DNA of 64,000 nt, taken from NCBI RefSeq assembly GCF_910592395.1, contig NC_088313.1:20352437-20416436 (forward strand). Reading direction: 5' to 3'. The translations under genes were made by a program, and so were the position numbers. Numbering within the stretch: position 1 is the first letter of the stretch; every line of letters begins with the position of its first letter. The stretch comes from Lineus longissimus. Its lineage: Eukaryota > Nemertea > Pilidiophora > Heteronemertea > Lineidae. Below, in pieces: positions 1 to 64,000 of the stretch. Below the pieces are notes generated by a model. The model was not told the DNA's origin. It ran no database searches and worked only from the letters and a program-made list of their open reading frames with translations.

Positions 1-1860
1 TTTTTCTGGTAAGCTTTGATAGAATGATTTGAAGGTTGATATGACCGCTTGAAATATGTCTTTCGAAAGCAATATCGTCAGTCATTTTATGCATGGATTT
101 TTCGACTTAGAATATTGAATTGACTATACAGTTATGAAAACTACATATTATTTCTCGGGGATAAACTGTAAAGTGAATTCACCAGTCAAAGGAAAAAATA
201 TACTGCTTTACTTCGCAAAGATAAATTTTTCATCCCAAACTTCGAAGAGATTTGCCGAGTGACATGTTGAGGCTGAGAGAGGTCTTTGCAGCATTTCCGG
301 TAGTCACCTACACAGAATAAACGAACTAAAGAACGACTTCTATCAACTATACGTACTATGACAAGAAGAACTACATGATCCTAATTTCTGCCAGAAAGGA
401 ACAGCGAATTTACAAACATCTTTCATGTCGTAAGTTTATAAAGTTCTATTTCGTTTGAAAGTATTGATTGAGTCAGTGGTGGAGAAGTCTTTTGTTAATC
501 CTATCTTCTCTTAACGCGTTTTAGAATTTTTAGTCTGGCAGGTTTCGGATTCTCTAAAGGCAGCCACTGTGCACGAGATCTCAGGGAATCTGCTCATTCA
601 AGCGGCTGCGAAAGTAAAACCAGAAAATTAAAACAGAACACAAGCTTTTGTTATTTTTCAGCTGTGGCAATCCTGACGTGTTAACCTTCAAAATCGCCTT
701 TGAGAACATTTTCTTCATCAGTACTTGGCTTGTCGTAAACATTATCATTCAGTGTGCATATCCAACCGACTTAGGGCAATCCGAAAGAACTACTTATTTT
801 GAAAAACATTTATTTCACTCTATAAAGATAGTGTAACACTTGGAAGACCAGTTCATTGGGAACTTACAGCTATATTTACCATTGTAATAAGGTGGTAACT
901 TTGACTGACAACGGCAACTGGGCCGAGTTTGAAAAGTGAATTCCATCCATCACTTTTATTTTACACTTCAATGAATAACTGTGAATTAATCATACAACAG
1001 ATATCGTTGGAAATTACGACTGGTAAGACTACTGAGAAGTAGTACATGTAGAGTAGAACAGGCATCAATCCAAAAGAGCCTAGTTTTGGGCGGTGAAGAC
1101 AACCATGGCATAAATTTCAGTGGCCTTAGGTCGCCTGGTCTACTCGTTGACATCTGCCCGATCATCAGATAGCTCAAATATACTTGTAGACAATAAATTC
1201 AATTTCCACCTGCTACATACTCTGCACCGAAAAGTCCTTTTGATGATGTAGTCATGAGAATGCAACCACATATATTTGACCCAAATAGAAAACAATAGCT
1301 TATTATCACATCATAAATGCACATCATTTCATTATTATACATATCACACGCCACTGACAAGGTTGGGAGGCGCATTACCTTGACCTGCCGACATCTGGTT
1401 CAGAGGATATGAGCACATCACCCTGTCATGCCTATCACAGGCTTTTCTCGGCGTCGACCAACATGAAATAAAGGCGAGGGCCGGAAGATTCGCCTCAGAT
1501 TCACTTCACCAGTTGGGACAATCCATCAATCTCGATAAATCAGTAAGATTCACACCAACAATTCAACATGTTCAATATATCACTAAGATTAACGAAGATA
1601 ATCCAACATGTACAACTGTCGAAGGCCATGCAAAACCAGCATGCACAAAAATACCACACAAAATTCGGAAATTCATGCTCATGACCAGCCGTAAACAGGA
1701 CATAGGAGCGCTCACACATACGTGTGCTCGCCTCGCCCGACAGCAAGGAACTGGCATTGAATACATGTCATGATGTACATGCATTACGTCACGTCATTCT
1801 CTCGGGTGCTATTAAGTTGAACAATAGGCCTAACTAGACTGGGATCGTGTTCTAAGGACA

Positions 1861-1954
1861 GGTGAATAGGAACAAAATCCAGAAGTATTAAGGTAGCAGG
1901 AAGGGTTGGGCGTTTGTGGTTTCTGAGTCTGAGGTGAATAGGAACAAAATCTAG
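1861..1954. repeat. Short direct repeat, 72-bp spacing
   Basis: The string GGTGAATAGGAACAAAATC occurs at 1861 and again at 1933, each followed by a one-base variant of CAG/TAG. The intervening DNA is not otherwise repeated. It looks like a small local duplication with no gene context. Confidence 0.6.
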
Positions 1955-2082
1955 CGTGTAATTGGCTTTGGTGTGTAAATGGTATTTAATTGACTTCTAT
2001 TGTTAAGTGAGAGACGACCATAACTCTTTAGATATTAGGCTTTCTTGATCATCTCGATCGGAGCTAAACTGAATATAGGTAA

Positions 2083-2213
2083 TAAAGGCTACGGTAAAAA
2101 TGGCTACATGTAAAAAAGCTACACGTAAAAAAGGCTACAGGTTTGTTTTACCTGTTGCTTTTTTACCTTTTTAACTGGGCAGTTTTTACCGCAGCCTGTT
2201 TTACCTTTTACCG
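2083..2213. repeat. Fold-back of GGCTAC/GTAAAA short repeats
   Basis: Three to four degenerate units of about 16 bp built on GGCTACxxGTAAAAA run from 2085 to 2142. They are followed by the complementary theme TTTTACC at 2145-2213. The clearest pair is 2083-2100 against 2172-2189, which matches as an inverted repeat at about 15 of 18 positions. The arrangement would form an imperfect hairpin. It may be the remnant of a small inverted-repeat transposable element; no target-site duplication was identified. Confidence 0.5.
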
Positions 2214-3043
2214 TTATAACTAGATAAGCATGGCAACTAGGCCTGATCATCTTTATTGTCAATAACCGATACCTTGGACTTTCTTCATGGCTGCATGATT
2301 GGCAGTTTCGTTCAAAGGTCGTACACACTTAAGACTCCCTAGCAAGAGTATGGGCGTTGTTGTACCAGAGACTTATCCTAACTTCCCAAGTGTTTCTCTA
2401 ATGGTTTAGGGAAAACCAGCAACCAGTATATATACTGATAGAAAATGCTAGACTCTAATCATAACAAAACATAATAGAAACATACATATCTGAATGTATG
2501 TAGTATTCCAGTTGTTTATCACCTTATAACAAACTGTATACATTTCTATGTCATTGTAAAACGAGAATAATGAGGTACGAAGCTGTGTCGATGCATGAAA
2601 ATGAGAAAGTGTAAATTGTACTCTTTGTATAATATCTGTCATTTACATGCTGCGAATAATAGACATCGAAAATGGAATATGATATTAATTTGCATTGGAG
2701 ATGAACGTTTTATGCAGCGCTGCATTCGACTGAACAGGTAACCACGAGGAGTAATTCGCCAACAACTCCACCCATAAGCCCTTTTTCTACTCATTCATAA
2801 GAGCTACGCTGTAACTAACATCTCGGAGGGTACCTCAGTGATGCGCCGAATTATCCATTCGTAAATAATAGCTATTGTGATGCGTGCACTCAGAGATACC
2901 TAATCATCCGGGCTTACCTTTGGAGAATAAAATCCTTTGTTTTCCTGTTGTAAACAGCAACATGTGAACATCAGCAATTATTTATATGAACGAAATAATA
3001 AAGCCAAAACCATAACGAAGTTAAAAGAACAACATTAACCTAC

Positions 3044-3215
3044 CTATTATGCAGAGACAGAACACAAGACTGTAGATCAGAATAAAGATGATCCGAATAT
3101 GTGAGATCGTAAAAGGATTTCGCCAAACAGGTCCGCTGAACAAGTATGGTCCAGTTTGCGAACAGTTCGTCGAGTTGTCCGTACCATTCGAAATGCAAGT
3201 TGTAATGTTATCCAT
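3044..3215 (-). CDS. Class A (peptide-type) GPCR, first coding exon only (partial)
   Basis: Read on the minus strand from the ATG at 3215, this exon encodes 57 residues plus one base. The first 20 residues contain four overlapping N-glycosylation sequons (N3, N10, N14, N17), as expected for an extracellular amino terminus without a signal peptide. A hydrophobic segment then begins at residue about 40 (IIFILIYSLVFCLCIIG) and stops at a GT donor (exon end 3044, phase 1). A phase-1 break inside the glycine of the TM1 G-N motif fits neuropeptide-type rhodopsin-family receptors, where the next exon opens with the conserved asparagine. That is family knowledge. The later exons were not found, so the assignment rests on the sequon cluster, the TM1-like helix and the splice position. 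It could also be the start of another multipass protein. Confidence 0.5.
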
Positions 3216-3769
3216 TTTGATTAGGTTGCAATTCCAACGGACTTGATCAGTTGGGGGGCTGGAATGAGCAGAAACTAAGTATTTTTCACGAAGGCATCAT
3301 AAACCACACTCCAGGTGTTAATTACGCATGCATTGCCTCCCAATCGTAGGACATACATTTGTGCAAAACGAATCCACAACACGTGTGTTATTGATATCCT
3401 TATTAGTTTTCTAGAAGTTTTCTAATCCGTGTTAGGTTGGTGGAACAAAGACCATCTCCCTTCATTTTGACCTAAAACATTTCTCCAAGAGCGGCAAGAC
3501 CTTCAAATTGAGCAGTCATACTGATTCGGTTACTTATCGTTCAATTTTATTCAAATCATTATTGCCGCAACTACCATTGAATAAATAACAACTTCACACT
3601 CATGAAATGGTTTTTATCCTTAGAGTCATCCGACACGTTAAAAACTCTATGATGCATATCCATCTTCGAAGTTAGTTGGCAGCTTTCCTTTAGCTTGCAG
3701 CATTCTTATATAAATAATACTGGCAAGTGAATGAAACTCCATCTGGTCAGCTCTGCATCTGTCACGGAT

Positions 3770-3880
3770 GCAGCGCCTGTCGCTCTATCGTTGTGATCGG
3801 CGGGCGCCGCGGTGTGGCCGGTGTTCACCGTTGAGGTCCGTCGCTCGTGCTCGCTGTAACAATTTGCAGCATTGCTTGTA
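3770..3880 (-). promoter_or_regulatory. CpG-rich patch, possible promoter or 5' exon
   Basis: This stretch is much richer in C, G and CpG than the AT-rich surroundings, with runs such as CGGCGGGCGCCGCGG near 3800. It lies about 550 bp upstream of the GPCR-like exon in the direction of that exon's transcription. A minus-strand open frame (3785-4009) overlaps it but has no recognisable motif. A promoter or untranslated first exon of the receptor gene is the simplest reading; this is inference from composition and position. Confidence 0.3.
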
Positions 3881-6014
3881 GGAGTCTGCGAAATGGTTCA
3901 AAGGCTGTGAGCTGTGAATGTATTCCTTGTGAATGAAAGCGCCAGGAACTAACAAGGCTGAAACAATGTGCTCGAAACCAGACCCAGAATAACTTGAACC
4001 ATCAAACAAAATAGTTGTGCCAGAGAGTTATGTTGATTGCCATTGCGACTTATGTCTTGATGCGCTTTTTGTAACCTTCATAACTTGACGCTGCATACAT
4101 AATATATAACAAGCCTCTGTCTTCATGGAAAGGTGCAATTTAGCAGTAACCTGATGTTAATTAGCAAAGGATTTATAGAAAACTGATGTGAACTGTCCTT
4201 GATATTTCACTTGTATGCATGTACCTTGTGCCTGCCGTTACCAATAAAACTTAATTCACTCTAGGTTTTCCCAATTCCTGCAAATGGTTGAAATGCTGAA
4301 CAAAAGATTCAAGCGTTTGACGGCGAAATGAATAACAATCTGCCGGTGTAAAAGTAAAAAGTGTCCCCCTGGAAAAAGTGTCCGGCCCTATTGTATTCTG
4401 CAATATGGTTCTATAGAGACCCTGACAGTCAATAGCTCAGAGATTGAAGCGCATAATAGAATCCTTTGTTCCCGGACATTTTATCCTAGGACATTTTAAA
4501 CTTCTACACCGGTCTGAAACCTTATGACGTAGAGTGATATGTGAATGGATTCAAAAACGAGGCGAAGGGTCCACGTTGAAATTTATACAAAAACCCTCAA
4601 GGATTTTGACAGAACTTTAGCGACGCCCGAGTAGATCTCGGAAGTGTTCGTAATTTCCTTTTATTTGTCAGCATTGATATGTTTCACCTGGCGCACAAGA
4701 CCAATGATGATAGATTGACGGCTCTGTGACCATTCATATTAATCATATCAAGTATGGATTGAGGGTCAATAAACAAACATCTGGAACATAATTCCCGTTC
4801 ATTGCTTGTGATGCGGACAGGAGGACTGTAAACTCAAACTTTTGATGAATATAAAACGATTTGATGAGACTGATATTTCGTCAATACATTTAGCTTTATA
4901 CTTCCTGGGTTCTTGTACTCAGTGTGTCCGGGTTTTTCCGATACAACTCCATTTCGCCGCAAATGTTGCTTTTCGCGTCTTTGCAGGCATGACCCTACAT
5001 TATGACCAATTTAAGCGACAAAGGTTAATGTCATCTTAAGCTCTTGGCCGAATAAGTAACAGCAAAAATATATAAGACGAGCACTTTTGTTGTCATCGAT
5101 CCCGGAGCCCGTTGTTTATTCCATAATCCCCTCGAGCCATTAGGAGTTCAGAATAACATGGTACCCCCATTAGCCGCAATGAAGCTAATAAAAAAATCGA
5201 TTAAACGGGCTGAGATATTCGTCTGATAGGTTGACGTATAGCTTTCCTGTTTCTTAGGGAAATGTTGGCTTGCAAGATGTCTTTTTTGACGACATCTTGC
5301 GATATACTGCTCTATTTACGTTTCAACATAAAGGAAAGATTACAAGGAATTATTATCGGAAATGGACTTCTCATGGCCTACTGTTACGAGAATAAGCTCA
5401 AATTACTTGATGTGCATCATAAGGAGAATAGAATAATGAAACGACTTTGTCTAAAATGATCCAATGGTGTACTTGGCGTTACCCTTAACTTGGAGTTACA
5501 TGTCATCTAAACCTAGTTATCGCCAAGTCCAGGTTAACGCCAATAATTTCGTGACAGACGGGGTTGAACCCATAATTTAACTGCAAACAAAGTATTACAA
5601 TGTACATATTCTGTCTTAAATTGACATAGTTTATGATGAGAGTCATAAACCACTCTCAATTTATCAGAAACTGCCACATGCCGCTAGACTAGACTGAACT
5701 TAGAGGAAACGTAAGACAGTTTTCTCCTCGAGCGAGATATTAGTTTAGAGTCTGAGTTTAACTATCATGCAGAATTAGGCATATGTCGTACCCGGGATTT
5801 TTTTCTGGCGAACTATCAGAAGTCAGCGACATGTACTGTACAGTGTTGCCGTGAAACCAGTCGGATGCTGCTTTTCGTAAGGTTTCAGTTTCTGTTCAAA
5901 TGAAGCTACTTTGTCGAAATCATAACGGCAAGCAAAATTGGGTCGAACCGCATGCGAATTTAATAAGAAGAGCACGGGGACTGTTTCTCTCATACGGTCA
6001 AGGCAAAGAGAGAA

Positions 6015-6046
6015 AAACCTGAGAACGTGTTCATGTTCTCAGGTTT
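6015..6046. repeat. Perfect 12-bp inverted repeat (hairpin)
   Basis: AAACCTGAGAAC at 6015-6026 is exactly complementary to GTTCTCAGGTTT at 6035-6046, with an 8-base loop. The inner bases GAAC/GTTC could also pair in an alternative shorter stem. No gene or mobile-element context explains it. Confidence 0.7.
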
Positions 6047-9000
6047 AAAGAAATATCTTCTCCGTCACTATTTCTGCCCAACGATGTCTATTATGGAAAT
6101 AAACAGAGTATAATGGCCGAGTAAGAGACAAATGCGACTATAAAACTGGCGGATAAAACAGACAAAAAATGATGTTGTACGGAGGACGCATAACCGAGCA
6201 TGATATGGCGCGTATGGACGCAGGTGAACGCATTAGTGTAAATATGTTATATGAGCCTGCCCGTCAGTCTCCTAGCCTGACCACCGCCAAAGTATAGGTG
6301 CCGATAGGAGCAGATTTGATTTATCGCAGTGGTGAGATCACTAGTATCTGAGCTGATATTACTCTCAAGGGTTATTAACCTATGTCTCATCAATCAGGGC
6401 AAGGTTGGTTAGACTATAAGGCTATGGCATCAATCAACCTGAGTGTGGTCAAGGCGAGTAACCAACATTGGGAAAACACGAAAAAATGATTTCGTTATTC
6501 ATTACCATGAAGGATGAGCCGAAAGAAACACTCCTGCGTCATACATATATAATATATCGAGAGGCGAAGTATATTGAAAACCATTGGTCATACGAAGATA
6601 CAAATAAAAAGCGAGTATCGAAATATTGAGCTGACTTTTATATACAGTTTCAAGATTGTAGGTACGTCGCGCGTCCTGCCATCAAGATCGCAGATCGGGT
6701 ATCAATCTAATACTTTTGCAATAAACGCATTGTAAAGTCGTTTTATTCCTCGGATCAATGACCTCTGACAAGTGGCCTCGCCGATTCCTACCATATCAGG
6801 ATGTTCCAACTAAGTTGGTAAATGCAAGTCCATCTCAGCTTCATGACACTATCTCGAAAATCTACAATGGATGTATGCATAGCAAATTGTGTTTCTCATC
6901 CATTATCACCGGAATCTGTGGAGATAGCTTGAAACCACTAGGGCAGTGGCAGTATCGCTATAGTTAACAAAAGTTCGGGACCATAACAAGGCAATGTAAA
7001 CGTCCTAAGTAGCATGCATTGTCAGAAAAACGGCTTCTTTATAGCAACGATTTCCTTTCAAGCTTAAGTCCTGGCGGATTAACCAGTGACTTCTTACAGA
7101 AATAAGCGACCTCGAAATCAATCCGGCGGAGTAAATGTCAGTGGGACCACAACCAGGCCAGATGGATACCCTTGGTGATAAAGATCATATGCTTGGCCTC
7201 ACTTTCTATAAGCCAGACACATGAAGAGAGGTCGTGTAAACTGAAATTTTGGCATCGGAGAGAAATACTGTAAAGTGTTGACAGACTGGCCCGCGGCGTC
7301 GCGTCAGCGTTTCGTATTGATAACCTACGAAACGATGTTTCTAGGGTCGTAGTTGGTAATCAAAACGCAACAACTGTCAATGACCAATGGGAAATCAAGA
7401 CGTCCAACATATACATAAGCACTTCAATATCAATTGGGGGAAGGAAACGATTCATTAGTGGATACAAATTATATGTTTCTCGCGTACTGCCGATTTGCTT
7501 GATGGTATTCATTGGTTTCCACCTGTGGGGGTGATTTAACCTTGAGAAGGAGCTGTAGATGTTTTGGGACAACTGAGAGCTATTGGCAGCTAAATGGCTT
7601 ATCCTATTTAATAAACGTATTCACTGTAAAACGTATTCACTTGTTTCATTGACCGCACAGCTCTGCTCTGCCCCATTGTTAAGGTGTGCTGATTCTTTGT
7701 ATTCCTGACGAAATCAAAATCGGGGACAATAGGGGCCGGACAATAGGCCATAATCTCACTTGAAAGACCATAATTGATCTTGACCCACTGCGTGACAAAG
7801 CTTGGATCAGGAACAATGTACCGGCACGTTAACAAAAGGAAACAGCTGGTAATCACTTCCAATTGTAAGCTTCTAATTGCATGTAAGGTTCAACAGCCAC
7901 TGCGATCATCTCCCTGACACAAGATGAAATTGATTATGAATTTGTTAAGGCTTTACAACTGACAATGCTGCCTTCTGTAGATGGAGAGATAGAAGACCTA
8001 TTAGTGTTGTTCATCAGCTTAAGGCCTAGATGCGAGCGTGCTTTGACAATAGACCGTGTATTGGACAAAGCCTGACTTCTTTTAACTGTGGGGTAGGGGC
8101 AAAATAAGACAAAGGCTGAAGCAGAACGAGCTGAAAAGCTTGGCTGCGATTATATAAATGTAGAGTTCATGTTTTCACACGTAACGTGTCACTGTTCACT
8201 TTTCATGCGTGACATGAAGAACGAACAAGTCATTTCCAAAGAGCGGGCTACATACGATTCACGAGGTCACCTTTCACCCTCACGTCGTGTTTTCAAGCCT
8301 GAGTCAGTTAACTCGCGACAAGTGAATCATGGCTAGTGACAACGTGAACCCAAAATAACTCCACGATCACCGGAATTCCGGTCACATTCCCTCTGCATTC
8401 GGGTTGTCAGTTACAGCAGTCTCAATACATGGGACTTAACATCCTTTACGAAATACGATTGATTTGAAAGTTCTTGAAATGAATTGGACATTTCCCAAGA
8501 CGGCTATGAACCTGTTGCTAACGAGAGTGTCTATCGATTTTCGATCAAGACGAGAAGTTTTCAAATGATTTAAGTTAAATGGACTATTTACTTGCACTTT
8601 TGGCCGTTGATGGTAAAACACCACCGCTGGCAATACGGCTCGGGGCATCAATACTGTCTCAGCTAGCAAGCTTTTCTCAATGCTAAGTTACAGATTCCAA
8701 GGCCATTGTGTCTTGCGCTGGCATTGGAAATTACGATTAAAATGGGAGGCCAAGCCTCAGTGAGACAACTGATTTAGTTTAATTCGGGTTCTGAAATTCG
8801 AGTCAGTCTCTAGATCATCTAACGAGCCTCCTATTATCTGCTATAGACATGGAAAGTCATCGCTAAAGTGCTTCTGGCTCTTGTCTGAGACAGTCTCGAT
8901 CGTATTTCATTGAAACTTGAAACTTCAGTATTGCTGAGTAGAACTTTAAGAGAACCCTTTGACATTCGAGCCATTTACCTTGGTCACAATCACAAGGAAA

Positions 9001-11170
9001 TGTCGAGCCCGTTGAAATCTTACAGGAAATCTGTCGGCAAGCAGTTTAAGTTGATTACACTTCCAACATTTCAAGCATTCATGTTCCTGACGGTAGCTAC
9101 AAGTATCGATTCTTTTGATGTGTAAATCGGCATGTGTCTATCTTAAAACCATTGCTTTGACGCTCAGAGCATGCTGATTAAAGGTTGGGTTCCTTGGAGT
9201 CTTGGTTAAGTATTTCAACGATCCCATACCGGAATAATATTGAGAGATTTACAGTCAAGAATACATAGAGGAAGGCATGCTCATCTCGCTTTCTTGCTTC
9301 GGGTTATTGAGAATCAGCATCAGGACACTTGGTGTCACTGAAGAGATTGGAATAACAACATCAACTTCGCCGGTAAGATTGATTGACTTGCAATTAGCAT
9401 CCTGGCAATAAGAAAGTAAAACAAGGCTGCCTCTTTCATCATTCTATCAGGGTAATGAGTGAAATAAATCGCCTCAGTTCAGCTATTGATATCTTTCACA
9501 ACAAATGAGAGCCATTTGATATCCAATGTTTGTGGAAGACAGCAAGCAACACGACAATTGACTAATTCAGCCGCGCGTTTTCATCAGCTTTCAGCTGTTG
9601 TTTTGGAGTTTCAGATGTGTCGTGATTGTAGATAATCTCTTTATCGGTTTATGTTTGTCTGTAGGCCAGTATTATAAAAGGAACGACTTTATGGGATGAA
9701 ACCTTTCATCCAACTTTCACTTTCTCATTCATTGTTGATTCAGATCATGCATGTTAGCTATTCAAGTTCAAGTCAAACGCCCTGTCAGTGTATCAGCCGT
9801 TACATTGAAATAAATGAAAATGTTGATCCTTTTCAGCGAGCATTGATTGTTATTATTAGTTGTTCGCAATTTTAAGCATCCTTTTTTACAGGTATTTACA
9901 ACAAGGATGAACACATCAACCTCAAATGAAAGCATTATGATGATCCGTTCGGCGTCGATGTAATATATTATTTCAATTGATACAGGAAAGCTCTCAGATT
10001 CTCACTTTCAATCAAATACATGCAATGTATAAGGCAAACCGTATTCAACCAGAACACTGTTTCCATTATTGGCGTGATGGCCTTTGATGTTTCCTCTTGA
10101 TTGAGCACAAGGGAATTTAAAGCGGTATTTTATACAAGTGAGAGTAGATGGTCGTGTCATAATATAGTGTTACACGAAGAATGTCAGTTAGCATTCATTT
10201 ATTCATATCATGCAATGTTCTACTTATGTTAGTGGCCTTCAAATCACACCGGATCGAGATCTATACGTGGTAAAATCAAACGCGGTCAATGATAATCGCG
10301 CCCAGTAGCTTTCCATTGATGGTATCAGTTATCGAAGCCAAGATCATTGGACACAACACGTTCTGGCGGTCGATGCTAAATTCGTATCTCGCGGGGCGAT
10401 CGAATAAATGAAAAGGCCGCGTCGGTTAAAGGTCAATGGTTTGATAATCAGAAGAATCAAACCAGATTGGTCATGCACATGATACTTAAATCTTCAAGGC
10501 TTCTTTCTTTGGTCAGTTCCGAATCCAAAGCACGCACCTTCGGTCATGAATCGATTTGCTGGGATTCTGCCTGGATAGGTGGCCGATACCAAGATGAACC
10601 TTTGACGCCACTATATCAGTATTTCTGATTGAAGTTGTCTCTGTCACAGCTCGGTAATTGATGCTGAAATTTGTCTCCCAGTCTCGAATGTGGAATCGTG
10701 TTCACGAAGCAATGATCAAGGATTAACAAAGGGAGCTTTATGGTAATCCGAGGACACCGTTCTTAGACCTGTCTGTAAATAAACATAGTTGATGTCCGTT
10801 GCTGATAGCAATAGAATTGACTTTGACTTAGTGTTATTGTCTGCATTGCCATTGATCACCAAACATCATAATTTATCATGTCTCCCAAGTGGACGTGATA
10901 TTCATTTCGAGCCGATCATGTTGCTGAAACCCTGCGCAGGATATCGGCAGACAGGCTTGGATACTCTGAACTCCTCATAGTGTGGTCAAGGAGAAAAGCT
11001 TTTCATCTTTCACAGCACAGCTATCACAGAATTAACAAAAGGGATATAATCTATCACAATCATTCGCTAAGATTCGAGATCTCTTATCCATCCTACATAA
11101 AGTATGGATGGACGCTTTTTCTTTTTTGTGAGATCTTGTTTCTTATGATAACGATCTCCAGATTGTTATT

Positions 11171-11390
11171 CAGCCTCATAAGCAAAGTCCCTCTACGTAT
11201 ACATGTATGTCACGAAAAGTCCGGTCCACAAAGGCAAACGGGATTACTTTAATGGGAATGTTGATATTGTTTCGGTCATACTTCAGCCTCATAAGCAAAG
11301 TCCCTCTACGTATATGTCATGAAAAGTCCGGTCCACAAAGGCAAACGGGATTACTTTAATGGGAATGTTGATATTGTTTCGGTCATGCTT
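11171..11390. repeat. Tandem duplication, about 113-bp unit, two copies
   Basis: Copy 1 (11171-11283) and copy 2 (11284-11390) begin with CAGCCTCATAAGCAAAG and end with TTTCGGTCAT. Copy 1 carries about 6 extra bases that create a TACATGTA octamer (11200-11207), absent from copy 2. The remaining positions differ only by scattered substitutions, so the duplication looks recent. Confidence 0.9.
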
Positions 11391-14300
11391 CAATAATGCG
11401 ATTGACAAGGGTAAGAAAGCGAGAGATGTTCCACTTAGGGATGTTAATGTCACGTCACGACACGGACGCCGATATGTATGCATAAAGGTGGTCGGATAAA
11501 TGTTGACTCAGCAAACGTCTTTGATCAACAACGAAATTGTTGCTGACGTTCTTGTCCCTCACGTATATAGTCCATATTGATATGTTCCTTGCAATTACGA
11601 CGTAACGCTATGAAAACTATGATGTGAAATCGAAGTCTAAAAAGTGAGTCTATGTCTGTGTATTGTTACATTGTTATCAAATCAACATGTACATTCTGTG
11701 ATAATCCGATGCAACATATTTAGTCGATCCTACACTGCTGACGTAGCCCATGTCAGTGTCCGATTACATTCGAGTTTGATCACCTCGTCGCGACCACTGC
11801 TGACTGCATCGTAGTGTGAGTACCAGTTACCATGGGAATATAATCCTATATTAATTAACACATCGTAAATGTGATTGGTATCATTGCCGTAAGCGGGAAG
11901 TCATGTGAACTAAATGATATTTCTGATCAACTTGACATCTACCTGGCGAGTGGATAATCGGCTTTTAACGCGCCCTGTAGGTGGTTTCTCGAAGTAGATC
12001 TGCTCTCAAAAATTCTGATGAAAAAATTACGTCGGAGATTCTTCTTCTGTCAAAGAGTAGCACAAATGGCAAAGATGTTAGCTTGTACTTATACACGTAG
12101 CTCATTTCCAGTTGCTCGTTTGTGAGGAATCACCTGCGACAAACCCTGCACAAATTCGGATGAGTTGATGGGCCTGACGTACATGTATGTATTTCATTGG
12201 GCTACTAATGCAGATTGGACATCCTCTCAGCGGTCTATAGAAGCAGAACAATGGTGTCATTGTTGTGAACCCTTTGTGCAGTGATTGTCCGCCGGCGTGT
12301 TTAGGTAAAGCTGGCCTCAAAGACATTCGATTTCCTTTGCCCTTTGTCTTTGAGCCCACCCACTCACAGCATAGCGCTGGTACAAACAACCGATTAGCCG
12401 TCACCTCTTGCCAATTACTTCTTCTCCACGTGCCAGGAGTAATATGCAGCGCATGAGTTCGTAGTCAGCCGGCAATTACCCGTAATCAAACTATTTCCAA
12501 TAGACAGGTTTGAGGACCGTCAGATCCCAAGGTGGTCAGTGATGAAATCATTCCAAGTTGTGATTGATAACAGCAATATCCACCGCTCTAACCACGTGAA
12601 TAATTTCATATCAAGTGAGTAGAATATTGCTCAAGCGATTTTCCCCTTGTGGTCATATTGTCGAACATATTGGTCAGATTATAAATATTAATGGGAATTT
12701 TGTATTCTTGCAAGGAGCGTTGTACGATATTTCATTGCTGGTGTTGATAAATGCTCCCTCTCGTTCCCATTGAGGATTGTGGAGCTCTGCTGGTTACTGA
12801 TTACGGAACTTGCTGAACTCCAGTTTCTCTCCAGAGTCGTCTCAGTCGGGTCGACGGTGTATATCGATGTCCCTTAGATAAGAGAGCCATAACATAATAT
12901 TTGTCGATAGCGAAGTCAGCTTTAAGACTTTTGAAAGTTGATTTACAGAGACTTTACTACTATACACTAAATGCTCGTTGAGTGGATTTTCCTATTGAAA
13001 GATTTATATTTCGAATATGAACCATAAGTCTCTGAAGCGTAACAACACTAACCTTGAATGTTGCAGTGCTAATTGAAATCAGGCCCCTTCAGACATGTCG
13101 GGATAAGGACAACTACCGAGAATCGTGCCGTACGCGGTGAAAAAACCCAACTTTTATTATATTTATCAACCACACACAGCACGTTAGTTTCCTGTACGGA
13201 TTCCTCTTTGAAAAGAAATGTTCCGATATTCGTATCAAAAGCACGCATGTATAAGACTGGCTGTATTTATCGGTGGCGGATGTATACATGTAGCAGCATT
13301 CAGTCATGACAGTGTAATGCAATCACTTGAAGTCTTGGAGAAACCCTAGAGTTGATTACTCTTCTCTTTATCTGAAGAGAAACGTGTTTCAAAAGCAGGA
13401 AGAGTTTGCTTGCTACAGACAAATGTAAAATGAGGGGAGGGGAGGGGGGTCAAGTTTTATGTTGACCCGATCCGACTGGACACTATTAGCCCAAGTGCAT
13501 CTGGCTACAGGTACAATGGCAATACAACTGCTTTTGCGCAATTTAGATAGTCTTCAGAACAATGACAACTGCAGTATGTCCAAGATACACAGCAACAGGA
13601 ATTTGATCCAAACAAAATTGTTTATATTATTACCCCTAATTCATTGATATCCGTTTAATATATGGCTTTGGGCTTTCAGAGGTGTGATCAATCTTCCTGG
13701 TTTCCTTTCAAGTTGGTAATTGGCAGGCTGCGGATGTCCTTCTAAACGGTATCCTTGGGGATATGCGCAATAAAACAGACTGTCGTAATAGATTTATCGA
13801 GATGAACCGATTTGCATGTTCCTTTTTAAATAAGTGAATCCATCATCATTTCTGCTCCGTGAACATTGCAACCCTAGATGAGGAAGATGTTAAATGATCA
13901 AGATTGAGGGAACAGAAGTCATGCGACTATGTGCGTGTCCAATCAAAGGTGTCCCTCAAGGCAGCCATGATGACGTCGTCATAAGAAACGAGACTCGAAA
14001 TGTCAGGGTCGAAATGCAAGACATCATTAAAATCGTTTTTGCTCAATCAATGAATCATCCCGTGACAAATTAGGTGTCAACGTCGACGGATCGAGTTAAG
14101 AAGACTGAGAATGGCACCAGGCATGATTGAAGTTTGATTAAGGCAACGCTGGAGGCATCTTTTTGCTCCGCAGTTGAAATCAGGGACTTCGATTTTTGTA
14201 TGTGTTCAAGTGGAGGACGGTAGCAACAAGAAATACTAGCAGTGTGGCAAAGGGTGATCACTTACAGCTTGCTACCACGGTACCTGAGCTTACTAAGGAG

Positions 14301-17300
14301 TATATATAGTATTCTTAAGCAACGTGATAGCAATCTGATCGTTAAAAGCTACAGATTTGGAAGATTTCTCCCGCCTTTGATTCTTCTCGCCAATCTGTAT
14401 ATGTGTCTCGTTTGTGGTAATGGTCAGGGTCAGCGGCGTAAATAATTTCGACATCATCAGTTTGGGACCCAATCTATCAGCTCAATGGCGAGTGGAATTC
14501 GCAATCTCACCGTCTGAATTGACCGGGTCGACCCAGAGGTAAGTAAGGTGACCCTTGTGGCTATATGTGTCGGGAAAAGTGGCCATTAGGGTTCAATAGT
14601 CGCTCCAATGCATTGGTGATGGTAATGATGGAGTATTCCGTCGTTTGAGAAACAGTTGAATATCCATAGTCACACATTGTACCAAGACTTATAAACGAGG
14701 CGACGGTTTACACGATAAGTTCCTCTCATCAGGATGGTTTACGCGCCTTGAGGCCATGGTCTTTGTATTATACACCACAATGATGACAGTTCAAATTGGA
14801 TTTCTTTGATCTGCGGATGAAAGTGTTGGTGTCACTGACTAGAATACAAGGTTTTGCCGAACAGTTGATCACCTTCAGCCCATTCGCCCGTCAATATCCA
14901 ATCTTAAGTCAGTAGTCATTTATCTGATTGGCAGATGCACGACAAGTGCATAGTGAGCGGGCAATCATTTCGAAATGTCACTCTCCGCAGCAGAGGATGC
15001 GAGTTCTGTCAGGTTTGCGAATCCTTCCACGTACAAGTTGAGCATCGTTTACAAGCTATCAACGTTGAAGTCATTGTAAATTGACTGAGGTGAAGTCACC
15101 CACTTAAACAGAACAGTTCCACGACTGATTCTAAGGTCATGCGGCAAGTTTGTCGGCCAATGGTGGAATACGGAATGAACGTAAATAAACGAGACCATCG
15201 ATTTCCGTTATAAAATCAGCCTTGGATTCTGACAGAGGCGCCATTTAGCCTGTCGTTGCGTCCACAGCTGTTTATCTATGTAATTTGAATCAATCTGACA
15301 AAGTACTACTTAAAAGTCAAAGTCAACTTGAATCAATGATACAGATTAGTCAGAGTTACTTTTCATGTATTACGAATGAGCACTAACAGAAGGTTGTTCG
15401 AAAATGCATATATATTCATCGAGACAATTCGTGAGGCACTCAGTCTCCGCATTTTATTGAACATCTTTTTGTCCCCGCTGACGGATACGAAGAGAGTTGT
15501 TTTCGTTTTCGGCATCGCTCTTGGATTCGTGACCAAAAAAGATAAATCTCCCTCAGGCGATATTGTTGCCTGATGAAGGTAAATTGATGCCGTTTTTTAA
15601 CAAAGCGGCATAAGAAGTATGAACACCCGTCAATTCCCAGCAGACTATAAGTGTCGAGTTTTGTCATGACTGCTTGCAGAGCTAGGCTTCCGGATGGCGG
15701 CAGAACAATACAGCATTCGACAAGAGAAACCGTAAGACCAGAATTACATAGGGTTTACATAGTCATCTCAAAGGCAAATGAAAATGCTATTAAAAGCAAC
15801 ACCTGTCTGTTGCGAATGCTATGATGAAGTAACGTGTCGTGTCTGTACCTTAGATCAAAGATTGTGCTTCTTTGAGAGGCATTCACTTCCATTTTGTAAA
15901 ACCATTAACATTACATTTGAGCAAATCTTGAAAAGGAACATATTACTCAAAGTGGTTAAGAAGTGGGCGTTTTCTTTTCTTGACTTTTTCGACTTAGTGA
16001 TGCTGTTGACGTGTTTTGTATTCGTGAGTGGACTTCTTCAAGCGAAACCTGGCTAAGGAGACTGTGTTTATTGTAAAAAGAGATGGAAAGAGATTAAACA
16101 ACCAATACCCAGTCGAAATATGAAGACATAAGGACAACCACGTCAATCTTGAATGAAAATTACTTAAGTTGGCTTTGTCTTTGCCTTAGAGTAACCCTTT
16201 GACGACAATATGTAGTCTTCATTGTTAGCGGAATCTGTATTTAAGCGCTGCAAAGTTCTGTTGGAGTTGAGAGATGGCGAGTCGTGGACCATACGTGATT
16301 CCAATCACCCATTACTATTTATCTAGGAGACCATTACCGTACTGTTGGAGTCAAGAGGATGCATACAATGAATTATTCAACAGTCACACCTCCAGAATGG
16401 AACAAGTGCTGGTTGATTAAAGTGGATATGAGATATTTGAGCTAGAGACTTGGAATTTGCTAAAATTGAAATCTTTTTCTGCTTGGCAAATGTACCTCTC
16501 TATCTGCGAGCGTAAACCTTCACGGTCTATAGTCACGTACTAACTTCCCTTAATTTGGCCGCCACTCATATATCAGCTGTTTATAATTGCAAGTTATGCG
16601 ATGTTGAAGAAGTGATAGACCTCGAGAAATGTTACATTACTAGTTTGAAAATGTGCGATTTTTTTAATTCAGAATTGAGATCTTCTTACTGAATCTTTTT
16701 CGTAATTGAAAGGTGACATTTCTGTCAAAAAGAATCAATTCACTTTAATCGCAGCCAGAAGCAAAAAGAGACTTGTGATGCGATTGAAGGAGATTAAGAA
16801 AGAATTAGATTGCAACGGAAGGCAAGAAACTTTGCCCACTTTTTACACCGTTCAGCACGAGTGTTCATTCTTCAGTAATATCGGTTAAGCCACACAATTA
16901 CAAAAAATGATATCGACATGTTTTGATACAACTCTTAAGGAAAGTTGACATGCAAAATGTTCCGCTGAAGACAAACGAAGCATTGTTCTGACGAGTCTCT
17001 CTCTCTTACTAAGTAATTAGAGTAATCCTCAGGGAAGGGTCTATGTCATCTTTGGCGTTCTTGGCCAAGACAATGATCAACACGATTACGGAGAGGCGAC
17101 TGAAATAAACAGATATTTCCACTACAGGGAGAAGTTTATAATTTCGTGGCTGTAAGGCAGCGTGGTAAAACCTTTTGAATCCCGAAACGCTGCATTTGTT
17201 TTGTTGGACTTGTTTGACGAATTCCTATGGCTATTACAAACTCACATATTGTAGATTCGTCCCGCTGATGAAAAAAGCTAAGGAACAGAAAAAGTGAACT

Positions 17301-20300
17301 GTTACTGCCTCGATACAAAGATAGATGTTTCTTCGCCTTTTATTATAGCTTTTCACAAACTCCATGATAAAGCAACGTGCAACATCTTCATCTGTTGCCA
17401 ACCTCTTCCACACAATATAGGGACTATGATCGTCTCTATTGATGGCTGCAAGAAACGATGATATACAGTGGTGACCGTCGGGTACTGGTACGCTACAAAC
17501 CTCGGCTTTCGGCCATCCACAGTAAAAAGTTACAAGGAAATACAATGCTCGAATGTACGCATTGTATTACAAACCATTTATTTTAGGAGACACAAGGACT
17601 GTTTTGCTGTAATCAGAGTCTACCTATCATTTATTTATCTTTGTTAGTTCCATCCCTTTGTCTCCTGAAACGGGCTTGTAATCTTTCAAGAAGGAAATTA
17701 TGTAAAAAACCGTCTGCGGCGTTATTGTAATGCAAGCAAATACGCGTTAAAATGCCTCGCTTCCATCGTCGTTAATGTATAACATTCAACTAAAAACTAA
17801 TCACACAAAATGATATCGTTTGCATCTGTCACAGCAAGATAGTAATTGACACATTACCAAGCTCATCTTGGCTTATTATTGGCTATAGGATCTCAAAGCT
17901 TCCAGGGTGGCCGCGCAACCATCAAAGTATGCAGGCCAATGAGGAAGGCCGAAAAAACTCTGTATCACCAGCGGACGCTTTGCCACTCTCATTGCCTTGT
18001 CAGCATCTCGTTTAGTGTATGGAACATCACGCACAAGCGGCAAGGTCCGTTCGTATATTTCCTTATAATTGCTTTAATGAGAGTGATGAAACGTTAATAA
18101 GAATTCATCAACATGTAATAGGTAAAATTAGAATCGTACTTGCCCCGTTTTTCTCAAAAACATCATCAAGGTTCGGCTGTGTGATTAGACAAAGGTGGTC
18201 ATGGAATTGTGACCATCAGCGTCGGTTTCAAATCATTGCAACCGATTATGATCAAGATGCTACTGAACTCCCACGCCTTCATAGGTTGATTAAGAGAGAG
18301 TCGTTGTAGTCACAACTAAGGACCATTCGGTGTTGATGTGATGGCTAACCTTCATTTTGACTTCTTTTAGAAAATTTATTTTACCTCTTGATCACTGCGT
18401 TCTCCGGCTTGGTGTCGCAACCAAGGACAAATCGGTGTTGATGGCTGATGCTTCTTTTGCCCGGTGCAGGGGATCTCTGCAAGTCGTCTGTCTGCTCTCA
18501 TAATGGGGCTGTTTGTCATAATGGGCCTGTTTTTCAGTTACTTTCACGGCCCGTGGTTCCCCAGGCTGCCATGATGTGATGATTGTACAAATTGGTCACC
18601 GTCGTCTCCTTCGGATCCCCGGTTCTGATCGCAGTTTCCCGGTTATCAACGACGAATAGCTTTGCAAAGGAATCAAGCTGCTCTAAGAGTGCGTACAATG
18701 AAAACATGTCAAGGTACTGCACGGATTATTGTCCGCGGTGATGTTCGATAAAATGAAAAGTACATATAGACAAGGTTAAGCAAAGAAAAACCAGTCAAAC
18801 GCGTAGCAACCATGTTTCGTCCCAAGTTGATGCCACGGACGACTGGGGACTGTTGGTCAGAGATCGCCGCTAGTATAATCCAGACGGTGAAATCCGTCTA
18901 CGTCTTCATCAACGATTTGCATGTATCGACAACATCGCCGGACAAAGGTCTTCTTATGGTACCACTCTGTTACAGAATAGGAGGACCTCTTGCTACTAAC
19001 AAAGCTATTCCTCGATTGAAATTCCTGTTGCCTCTTCTTTGATCCAAGATAATGCCCTTCTCAACCGATAGTGATAAATCGTTAGCTGATCGACGACAAG
19101 ATAATAGGCGCCACGGACGTGCCTTGCTGAAGAGCCCGAGTCACAGTCAGCTTTTGCTTGAATCTGCACGGTCATTATATGAAATACGGTCGTGTTGCAG
19201 ACCACTGCATCTACTGCAGAATCTAACAATAAGCTCAGTATTTGCAGGCGAAGTTAAATATCCTGGGCAAACAACCTTCAGATGGTCAGTTTAATCCTAT
19301 TGGCAGCCATTTTGGATTCTGACAACATCGCCATCTTCTGACCGCCATCTTGGATTATTAGGTAACCACTAAAGATGCCGAATATCATGGATAATATATG
19401 GTATCAGGACCACAAAACCATTGAGAAAACATTGACTAGAAAAACGCCAGGTTTCCTTTTCCTAAGCCTTGTCCGTCTTATGTCAGAAATACAAAATTCA
19501 GATCAAGTTTTGAGTCTCGTCCGTGTGATATCCATCACTTCAAAATGTTCAAAAGGTGGGTGTAACTACATGTAGGGGCCTATTAACTAACATTTTTAAC
19601 AAGGTCTTATCGAGTCATTGAATTATCTTGTTCCCAAGACGGGACCATTAGATTGTTTTGAAAAGTTGCGGGAAAATATATGCCTCCCCCGGGAATGCTT
19701 GGATGTCTTTCCGCCTATCTTCAAGTGAAAACAAGGTTACTTTTGGGGTTGAGGTTTTGTGTAAACTCAAATAACGCGCTGTTTGACTATTTCGCAACGA
19801 CCACCAAGGGATATTATACAGCGAAAGATTTTACATCGGCAAAAAAATATAGTCTGCTGAATTGTACATCTTCAAGTGCAAATAAACTAGTCAAATCACC
19901 ATTGAGAGACAATCTTAATGTCTTAGGTTGTCTTTAGAATTGGCGGGTGAACACCCTAAGGCATCATAATGGCACCATGTTAACGGTTCGATGAGTTCCT
20001 GCATCTTTTTATGAGACGCAATGTACTGAAATATGCGACAATTTCTTCTTTAAATTATCCAAACTTTTTTTGGAGAATATTCAACAGTCGTCTCACGAAA
20101 TTGGTACTCTCAATAAATTTCCCCAAGTGTATCCTAATTTTCAATTTCTTAATTTGTAAATTTGTCAGTTTAGACAGCAACTGGCCAGTTTTCTACTTGC
20201 TTGAAGCCTATTAATGACTGGGGTCGGAGGCCTGTTATAAAGTGGAGTATGTAGCTTACTCAACCAAAGAATCGTGTCAAGGCTGCATGGTGAATACTAG

Positions 20301-20814
20301 TACATGTAATTGGCCTAGATATCATAATGATGTTTATGGGGATTGACTACTATCCCAAATGGTATTGATCGCAATTTTTTAGTACTTATAGGTCATGCTA
20401 TTTCGTGGACGAACACAATCTTCCACAGGTGCGTATATCTTTACTGCTTGTATTACTTTACCGGTTTCTCCAAGAGCAAGACAAGACAGGGCAATCAATC
20501 TGTCTGTCTTCGTCAAAGCGCCTCGCAAAGGACCGTTTGAATAGCTGCGATCTTCGATTCAAAATTGAATACAACAATATTCGCTCATTTGCCGTGGTCA
20601 CCGTTGGTGGCAGCGACTTACGAGTAGATTTCAAACCCAGCGATTACCGGATTCACCCGCAGCCGAGAGATCATTTCGTCGGATAGCAGTGATTATAATC
20701 GCGGGTCGCTGCGATTACATCGTTTGTTTCCGAGGCGTCTAACCAAGTCCATCCTACTTTGTCTCTCTAAGTAGCCATCCTTGATTCCTCGTCTCGTTTC
20801 AGATTATTATCATC
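11391..20814. other. Long intergenic region, no gene recognised
   Basis: About 9.4 kb upstream of the kinase gene. Several minus- and plus-strand open frames of 60-100 codons exist (for example 12102-12404, 17234-17545 and 15376-15573). None shows a domain motif, a convincing start context or flanking splice signals that join to another exon. A partial direct repetition of AAGGACxAxTCGGTGTTGATG is visible at about 18319 and 18423. Confidence 0.45.
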
Positions 20815-23800
20815 ATGGCATGCAAGTCCGCTGAAGCCCCAAAATACGACATAGAAATTGACAAGGAGAACTACGAGGAAGGTGTCTACGCTATTCTTGC
20901 CGAGCTAAGACCACAATGGAAGAAGGAGACGATTCAGTTCAGGGTACGTACCGGGAGTCTCTCATTCACATGCCGATTCAGTTCAGGGTACGCACCGGGG
21001 GTCCCTCATTCACATGCCGATTCAGTTCAAGGTACGTACCGGGGGTCTCTCATTCACATGCCGATTCAGTTCAAGGTACGTACCGGGGTATCTCATTCAC
21101 ATGCCGATTCAGTTCAGGGTACGTACCGGGAGTCTCTCATTCACATGCCGATTCAGTTCAAGGTACGTACCGGGGGTCCCTCATTCACAAGCCGATTCAG
21201 TTCAAGGTACGTACCGGGGGTATCTCATTCACATGCCGATTCAGTTCAGGGTACGTACCGAGGGTCCCTCATTCACATGCCGATTCAGTTCAAGGTACGT
21301 ACCGGGGGTATCTCATTCATATGCCGATTCAGTTCAGGGTACGTACCGGGGGTCTCTCATTCACATGCCGATTCAGTTCAAGGTACGTACCGGGGGTCCC
21401 TCATTCACAAGCCGATTCAGTTCAAGGTACGTACCGGAGGACTCTCATTCACAAGCCGATTCATCAGCGGTGTGTGACAATCCTCAAGTCTCTGTCTCCA
21501 TGTGGAAGGTTGGTCACCGACGCACGACGCCGATAGATCGGCCATTCAGCAATACTTATTCTCGTCGAAGTTGATCAGTTAACCTCATCGAAGATGCAGC
21601 TAGTCACCGGAAATATGTTCGTCGTGGGGAAGGGAACCTTTCGTAGCCCTGAAGCCAAATTCGGAATCCAATGTGTGTTGTTTCGTTTCCCGATGATAAC
21701 AATGAAAAGTACCATACGACTAACCCTTTCAGGTGATTGCTCAAGGTATCGTAAACCTTATGGTTGTGTGTCACGTGACAGAAGATTGCAAAGATGCTGT
21801 TGTTGTAAGAGTCTTCGGCAGTCTAATAGCAGCCGTTGTCAACCGAGACCAAGAAATCAAAGTGAACCAATTGTTCAGTGACATGGGCCTTGGTGCAACC
21901 CTGCTCGCCGTCTTCAAGAATGGCATCTGCTCGGGTTTTCTCAAAGGGAAAAGCTTCACGTTTATGGATATGGACAACATTAAAGATTTTGGAACTGCAA
22001 GGTAAGCGAGCCAAAATGACAGCTGCTATCAATAGGCAGGTTTCGCAACCCTTATGCGAACGACGAACTATAAATGTCTTTCGTGTCATCAAGTTCATCG
22101 GGACACTCGTAAATGGTCTTCTATACGAGTCATCGGCTAAATTTTCGGTTGTCGATGAATTACTTTTACAAACTTCCTACTTCGTCCTTCGTCGTTGCTC
22201 GTAAGGGTTGCGGAACTAAACATCATTGCTTCATCTTCTTTAGCTAAGACGAGACAGACTTTGGTGTGTTTCGATCTTTTCTTTGGCGTGCACGGCCAAT
22301 CTTAATCATCAATAACTTTGGGCTTTTTTTCTGCAGGAAGATAGCGAAAGCAATAGCCGCCATCCACTGCAACAATACTGCTAGCCAAGCAAAGGAACTT
22401 GGTATCGGGAAAGGCTCCGACTTCATTGCCTTAGCTGCTGCTGCTCTGGAGGGTTGGCCAATACCCTTCCAAGATAAGGAACTGGAGAAGTGGTAAGCAC
22501 ATTTGCCCTGCTTACAGGTGGAGGTAACGTGATAAGGTCAGTGATGGAAATATCATGCCATATTGCCAATGTTCTGTCCTCACATGTCATTACAATAGGC
22601 CTGTACCATCTCCGCCCTGGTATAAGTTAGACAAGGAAATAGACATACAAATGTAAATCTGACGATTTTGGTACAGAGAAGACAGCAATCCAGTTTAAAA
22701 AGCTAGCCTTCAATATGTGAAGCCGTATGACCCTTTTGGACAACCTCGACCAGCCCGACCGGTATTGTATAGGACCGTCAACCAATTTCTTTCCAGGTTC
22801 TATGAGCGCGTTCCTAAAAAAGATATTCTCAAAGAAGAATTTGCCATCGCGCAAGGGGTAATAGCCGAGATAGATAAGGAAACACATGTCCTGTGTCACG
22901 GCGACCTCAACCCTACGAATTTCATGACAGAGGACGACACCGGTAAGTCAGGGTAACTTGCCTTGATTTCCCCCGCACGAACGGTAGAATATTGGATTAC
23001 CTCCTTCATATAAGATGCAGTGTTCTACCCTCTTCCACACACTCTCACTTCCTACTACTTAACTTTTCTGTTACAAAAATTATGATTGTTTTCTTCAGGT
23101 GACATCAGGCTGGTTGATTTTGAATGTGCTGGATTCAATACCCCTTTCTCAGACCTGTCCACCTTTTTCCTAATATCAGCTGCCGGTAAGTTGATCACTC
23201 AGTTAAGCCAAGAGAGTGACATCTGCCTCTGAAGCTTTTATCACGGACTCGGTGTGGAGCATTGACTGGCAAGGGCATGTTTTAAAGACTGGCAAGCAAC
23301 GTCAGGATGGATATTAAGTCTGAGGGTCTATGCCTGCACTTCCAGATGTATAGCAGAGAGCTACATGTATGCTCCAATCGGATCATCCAAGTATCATCTT
23401 GACCCTCAGTATACCCACAATGTATTGCCATTGATCAGCTTCCATGCTACGCGGCAGAACCTACGGAGGCCATACCGCTGAAAGTTCAGAATGACGAGCA
23501 TGGAGTGGTCAACATTCCAGCGAGTGCAAAGAAAAAGAATACATGTATATGTAAAATTCTTCACCCAGCTTGCCGCTTGTGGTCAGTTGCCGGAGATGCC
23601 ACTGTTGTTGTACTGACCCAGCCATTGCACTGATTGCCAGCGAGTCATCCTTCGCCTTACCAGGCCCACCAGCATTCAGGGTAAATGGTTAAAGGAAGTC
23701 CACCTGATGCATTTTCTTGCCAAACCATTCCAGGTCCTATGTGTACTGACTTAGAATCAGCCCAGCACAGCCCAGAATACCACAGGATATTTCTCCGCGC

Positions 23801-24743
23801 CTATCTGGAGGAAATAAGGCGACAAGATGGCGTGAAGGGCGATGTCAGCGACCGGGAGGTGGAACGATATTATGCCATAGTGGATAGGCTTACTATTGTG
23901 AGTACATGTATAGTTTTCCTCTTCTTCATTTTCTTCTTATCTTCTCCCTTTAGTCCTACTTTCCAAGAAAATGGCCTACATCGAGATTTCCAGCGGAAAT
24001 CTTTGCCTGTGGCGCGTCTACTTGTTTTGCCTTGCAAATGACTGCAACCATTTCAACGAGAGAAAGTCTTTATATCAGGCCCGAGGCAACTGATTAGGCC
24101 TTTACGAAAGAGACATCTGACCTTGAAATAAGGGAAGTTGAAGCATGAGAAGTATGGACCTAGCAGAATCAGATCAGTTTATGACTTTAGATATGAGCTT
24201 TTAATAATATTCTTTTCAGGCAATGCAATTTTATGGTATGATACTCTGTCCCAGCTATCTGGCTAGCAATCCCAACTTGACGGTGGAGGGGATGAACTTT
24301 AAGCAGATTATAACGTAAGTTGTCTCGTAGGAGAGTAGGATCCAGTCCTTTTTACAGGCGTACATTATAGTTTAACACACTGAGAAAGCGATTGCCTGTG
24401 GTATGCACTGAAGGTACGCGGATTTTCATAGTTTAGTAAAATAGCAAAAATGAACCCTTCTCACTTACAATAAGCAGGAGTATCAGGTAAGTTCAACACA
24501 TATGTTTGATATATATGTACCTTGTGACGGTGTAGCTTCAAACAGCCGTTATAAAATACCGTTTCATGATGCAAGATACTGATCATGAGGGGCGTAGCTG
24601 GGGGCAGGGCGGGGACGAATGCTACGCCTCTGGTACAGTATATACAGCCATACTATCACTGTAACTGTATTTTCAGGCCATTTCTGTTGCGTTGGGATTA
24701 CTACGTCAGGTATAAAGACAGAATGTTGTCCAAGATAGATTAG
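20815..24743 (+). CDS. Ethanolamine/choline-kinase-like phosphotransferase, 8 exons, 370 aa
   Basis: Exons: 20815-20943, 21733-22001, 22337-22492, 22797-22942, 23099-23185, 23734-23897, 24220-24314 and 24677-24743. All introns are GT..AG, phases agree, and the joined frame ends at TAG. The family phosphorylates ethanolamine or choline with ATP in the cytosol, the first step of the Kennedy pathway. Residues about 28-45 (LRPQW, then QGIVN) match the family's N-lobe opening. Residues 219-226 (HGDLNPTN) are the catalytic Brenner-type loop with D221 and N226, and D240-F-E242 is the metal-binding DFE. The tail (WDYYVRYK) resembles the family's C-terminal helix. Two oddities: the loop is HGD rather than the HND usual in animal choline and ethanolamine kinases, and the DIGNHF-like stretch after DFE is replaced by SDLSTFF. 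It is therefore a divergent member, and substrate preference cannot be read from sequence. The start at 20815 is the first in-frame ATG of exon 1 and gives a normal family length. Confidence 0.88.
20931..21463 (+). repeat. 44-bp minisatellite, 12 units, seeded on the exon 1 5' splice site
   Basis: Units start at 20931, 20975, 21019, 21063 (43 bp), 21106, 21150, 21194, 21238, 21282, 21326, 21370 and 21414, followed by a 6-base stub. Unit 1 is the last 13 coding bases of kinase exon 1 plus the first 31 bases of intron 1. Every unit repeats the exon end and donor: TTCAGG or TTCAAG followed by GTACGT, except unit 2, which has GTACGC. Units vary at a few sites (GGGTCTCT, GGGTCCCT, GGGTATCT, CACATGCC or CACAAGCC). 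Because 44 is not a multiple of 3 and no unit contains a stop in any register, all three forward frames are open across the array. Confidence 0.95.
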
Positions 24744-26454
24744 ACCAGAGATAAGGACTTCTGCATTAGACATACAATTAGGAGAATTGTCTTTGTCGGA
24801 CGTCTAGTCTTTCTTAGAATCTAGACGGGGTAGAGGGCAGGTATAAATGCATTGGAATGAATGTAATGGATTTGTTAATTGACACTGTTTTGTCACCTCG
24901 TTCTGACACATCTGTAAACTATTATGAGGATCGTTCTTACTCAAGGTTGGGACGAGGACCACCACAGCGACGCCAAGGACTGTCACCTGCGCGAGTCAGA
25001 CGCGAGCGACATCTCTTGCAGGACAATGGAATCAGTCCTGGCCTGTCGTTCAACGACATGCGAGTACATGTATGATGGATTTAGATTGTGACAAACTGGT
25101 TGAAAACATCAAAATAACAACACAAATTGAATTTGTACAATCTTTATATAATATGTTCGCGACAAATTCAAATGTAGAACTCACTAAAACATTGGTGTCT
25201 GTGTATAAATAAGAGGTCTAACAAAAGAAATCAACAAGAGGCTCTTATTGCCCTTCACGTGGAACAAAGTGGTACTGCCATTTGGTAGGATTAGTGTACC
25301 GGTGTGAAAGTGTTAATGTCGTCTTGAGGCATGGTTCTCTACAGACCTATGACCTTCAACACCACAGATATCAAAAGCGCACAATGGACTTCTTTCTCCC
25401 TAGTACATTGTATACTATATTCTGTGATATTTTTAACTGTTAAACCTGTTGATCCTGATTTATATTTTCCATCTGCATGGCTGTCTTGCGTGGGAAGAAG
25501 TAGGACATGGCTTGTACACCGCGATGGGTGGAATCCGGGGTCGATGCAGGAAGGAGATGATGGCAGTTGGCCATGACCTTGAAAGGAAATAAGATAAATT
25601 AGAGGGAGTGTCTCATAGGCTACATTAAAATTCCAAAGACAGTCTGGTTCAAAAACATATTTCAGCCACACAACAGAGTTAACTGGGAGCAAACTGGCAC
25701 ATTTCATTTGCTATTGGTAGTGACTTGTCTTCATCTGTCTGAATTTTCGCCAATGTACTTGTTCGTTGAATGCTCCAATGATTGGGTACAAATTGGACTT
25801 ATTGCCCTGGTTAATCCGTCCGAAATTTACATCACTAAATACTCCTGTTTCTCGCTTAGTGGTTGCCTAAGTGCAATTGGATCTTCTTTGTACTTCTCAT
25901 TCAGACATTAGGGTTACTATACAAGTAGGCTTGGTCGGACCGACTCTACTTTAAAAATTTCTACTCCCTTCTTTCTTGTCCTATTTGAACCAGCCACTGC
26001 TACTTCGTTTTTGTGAGTACTGACGCTTGGTACGAACCATCCTCGCCTTTGCAACTGAGGGGCATAACCGCTGAAATTATAAGACAGTTCAAGGTCTAAG
26101 TCATTTGCTAAGGTCAAGATCGAGCTGTTCTTCAAATTACTCCCAATAAGGCCAATCCCTGGCTTAGACAACCACAAGATGAATTTGGAGAAGTGGTTGA
26201 TGGGCCATATGTAGTTAGTCCAGCTGTGTCTACACTCCAGGCGAGCACACTGCTTTACCGTTGGTAAGACCTATTCTCCAGTAACCATATTCGATCATAC
26301 TCCTCTCAATGGGACAATCTCACTGTTGTAAACTAAAGTAAGAATCTGCCCAACTACACTACGCTTTAAGGGAAGTTATCATCACATGTACTTCAACTCC
26401 AGTGAGAGCAACCCCCTTGGAAACAATAACAGTAACTTCATGGAAACAATATCA
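24744..26454. other. Kinase 3' flank and intergenic DNA
   Basis: The start of this stretch must contain the 3' UTR of the kinase gene. No canonical AATAAA stands out close behind the stop codon, so the polyadenylation site is unresolved. From about 26290 onward, short motifs resembling the degenerate repeats of the next block appear (TCACTGTTGTAAACTAAAGTAAG, then CAGTGAGAGCAAC). No other gene is seen. Confidence 0.4.
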
Positions 26455-26628
26455 TTATCTAAAAACATCAAGAGTTCAACCTGCTTTCATTTTGCAGTCA
26501 ATATTAGTTACCACCGTATGCCGTAAAATCAGAGAAGGCAGAATGGTACTGTTTAAACAAGAAGTCTCTCTAACAGCCTCAAAAAATATTGGATCAACGG
26601 CACACAGGGCCTCCCAGAGATACTGTCA

Positions 26629-26928
26629 ATGACAAGATATGACTGGGCCTTCTGTAAGATTAGTTTTTCCTCCAAACTCGAGACTGAAAGATTAAAATCA
26701 TGTGTTTATAGGCTAACAAATGCAAACACTTCCAATGAACCCCCTACAAGAGACGAGTGGCTCTTCGTCTCCCCGACTTTGACACCCTGCTACGAACATA
26801 TCAATAGATCAGCCAGCGGTCCTTGGTGTCGCCGCGTGGGTTTATGCCCAGTGGAATTGTTTGCAAATATCAGGAAACCACGATCTGACATCCATAATCA
26901 GCGTATTCCCTATTCATGCCAATTATAG
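26629..26928 (+). CDS. Uncharacterised 99-codon open frame, copy 1 of the duplication
   Basis: The frame opens at ATGACAAGATATGAC and has a duplicate at 27726-28025 encoding an identical 99-residue product. The two nucleotide differences I saw inside the frame (26701-26717 against 27798-27814) are both at third codon positions and silent. The predicted peptide has no signal peptide, membrane segment or recognised domain. An overlapping upstream open frame ends at TGA within the same CAATGA that contains this ATG. Two silent changes are too few to prove coding, since recent duplication alone would keep the copies alike. I treat it as a possible small gene or exon. Confidence 0.2.
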   Translation: MTRYDWAFCKISFSSKLETERLKSCVYRLTNANTSNEPPTRDEWLFVSPTLTPCYEHINRSASGPWCRRVGLCPVELFANIRKPRSDIHNQRIPYSCQL

Positions 26929-27725
26929 TCGGGTGCTACACCACAGTCGGGATAGTGGAGCCAAGTAAATGATAGTTTGAATTTAAGACATCTGATGAAA
27001 TACATAGACACAGAAGACTTCACAGCCGTGTCGCTGTTGTAACTAGAGTATGAGACCCCCTACTAAACTGCCCTCAAAGGGTAATTATCACTGCTTCAAT
27101 TGCGGTAAGAAATGCCCTCTAAGCTAGCTCACTCCACTTAAAGGGGAGTTATCACTGTTATAACTTTAGTAAAACCTCCCCCAAGGACCACACTCCATCT
27201 AAAGTGAAGTTCCCACTGCACTGACTTCAGTGATAGCTACAGTCTGAGATATGAGCCTCCACTAAAAGGGAAAGTCTCACAGCTATGACAATAGTAAGAG
27301 GTACCCTTTGGGTGGGACATTACACTTAGAAGAAAAGATAGTGAATTTCCCACTGCATTGACTTCAGTGAGAGCTACACTCCAAGGTATCAGGCCCCACT
27401 TAAAGAGAAAGTATCACGGCTATGACCTCAGTAAGATTTACCCTTTAGGTTGGGACATCACAATTAGAAGAAAATGGAAGGCCTCACTGCCAATATTGCT
27501 TTCTAACTAAAGTGAAGTTCCCACTGCTTTGACTTCAGTGAGACCTACACTCTATCTAAGAACACCGAGTGTTCAACCTGCTTTCATTTCGCAGTCAATA
27601 TTAGTTACCACCATATACCGTAAGAACAGAGAAGGCAGAATGGTACTGTTTAAACAAGAAGTCTCTCTAACAGCCTCAAAAAATATTGGATCAACGGCAC
27701 ACAGGGCCTCCCAGAGATACTGTCA

Positions 27726-28025
27726 ATGACAAGATATGACTGGGCCTTCTGTAAGATTAGTTTTTCCTCCAAACTCGAGACTGAAAGATTAAAATCTTGT
27801 GTCTATAGGCTAACAAATGCAAACACTTCCAATGAACCCCCTACAAGAGACGAGTGGCTCTTCGTCTCCCCGACTTTGACACCCTGCTACGAACATATCA
27901 ATAGATCAGCCAGCGGTCCTTGGTGTCGCCGCGTGGGTTTATGCCCAGTGGAATTGTTTGCAAATATCAGGAAACCACGATCTGACATCCATAATCAGCG
28001 TATTCCCTATTCATGCCAATTATAG
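27726..28025 (+). CDS. Uncharacterised 99-codon open frame, copy 2 of the duplication
   Basis: This is the second copy of the frame at 26629-26928, encoding the same 99 residues and lying in the same place in its duplication unit. It is preceded by an overlapping short open frame (27529-27729) whose second half also matches copy 1. The residue composition (several Cys, Arg and Pro) gives no family assignment. The case for coding rests only on conservation of the frame between copies, which is weak. Confidence 0.2.
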   Translation: MTRYDWAFCKISFSSKLETERLKSCVYRLTNANTSNEPPTRDEWLFVSPTLTPCYEHINRSASGPWCRRVGLCPVELFANIRKPRSDIHNQRIPYSCQL

Positions 28026-28147
28026 TCGGGTGCTACACCACAGTCGGGATAGTGGAGCCAAGTAAATGATAGTTTGAATTTGAAACATCTGATGAAATAC
28101 ATAGACACAGAAGACTTCACAGCCGTGACACTGCTGTAACTAGAGTT

Positions 28148-29289
28148 ATGAATACCGAATGGTATTTTGATTGGGATGGCAATATTAAAATCGCCTAAGT
28201 ACATGTACATCGTGAGGTGATGTGCACATCGCTGAAGGTACGCAACGACTGAAATTTCTAACTGCGCAGTTCATTCCAAGCTGAACAAAACTGCAACAAA
28301 AACTGTCTAAAACCTATCTAGAGCTTTACCAAACATAGAAAGTAAACCCTACCTTCTTCTGTAGCATTCTTCACTTGATTTTCGAAATATTGAAGTCATT
28401 TAATGTTTTAAATCGAGAGGACGTTTTATTGCGATGTTCTTTGCAGGTCGCGTACACACCAACTGACTGGCGTTCAAATCAACCGCGACCGATCATGACC
28501 AAGGACAATACATTTGACGTAATAGCATCCGGGCACTTATCCTCTTTCCCTCTCAAGTGAGATTCCGTGAATATGATTGGCTGATACACGTCACGTGACC
28601 GAGTGGCATTCACAGTGTTGCCCGCTCCGGCCGATCGACATTTTGCCGTGTCAACCTGCGCATTAGAGCTAATCCAATGAGAGTCTTTTGTTGTGTCCCG
28701 TGTTCTGATAATAGTTTGACTGGAATCATTGAAATTGAGCGATAGGGATTAGCATGAATGTACAGCGATTTGAAAAGATATGGAAACATATATTTTGGGA
28801 TTGTGAAACACATCGATGCCATAGGGTATGTCCATTCATGCCAAAGGCCAGAACGTGAAATCCTGAAGCAATAATCGTTGTTTTCCATTTCGCTGGGCCA
28901 TTTTGGGTCAAGCTCATCTTGTTTTAAAGAAACTGATGTCCAGACATGCTAAAAGTATTTGAAAGACTGACTTGAATTCGATAAATCCGTGCTTGGACCC
29001 AATCTTAACCTTCGTGAAGCGGGGGCCCCGGGTCATTCTAACAGAAGTAACTAGTGATTTTCAATACTCCCCCTCTCGATATTTCACATTTTGTATACGA
29101 GGTAGGAGTATAGCAAAAACTTGATCTTAGGATGGGGTGACTGTAAATCTCGTCTCCCGTTGAATTGTTCGATGATGGCGCCATGAGATAGGCCTGGCTA
29201 TATCACAACAACGTCACTTCCTCATGCCCGACTCTCTGCTTCGTTTCATCAAAACAACAGACACATAACAGTTATTCATAGCATGGACT
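28148..29289. other. Intergenic DNA between the duplication and the homeobox gene
   Basis: No gene or strong repeat is seen. The far end borders the inferred 3' UTR of the minus-strand homeobox gene. Confidence 0.4.
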
Positions 29290-29295
29290 TTTATT
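29290..29295 (-). terminator. Candidate poly(A) signal of the homeobox gene
   Basis: TTTATT on the plus strand reads AATAAA on the minus strand, about 690 bases downstream of the homeobox stop codon. The intervening 29296-29987 is AT-rich and has no competing gene, as expected for a 3' UTR. A second candidate (TTTATT near 29545) would give a shorter UTR. Confidence 0.4.
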
Positions 29296-29987
29296 TTCTT
29301 TTACCTCAGATCATTCACTTCGTCAAAAATATACAATTTCTAAAAAGTCGTTGTTTCCTGAGTACATTGTATATCTACAAATAATCTCTAATAATATATA
29401 TATACATTAATCATGAAATGACTAGATAAATAGAGAGTTTTGTTCATCGTTTACATATAATCATATTTGTCCTTAACACTCAACAATGAGTGCATTATTA
29501 CTATAGTATACTGAAGGAAATCACATACAAATATTTCATTCCATTTATTGACAATAGATGTCACCATTATTAACCCGTCAATCGGTCGACATGTAAAACT
29601 CTAAAATCTCCTGTGGATATCCTTCGTTCACTACATGTACGAAATTTAAACATCATAAAATAAGCGTGTATATACGAGATCAGCAATAAACACTAGGAAA
29701 ATAACTCCATCTTAAGATAAAAATATAAGATCCATGATATTAAAAAATTGTCATTATCCCGTGTGTTCGTTCTATCAAAGTTCTAATTGTTCCGAATTAT
29801 CCAAGTCTGATACCCAAGTCACATTTCTCAAATACCTCAAAACGGTTGTCACCGTAGCACTGGTTGGGATCAAACTTTTTAGTCCGTATTCACTCCTTGA
29901 GATTCTCGGTAATTAGTTGAGACTGCCTTGGTCAGTTGGCGTCCCATAACGATATTTCAAAGTCTATCACATCGTCTTTCAGATACC

Positions 29988-32900
29988 TTAAATTGGCATC
30001 ATAGGAAAAGGCGACCGCGGCATATACGGAGACGATACCGTCATCGGAGGGATCATGTGAGATAACAGTTGTAAACTGGTCGTCGTTGGGTGTGGGGAAC
30101 CGCCCTGTTGACCTGGACTTCCCATAGGTGGCGTTATAATTCGCGGTGACGACATATTTACTGGGTACATGGATGCGGCTGAAAATCTCTGGTGTTCGGA
30201 GTAGGGTCCGGATAATTGTGGCGCCGTGGTAAACGGGTAACCGACTGGGACTCCGGTCGGCAAGGGACTAGAACTGTCTATGGAGTAACCAGATGGGATG
30301 CAAGTTGGCACAGCGGTCGTATAGGGGGCGGTGGTGTATGGCGGCATGGTGGGTACCTCTGTTGAGTCGCGGCAGGACCGTTTGTCCTTCATACGTCTGT
30401 TCTGGAACCAGGTTTTGACCTGAAAATAACGATAATAGGCATGGATGAACATTCTTTTATCCCGCGATGCAAATTCAATCCCAAAAAGAACATGGCGCGC
30501 GTCAGATCAGAATCGTTGCAAAGGTACAAAATGTTGTTATACTACACATAGATATGGAAGCTGGGACAGTACTGAGCGTAGAGCCACTAGAGGGCGACCC
30601 TGGTATAACATGTCTCCGTGGTTGTGACGTTGTCTTCGGAGCAGGTAAGGTTGATTACTACACTTTGTCGATGACCACATTTGAGAGAAAACATTATCAT
30701 TTGCTTGGACTTACCTGTTGGTCAGACAGTCCCAGTTTCTCGGCCAAATCTCCCCGGTCACTTGGAGCTAAGTATTTCGTCGTCCTAAACCTTCGCTCTA
30801 ACTCAGCTATCTGTTCAGCAGAAAACGATGTGCGCGATTTCTTTCGTCTTTGTCCATCTTCTCCGTTGCCATCTGAGGGAGTTTCTGAGGCTGCTGCAAT
30901 GATAAAGGTTGATTACACTGTTAATGTACAGACATGTCCATAAAGGAAGGAAAGAAATACGTTTTGTACATGTACGTGTGGTTTCAACTTTGTCCAAAAA
31001 CGGATGTGGTCTATGCTACACAACTGCGGCTATATTGTAGAGAAAACGACAATCCCGATTATCATGTTATGCAAATTTTATGCATCAATGTTGCGGAGCA
31101 TGTGCCAGTCTGATGATCTTTGTAACATTATCATGCGTAACGCCATCTCAAATTGTCTCTGACAAAGACAGTCCATGACATCTTTTGATGATATTCGTCG
31201 TCATCTTGAAGACAGTCAATTGAACATTTGATGTAAGGCAACGTAATGTCACGATGGACAAAAAACAGCATTGTGTCGTAACAAGCAGAATAGCCTGTGT
31301 TCTTCGGTATTGTGATTTGAAACATGAAGTTTCTGAGACCAAATTTGAATAAGCAGCAAAGTAAGATACGAGACAAAATTGCTTTACATGCTGTTAGGGC
31401 ACTGTCACACCACATGCATGACATGGAGTGTTTGTTATCCAAAAAATGTATTAGGTAGTTCAGTTGTTGTGACATTGGAACATAATCGCACATTTTTGTA
31501 AATGTCCTCACAATTTTACTGCCATTGTGTTCTCAGACCCCCGCGATTTGAATGATGGGATTTAGGCGTCGCCATGGTTACGGCCATCCATGGATGTGCT
31601 TACACGACATCCTGCAACCATATCCGGAAGCGCATTCCCCGCCATGTCTGCCATCTCATTCCGCGTGTGCTAGCCGTATATATCGATTCTATAAAGCGGC
31701 CAGTCGCCGGAATCGATAACGATTATAAATCCTTCAGTGCGTAATGGGAGTATGACACGTGCATCGTGCATTTGGAAACACGGATGCACGACTGGTTGAG
31801 TTCACAGTCTTCGAGAGGTGGAAAATGACATTGGCAGATAGTCACTGATAGCACTTGTCAGATAGTCACTGTCAGTTCAGAAGAATCAGAGAACGAAATT
31901 TATAAACGCCTGTATGTGACGCAGTGCGTTTAAGGGACATTTTGAACATGCATGATGTTATATCATTAGGAGAAAACTCGCTGATCAGATGCCACATATA
32001 TTGTACTTATCAGTCACACAGTCATGCAGTTGTTTGTCAACTGAAGTGATGAATTCAAAATCTGTTGTGGACAGACGTTATTGCATGTAGAAAACGTCAC
32101 TGTCCTCAACCGATTCGATCTTGAATCAGGAGTAGTAGATAAAGATACTTCAAAAACGAGATGAAGCATATACTAGCCAAATACAGAGAAGTCCTGGCAA
32201 TGAAGAAGTAAAAGATAAATGGGTTTAAATTGGAAGTGACTACTAACCTGGTGAAATTGGCCGAGAATCGGGGTGGCGTCCATCAGCACCAGATGGCAAG
32301 GATTGCGTTTGCTCTTTGCGTTCCTGGTAGAAATTGTCTCTGTTTTCGGGAGTTACTATCTCCCTGTGTTCGTATGGAGTTTGATCCTTTTGTTCGTGGT
32401 GCACAATATCCCTGTGATGAGGTATTTGGCCTCCGAATTCAACTGGAATTTGGTCGCGGTGCTGGTGAGGAAACTGGTCATACTGATGAGGAACCCGTTC
32501 ATGTTCGGGTGAAATTCGACCACTGTGTTGAGAAGTCTGCTGCCTGTATTCCTGAGAGTTTGAGTCTACGTCCCTGCTATGTGAATCTTGACCCCAGTGC
32601 TGAGAAATTCTGGCATTGTCCTCATGAATAAGTTGTTCCCTGTGTTCACGTAAAATCTGGTCCCGGAAATCTGGTTGTGATCCCTGAGTATTCGATGGGA
32701 AATCTGACGTTCTTTGCGGCTCCTCCTCATGCAATTTACGTTTGAGATTCAATTCGGAAGGTTGAATAGGTGCTGCAGATTGAAGAGTCGTGAGATTCTG
32801 CGAGGTAGGGACTGGTGCGATCATACCACCGTAACGCGCCTGGTAGGTCCTATGGTCGCCGATTGCCGCGGACATCACGGGTGCAGGGATGGGATACAGT

Positions 32901-33193
32901 CGCGTTCCCGCACCAGGGTACGGTAGATACGGCTCAGGACTAAGGTTGAATCGTTTCGGAGCTTCCGACGGCTTCATGAGGTTCTCGATTGAGAATTTCG
33001 TTGTGTTCGGCGCGTCCAACATGGCTGTGTCTCGTTGTGTTGTGATCGCTCGCGTGTTTGACCTGGTATGCTCCTGAGAATCGACTGTCGTGAGAGAGAG
33101 CGGTGCGTGTGCTATTGTCGCGATATTAGCATATGAAGACGGCGTCAACAGACGAGTGGCTGTTTTGTGTTCCCCTGGGGTCCTTGTTGACAT
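29988..33193 (-). CDS. NK-like (ANTP-class, Vent/Bar-type) homeobox transcription factor, 3 exons, 518 aa
   Basis: Exons in order of transcription: 33193-32248, 30893-30715 and 30419-29988, with GT..AG borders and matching phases (1, then 0). The homeodomain covers residues 332-391. R5, F8, Q44, W48, F49, Q50, N51 and R53 are all present, and helix 3 reads VKTWFQNRRMKDKR. The intron between homeodomain positions 44 and 45 is common in NK-like genes. T47 and RMK suggest kinship with Vent, Bsx and Bar types, but KYLAPSDRGDLAEKLGLSDQQ does not clearly fit one family. Residues 66-73 (KFSIENLM) form an eh1-like Groucho-binding repressor motif. Residues about 180-305 are a His/Gln/Arg-rich degenerate repeat, and the C-terminus is rich in Pro, Ser, Thr and Met. 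It should be a nuclear DNA-binding protein, probably a repressor. The start could instead be M58, just upstream of the eh1 motif. Confidence 0.85.
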
Positions 33194-36182
33194 ACGGGTA
33201 CTGTACGCGTCTCTGAACAGTTTTTCACCACTGATTAGGTCCTCTAGGTTTTGAGGTTAATTACCCAATTGTCCCTAACGTGCTTGGTTAGTTTTCGGCT
33301 TGGGCACAACGAACCATTAAATCGGATCGAACAAACTGCCAAAAGTGTGAGAATTAGTGAGTTGGTCCAATCGAGAACTCGTTAAGAATTTCCACGCTGT
33401 CCCATATGTTTGCTGAGAAGTAAGTGGTACTTAATATTTAACGCTTGTATTGTTACACCTAAACACACCTAGAACAATTAGCGCTCTTTAACTGATGATT
33501 GTCCTAAGGTCTTTTTTAAACTTTGTATTTAACACGAATTAACGACAAGTAAGTAGGTGATGATAATGCCAAATGACAGATCTAAAAGACATTCAAAAAC
33601 CAATCATGTCTTAAAAACCCAGTAATTGCAATTCACACTTTTACGGACGAGGACAAGTATCAAGTATTCAAAATAAGGTCATGTATGTGATGCTGGCATG
33701 GATTTCCCCGCGAAATAATGATTTACCGATATCAGAGTATTTATTATTTGAAAGACTCTGCTGAAATCGAGGTATAGGTTGTCTCACCGCGAGGGAGGTA
33801 TCGTCTAACTGCACCGAATGAACCCCGGCTTATATCCGCGTTTATGGGACCTCGTTTATTTGTTTATATGGGTGGTTGAGCTTACAATGGAGTAAGCCTT
33901 TATTACGGTGGTTTACGCTCAGTATTTTGACTGATTTCAATGCTGTCAATCACCCTGGGTGTGAAACCATTTATCGACGACACGCAAGTTTTTCGTCAAG
34001 CCTCATGAGATTTAAAAAGTCAAAAAGGCTCGCTATCCCAGCTCCCATATGTCACTGTTCAGTTGACGTTGTGCTCCATTCCCCAAGGACGATCGATGGG
34101 ACCAACACTGAAGTTTGAAGATCGGAGACAGTTGCACATCCACTCGATCCGGAAGCAGTGGACTTGGTTGTTTGCACTTCGACCACTCCTCATGCCTTCT
34201 CGGGCGGGGCATCTCTATGACGTTGTCCAACAAGTACATGTACCAACAAAGTCACCTAACCTGACCGGAATAACGGTTGGTCGACGATCTCACTGTCGAT
34301 AAAATGACGTTTACGGACCATTGGAGACCATGTCGGCTCTGTGACGTTATTTACTAAACTGAATGGACCAGAATTAACAACCCTTGAAACGACAGATTTT
34401 AGTAAAGCTCTCAACATAATACCCAGGGGTGTTAGTTGCTGATTGGCGCCACTCCACATTATAACGGGTTCTAAACATTCATAAATGCGAAGGGTATCAG
34501 GGCCAAGCCAATTTTTTCCTCCACAGATTTTTCGACGACTTCTTTTCTAGATGAACGATGCGGGCACAACAGAAATGCTAGTCACACTGCCCCGAATATG
34601 CTTTGAATATTCGGACACCTACACATACACTATATCTTATATACCGTACTTTATCCCAACAAGGCAACGTACAGGGAACTCTTACTTAAGCCGTACTCAG
34701 AACACCCTGCTGCTCAGTTGGACCTGCGTAAAGCTAAGACACAAAATGTCTAACTTCAAGTTGGCGACTGTCATGCACTTCTTCTTTTTATATAGAAAAC
34801 ATAACAACTGATACAGTTAAAAACACGGTGATCTATCATAGGCTTCCCTCTTTTTGAAGATACCACTCATTCCTGTCGTTTAGCAATATAACTTAGCGTG
34901 GCCTCCGCAAGTTAATCTCAAGTTGTTGTAACGTAGCGGTAAGTGTTTGAGACGGATTGTCCCCAACTTGATAAGTTTGCTTGTGTTTTGCCGATTGAGC
35001 GTATCAAATCCAAGACATGTCTATGTAAACTTGAGGTGAAGTCCAGTTGATTGACCAACTTGATTTGATTGATGGGGTCAAATGAGGGCATATTGTAGGC
35101 GAGTCACCAAGAAGAGATATTGCCAACCAAATTAATGATGATCCCGAGCGTCAAGCAGAGCTTAGTTTGAGCTGGCTGTGAGTGACATCAATGTGTCTCC
35201 GGCAGCGCGTCACTTTGGGCTGGTTGTGACATGGAGGTGTCTCCACCGACAGAATGTCATCAGTGCATCAAGCATTGTCAAGCACAATGTAGCATATATG
35301 AAGAGCATATTTATCATTTGCACTCTGTCACAATAATAACAGTCCACCTTTGTCAGCAGACAATAACTTTAGGAGGGAGTTTGTAAAGGGAGTTTGTAAA
35401 GAAAGTATAGGAAGACAATTTTCCGGTCGTTAATGGAGAATTTCCCGGTACGTTAGGAACAACAACGAAAATACGCATCACGTGACTTCTTTGAGCCTTA
35501 TGATTGGTCATGCTCTTCTGCGTCGCATTCTTCAAAAAATACACAGAGCTAACAACAGCGCTTGAAAACAACAAATAAATCGTGTTTTATACACTTTTCC
35601 GCCAAAATATCATTGAACTAAGTAATAAGAGTGTTCATTTATGTGCTTGTATTCAGCTTTAACTGTTGTGATTTCGTAAAATGTTGTATTCGATCCGAAT
35701 CTTCACTTTATTTCAACCTAATGTAATAAATTTTCCGAAAATATTCGTCACCGACTCGCGTCACAAAAGAGAGGCCTAGGCCTACACACTCATGTTATCG
35801 CATGCTCGCTGCCCTTTAATGACGTGTAGGCCTACTGCATGCATATGCATCCACTGCCACTGCATTCCACAAGTCTCTGTTTTGTCACTTAAGCAGTCGG
35901 AAGTTCTTTCATGGACATTTCGACGAAGACGAACGAACCTGACCAGATCGAGAGCGCACGGCAAGCCTTTGAGTTGACACACTGAACGCGTCAACTACTG
36001 TGTCCGTGTGTCACCCTTTGTTTCAGGTGAAACCCTTGACTGGTCAACCGATACAAACTTCAAAATCAAATGCGATGAAACAACGCCATTTCTGATCGGG
36101 GTCGGTGATTGTATTGTATATTCTAACCCAAATTGACTTCATGATAAGCAATATTCGTCTTGATACTTTCAGATCTTTAGTC
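33194..36182. promoter_or_regulatory. 3-kb divergent intergenic region between homeobox and securin genes
   Basis: Transcription runs away from this segment on both sides, so it must hold the promoters of the minus-strand homeobox gene and the plus-strand securin gene. A TATAAG-like box on the minus strand near 33829-33834 sits about 640 bp upstream of the homeobox ATG. ATTGG (inverted CCAAT) occurs near 35502, about 680 bp before the securin ATG. No additional gene was recognised. Confidence 0.4.
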
Positions 36183-37725
36183 ATGGCGACGTCTGTATTT
36201 ACCCCATACGTTGACAAGGAAAATGTGACTGCTATTGGGATGGTGCCAAGAACAAAGGGTATTGCATCTGGAAAGTCCAACATTAGAGGTAAACGTCTTC
36301 AACAGGCCTGTTCTTTTGGGTGGTCAGATAGCACACCATCACAGTACCCTGCCGCCATGTTTTCCTCGTACTGCCCATTCGAAGCAAAATGTGAGACAAC
36401 TTAACAGCATAGTTGTACAGTTGAATATAAAGTGATTCAAAGAAGATATCTTCGGTGCCAATATCTTCAGGTACAAAAGTATTCTTTGTTAAATTTTTCA
36501 GGTGGCAAGATATTTCAGAAGAATACACCACACTCAATACCAAGAAAAGCCCTGGGCGTTGTGAATGGGGATTCGCAGCGGACAACACTTGGTGATATCA
36601 ACAACAAACTTAAGAAACCACAGAGTGCAGCACCCATAAAGAAACTTTTCTCTGAGACAAGCAGGCCTGGTTCGACAACAAGGAATGCTGTCAAACAGTC
36701 ACAGGTCAGCACAACTTGCTTTAAATCATGACTTCTGGCACTCTTTTCCTCAATTGAAAAGTACACAACATTTAGTGTGCCCTCACAGCCCTTGGAGAAG
36801 TAATTGTTTAGTTGCTGAGTATAGCCTATTTCCCTTTCAACTACAGTCTCAAAAGATTCAGAGCCATGGTCCAGTTCACAGAGTGAAGACGGAACAAAAA
36901 ACAGTTCCTGTTGTGAAAGAAGTGATAGAGAAAGAGTACATGCCTTCATACCCAGATTCAGATGGTGAGTGAATTGGTTCTGTCCTCTTTCCTTTGCCAG
37001 AAAATTCTTCAGCATGATTGGTATTCATCCTTTCTTCAGTTTCTGATGGTCCATTATTGCTTTCAAATCCAACCTTGTCAGCTGTTGGGTACTGACTTTA
37101 AAGACGTATCATTTAATTTCAGATGACTTTGAAGATGTAGTCCGTAGATCGGAACGATCGAGTACATACTTTGACAAGTTACTGTCATGGCAGCCATCGA
37201 GAATGTGCTCCACTGGCATTTCCTACGACAGCGATGACGAGCCATACACAAAATGTGAAATACCAGAAACAGAAGCTCCCATATTAAACAGTGAATTTGA
37301 AGGTGAGTTCCATTCTGGAGGTGTCAATTTGTCCAGGTCAAGTTCTGGTATGCCTAGTTCCATTCCCAACAGAGATATGCATGTGTAATCATGGAGCGAG
37401 GGCAGTTAGACAGTCTCCTGGAATCGCTGTGCATGTGCCGTTATCACTTTCATCCATTGACTTGTGGAAATTTCATTTGAGAAGTTAGTGGATTCTTCCA
37501 AATAGTGTGTATGGGTGTTAACAAAACCCTCATGCTTCTTTTAGAAGATAGTCATAACTACACTGTCCACTGCTAGTGCTAAATACCATACCTTCTCTTT
37601 CAGAATCGTGTCCATTTCTGCTTGACGATCCTTGCAATCCATTGGGTGATATTGCTCTGCCATCACTGGATGATCTTTACTTGCCGGACATGAACGAGGA
37701 GTTGGCGACCATGCCAGAGTTTTAG
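36183..37725 (+). CDS. Securin (PTTG-like separase inhibitor), 5 exons, 242 aa
   Basis: Exons: 36183-36288, 36502-36704, 36847-36964, 37123-37302 and 37604-37725. All borders are GT..AG, and the joined frame of 729 bases ends in TAG. Securin binds and holds separase inactive until APC/C-dependent destruction at anaphase. The sequence shows the paired degrons expected: YVDKEN at residues 9-14 with the KEN box at 12-14, and a D-box RKALGVVN at 50-57 (RxxLxxxN). The context PRKALGVVN strongly resembles vertebrate securin. The middle is basic (KKPQSAAPIKK), and the C-terminal half is acidic (DSDDDFEDVV, DSDDEP, LDDLYLPDMNEE), matching the family's basic-degron then acidic layout. The rest is poorly conserved, as is normal for securins. 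Introns are short (142-301 bases). Confidence 0.9.
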
Positions 37726-38216
37726 GTCTCCTGGTTTCAATCCAAGACTGTTATTCTGCTCGTGATCACTCATGCATTTTGCATTTTAGTTTTAATACGC
37801 AGCCAGGACTTGCACTAATTGTAGCCTGCCACGCTCATGAGTGAGTTTTGATGAGACAGAGGGTTGTTGATTCTTCAGTTTACTTGAATTCGAACACTGG
37901 ATGACAAATGAAACCAACAGTGTTGCATAGAGACTTTCAGGTGAATGTTCATCAAGTGCCTTGTCATAGTTTTAATAACAGGTTTTTAATTTCAAGTGAG
38001 ATAGATTTTTAATGTGATGAGACAAGTATTCCTTTTGGTTGTCTGCTGGTGAGTGCATTTCAGTTCTGTGGGATAAAAGGACAGAATTTCCTGGCAATTT
38101 TGAATAGAAGACAAGTCTGGTGAAAATACCCATGCATTTCTGTCAAATTGCTTTGCACTTCATTACTTTGTATAGCATCTTCAACTGTATATATTTTGTA
38201 ATTATTATATTTTATT
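37726..38216 (+). other. Securin 3' UTR (inferred)
   Basis: About 490 bases between the securin stop and the poly(A) signal at 38217, without further open frames of note and increasingly AT-rich toward the end. Confidence 0.5.
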
Positions 38217-38222
38217 AATAAA
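38217..38222 (+). terminator. Poly(A) signal of securin
   Basis: Canonical AATAAA in an AT-rich context, followed by a T-rich stretch (GTCTTTTTTATGTTATTTCC) typical of a downstream element. Confidence 0.65.
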
Positions 38223-38703
38223 ATGTCTTTTTTATGTTATTTCCTGTTGTTCCTCTTGTCTCAGTATGTGTGCTTGACGCACTGAGGACATTGGCTGAAA
38301 CACTTTGATGTCACAACTCTTTCAAAGACACCTTGATGTCACAACGTGTTTGATTGTTATGTTGAATCAGCTCCTTACATCGCATCATTTGGGGATATAG
38401 TTCATTTTATTCTTTTTACTCCACACACAAATACATCTATCTTTGCATTCTATCTCGTACTCCTCATCCCTTACATTTTTCCTGCAACCACCCACCTGTA
38501 TCCAATCGGCTCCTTTCAAGCCTGTCAGCTCCACAATTTGGTATCTCAACTTGTTGCCTGCCTTGATACCTGAGCTACCTCAGCTTGAAGATCTGACCAG
38601 GCGAGGGTTAACACTCTACACATTACTCTAACAGCTACACTACATCAGATATGTTTACTGTAACATTTTGTGGGAGGAATCGCCTGGATGACATTATCAT
38701 TAA
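38223..38703. other. Short convergent intergenic region
   Basis: Lies between the 3' end of securin (plus) and the 3' end of dehydrogenase copy A (minus). Two shadow open frames at 38346-38631 have no recognisable features. I see nothing else. Confidence 0.4.
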
Positions 38704-38709
38704 TTTATT
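38704..38709 (-). terminator. Candidate poly(A) signal of dehydrogenase copy A
   Basis: TTTATT (AATAAA on the minus strand) lies about 147 bases beyond the copy A stop codon. It is just outside the left edge of the duplicated segment, so copy B lacks an equivalent. Confidence 0.5.
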
Positions 38710-38855
38710 CTCCGGGTGGAGCCACCTTGTCACAACCCATGCAGCCCCGAGATTTTGGATAGTCACAATCAGACAGTCCTTGTGCATTCGTCCCTTAATT
38801 GAGACGGTTCCTGCCTGAATGTAAGAATACTCGACAAGGAACCAATGTTTTTAGT

Positions 38856-41664
38856 CTAATATTTGATCTTCACGGCCTGTCCTGTCTTGACGCTCTCCTC
38901 ACACGCTTCTGCTATTCGGCTCACGCTCACCGTGCTCTCCTTGGTGGCGACCAAACCGCCCACGTCCTCTTTGCCTGCAGAGATGAACAATACAATGAAC
39001 GATTGTTGAAAAGTCTTTTTCAAACGATAAAATGCTCGTGTCAGGATGTGAAATTGAGAAGCGCCATCACAAACTAGACTCCTGTGCAGCCCTTTTCATC
39101 ATCCCGATTGTCTTCATCGATGGCGACAGAACGAGGCCGGTCCACGCACAGTGTCCGGAGTGTACCACAAACCAATATCAAAATTCTTTAGGACATTAAC
39201 CCGCTGAGTGGTAGGTTGATCAAGTTCAATGCTAACCCAATTGATAGGTGGGTTATTTTATCAAGTCATATGTCGATCAGACAGTGACAGTGTCTTCGCC
39301 ATCCAGGACGGCATTGGCACAACTAATATGGAACAATCGAATTACAAACGGGTGGATGAAACTTACCTTCCAGAACATCTAAGAAACAATCGATTGACTT
39401 GACGTAACCTTTGGCGTGTCTCTGAGGGAATGAATACTCTATTGGTACCATACTCATCCCTTCAACTGTAGAGTGCTGGAGGTTCGTCGGTCGCTGATTC
39501 TCTGCCGTGAGCATACCTTTCGATCCAAATGCCTGAAGACAACAAAAATTCAATGATGTTGTCTATCGATAATCGAGCGATTCAAGAGAAGTACAATGAT
39601 TCCATCTTGCCCTAAGGCCAACAAATTAGAGACCTTCCCTATGACATACAATCGAGGTGCGTATTATTCTATTTGCAATTTCTCTCAGACGATGTTCCTG
39701 CCGGAGTGCCTTACCTCTAGAGTCTGATGATAACCGTACACGCCCATACGACACAGGTCTATAATCGCTATAACTTTGCTTGGAAACGTCAATGATATCG
39801 CCACAGTATCAACATCATTCATGGCAGCCACATCCTTCATATGGGCACGGGCTGCTACATAGACCTCGGTGGGGTATTCGCCAAGCAGCCAGCAAATTAA
39901 GTCGATGTCATGGACGGCACAGTCGTGGAAGATTCCACCTGCGATGGAAATCACATGTTATTTAGTTGCATGCTCAGTTTGAAACTTGTCTCAGAACTTG
40001 ACGAGGACAAAACGGGTACAACGCTGAGTACGTAGGGGCTGACGTTTCACTCAACACAAGGACAGAATGTTACCGGGACGTATGCGCGACTAGAGACCAC
40101 GACGTCTATGAACGGCGAAACGTGCAACTAGGACATAATATGGCGAGGCATCTCACGAACCTGATATTTTGAGGTACTCCATACTTGGTACCGGGTTGTC
40201 TCTGCTGCAAGTTTTCACCATGTACATATCGCCTAAAACACCTTTTCTGACTTGCTGCTTGATGCTGTTAAATGCCTCATCGAATCGCCTGAAATGATAC
40301 CATGAGACTACGGTATTGTTGAAGTGTCGCATTTTGCCTTGCACATGATCATGACTGATTGTGCCATTGTCTCTGGTAATGAAGGCTACTAGCTGATCGT
40401 GCGACGAGCTATTAAAAAGGGCTTTGCTGAGAGTTCATTTTTTATGATAAGTATTTTATTACAAATGTTTATACAAGCGTAGACGATTTCGTCCATGACC
40501 CTTTTTTCTCGTCATCTATCCCGGATTTATCAATGTCTTCAGTTGCCTGATACATCTCACCTATTGAAAGAGCAGTAGAGTGGCTTCCCGAATTTCTTTG
40601 CGTCATCGTAGCACTGTATGACGCCACTAATATCTTGTGATATTGGTTTCTCGGAGAAGACGGCTTTCCCTGTAAAGTGGAAGGAAAATGATACTTGCTT
40701 ATTATCTTTCTCGTAAAGAGACATAACTAACGACGAGGAGAGAGGAAACAACCGTGTCAACTAAAAATATCCGTCGTTCCCTTAACTCGTGTCTTTTGAG
40801 ATTTCGCCACCGAAGTGAAAAACGGTCTTCTCAGATAAAGAACCCGAAAAGTTTGTAGCCATATCACAGACTGAAACCTTTGGTATCAATGTATTACTCG
40901 GGGTCTTGTGGGCTCAAGATTAATGATTGTCTTTACCTGCCGCCAATGCTCCTCTTATATACGCTTCATGGGTAAATGTCGGTGATGACACGATCACAGC
41001 TTGGACCCTGTGGAGGGAAATTGAGTCTCGATGTTTGAGAGAGGGTATCTGCCATGGACTGCAAACATCTTCACACTTATTGATATCTCGGGCATCAGGT
41101 TCCAGCGAAGTTATTGCCACGAGTTACAGCTGACATGTTTGAATTAAACATCTGGCCAATCAGTATACTGTCACGGTTCTCGTTTACATTTCACAAACTA
41201 CAAATGTAATGTAAACCCTTACAGTATTGCTTGTTTTCTTCTGCCATGACTTTGATATCATAATGATGGCCAAAATCGAAAGCCGAAGAATTACAACGTG
41301 CGGATACGACCTTCCCACCGAATGATCACCTAAATGGGTCGGTCAGGAGAAGCATTCCCAACCAGTTCTGACAGCAGTACGGAGTCCCGGACCGCGGTCA
41401 TCTCCAGCATTCCCAAGAGACTAATGCAGTGGCTCACCTCGGATCATTATAAACATTCTCCACCTCGTCACAAGTAGCTATAGAGACCCCCTCCAGATTG
41501 TATTCCCCAGCCAACCTCTCAGCAATCGTCCTGTCGGAGTCCACCATCCACAACAGTCGGATTCGCCAGTTCTGGATGACGTTCTTCAGGTGGATTTTCC
41601 CGGCCTGACCCATCCCGATGATGGCGAGTCCGACCTTCTTGTCACTTGAACAATTTGTCGTCAT
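38856..41664 (-). CDS. Gfo/Idh/MocA oxidoreductase (myo-inositol 2-dehydrogenase-like), copy A, 7 exons, 347 aa
   Basis: Exons in transcription order: 41664-41438, 41007-40937, 40669-40561, 40288-40161, 39938-39715, 39532-39367 and 38974-38856. All introns are GT..AG, and the 1,044-base frame closes at TAG. The family uses NAD(P) to oxidise inositols or sugars; closest in layout is myo-inositol 2-dehydrogenase, which makes scyllo-inosose. Visible features are an N-terminal Rossmann fold with G17-M-G19-Q-A-G22, SSPTFTHE typical of the second nucleotide-fold strand, and the catalytic EKP (K107). In the C-terminal domain, GGIFHDCAVHDID supplies D184 and H188. The last exon reads AEACEESVKTGQAVKI, as in bacterial IolG-type proteins. 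There is no targeting peptide, so a cytosolic location is likely. Substrate cannot be fixed from sequence. A nearly identical copy B lies 4 kb upstream in the same orientation. Confidence 0.9.
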
Positions 41665-42129
41665 ATTTGCAAATGCAAATGAAGCTTTTTACTGTACACT
41701 ACAATTTAACTACTCCAGTTTCGCAAGCCAAACGTCCACTGTATTAAGCCAGTTGTTTGTGAACATTTTTGTAGGCCCACGGGAGTAAGTTCCTCCAGGC
41801 CTATACTTCATCGACCGGCAGTGTCAATGGGAATATTGGCTTGAATAGAAGTCAAAAAAATATCCCATTATACGGGCTTTGAAATTGGCACTATGTGAAG
41901 ATCTGACTTGACGTCAGATGTGAGAAACTAGAGTAATTTATTGATTATGTGGGTCAGACCATGCGTTCATGTCATCTTTCTGTTATCCCTTTTGATATTA
42001 TCAGAATGATTGTTCAATGTTTGTCCTCAATAGTCGAACATTTTATACCTTCATTCAGCAGTGTATGACCAGTCTTACACTCACTGCTCCTTGATGGTCA
42101 TGCATTATTGGCTAAGAAATAAAACTTAG

Positions 42130-42941
42130 GATAGGTTGAATTACCAAAAAAATCAAATGTTATTTCGTTTTTCCCTCAGTGCCATGTCTGGCCTTTTTGC
42201 CACAAAGGGTGAGAGTCTGGTGTTGCTTATATCCAGGGCTATTCGTAGATGGAAGCACCATGAGCCTTCAGCAGTAGGTTATAACGAATCAAAGCTTTCC
42301 TTTTTGGTAATGTTATGTGTTTCGACAGTTAATTTGAGAAAGCCTACTTCTCAGAAAGACAATTACATTGGTAATCTGATGACTTTCGAGTGTGCGACCC
42401 CTGTGGTATTAATCAAGGCGTTAGGAGGCCACTAGCCCATTGTTTTTTAATCAGATATCCCGAGAAGGATACTGAGTGTATATTCAGATCCGTGACTACG
42501 TCGACCTTCATGTCCAGCGCCTAAGAGCAGACCAAGATCAATATAAATCTCTCTATCAGTATCAATCTCTTCGCTTAATTAGTGCAGAGATGTTTGATTA
42601 TCCAGAGTACCTTTCACATCGTTGTATAGCCTTTGTGTGTTATAATGAATCCACACAATGAGCAAAGGTATAAGGTCAGATAACTTTTTTAATGTATCTC
42701 ATCCGAACCTTTTCTACGCATGCTCGAACATTTCTAATTGATTTCATTAAAATACATGTACTCAGAAATCATTGGTCTAGTAAACATCTCACATTTCTAT
42801 ATCTGAAATACATTTTGGTACATAGAATCAAACCACCGTTACAGCTTCAGTGGCTGATAGATAAATCACATACGAACATTTGTTTCAGGGAGCTAGATCT
42901 TACTGGGACTCATATTTCTTCATTTAGCTGAGTGCTTAAGC
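42130..42941. repeat. Dispersed element, long copy (between the two dehydrogenase genes)
   Basis: Begins at GGATAGGTTGAATTACCA and ends at GAGTGCTTAAGCAG. The same ends and most of the interior recur at 48374-48864. The long copy contains about 325 bases (about 42166-42490) missing from the other. It has no convincing coding sequence. The right end abuts the start of duplication copy B exactly. A non-autonomous mobile element or a transposed fragment of the calcium-sensor intron are both possible. Confidence 0.75.
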
Positions 42942-43082
42942 AGTGGAGACACCTTGTCACAACCCATGCAGCCCCGAGATTATGGAGAGTCACAATCAGA
43001 CAGTCCTTGTGCATTCGTCCCTTAATTGAGACGGTTCCTGCCTGAATGTAAGAACACTCGGCAAGGAACCAATGTTTTTAGT

Positions 43083-45560
43083 CTAATATTTGATCTTCAC
43101 GGCCTGTCCTGTCTTGACGCTCTCCTCACACGCTTCTGCTATTCGGCTCACGTTCACCGTGCTCTCCTTGGTGGCGACCATACCGCCCACGTCCTCTTTG
43201 CCTGCAGAGATGAACAATACAATGAACGATAAATTGTTGCAATTCTCGTGTCAGGATGTGAAATTGAGAAGCGCCATCGCAAACTAGACTCCTGTGTAGT
43301 CCATTTCATCATCCCGATTGTCTTCATCGATGGCGACAGGACGAGGCCGGTCCACGCACTGTGTGGGTGGATGAAACTTACCTTCCAGAACATCTAAGAA
43401 ACTATCGATTGCCTTGACGTAACCTTTGGCGTGTCTCTGAGGGAATGAATACTCTATTGGTACCATACTCATCCCTTCAACTGTAGAGTGCTGGAGGTTC
43501 GTCGGTCGCTGATTCTCTGCCGTGAGCATACCTTTCGATCCAAATGCCTGAAGACAACAAATGAGATGTGCAACAAAAACTCAATGATGTTGTCTATCGA
43601 GCGATTCAAGAGAAGTACAATGATTCCATCTTGCCCTAAGGCCAAAAATGAGAGACCTTCCCTATGACGTAAAATCGACGTACGTATTATTCTATTTGCA
43701 ATTTCTCTCAGACGATGTTCCTGCCGGAGTGCCTTACCTCTAGAGTCTGATGATAGCCGTACACGCCCATACGACACAGGTCTATAATCGCTATAACTTT
43801 GCTTGGAAACGTCAATGATATCGCCACAGTATCAACATCATTCATGGCAGCCACGTCCTTCATATGGGCATGGGCTGCTACGTAGACCTCGGTGGGGTAT
43901 TCGCCAAGCAGCCAGCAAATTAAGTCGATGTCATGGACGGCACAGTCGTGGAAGATTCCACCTGCAATGGAAATCACATGTTATTTAGTTGCATGCTCAG
44001 TTTGAAAATTGTCTCAGAACTTGACGAGGACAAAACGGGCACAACGTATGATGAGCACGTAGGGACCGACGTTTCACTCAACACAAGGACAGAATGTTAC
44101 CGGGACGTATGCGCGACTAGAGACCACAACGTCTATGAACGGCGAAACGTGCAACTTGAGGCATCTCACGAACCTGATATTTTGAGGTACTCCATACTTG
44201 GTACCGGGTTGTCTCTGCTGCAGGTTTTCACCATGTACATATCGCCTAAAACACCTTTTCTGACTTGCTGCTTGATGCTGTTAAATGCCTCATCGAATCG
44301 CCTGAAATGATACCATGAGACTACGGTATGGTTGAAGTGTCGCATTTTGCCTTGCACATGATCATGACTGATTGTGCCATTGTCTCTGGCAATGACGGCT
44401 ACTAGCTGATCGTGCGACGAGCCATTAAAAAGGGCTTTAGTGAGAGGTCATTTTTTATGATAGGTATTTTATCACAAATGTTTATACAAGCGTAGGTCGA
44501 CGATTTCATCGATGACACTTTTTTCTCGTCATCTATCCCGGATTTGTCAATGTCTTCAGTTGCCTAATACATCTCACCTATTGAAAGAGCAGAAGAGTGG
44601 CTTCCCGAATTTCTTTGCGTCATCGTAGCACTGTATCACGCCACTGGTATCTTGTGATATTGGTTTCTCTGAGAAGACGGCTTTCCCTGTAAAGTGGAAG
44701 GAAAATGATACTTGCTTATTATCTTTCTCGTAAAGAGACATAACTAACGACGAGGAGAGAGGAAACAACCGTGTCAACTAAAAATATCCGTCGTTCCCTT
44801 AACTCGTGTCTTTTGAGAATGGTTGTGCTTGATTTCGCCGCCGAAGGGAATTCCGTTCTTCTCAGATAAAGAACCTGAAAAGTTTGTAGCCATATCACAG
44901 AGTGAAGCCTTCGGTATCAATGTATTACTCGGGGTCTTGTGGGCTCAAGATTAGTGATTGTCCTTACCTGCCGCCAATGCTCCTCTTATATACGCTTCAT
45001 GGGTAAACGTCGGTGATGACACGATCACAGCTTGGACCCTGTGTTTGAATTAAACATCTTGCCAATCAGTATACTGTCACGGTTCTTGTTTACATTTCAC
45101 ACACTACAAATTCACTGTAAACACTTACAGTATTGCTTGTTTTCTTCTGCCATGACTTTGATATCGTAATGATGGCCAAAATCGAAAACCGAAGAATTAA
45201 AACGTGCGGATACGACCTTGCCACCGAATGATCACCTAAATGGGTCGGTCAGGAGAAATCTTCCTGACAGCAGTACGGAGTCCCGGACCGCGGTCATCTC
45301 CAGCATTCCCAAAAGACTAATGCAGTTACTCACCTCGGATCATTATAAACATTCTCCACCTCGTCACAAGTAGCTATAGAGACCCCCTCCAGATTGTATT
45401 CCCCAGCCAACCTCTCAGCAATCGCCCTGTCGGAGTCCACCATCCACAACAGTCGGATTCGCCAGTTCTGGATGACGTTCTTCAGGTGGATTTGCCCGGC
45501 ACGACCCATCCCGATGATGGCGAGTCCGACCTTCCTGTCACTTGAACAATTTGTCGTCAT
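43083..45560 (-). CDS. Gfo/Idh/MocA oxidoreductase (myo-inositol 2-dehydrogenase-like), copy B, 7 exons, 347 aa
   Basis: Exons in transcription order: 45560-45334, 45038-44968, 44686-44578, 44301-44174, 43961-43738, 43547-43382 and 43201-43083. Every exon has the same length as in copy A, all reading frames are intact, and I count 11 amino-acid differences over 347 residues (for example K9R, Q20R, K23Q, T46A). The cofactor glycines, K107, D184 and H188 are unchanged, so the product should be active. Two regulatory differences from copy A stand out. The pyrimidine tract before exon 2 is lost through a deletion of about 126 bases, and the AATAAA used by copy A lies outside the duplicated unit. 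Copy B may therefore be spliced or polyadenylated less well. It shares no obvious new promoter with its neighbours. Confidence 0.88.
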
Positions 45561-46333
45561 ATTTGTCTATGTCAGTTAACTGAATTAGAAAGTTGTACAA
45601 AAACGGTAGGCAACATCCTAATCATTAGGGCCAGTTGAAAGAGGCCGAGCTTCGAATCCACGACTTTCTTGTCACAAGTTCGTGCTCATCCACCGTGTCT
45701 CCATTGATCCCGGCGAGGACAGAGGAGCACACAACTGACACTAGGGTGTGACAAGACAGGGATGGAACTGAGTAAAATAATGAACATGTCAATGCCAATG
45801 TTTTGTGAATCTCAGCGCCAACGTTTTTTTGTGAAGTGTGGGCTGGAGGGTTGGTGAATGGGTGACGATTACTACGTGTGGAATACAAGAAAGGCCTATA
45901 TCTAGTTTCCTCCACCACACTGGACTGTAGGCCTACACCGTGTCGATCCCGATGATCTTACCACCACCTGTTGGAAGAGAGTGGTAGAGTTCATCCGTTG
46001 GACTTAATCAGATCATTTAGTGAACATGACACAACATGTTTTATCGACTGATAAATTCATCTAAAGGTTTGGTGTCCCGAAGATTGAATTGGGAAGGAAG
46101 TGTTTATATCGTTAGTTGGATATCATAGAAATGTGTACTGGAGACTTACGTACCTACCTTACTTTTTTCTGGTGTCAAAGAGGGAATCAAATTTGGAGAG
46201 GGCCAATGCAAAAGGCGTTTAGTATGGCTGCAGCTTTAGTATACTGTACACGACAATCTGACTATTTTATTGATTAGCACTGCATGTGGGTCAGACCAAG
46301 CAGTCATATCATCCTGCTGTTATCTCATTTGAT

Positions 46334-46454
46334 TATATCAGAATGATTGTTCGACGTTTGTACACAATAGTCGAACTTTTTACACCTTCATTCAGCAGTG
46401 TATATATCAGAATGATTGTTCGACGTTTGTACACAATAGTCGAACTTTTTACAC
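46334..46454. repeat. 69-bp tandem repeat, about 1.75 copies
   Basis: A unit starting TATATCAGAATGATTGTTCG at 46334 is repeated at 46403 and breaks off after TTTTTACAC near 46454. The corresponding place in duplication copy A (about 41999-42070) has the unit only once, so the expansion post-dates the dehydrogenase duplication. Confidence 0.85.
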
Positions 46455-46554
46455 TCACTGCCGGCTCCTGACCCCTGCTCCTTGGTGGTCATGATTACTG
46501 GCTAAGAAATAACAATTGGCATTATTTGAATAGAGATAAAATGTTATTTTCGCA

Positions 46555-48100
46555 AATTTGAAAGTGTTATGTATGTACAAATGCACGCGTTATATACATA
46601 TTCAGTTGTAGTAACTGACTTGTAACAAACAAGAAGCAGTAACATACTCTACAGTTCAATATATCAGTAACATCCAATAATATTCGCTTATTCGACGCTC
46701 CCAAGTTTCTGTAAATACTTCGTGGTATCGTGGCCATTGATAATTTTACAGTCCGTTTTACCTGTCTATTGGGTTTGTTTGCGGATGCTCTCAGAAACAA
46801 GACTTGTACATGTACGATGCGTGGCCCAAGCACCGGTTGCGGTAATTCAAATTACCATTGCAGAGAGTTCAAATTACCCATTGTTTTGGAGTCGGGTGAT
46901 GAGGCCAGTCGAATCAAAAATGTCACTTTATCGTTTTCATCGTCCGACATCACTCCGAGATCAGCTCAGAAGGCTGATGAAAAAATTCGCAGGACTCAAA
47001 ACAAAATGTAGAGTAGATGCCATGAGAGACTTATGTCTTCTTCACAATGACACATAGTGCAGCGAGTAGCGTTGTTACATGGAAATGACGAGTCACACGA
47101 AACATTAAACTTTGTCTCCAAACCAGCCTCCAGTGCCAAGTTTGTTTTCACGGTAGATGTTTGTGGTTGTGCTGGTTGTAACAACATTCATAGGTGGCGC
47201 CAGCATGTAACCTTTTCGTTTATTGAAATTCTTAAGGTAAAAATATGAAATACACGTACATCATGGATGTCCATTTACAATAAAACGTTCTTAAATCTGA
47301 AGAATCAGTAATTTAATATGTATTTTTGTATGATTGGCATTTTTCTCCCATGTCGTATTGTACTTTGTTAGTCAATATATGTGGTGCATACATGTAGCTA
47401 CAGCTAACTGGTATATGTGCATATTTCTTTGGTTATGGCGGTGAATTACATTGATGTGGACGCTGCTTTCAGCCCTAAGCAATAGAATATGTGTGTACAG
47501 AGACTGCGATACCCCTGGAACTCCGTTTTGAGTCAGATATCCAGCATTTCTTGCCAAATGATACGCCCGTGTCCTTCGCTAGACGCTCCAAAAACGAAAG
47601 AGGACTGAGGCGTAAAATAATAAAATTACTGTATATACAATGTCAAAGATTGCGCGATATAACGGATGTTCGTGGCGATATTGACAATCTTAAAGGGCGA
47701 GTATAGCAAGCCCCGTAGTCAAATGCCCTGTGATTCCACTAGGCTCCGTACATCCGGCTCAGTGCCCCCTTTTTACATGTATAAGACGGTGTAAAGCAGA
47801 AAAAGCCTGCAGTGATAATAATGCTGCTATGTTTAAACTTTGAATACGTGTGCACTCTTCTTCTTGCCAATACGTCCACATGATTCCCTCATAGTTTGCC
47901 CAAACCAGTCCGCCCAAAAAGTTCTAACACCAACTTCCCAGCAATAGGCTTTCGTGCATCAATGCATAACGTCCGTGCGCGACAACATCCGCGATTTCCA
48001 CGCGGCCAAAATGAAGATCCGCCGACCCAAAGTAAGACAGTTTTGCATAATCAAAGAGAAGGCTAGGCTTTGTATCAATCAAAAAATGGAAACCAGTACT
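46555..48100. other. Intergenic region between dehydrogenase copy B flank and the calcium-sensor gene
   Basis: No gene recognised. Open frames at 46722-47057 and 47491-47706 (plus) have no motif or paired splice sites that I can identify. The right end must include the 3' UTR of the minus-strand calcium-sensor gene. TTTATT (AATAAA on the minus strand) occurs near 47217, which would give a long UTR. TACATGTA octamers occur at about 46806, 47390 and 47776. Confidence 0.4.
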
Positions 48101-51100
48101 TCAAAAACTCTCATCATCAGGTTCAGCGTCTTTCTCCTTCGGTTTCACACTCAGTGGCTCTAATCCCTCGCCCTTCCCCGTTAACATATTATACAGCGAT
48201 GAATCGTTCAAACAGCCTTTAAGGAATTCCTCCTTCGTCAGCTGTCCATCAGAGTTTTCGTCCATCTTTTTGAATATGACCTTTGCCCTCTCATCAGCGG
48301 AGACGCCATTTTTCGCTGCGTCGAGATCTGCATCTTGGCCAACCATTTTGTAAATTGCCTGAAACAAGACGGTGGATAGGTTGAATTACCAACAAAATCT
48401 AATGTTATTTCCCGAAGTACGTTGACCTTCATGTCCAGCGCCTTAGAGCAGACCAAGATCAACATGATTCTCTCTATCAGTATCAATCTCTTCGCTTAAT
48501 TAGTGCAGAGATGTTTGATTATCCAGAGTACTTTTCACATCGTTGTATAGCCTTTGTGTGTTATAAGGAATCCACACAATGAGCAAAGGTACAAGGGCAG
48601 GGAACGTTTATAATGTATCTCATCCGAACCTTTTCTACGCATGCTCGAACATTTCTCATTGATTTCATTAAAATACATGTACTCAGAAATCATTGGTCTA
48701 GTAAACATCTCACATTTCTATATCTGAAATACATTTAGGTGCATAGAATCAAACCACCGGTACAGCTTCAGTGGCTGATAGATAAATCACATACGAACAT
48801 TTGTTTCAGGGAGCTAGATCTTACTGCGACTCATATTTCTTCGTTTGGCTGAGTGCTTAAGCAGCGACTGCTTCTTAAATAAGAGAAAAATCCATACTGT
48901 CTGGCAAAACTTGACCGAGAAAATCGAGATCTGCCGTGCAACTTGTTCAACTATCGGTATCCCCAATTTGCCAATAACGGTGTGTATCTTATTTTTTGGT
49001 GTTGGTGGTGATGCGATGTTAGCATCCCCTTCTTCATCCCTCCCACCTATCATCATGCCATACCGCTACCTGTATACCCCTCTTCCACGCCCCCACCGAC
49101 ACACCCTAGTAAACATTCCTAGATTCGCCCCTGAAGTTTTGCACGGTGTGATGGTGAACCTAATTTTCGCTGTAAGTACCTTTGAACACAAGCATCCGCA
49201 CTTTATGAGGCCGGTGGCGACTACCATTCGTATTTGATCGTCATGATGCCAGCTTAACATTCCAGACTATCGTACCAGAATAATATCAAGCAGCAAAAAA
49301 CCCTCATCATCGGTTCTATGCTGGTGATCTAAGGCAATCCCCATGCAATCAACCTGCCTTCTTTTAATTTGCACAACGAGCAGAAAAAGATCTGCATCAT
49401 CATCATTTTGGGACATTCTTTGGGGAGAGTTGGCCAGATGACCGTTGTTCAGCATTCAAGACTTGCTTGTACCACTTCAGAGCCAGCAATATCAACCAAT
49501 AGATGCTGAACTGTCAGCAGATGCCGAGTCTGAGGCAGAGAAATGAGGTTACTCTAATAGAGTAGAGGAATTTGCCCCTAAGTTTCCGCCGTAGTTTCAT
49601 TAGGAGAAAAAGAGTAATCCGATAACACAGCGCTCTCATGGATCTCATTTGTACGTGCTCTGAACGTAAAGGTGCAAGTATTCTCCTGGCAATTTGTGGT
49701 ATTGTCCATCTCCGCTCGGTTAGTGGTCATATCGCCAGTTGCCAGCTTGTCCAATTAGGGGAAGGCGATGGTCGAGGGATGGGGAGGTTTGTTCATTACT
49801 GGAATTTGTTGACTGACTGGGTCAGCAGAATGGCCTCTAACCAATGGCTTCGAAGGTAAAAGGAACGTTTTTCCGAAGGAGGCGATTCTTTAACACCCAC
49901 GAGTAGGCCTATTCTAGTGAAAATAGTAAAAACTTAATTTCTGTTAAATATCTAAAGATGAGCCATATTGTTTAGTTTATTTAGCAGGGACACCTTCAAT
50001 TCATTGCACAGCCGAGGTCAACAAGATCACCAATTCTACATCAACTTGCTGCTCATCATCAGTCTCGGAATAATTTCTCGCTGGTTTTCTATTTTTAAAT
50101 CCCAGGCGACTGGTGGAATTCACTTAGCCAGACAAATTGCCTTTGTCTTCTGCCAATTTCACTCATCATCGTTACACATAGAGTGGGAGACGGCATCAAC
50201 ACCTTATCCAAGTCACTCCATGCAATCAACACTCTCCTTCAAAATCATTCCCATTCCAAAGATGGGTTTGTGCAGAAAGCGCTGAAGGGAGACGATTGCC
50301 TTTCGAATGATGGCACCATAGGGTGACAGCCATTCGTTCAAAATCTCATCGGAATTGAAACTCGTCTCATATCCCTTGTCTCCATAACAAGTTATTGTAT
50401 ATGCGGAAGCTCTAGATATTCAGAATGCCGTAATTCTATAGGTGATCTCGGTGATATCTGCCACATTACCGAAATGTGGTGTTAGTGAAGTATTGGTTGT
50501 CTCCGCTGAGAGTTTTGAATCAATAATGACTTGCTTTTATCATATTCCAGATGAGCTGAAAACTGTTGGATGATACGGTTTTGGCGAGTTGGGAACTGGT
50601 GAGTGTTTGGATGTTCTGCGAAGCGACTACAGATGGGACGAATTAGATGAAGAATAAATTTTGTGAGCTTCAGTCTAAACACGTCAGCTTATACTTGTAC
50701 ATGTACAGTACATTTCACCGTGCCAATGTTTGTTAACGGTTGTCTAGCAGTTTACATTAATCTCGACTCCATGGGGATACTTTCACTAAAGAACGGGAGC
50801 TCAGTATTATATTTGATAAATTTATCGACGTCGAAGTCTCATGGGTCAAGATGGCTTTTACATTGTACTTTTGTACTAAGGTATTTTACTACATTCGCTT
50901 GTGTTGATTGTTATCTCAGTACATCTCACAGCAACAATACAGAACTACCAAATATTCAAACTGGTGTAAATGTATGGCTATTTGCATTACCACCGCGGGA
51001 GTCATCTTGGAATGAGAACCCATCTTCTTAGAGTACCTTCGGTGTTACAAAAGCACAAATGGGAAACACTCAGCTATGTAGTTGAATGAGTGAGGGGTAA

Positions 51101-54100
51101 TCGGTCTGTTACAGTGGACGAAGCTTCAGAAAAAGCAATGATTGAAGAGAAATGAGAAGAAGTTACCAACTCCTGATGAACAGTAACACGTTTTAATGGT
51201 TTCATGTTCACTTACTCGTATTACTTCGGCCATTTCGCTCTCCTCAATAGCACCATTTCGGTCGATGTCGTACAGTCGGAATGCCAAATCAAGCTTGTCT
51301 TCAGGGTTGCCGTCTTGTGTTATACTAATTGCCTGCGAATGAAGTAGATCAGTCAGAGACAAGAACATTATCATGACGACACAAAAAAAACAGACATACA
51401 GATTTCATATTGACATTTCAAGATGATAGGGTCTCGAAATGGCCAGTTTCTGTCTTCAGTTACGAAAAATACGCATACGATCAGCTTACCCTCTGAGTAG
51501 ATCAGCCCAAAAGCAAGGTAAGAGCCCAATATCAGTATTCAACAGGGGTTTAACTTGAGCAAAATCAACTCAAACAAGCTAGACAATAAACATAGGATCC
51601 CTGAGCTTTAGGATACATCGTGAGCCATGTATCAACTTCAGAATGTACTCTCCCGACTTTCCCAAATAAGACCACATTATCAGCATCAAGTATTGCGCTA
51701 TTAGAAGTTGAAGAGTTAAAGTTAAAAAGTGTTTTCCTTTCATGTCGAAAACCGCATTTAACTCGTACAAATGAAATTCCAACAAGACAATAGGTTATTC
51801 TAATGAGGGCAATTTAAGGAATATTTTTTAAGGAAATGCACGAAATTTCTGCAATTCTCCCGTCTGCGTTGCCAAGGCCACCGAGAGAGGAAAACCATGT
51901 CAAGAGATGGAATGTCAACGAATACACGAAATACTAATATGGGATGAGCTGATGAGGAGGGTTATGTGATCATGTGACTTCTCAGGCTCAGTGATGCTCT
52001 GTTGTAAAAGCACACGCATTGACCTTTGCAATCACAGACCCGCCCATGCGTTGCCACGGTTCAGCAAGTGGTTCGTTTCTGTCCATTCGTATCGCCCAAT
52101 CACCTTATTCCTTATAACTTCCTGTTCAATTGGCCAATGAGAACCCCCCCCCCCCCGTTAAACCAATGAAATCTATAAACTGAACCAATCAGAAATCGTA
52201 TTTACATAGACTTCCGCTCTAATCGCAGGCCAAATGGGGAAGTGATGAATGCGAGATAGAATTTCGTATTCAGCTTGGTTATTTTCTTGCCCGTGACTGT
52301 TTACCGGTGGTTGTCAAGGATGCCTCTCCTTTCAACGTTAATTGCCTTGGTGATCTCACATATGATGAGAAATTTGACACCATTCTATTGACGTTTTTGC
52401 TAAAAGCGACTCTGACCCGCCTCGTAATGGAATGGCTAAGTTGTGTACCCGGATATCACGGTCACCAAGCAGGAGTACACACAATCACTGCGTGCGCAGT
52501 TAAACCACGACATTGACTTCCGTTTCGGACGCGACTGTGACATTATTAAGAAATTTGATACACCGTGGAAAAGGGGCAGTGAAATCTGCATTTTTATGTT
52601 TCCTGTGAAATAGTCAGCAATGCATTTCACTTCTCCGTCGTACCACTTCTTATGTCTACACGACCATGACACCAAAAAGAGACACCACAAAATAACTGAC
52701 ATCGACATCGTGCTGTGCATTATGCATCATTGTTTATTTTTGATCAGCTATCAATTAATAGGTTTCAAAATAAACGACGGTCGATGAACCAGGCGAGACC
52801 TGATAGCTCTAAATCACTTGTAATCATCTACATCTGTCGAGCGCCAGTCCTGCTCAGCGCTATTCCTATGGCCAAAAGAACCCCAACAATCGACACGAGA
52901 TATGCCGCCGACCGTCTCCGACATGAAGTGATCGAAATCGGCGGATGTCTTCGCAGACGGGACCTGATGACATGGAGCCATAATCACTGGGAAATGCCAT
53001 TGAATTTTTATATCAAACCAAGCGAGTGTAATAGACATGATAAATGTGACTTCGGAGTGCATCTTAGTTACTTAAGGGCTGGCTGCATGCCGAGGCAAAG
53101 ATGCTCCAGCTAGTTTTAATTTTTAGTTAAACCGCTTCATCGAATTGACGAATGAAGGGAATGGACAGATTAAATGTGTAATTATCCCCTATCATCGCCA
53201 AAGGTTTTCCAATATAAGGGAAAGGTAGGGAAGACAATGCCGGACCGACATGTCTCATAATGATATAGAGATATTGTTTAGAGGACAGAGAAGTGCATGT
53301 ACCACCACTCTGTTCCGATGTACGATATGTCATCCCTGCATGTAAGTTGGTGAAGATGTCATATTCTCCCGTTAGTCCTAGCTGTTAAAGATTATGAAAC
53401 TGGCCATGCTGTTCACCTCTCCAAGACACCAAATAATTGGAAAAACGGTAATGTAAGGTGACGAGTTTTTTTAGCCAATTACATTGCCACAAATGGGCAG
53501 ATTCCGGCACCTACACGTTCGTGACAATATGACATTGCTTATTTATCTACTTCCCTCAGTTACAGTTTAGTCCTGTTCTCAACCACCTACATCTCAACCA
53601 AAGATTGGACCCATTAATCATTCACAAAAAGTCTGGTTGCTTTCCTATTAGGGCTAAATCTTTCATATCCTGTCCGTACACTAACTTCGTGACTTCAAAT
53701 TAAATGGCAATTTATTTTCCTGGTCATATTAACCTATGTACGAAAGCGGAAACCACTGAAGCAACATTCAGAGAAAGGTTCCGGCATTTGCTCAAATTCT
53801 CATTTATTTTGTGATGAATTATTCACATTGAATTAACCATTAGTGGGCTTGAGTAACTGACGAAAGTTCAGGTCAGTGGTGGCAGGCATGCTGCGCCAAG
53901 TCTCTTTCGAAGAACTTGAGCTTTGCCTAAATCTGAGTGTGAGATAGAAAAACGCAACTGGTAAATGGTATTGAAACTTACCACTAAAAATTCCTTAAAA
54001 TCGATTTTCCCACTGTTGTCTATATCGAATGTTCTGAACAGGTGCTCGTAGAATGATTTTGCTTTGCCATCGGGGAAGAGCTGGGAATATATGTCAAGGA

Positions 54101-54137
54101 ATTTGTTCCGTGAGATTTCACCCTCTGGACAGTCTTT
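48101..54137 (-). CDS. Neuronal calcium sensor family EF-hand protein, partial (three 3' exons)
   Basis: Exons in transcription order: 54137-53982 (52 codons), 51332-51216 (39 codons) and 48358-48101 (85 codons plus TGA), all phase 0 with GT..AG borders. The first visible exon opens with KDCPEG, the degenerate EF1 with the CPxG signature of this family. EF2 (DIDNSGKIDFKE), EF3 (DIDRNGAIEESE) and EF4 (DENSDGQLTKEE) all keep the calcium ligands at positions 1, 3, 5 and 12. AISIT and AIYKMVG are family landmarks. These proteins are cytosolic to membrane calcium switches, usually N-myristoylated. The first exon, which would carry MGxxxSK and the start, was not found up to 64000 and may lie outside the window. 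The C-terminus is longer and more acidic and basic (ending KEKDAEPDDESF) than the short tails of hippocalcin or frequenin, so this is a divergent invertebrate member. Confidence 0.87.
48374..48864. repeat. Dispersed element, short copy in the last intron of the calcium-sensor gene
   Basis: Matches the ends and most of the interior of 42130-42941 but lacks about 325 internal bases (it jumps from ATGTTATTTC to GTTGACCTTCATGTCC). Its left edge lies only about 14 bases from the intron's AG at 48359-48360, so branch point and upstream tract of this 3' splice site fall inside the element. Confidence 0.75.
52096..52189. promoter_or_regulatory. Cluster of five CCAAT boxes around a C13 tract
   Basis: CCAAT occurs at 52096, 52134, 52163 and 52185, and as ATTGG at 52129. 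A run of 13 C lies at 52144-52156. Such spacing (about 20-40 bases) is typical of NF-Y-dependent promoters or of LTR-type promoters. The cluster lies inside an intron of the calcium-sensor gene. Open frames follow on the plus strand (52307-52516, and a 55-codon frame at about 52446-52611), but I recognise no protein. It could be an alternative promoter or an unrecognised gene's start. Confidence 0.4.
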
Positions 54138-54218
54138 CTGCAAGAAGAAGAACATGGGGGATGGTCGTGTATCACATAGAGCTACAAGGTATACGGCCAA
54201 ACCTTCACCGAGGCGACG

Positions 54219-54335
54219 AAGGGGTCGGACACGCCGGCGAACAATGATTTCACAAAGGGCTCGGACCAGCCCGGACAAAGGGGTCGGCCACGCCGGCGAA
54301 AAATGATTTTACAATGAAACCATTGTTCGCCGGCG
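54219..54335. repeat. Combined direct and inverted repeat with CGCCGGCGAA core
   Basis: A 36-bp block starting AAGGGGTCGG at 54219 recurs at 54278 (59-bp period) with few changes. In addition, CGCCGGCGAACAATG at 54232-54246 is perfectly complementary to CATTGTTCGCCGGCG at 54321-54335. The GC-rich composition differs from the surroundings. It lies upstream of the first visible exon of the calcium-sensor gene. A small inverted-repeat transposon remnant is a possible source. Confidence 0.8.
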
Positions 54336-54379
54336 TTTGCGTACCGTTGTCGCTCTATAATGTCTTGCGTATTTACCAT

Positions 54380-57300
54380 TGCGATATTCGGGTTGGTTCA
54401 ACATTTGAAAGGACATTACATCGCATTTATATGTTTAGTTTGGGTAAAATTACCGTTTTTTTCTGGAAAAGGATGCTAGGTCGTTGAATTCGCTCAAATT
54501 TCTATATCTGTCTCATGTTTCATGCCGTCATTCCACAAACAAATTTCAGCAAACCCATGGGAAATTTCAATGCGAAATCGTTTTGGCTTGTAATGTATAT
54601 CACAAATGTTAAAGTTAAAACTAAAGTTTGGTTTCATTCGTTGCACAAATGGCTTCCCAAGAGCTTCAACTATCATGGCCAACCTATCTTGGATATCTGA
54701 ATAATTTATCATAGAGCGGAGTAAAAGTCTGCCATAATCAGTGTTATTTCGTGATTCTCTCAATGATGTCTCCGTTGGGATAAGTTGACAATAAGGAACA
54801 AACATCGTTCAGTCTCATAATCACGAATTTTCTTTTTTGGATTGGCGGTAAACACGTTAATTTCATATGATGTAGGCTTACATAATGTGCACGATGCCGG
54901 TGTAATCTTTTTGAGTGTTTCTATTTTTGAGTGTTTCCCCTCATTGCTTGGGAACGCTAAAAGATAGATTGACAAGTTTTTCTGTGTTTCCCCCTATTGA
55001 AAAGTCATAGTCTCTCTAGCTGCCTATTGTTTGGAAACACTGACACATGGGAAACAACCACAGATGTTACACCGGGCTTGAGACAGTTTTTCTTCGCTTC
55101 ACGTGTAATATACTCGAGAGAGTACATGTAAGTTGTGAGCACATTTTGATGCAGTGGCAATATCCCTGCAACCTCATGTAACGGCTCCTCAACCGATGTA
55201 CTGAAGTGTGAACAGCGCCACTGATGTTGATTTAGTCGAGGAGATATCGACGCTACATCACACTTTCCTGACATGACGACCAATGACTAAATGACATTGG
55301 GATAGGGGAAACTATCAGTGCTGTCCAGAGTCAATAGTAGTGTTTGTTTGGTGAGTGACTGAGGACATTAGCGAAATTAAAACTGCATTCTCTTGGGACG
55401 TCTTCGAATAGAGAAAGATGTGTCGACAAATCAATGTTTATTTTGGGACAATATGCATGGCGTGTCTTCACGACGAGTAAGACAGTAAGACAAGAGTCAC
55501 TTGGACGAATCTTTCATGCACATTATACGATCACAAGGAGACGGAGACAAAAGTGCAAAACTCCGGTCAGTTGATATACAGAGTGATTCAATGAAGTTTT
55601 CATTAACATCATCATCGTCAATGTTGTCGATTGTTCAGCCGGATTTGATCTTGGACGCATTGGGTGCGGTAGAAAAGTCCTCATAACTGAGTTTTCCGTC
55701 AACGACGAACCCCAGCCACTGGTTAAATATCCCAAGTTGGTCCATCAATTAGTCGCAAATGCCTGTATTCTGCCTAACGGATCAAACATCTCTTGCCCTT
55801 ATGGACACATGATTGTCTATCAACGCCTGGTCTAGGGCGATTACATATGTTAGTTGATATCCCACCGGGGTACGGGTTATTGGAAGCAATTACAAGCTGA
55901 CCATCATGAATAATAAAAAAGGAAATCATGCCTTAATCTGGTTAGGTTCAGTAAACCATAAGGGAACATCGTGGGATGTAATTGATTCGGACGTATCTGG
56001 GGGCAATAGTATAATATAACACAGCGCCTTTTTATAATGGACTTCACTGATACATGAAAAGACTGTGAAAGTGTTGGAGAATGTGCACTGAGGACAACTG
56101 TCAAAACCGGAGACTGTCATTAACGCTCCAGCCTCTTCGTGAGAACCCCCGACCACCGAATTTGATGCCGGCCGGCGCCAGGCGCGAAGAAGAAAAAGAT
56201 GAACATTTCTACCGCGATGATCTTAAGGTCTATGCGCTTTTAGTGGGATATTTTCAATTTACTTTGGGCCCGGCACGATCTAAACAGGTTCACAATAAGC
56301 TTGCTCTCCTTATTTCAACTAATCACCAGAAGCAATGGGCCCCTCCTATTCGGCCAACATTGTTAAACCACCCTTTTCCCAACCTCTGACAGCCACGGAT
56401 TGATTCTCCGTATCCATCGCTGGAAATGATATCCAGTTCATTTGTCCGATGACTCGTTAAGATATCTCTCTATGATACTGCGATGGGAGGCTGAGAGTTA
56501 CAGGACATTGATACCGGGGACGTCAGCGTCTCTGATTGAATTGATTTATTTATTTTTTGATTGATTTTGGTTTATTTCCTAGACCGTTCCCGAGACACGA
56601 AGACCCGTCTTTTGGTAACAGTATAATGCGAATCACCGGTATACATATATAGAAGAATATGATGCGTATTGCACTAATCAGCAGTACATGTCTACTTGTA
56701 CATAAAATATCTTTATTGTCGTCGCGGTTGTAATAGGCCATGAAAGATTGAATCGGATGCGCTGTCACGACTACTGTATTCTGCTTTACAAGTTGATGTC
56801 CAGGGGTTGCCTAGTACGAATGAATAATTTTGGTGAATAATGTATGAAATATTGGGTGTATACTCTGATTTCGCGCAGAGTCCATGCTGTTCATTGGCGC
56901 AATAAAATTCTCAGCAGTATTGAGATAAATAGTACATGCAGATGAATGCATTTGAATCAAAATTCGGGTCACGTCCACCTATCGCTGTGTTGTGTCATGG
57001 CAGTCTATCGCCCAGGCTTCGCCTTTAAATCTTTAAAATTTCGAATTAGGTTCAAAGTAATTCCGAAACAAATATGTGTCTTGGGAATCATTGCTCCTCG
57101 GTTCTCAGACGGATATTACAAAGTCACGCGATGATTAGTGAAATGTACTGTTTTCAAGGCCGTTCAGCACTAAGAACTTTCTTCATTTAAACTTTCAACT
57201 GCACTGATGACCTTGAATTGTACTTAATCGAACACAAAATGTGTTTCGTTGTAAACATGACCGGCCGATATGTTATCTTTCGTTCACACCATATTCAACT

Positions 57301-60300
57301 GAGTGGATAGTGACATGAGTGATACATCGAGTGTTGATCATACAGATGAACTAGCATGCCAGATATGATGCGTTGGTTATACTCGTATGACCACAGTATT
57401 GTACTGAAACCACCAGATATGCAGGTTCGAAATCGTACTCCAATCGATCGTGCAGCTGTTTTCTAGTTTGGGCAAAGGCATCTCCAATGCAGATCAGGAA
57501 GGGCCAGACGGTTTTGGTCATGTCACCTGGTAACTGTTTCAATGAAGGTTACCGAGATGATCACGCGGATCCAAGATCACGATGCTCACTCTAGAACTAC
57601 TGCTTGACGAAGCCATTTCAGCGCAATCACTGCACAACATTCTTTTCAGAAGTTCAACCATGTTCCTTCGGTTCTCCCGCCAGTAACCTGGTCCCGCACT
57701 CCCGCGAGACGTATCAAACAAGACTGAATGATTCATTACCTTTTTTGTGGCTATTTAATGATTTTGGGGCCGTCCTCTGGTCAGTGGTGCAATTTCGCTG
57801 CGATCTGGTGACACCACGGCCATTCTTCACAATCTTTTCTCGCTTTTATCCGCAAACAAACGACTTCGATGACAGTGTTATGAAACCTTCGGCGAACCTG
57901 AAAGAAATAAGCCCCGGAAGCTCTCGGGAGAATCCATGGTCTTCAAGAGCACCGTGTCATGAGCGTAGGTGATTATATGGCGAGGCAGAGATCCCCGATT
58001 CAAGACAGATAGTAACTTTTCCGAGACAAGATCGAGAAAAGAATAAAGGAATCTTGACCAGACACTGGTATGAAACATGGTTCCTCATGTGGGCTGCGGT
58101 GCTGTGCATGTTTTCATTTCGCTGTCCTGTTTTCAAAAGCCTGACCTCAGCCGAAGCGAGGTATTTCTCTTCTAAAGTGCATTTCCGTCGATAAGAATCA
58201 TCATTCAAGACTGATTATAGGTAACCGAAGGGACGCGGGCATAACCATTTTCCAAGGGTATTGCTTGACATCTTTGTTCAAAACGCGTCCATTGACTTTG
58301 TTTCATGTGTTCGCCACGTGGCGGAATCGGCGCCGCACTCGACAATCACAATCACAACCGCCATGTTGTCATGGCCCCAGGGTTGGCAAGCGACAGGGCC
58401 AAGGGAACAGCTCACAGACACAAAGAGAAAAAAAACACGTATCAGTGAAAATTAGTTAGATACATGTAGTCAGTTCGATTAGTAGGCATCATGCATCACG
58501 CAAGCCAGCGATTATCTCTACGCCAAGGGGTCGTTAGAAATCATGCAATGGTATATCGTGAATATTCTGAATGGGATGGCCAGGAACGGTATTGCTTTAC
58601 GTCTACTTTGAAATTTGAGGTCAAAGTTTCAAAGCGCTCACTTCACGTGATGAATGATTAAATGACGAATGTTTGCGTTGTATCAAAATGAACACGCAAT
58701 GGACACATCAATCCATATGTGATCATTACTGATATTTGATGTCGATGACCATTCCTTATCAACGTAGACACAGATGAAACTGATTTACTCGTCATTGGCC
58801 GGGTTTGCATAGAGTTCACGTTGTCACTTCTGACGTATCAAACAGAAATAATTCGGAAATTCCTATAAAATTCTCAAATAAAACGCATGGAAAAGTTTCT
58901 TGCACGAAATTGAAATTTGGTTTCCTGCTAATTCTTTGAAGTTATAAACAGCCGAAACGATAGAAAACACCTTCAAATGGTGTTCCATACAGGCTTTTGA
59001 TTGATTATCGCTAAGTAATCGATTCCGTTGTCTTTCATGTAGACGACAGCAGGCAGAAAATTTTCGTCAGAAGGAACTCCCCGTTTTAGGGTTTGGCACA
59101 TTGCATGAAGATGGACGTTGCATGTAATCTGCTCGTCGTTCTCCGCCCAGCTGGCGCATCAAACGACATCCGCCATCATCAAATAGAGATCGATTTGTAG
59201 ATTCCATGGCTGATCAAGCGCGGTTATGGACCTAATGAAATTTGTCAAAGAGATGATCAGATCCTGCTGTCCATTTCTTATGGTAGTTGCGGAGAAAAAG
59301 CAGCTTGTCTACTAGATCTCTAACTTTCGGTCATGTCAGAAAGATGGAGGGACGTTGTCATGTTGGCATGGCCATGTTAAACACGAGGCTTGAGGAATGA
59401 TGCCAATTACCTGCTGCTTTCGGTAAGCATTCTTCATTAACCGCAACGGAAGTCAATACCGGTAAACAAAATACACGTAACGCTAGACCTCTTAGCAACC
59501 CAATACTATCCGCGGCGAAGCTGATTCAACCTCTCCTGGAAAAAATGCCTTCAATCCCAAGGTTACCGGCTAAAATATCAGCAGAAGGCAACTTTAAACA
59601 GTACTCCATCTCTGCGACATGCTCTCACTGATTTGATGGCTCTGCAGTAAACTCAAAATAGAGGACCGAAGTTATGCGCGAGTGTCCAAAAACTTTTCTT
59701 TTCTTGATGTCTGCCACACGTACACCAACAAGCAAAATGACATTGGGTATCTTCATTCACACACAGATATACCAAAGGCATGTAATTGACAGATTTCAGT
59801 CAATTCACGTAGCTTCCAGTAAGAAGAGCAGTCATTTGCTCTGATGAAAAGAGATCGCGTGCTCTTCTGGTTTTGGTATGAAAGGGGCTCATTTCTTATC
59901 TTTGGGGTTTGGTGTAGACACGAATGTTGGACGGAATACGTTTATCGATCTTCACCATGTGATGCTGAACAGTGAGAATGAAAGAAAGATGGCGTTATTG
60001 GGGACAATTATCGGAGTCTCATATCGACAGGGTTGGAAAATGTTCATCTTTGCTGACACTCTTGTCAATAAACTCGTGGCTTCCTCTCAAAGTATCTGGT
60101 GACTAAATGGATGATATAAGTCGGTTGATAGACGAATGCCAGATCCACCCGAAGGCCTCGGTCTGTTGATGTCACCCAACTGGTCAATATCGATATCCCA
60201 TCAACATAGATGGCACACCAGAGATTATTTAGAGCTATGACTGGATGTAGCTGCGATGGCTTGTTATGTTGTTGTAATAGTGTTCTCCTTGGTATTGCAG

Positions 60301-60925
60301 TCAATGAAGATTCTCCTTCAGTAAAAGCTTTAGGTGAGCCCGCACACTTCCCCGTCGTGATGATAGATCTATCTACTTGCATGGCTGTAGCAAGAACAAA
60401 CAAAAACCTAGTATCGAAAACCTTGTCGATTGCTGTTGTAGATATTGTTACGAATCAGTTGCATAACACGCATTAGTTCTTCAGTGCTAATGCAACAAGA
60501 TAAGCATTCATTCGCAAGCATCAATGACTTGATTATTGTCTGCGAAATGACGAACTGATCCGCTGATGTCCTTATTCTCCGCGGAATTGAGTGTTTTGAC
60601 CTAGTAAACACTCAAACAACCAGAGGCCAACTGCCAAGCCATCCAACCCACCTTATCGACATCCTAACCAAGCCATCAAATTCTCCCATCTACATTAAAT
60701 CTGACTTCGATCAACACGAGGGTCGTTTATTCGACCACTCTGCACCCGTGACTGTCCGGTCTGGCGCGCTCAGGATAGCAGGCTGTCGGATGTCAGTCCT
60801 TCGGGAGGATGTATCTAAATGGAGTACCTTGGCAATGTTTTCTGACTAGGAGAAACGTTGGTTGCATGACGAGTCTAAACACAGTATCATTTCGAAATGG
60901 CGGCTGACGCTCAGCCTATTCTAAG
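54380..60925. other. Long region without recognised exons
   Basis: About 6.5 kb. It may be the first intron of the minus-strand calcium-sensor gene, or intergenic DNA. I searched the minus strand for an exon ending in a WYKGF- or WHKGF-like sequence or starting MGxxxSK and found none. Apart from the promoter-like motifs at 58313-58368, I see only chance open frames. Confidence 0.4.
58313..58368. promoter_or_regulatory. Palindromic E-box and YY1-like motif in a CpG-richer patch
   Basis: GCCACGTGGC (58313-58322) is a perfect palindrome containing the CACGTG E-box. It is followed 35 bases later by CCGCCATGTTG (58358-58368), close to the YY1 consensus found at many TATA-less start sites. CpG density is locally raised. 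An open frame starts at the ATG within the YY1-like motif but has no recognised product. Confidence 0.3.
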
Positions 60926-61165
60926 ACGCCGATGGTGTAGTGGCTCTCTGATTACTTAGCGGTTATATGCATCAGGTCCCTGGTACGATCCCCATTGTCC
61001 GTGTGATTCCCTTACACAGTTCTCTTTGCCTTACATGCCTTACTCCACCCAGGTGTGTAAAAGAGTTACTATCGGAAATGCTCAGGTTGTAGCGCTGATT
61101 GAGCGCCTCATCTGAGGTACCAAAATGTTTACTGGAGATAGCGACAACGCAGGCCCCAGCATCTT
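60926..61165 (+). mobile_element. Candidate tRNA-derived SINE
   Basis: GATGGTGTAGTGGC (about 60931-60944) resembles a pol III A box, and TGGTACGATCCCC (about 60981-60993) a B box with one mismatch to GGTTCGAnnCC. Their spacing is right for a tRNA promoter. About 50 bases downstream, CTCCACCCAGGTGTGTAAA resembles the conserved central domain of metazoan SINEs. I could not define the tail or target-site duplication, and I have not seen a second copy in the window. Confidence 0.45.
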
Positions 61166-64000
61166 CCCATAACACCAACCATTAACTCGAAACATCAACA
61201 GTAAATCTCACTTAGATCCACACCATGGCCATTAATCCGACCCATTGGTGTCATTTGTACCAGAGATGGAGAGACTATTAGAGACGGGCTCCAGGGTACG
61301 GAGTACGGCAGGTTGACTGCATTTTTAATCTAAAAGGATATTGAAGTACGACCGGAGTGTGCGGAAAACAGGTGATGTGTGGTTAAGCTTTAGTCAAGAG
61401 TTGCCACAACACGGAGCCAGTCTACTGATGCCTGAATTAGGCCTACATCGTGTTGGGATGAAGTCATTCTTACATCACAGCTGGTGTCGAGTCATGATCA
61501 GAAGATTCTGACATCTAATCCATCAAGATGAATGTACATGCATTTGTCTGGATTCGTAGGCTTTCAATCGTGAGCATGTTGTTTCTAGATAATAAAACAA
61601 TCATTCTATTCTAAAGTTATCGCCATAGAGTTTGACACACGCTGTAAAGCAGTTGGAGTGTACGTGCACTTCGATAGAAATTCCCTCAGCATCACGCTTC
61701 TGGTAATTAATTCGGTAACATGAATGGCAGGCTGTCATATCCATCATATACCTGCCAAAGTTGACAGATGGGCCGACCTTCGTCCTTTGGCGTCAATCGA
61801 ATGAAGGATATTAATCAAAGTGTTGGAAGTCCTTTGATTAAGGTCGGGCACTGCAGCTGAGGAAAGACACAAGTTATGATTTCTGAGAGTACAACCATTA
61901 CCGTTAAACTTATCTTAAATTGTTACCAACATACATATTTTGCATTAAAGTGATGAAGCATGTTGCATAATTCCATTGCGCGTGAAATCCATCCGAAAAT
62001 ATTCTTTTCTGCCGATGAAATTGAAATGATGAACTGGTGGTCCCTTGAGACCTTAACAGCTTCTCGATTAAATAACGACATGGAACGAGCAAATTAAATT
62101 GAAACGTCAACTTGCTCATGTATTGTATTATATGTCAGGCGGTGACTGTCGCCGTTGAAAGGTTAGACGATTCAAAGGCACAGCACAAGCAATGTTGTCA
62201 AATTACGATGTACATGTACCTCTCATTAAAAATGAAAATATCATTCGCGCTATACTTGAAGAAACGGTCGATGTATGTTAGAGTGCAGCTCGCCCAAAAT
62301 GCGTTTCGTATTCAAACTTCCAGTGTTGAGTGCCTCCTCTACCAGCGTTGCCGATTGCGACTCTCATTACATGTGATATATACAGTCATGTAGGTTGAAC
62401 AAGTGTCGGCGGCATTCATCTTCAACAAGGGTGTTCCTATTCAGAATGTTAGATGACAAATTTTGAGAGAAGAATCAATTCGGTTTAGTCATAATGGGAA
62501 AATACGATGATACATGCTTGCCACAGTGTGCAATATTAAAGGAAACACCACTCAGATCCGAATTTGTAGTAGCGTGCTTTCCTCATTCGATTTGAAAGTT
62601 GCCAGAAGAGAGATTGCATTGAAACACGACATCTTGTCTCCCATTGTTCGACAGCGATGCCCATCACAATCTCCTCTTCCTGTCTGTCTTTTGTAGTTTG
62701 GTGTTGTTGTCTTCGACCGCTGTGTGGCTTCATGACTTTTTAACTAATTTGACTTGATGACACATATGAACTGAAAGGCACGTTTGTCAGTATTCTAACT
62801 CGATTATTTCATGATAATGCATGTTATATGTAAAGAGATTTTTTTGTTTTCCGTTTTCTCTTAAATGATGCACAATGTGGAGCACACCACGCACGCTTCC
62901 AAATCCAGCAATATGTATGCATAACTTGCAAGCAGAGAAAAACATGCGCCGAATTAATCATGTACCACGGAGGGGAAAATTACTGTTTTTCTCAGAACTG
63001 ATGACAAGGCACTATCATGACTCTGAATAATATATGAACTCGTATCACGAGCATATACATCTATTTTTCTGAGGATATAACTGTCTACTCGAGTCCTCCC
63101 AGAAGATTTTGGCAGAGCAATAATGTCAAACCTTGATAATTGGACGTCACTCGTGCAGGCGAATATTTTGAAAAAATAATTGATTTCGTTGCTGGGAATT
63201 CTCAGTTAACTCTTTCGTCCCGACTATGTTAAATTGGTCAAAGGTGACTTCGTGTTATGCAAGGTCATGATAATTTAGCAAGGCCTACAACCGGAGAGGT
63301 GATCAGTTGAAAATGAAATTACGATAATGTGAGGAGAGCACCTGGGTAATACCAAAATTCTGGAAATCTCATGAATGCACTGAAACCATATAAACCCCAC
63401 CCTGGCGTTCTGTCGGTAACGGCGTATCAATAGAAAAGACCTAAGAAGCCATGAATTTTTCATCTTCGCGACCACCATCGCTTTGATGAAGTTCTGACAA
63501 GTCAACAATATTGCATAATTCATCTTGACGTTTAACAACTGGAAGTCAGTAATGCACCTTTTGAATCAATTGCGGGTTGAAGTGACCCATTACTTCCCAC
63601 TGCCCAGTGCGACCATTGATAGATTTTCCATCAGCGCTAATTTCCCAGGGGTTCGTCTCCGTCGTTCTCAAAGCTGCCTCCGATAGTCGTAAAGCTAATG
63701 ATAGGAAGAAAATACTGTCTCGGACTGATGTACCCTTTAGTCAAGGTATCGTGTAGCTTCAACGGCGTCAGCGCCACGATTTCTAGAGGGGAGGTCGTTT
63801 TGCTTGAGAGATGGGCGTTTTCCAAAAGTACGACCAGGGACTGACACAGCGAATGTTCCAGTTATATCACTAACGGTTATGCCCCATTACACGGATCGGC
63901 TGAAAAGGAACCCCTTGCAACTCCCACCAGACTATTTTCCGTTGGTTCGTGGTCGACCTCTTTTCAGAAATTACTTCCCTACCATTGGTTCGGAATTGGT
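61166..64000. other. Right-end stretch, no gene recognised
   Basis: About 2.8 kb with no recognisable exon. Around 63540-63840, two minus-strand frames overlap in the open state (63637-63825, and an alternative frame ending near 63537). Neither shows a known motif. It could contain an exon of a gene lying to the right, but I cannot support one. Confidence 0.4.

Follow-up and report, generated by a model that had tools for sequence, protein, structure and literature searches.

The closest described counterpart of the array reported here lies in the human IFI6 gene (G1P3, 6-16), in which Turri, Cuin and Porter reportedly found a minisatellite with multiple splice donors in 1995. The IFI6 repeat unit is 12 bp long and keeps the reading frame, and the array begins near the end of an exon. 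The consulted part of PMC4526556 describes multiple donors in the IFI6/G1P3 minisatellite and the use of two downstream repeat units, giving three mRNA species. Tandem duplication is also the basis of the AGGT model of intron gain (the Rogers model), for which the part of PMC4974935 that was consulted gives ATP2A1, the fission-yeast genes SPOG_01682 and SOCG_00815 and potato RdRp as cases, and multi-copy AGGT arrays are reported there in fission yeast. The array considered here, which spans an exon-intron boundary in the nemertean Lineus longissimus, resembles that of IFI6/G1P3 in starting within the end of an exon and in having a splice donor in every unit. It differs in the length of its unit (44 nt, or 43 in unit 4, against 12) and, because a 44-nt step shifts the frame, only 4 of its 11 downstream donors are in frame; the gene and phylum are unrelated, and the donors are known from sequence alone. 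The difference in unit length and frame is one of form and not of principle. The donor minisatellite was known before in kind from human IFI6/G1P3, and by analogy the present array, which is anatomically like the human one, would work alike if its downstream donors were used. The likeness to AGGT intron gain is that tandem duplication supplies extra splice signals; here, however, the duplicated segment spans an existing boundary and is not exonic (14 exon and 30 intron bases, AGGT occurring in 7 of 12 units), nor is a new intron apparent. An ordinary intronic minisatellite would share the 12 units, the 92% matches and the mostly intronic position, but not a unit that includes an exon end and an intact donor. 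Among the matches listed in the open-licence literature, no title concerned this locus or a nemertean donor minisatellite, and the parts of PMC2915984, PMC2572611, PMC3039753 and PMC12783039 that were consulted contained no second donor minisatellite.

Judged by its predicted protein, the host of the array is an ethanolamine kinase 1-like gene. Within the window, meaning the whole stretch of 64,000 nucleotides that was analysed, an exon model built from the sequence joins donor 1 (last exon base 20943) to 21733 and gives a 370-residue kinase. This protein was 100% identical over all 370 amino acids to the NCBI record 'ethanolamine kinase 1-like [Lineus longissimus]', which was its sole match among 7997 scored candidates and forms a cluster of one member. 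The same identity supports the first coding exon (20815..20943, plus strand), which ends at donor 1 (AGG/GTACGT, the slash marking the exon edge), and the next coding exon (21733..22001, plus strand), whose acceptor AG ends at 21732. The six remaining coding exons (22337..24743, plus strand) were placed by the exon model and by Pfam PF01633, and lie at 22337-22492, 22797-22942, 23099-23185, 23734-23897, 24220-24314 and 24677-24743, the last with the stop codon. PF01633 (Choline/ethanolamine kinase) was detected at residues 43-313 of the donor-1 protein (117.2 bits, against a Pfam cut-off of 29), and the strongest match to a choline kinase of solved structure (3c5i) starts at residue 38; a structure predicted from the kinase sequence by itself was uninformative (mean pLDDT 36.8). 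A search for a paralogue of the kinase elsewhere in the window with tblastn gave only two rows outside the gene, with E values of 3.3 and 6.8. An acceptor-like TCTCGTTTCAG, ending in TTTCAG, is present at 20792-20802, 12 bases before the kinase ATG, from which the first exon may extend over 20803-20943 with an untranslated exon upstream. A bacterial promoter scan was set aside as inapplicable to an animal gene.

The array was located by Tandem Repeats Finder at 20930-21463 on the plus strand, with a period of 44, 12.2 copies, 92% matches and a score of 907. When it was anchored on the word CGATTCA, 12 units were resolved, eleven measuring 44 bp and unit 4 measuring 43 bp, followed by a 7-nt partial copy, CGATTCA, that forms the right edge of the array (21457..21463, plus strand). 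Each unit copies 14 coding bases from the exon end and 30 bases from the start of the intron, and the array, 534 bp in all, is intronic except for its first 14 bases. The central claim of the initial annotation, that a minisatellite has here multiplied an exon-intron boundary into 12 donors, was thus borne out by Tandem Repeats Finder and by the mapping of units and donors. Its unit of 44 bp holds for all units except unit 4, and its division into 13 exon and 31 intron bases from 20931 was out by a single base. The last exon bases of donors 1 to 6 are 20943, 20987, 21031, 21075, 21118 and 21162, and those of donors 7 to 12 are 21206, 21250, 21294, 21338, 21382 and 21426. The exon edge reads AGG in 5 of the 12 units and AAG in 7, as AGG/GTACGT in four units, AGG/GTACGC in unit 2 and AAG/GTACGT in the other seven; the same annotation had correctly read TTCAGG or TTCAAG followed by GTACGT, with GTACGC in unit 2, GTACGT being present in 11 of 12. 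Unit 1 (20930..20973, plus strand) carries donor 1 after 20943 and is identical in sequence to unit 5, and unit 2 (20974..21017, plus strand) is the only unit without the GGTACGTACC palindrome. A degenerate 13th unit past 21463 was not supported, as 172 of 500 shuffles scored as well. A 22-mer taken from the core of the unit matched the window at 12 places when up to 3 mismatches were allowed, always within the array, and had no match in 100 shuffles, and a blastn search for unit copies elsewhere in the window returned a single 16-nt row outside the gene (E 0.46). No match to Rfam was obtained anywhere in the window at gathering thresholds.

Several other features were observed in the window. 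The region at 2077-2206 holds short repeats (about 15 nt each, like GGTAAAAATGGCTAC) followed by partial reverse complements, which form a foldback-like element with arms at 2077-2100/2183-2206 (88%) and 2110-2130/2146-2166 (90%). A two-copy tandem duplication of about 107-113 bp lies at 11169-11392; Tandem Repeats Finder gave it 93% matches, and identity in the ungapped blocks was 95% and 100%. Three open frames on the minus strand were also noted: one at 29988-30452 whose product includes the 15 C-terminal residues of a homeodomain (PF00046, 21.8 bits, just below the cut-off of 22.9), one at 32243-33193 without a Pfam match at E up to 0.01, and one at 53868-54278 in which a pair of EF-hands was detected (PF13833, 36.5 bits; cut-off 28).

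With regard to origin, a 44-bp segment across the kinase exon-intron boundary would have been tandemly duplicated and then expanded to 12 copies. On its left, the array opens with CGATTCA (20930-20936), where the preceding base, 20929, mismatches the unit, and the right edge is CGATTCA as well. A single-copy ancestor would accordingly have had this word twice at a distance of 44 bp, which would suffice for slipped duplication. The first duplication probably arose through slippage or unequal exchange between these two 7-bp words, and it is plausible that this direct repeat was its seed. The units differ on average at 3.1 of 44 positions, units 6 and 11 are identical, as are units 1 and 5, and 10 distinct sequences occur among the 12. 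Such low divergence and identical unit pairs are as expected for a young or homogenised array. Higher-order repeats were sought at lags 1 to 8, none of which was significant (lowest p 0.116, at lag 5).

The reading that we favour, as the more probable one, is that a repeat has expanded in the ordinary way at an interesting place, most splicing being at unit 1. Because the copies sit downstream of the original boundary, the gene would still splice mainly from unit 1 to 21733 and the normal 370-residue kinase would still be made, the 11 extra donors being passengers that are rarely used, silent or leaky. It is most likely, as far as can be judged from the DNA, that donor 1 dominates in the RNA, and the NCBI predicted protein uses this donor. 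Against donor 1 it counts that, where several donors are bound, the one nearest the intron may prevail. The principle of exon definition, by contrast, favours a short exon. With the acceptor at 20802 in use and an exon start at 20803, the exon would measure 141 nt with donor 1 and 185-624 nt with the other donors, so donor 1 would be favoured by exon definition; the short exon and the adjoining weak donor of unit 2 are the probable reasons for its choice. Seven of the 11 downstream donors shift the frame, with a predicted stop after 58-238 residues (58 for the product of the unit 2 donor). Stops with exon junctions downstream make an mRNA a substrate for decay, as a rule, and since six exon junctions remain downstream in the frameshifted mRNAs, these are predicted decay substrates and would probably be cleared by nonsense-mediated decay. 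The other four downstream donors, all reading AAG/GTACGT on the plus strand, would give longer in-frame proteins of 414, 443, 487 and 531 residues, namely those of unit 4 (21062..21104, donor after 21075, +44 residues), unit 6 (21149..21192, donor after 21162, +73), unit 9 (21281..21324, donor after 21294, +117) and unit 12 (21413..21456, donor after 21426, +161). As every unit copies the exon end, the junction in these four forms is near-native (PIQFK-VIAQG, compared with TIQFR-VIAQG in the donor-1 protein), and because the copied exon end restores most of the residues that would be lost (the Pfam match starting at 43 and that to 3c5i at 38), the longer kinases might still fold. In the protein search with the donor-1 kinase, whose length range takes in all four in-frame isoforms (414-531 residues), no inserted isoform was found among the 7997 candidates sharing most words with it. 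A search with the 220-residue read-through ORF, whose length range includes six of the seven frameshifted products (one of them at its edge) and excludes the 58-residue product, retrieved only the NCBI kinase among 7357 candidates at E up to 10. Since the databases hold predicted proteins, the lack of an isoform in them is weak evidence, and it leans only weakly against abundant in-frame products of a ladder.

A switch among several donors was the strongest competing explanation, and we regard it as possible though clearly less probable. Several donors would then be appreciably used, giving a ladder of mRNAs made up of in-frame forms (+44-161 residues, with the IQFK-VIAQG junction) and decay-prone frameshifted forms that lower kinase output, and repeat number would tune the ratio, as in IFI6/G1P3 but in longer steps. 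The initial annotation had likewise suggested that the array could produce such a ladder, and that it could buffer splicing or differ between individuals. Duplex energies with the U1 5' end were -7.8 kcal/mol for the AAG units and -7.2 for the other AGG units, while unit 2, at -5.0, pairs with U1 most weakly of all; those of the six other donors of the kinase gene ranged from -5.7 to -9.5. The 12 donors are thus near-equal in U1 pairing with the exception of unit 2, and the earlier description of near-equal sites stands for 11 units but fails for this one, while its view of AAG as a better donor context than AGG agrees with this simple calculation. The AAG donors (7 of the 11 downstream) are slightly stronger than donor 1, and the only weakened donor is its nearest rival, a coincidence of 1 in 11 by simple counting. 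The use of downstream repeat units as donors in IFI6, as given in the consulted part of PMC4526556, offers a precedent by analogy. All four in-frame downstream donors read AAG, compared with 3 of the 7 out of frame; this association, however, was not significant (about 0.11, hypergeometric count by hand). The array is also free of stops in all three forward frames, which makes in-frame isoforms possible, but this was rejected as a coding signal, since chance alone gives no stop in 10% of units after shuffling and in 8.5% of 44-base stretches drawn at random from the window; the sole Pfam match of the read-through ORF was WW_USP8 (18.6, against a cut-off of 23.8). Eleven of the 44 unit positions vary, seven of them consecutively (25-31), and seven variable positions in any 7-position stretch had a simulated p of 0.00044. 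Variation affects 2 of the 24 positions 1-24, which hold the exon copy and the donor, and 9 of the 20 positions 25-44 (Fisher p 0.012, with a split picked after the data were seen; p 0.044 with the split 1-20/21-44). The low variation at positions 1-24 may reflect constraint on the exon copy and donor, which would suit a switch, but the variable cluster may simply be a mutational hotspot at the G-run, which accounts for it equally well. The absence of an inserted isoform from the results of both protein searches also weighs against the switch.

Far less probable is a role for the array at the level of DNA or chromatin, in which a dimeric DNA-binding protein would bind the 11 GGTACGTACC palindromes close to where the gene starts, or the array would be a hotspot of recombination or slippage. 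A perfect 10-bp palindrome is indeed present in 11 of the 12 units, and a minisatellite, MSY2 at DDX3Y, is proposed in the consulted part of PMC3039753 to act in a promoter domain; a 10-bp palindrome, however, also occurred in 4.6% of shuffled units.

The donor itself sits in this self-complementary 10-mer in 11 of 12 units, so that pairing between neighbouring donors is possible, and a similarly improbable proposal is that of a length-coded splicing rheostat. Here, the self-complementary donors (GGUACGUACC) of neighbouring units would pair and so hide each other and the single change in unit 2 would expose donor 1, so that changes in unit number or in unit 2 would shift the balance between the normal kinase, the longer in-frame kinases with a restored junction and the decay-prone transcripts, and the dosage of this phospholipid-pathway kinase would be set by a heritable repeat number. 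When pairing was limited to spans of at most 120 nt, the predicted unpaired value of donor 1 was 0.69, compared with 0.22-0.30 for the other 11 and 0.70 for a single-copy control. Donor 1 was the most open at 7 of 12 spans (50, 90, 100, 110, 120, 130 and 180 nt) and tied at 150, but was not at the other four (70, 80, 220 and 300 nt), nor in further predictions with a span of 60 nt or without a limit; in nine shortened transcripts with at least 2 donors it was the most open in four, tied in one and not in four. Restoring the T of unit 2 in silico lowered the accessibility of donor 1 at 11 of 12 spans and raised it at 300. Of 60 control arrays in which the donor was kept and the rest of the unit shuffled, 14 equalled or exceeded the consensus array in closure (control mean 0.31, sd 0.12, against 0.23), and the six other donors of the gene gave 0.19-0.49. 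The fold z-score of -2.70 (20 shuffles) says little, as the shuffles destroy the repeat. RNA structure was therefore rejected as a selector of the donor, given that the outcome depends on the span setting and that the masking lies within the range of the control arrays.

Two further explanations can be given very little weight. The units might combine an acceptor with a donor, whether for recursive splicing, as 6-nt microexons (TTCAGG/TTCAAG) or for stepwise removal of the array, or the array might be a nascent intron under the AGGT tandem-duplication model. From unit to unit, CTCAT, which is branch-site-like by consensus, precedes TTCAG and the donor, and AGGT is present in the seven AAG units. 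Fission-yeast tandem 24-bp AGGT segments, with introns that cross the duplicates, are described in the consulted part of PMC4974935. The distance from a donor to the acceptor of the next unit is only 37-38 nt, however, the pyrimidine tract looks weak, and the NCBI protein needs no such junction, all of which makes this explanation very unlikely. An array of 534 bp is short relative to HiFi reads, and a false expansion or collapse is unlikely because the 12 units comprise 10 distinct sequences. That the copy number is an artefact of assembly or polishing was considered the least likely of all, for although the consulted part of PMC8593623 reports that short reads were used for a single polishing round, a step prone to error in repeats, it also reports HiFi reads and assembly with hifiasm.

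If only donor 1 is used, the locus represents an ordinary repeat expansion that is tolerated because the array lies downstream of the original site. Studies of how the spliceosome chooses between similar 5' splice sites usually rely on constructed minigenes, and a single natural transcript with 12 near-identical donors at 44-nt spacing offers a test of positional 5' splice site choice. The array would add a further donor minisatellite from a very different animal lineage, and its copy number could be a natural variable.
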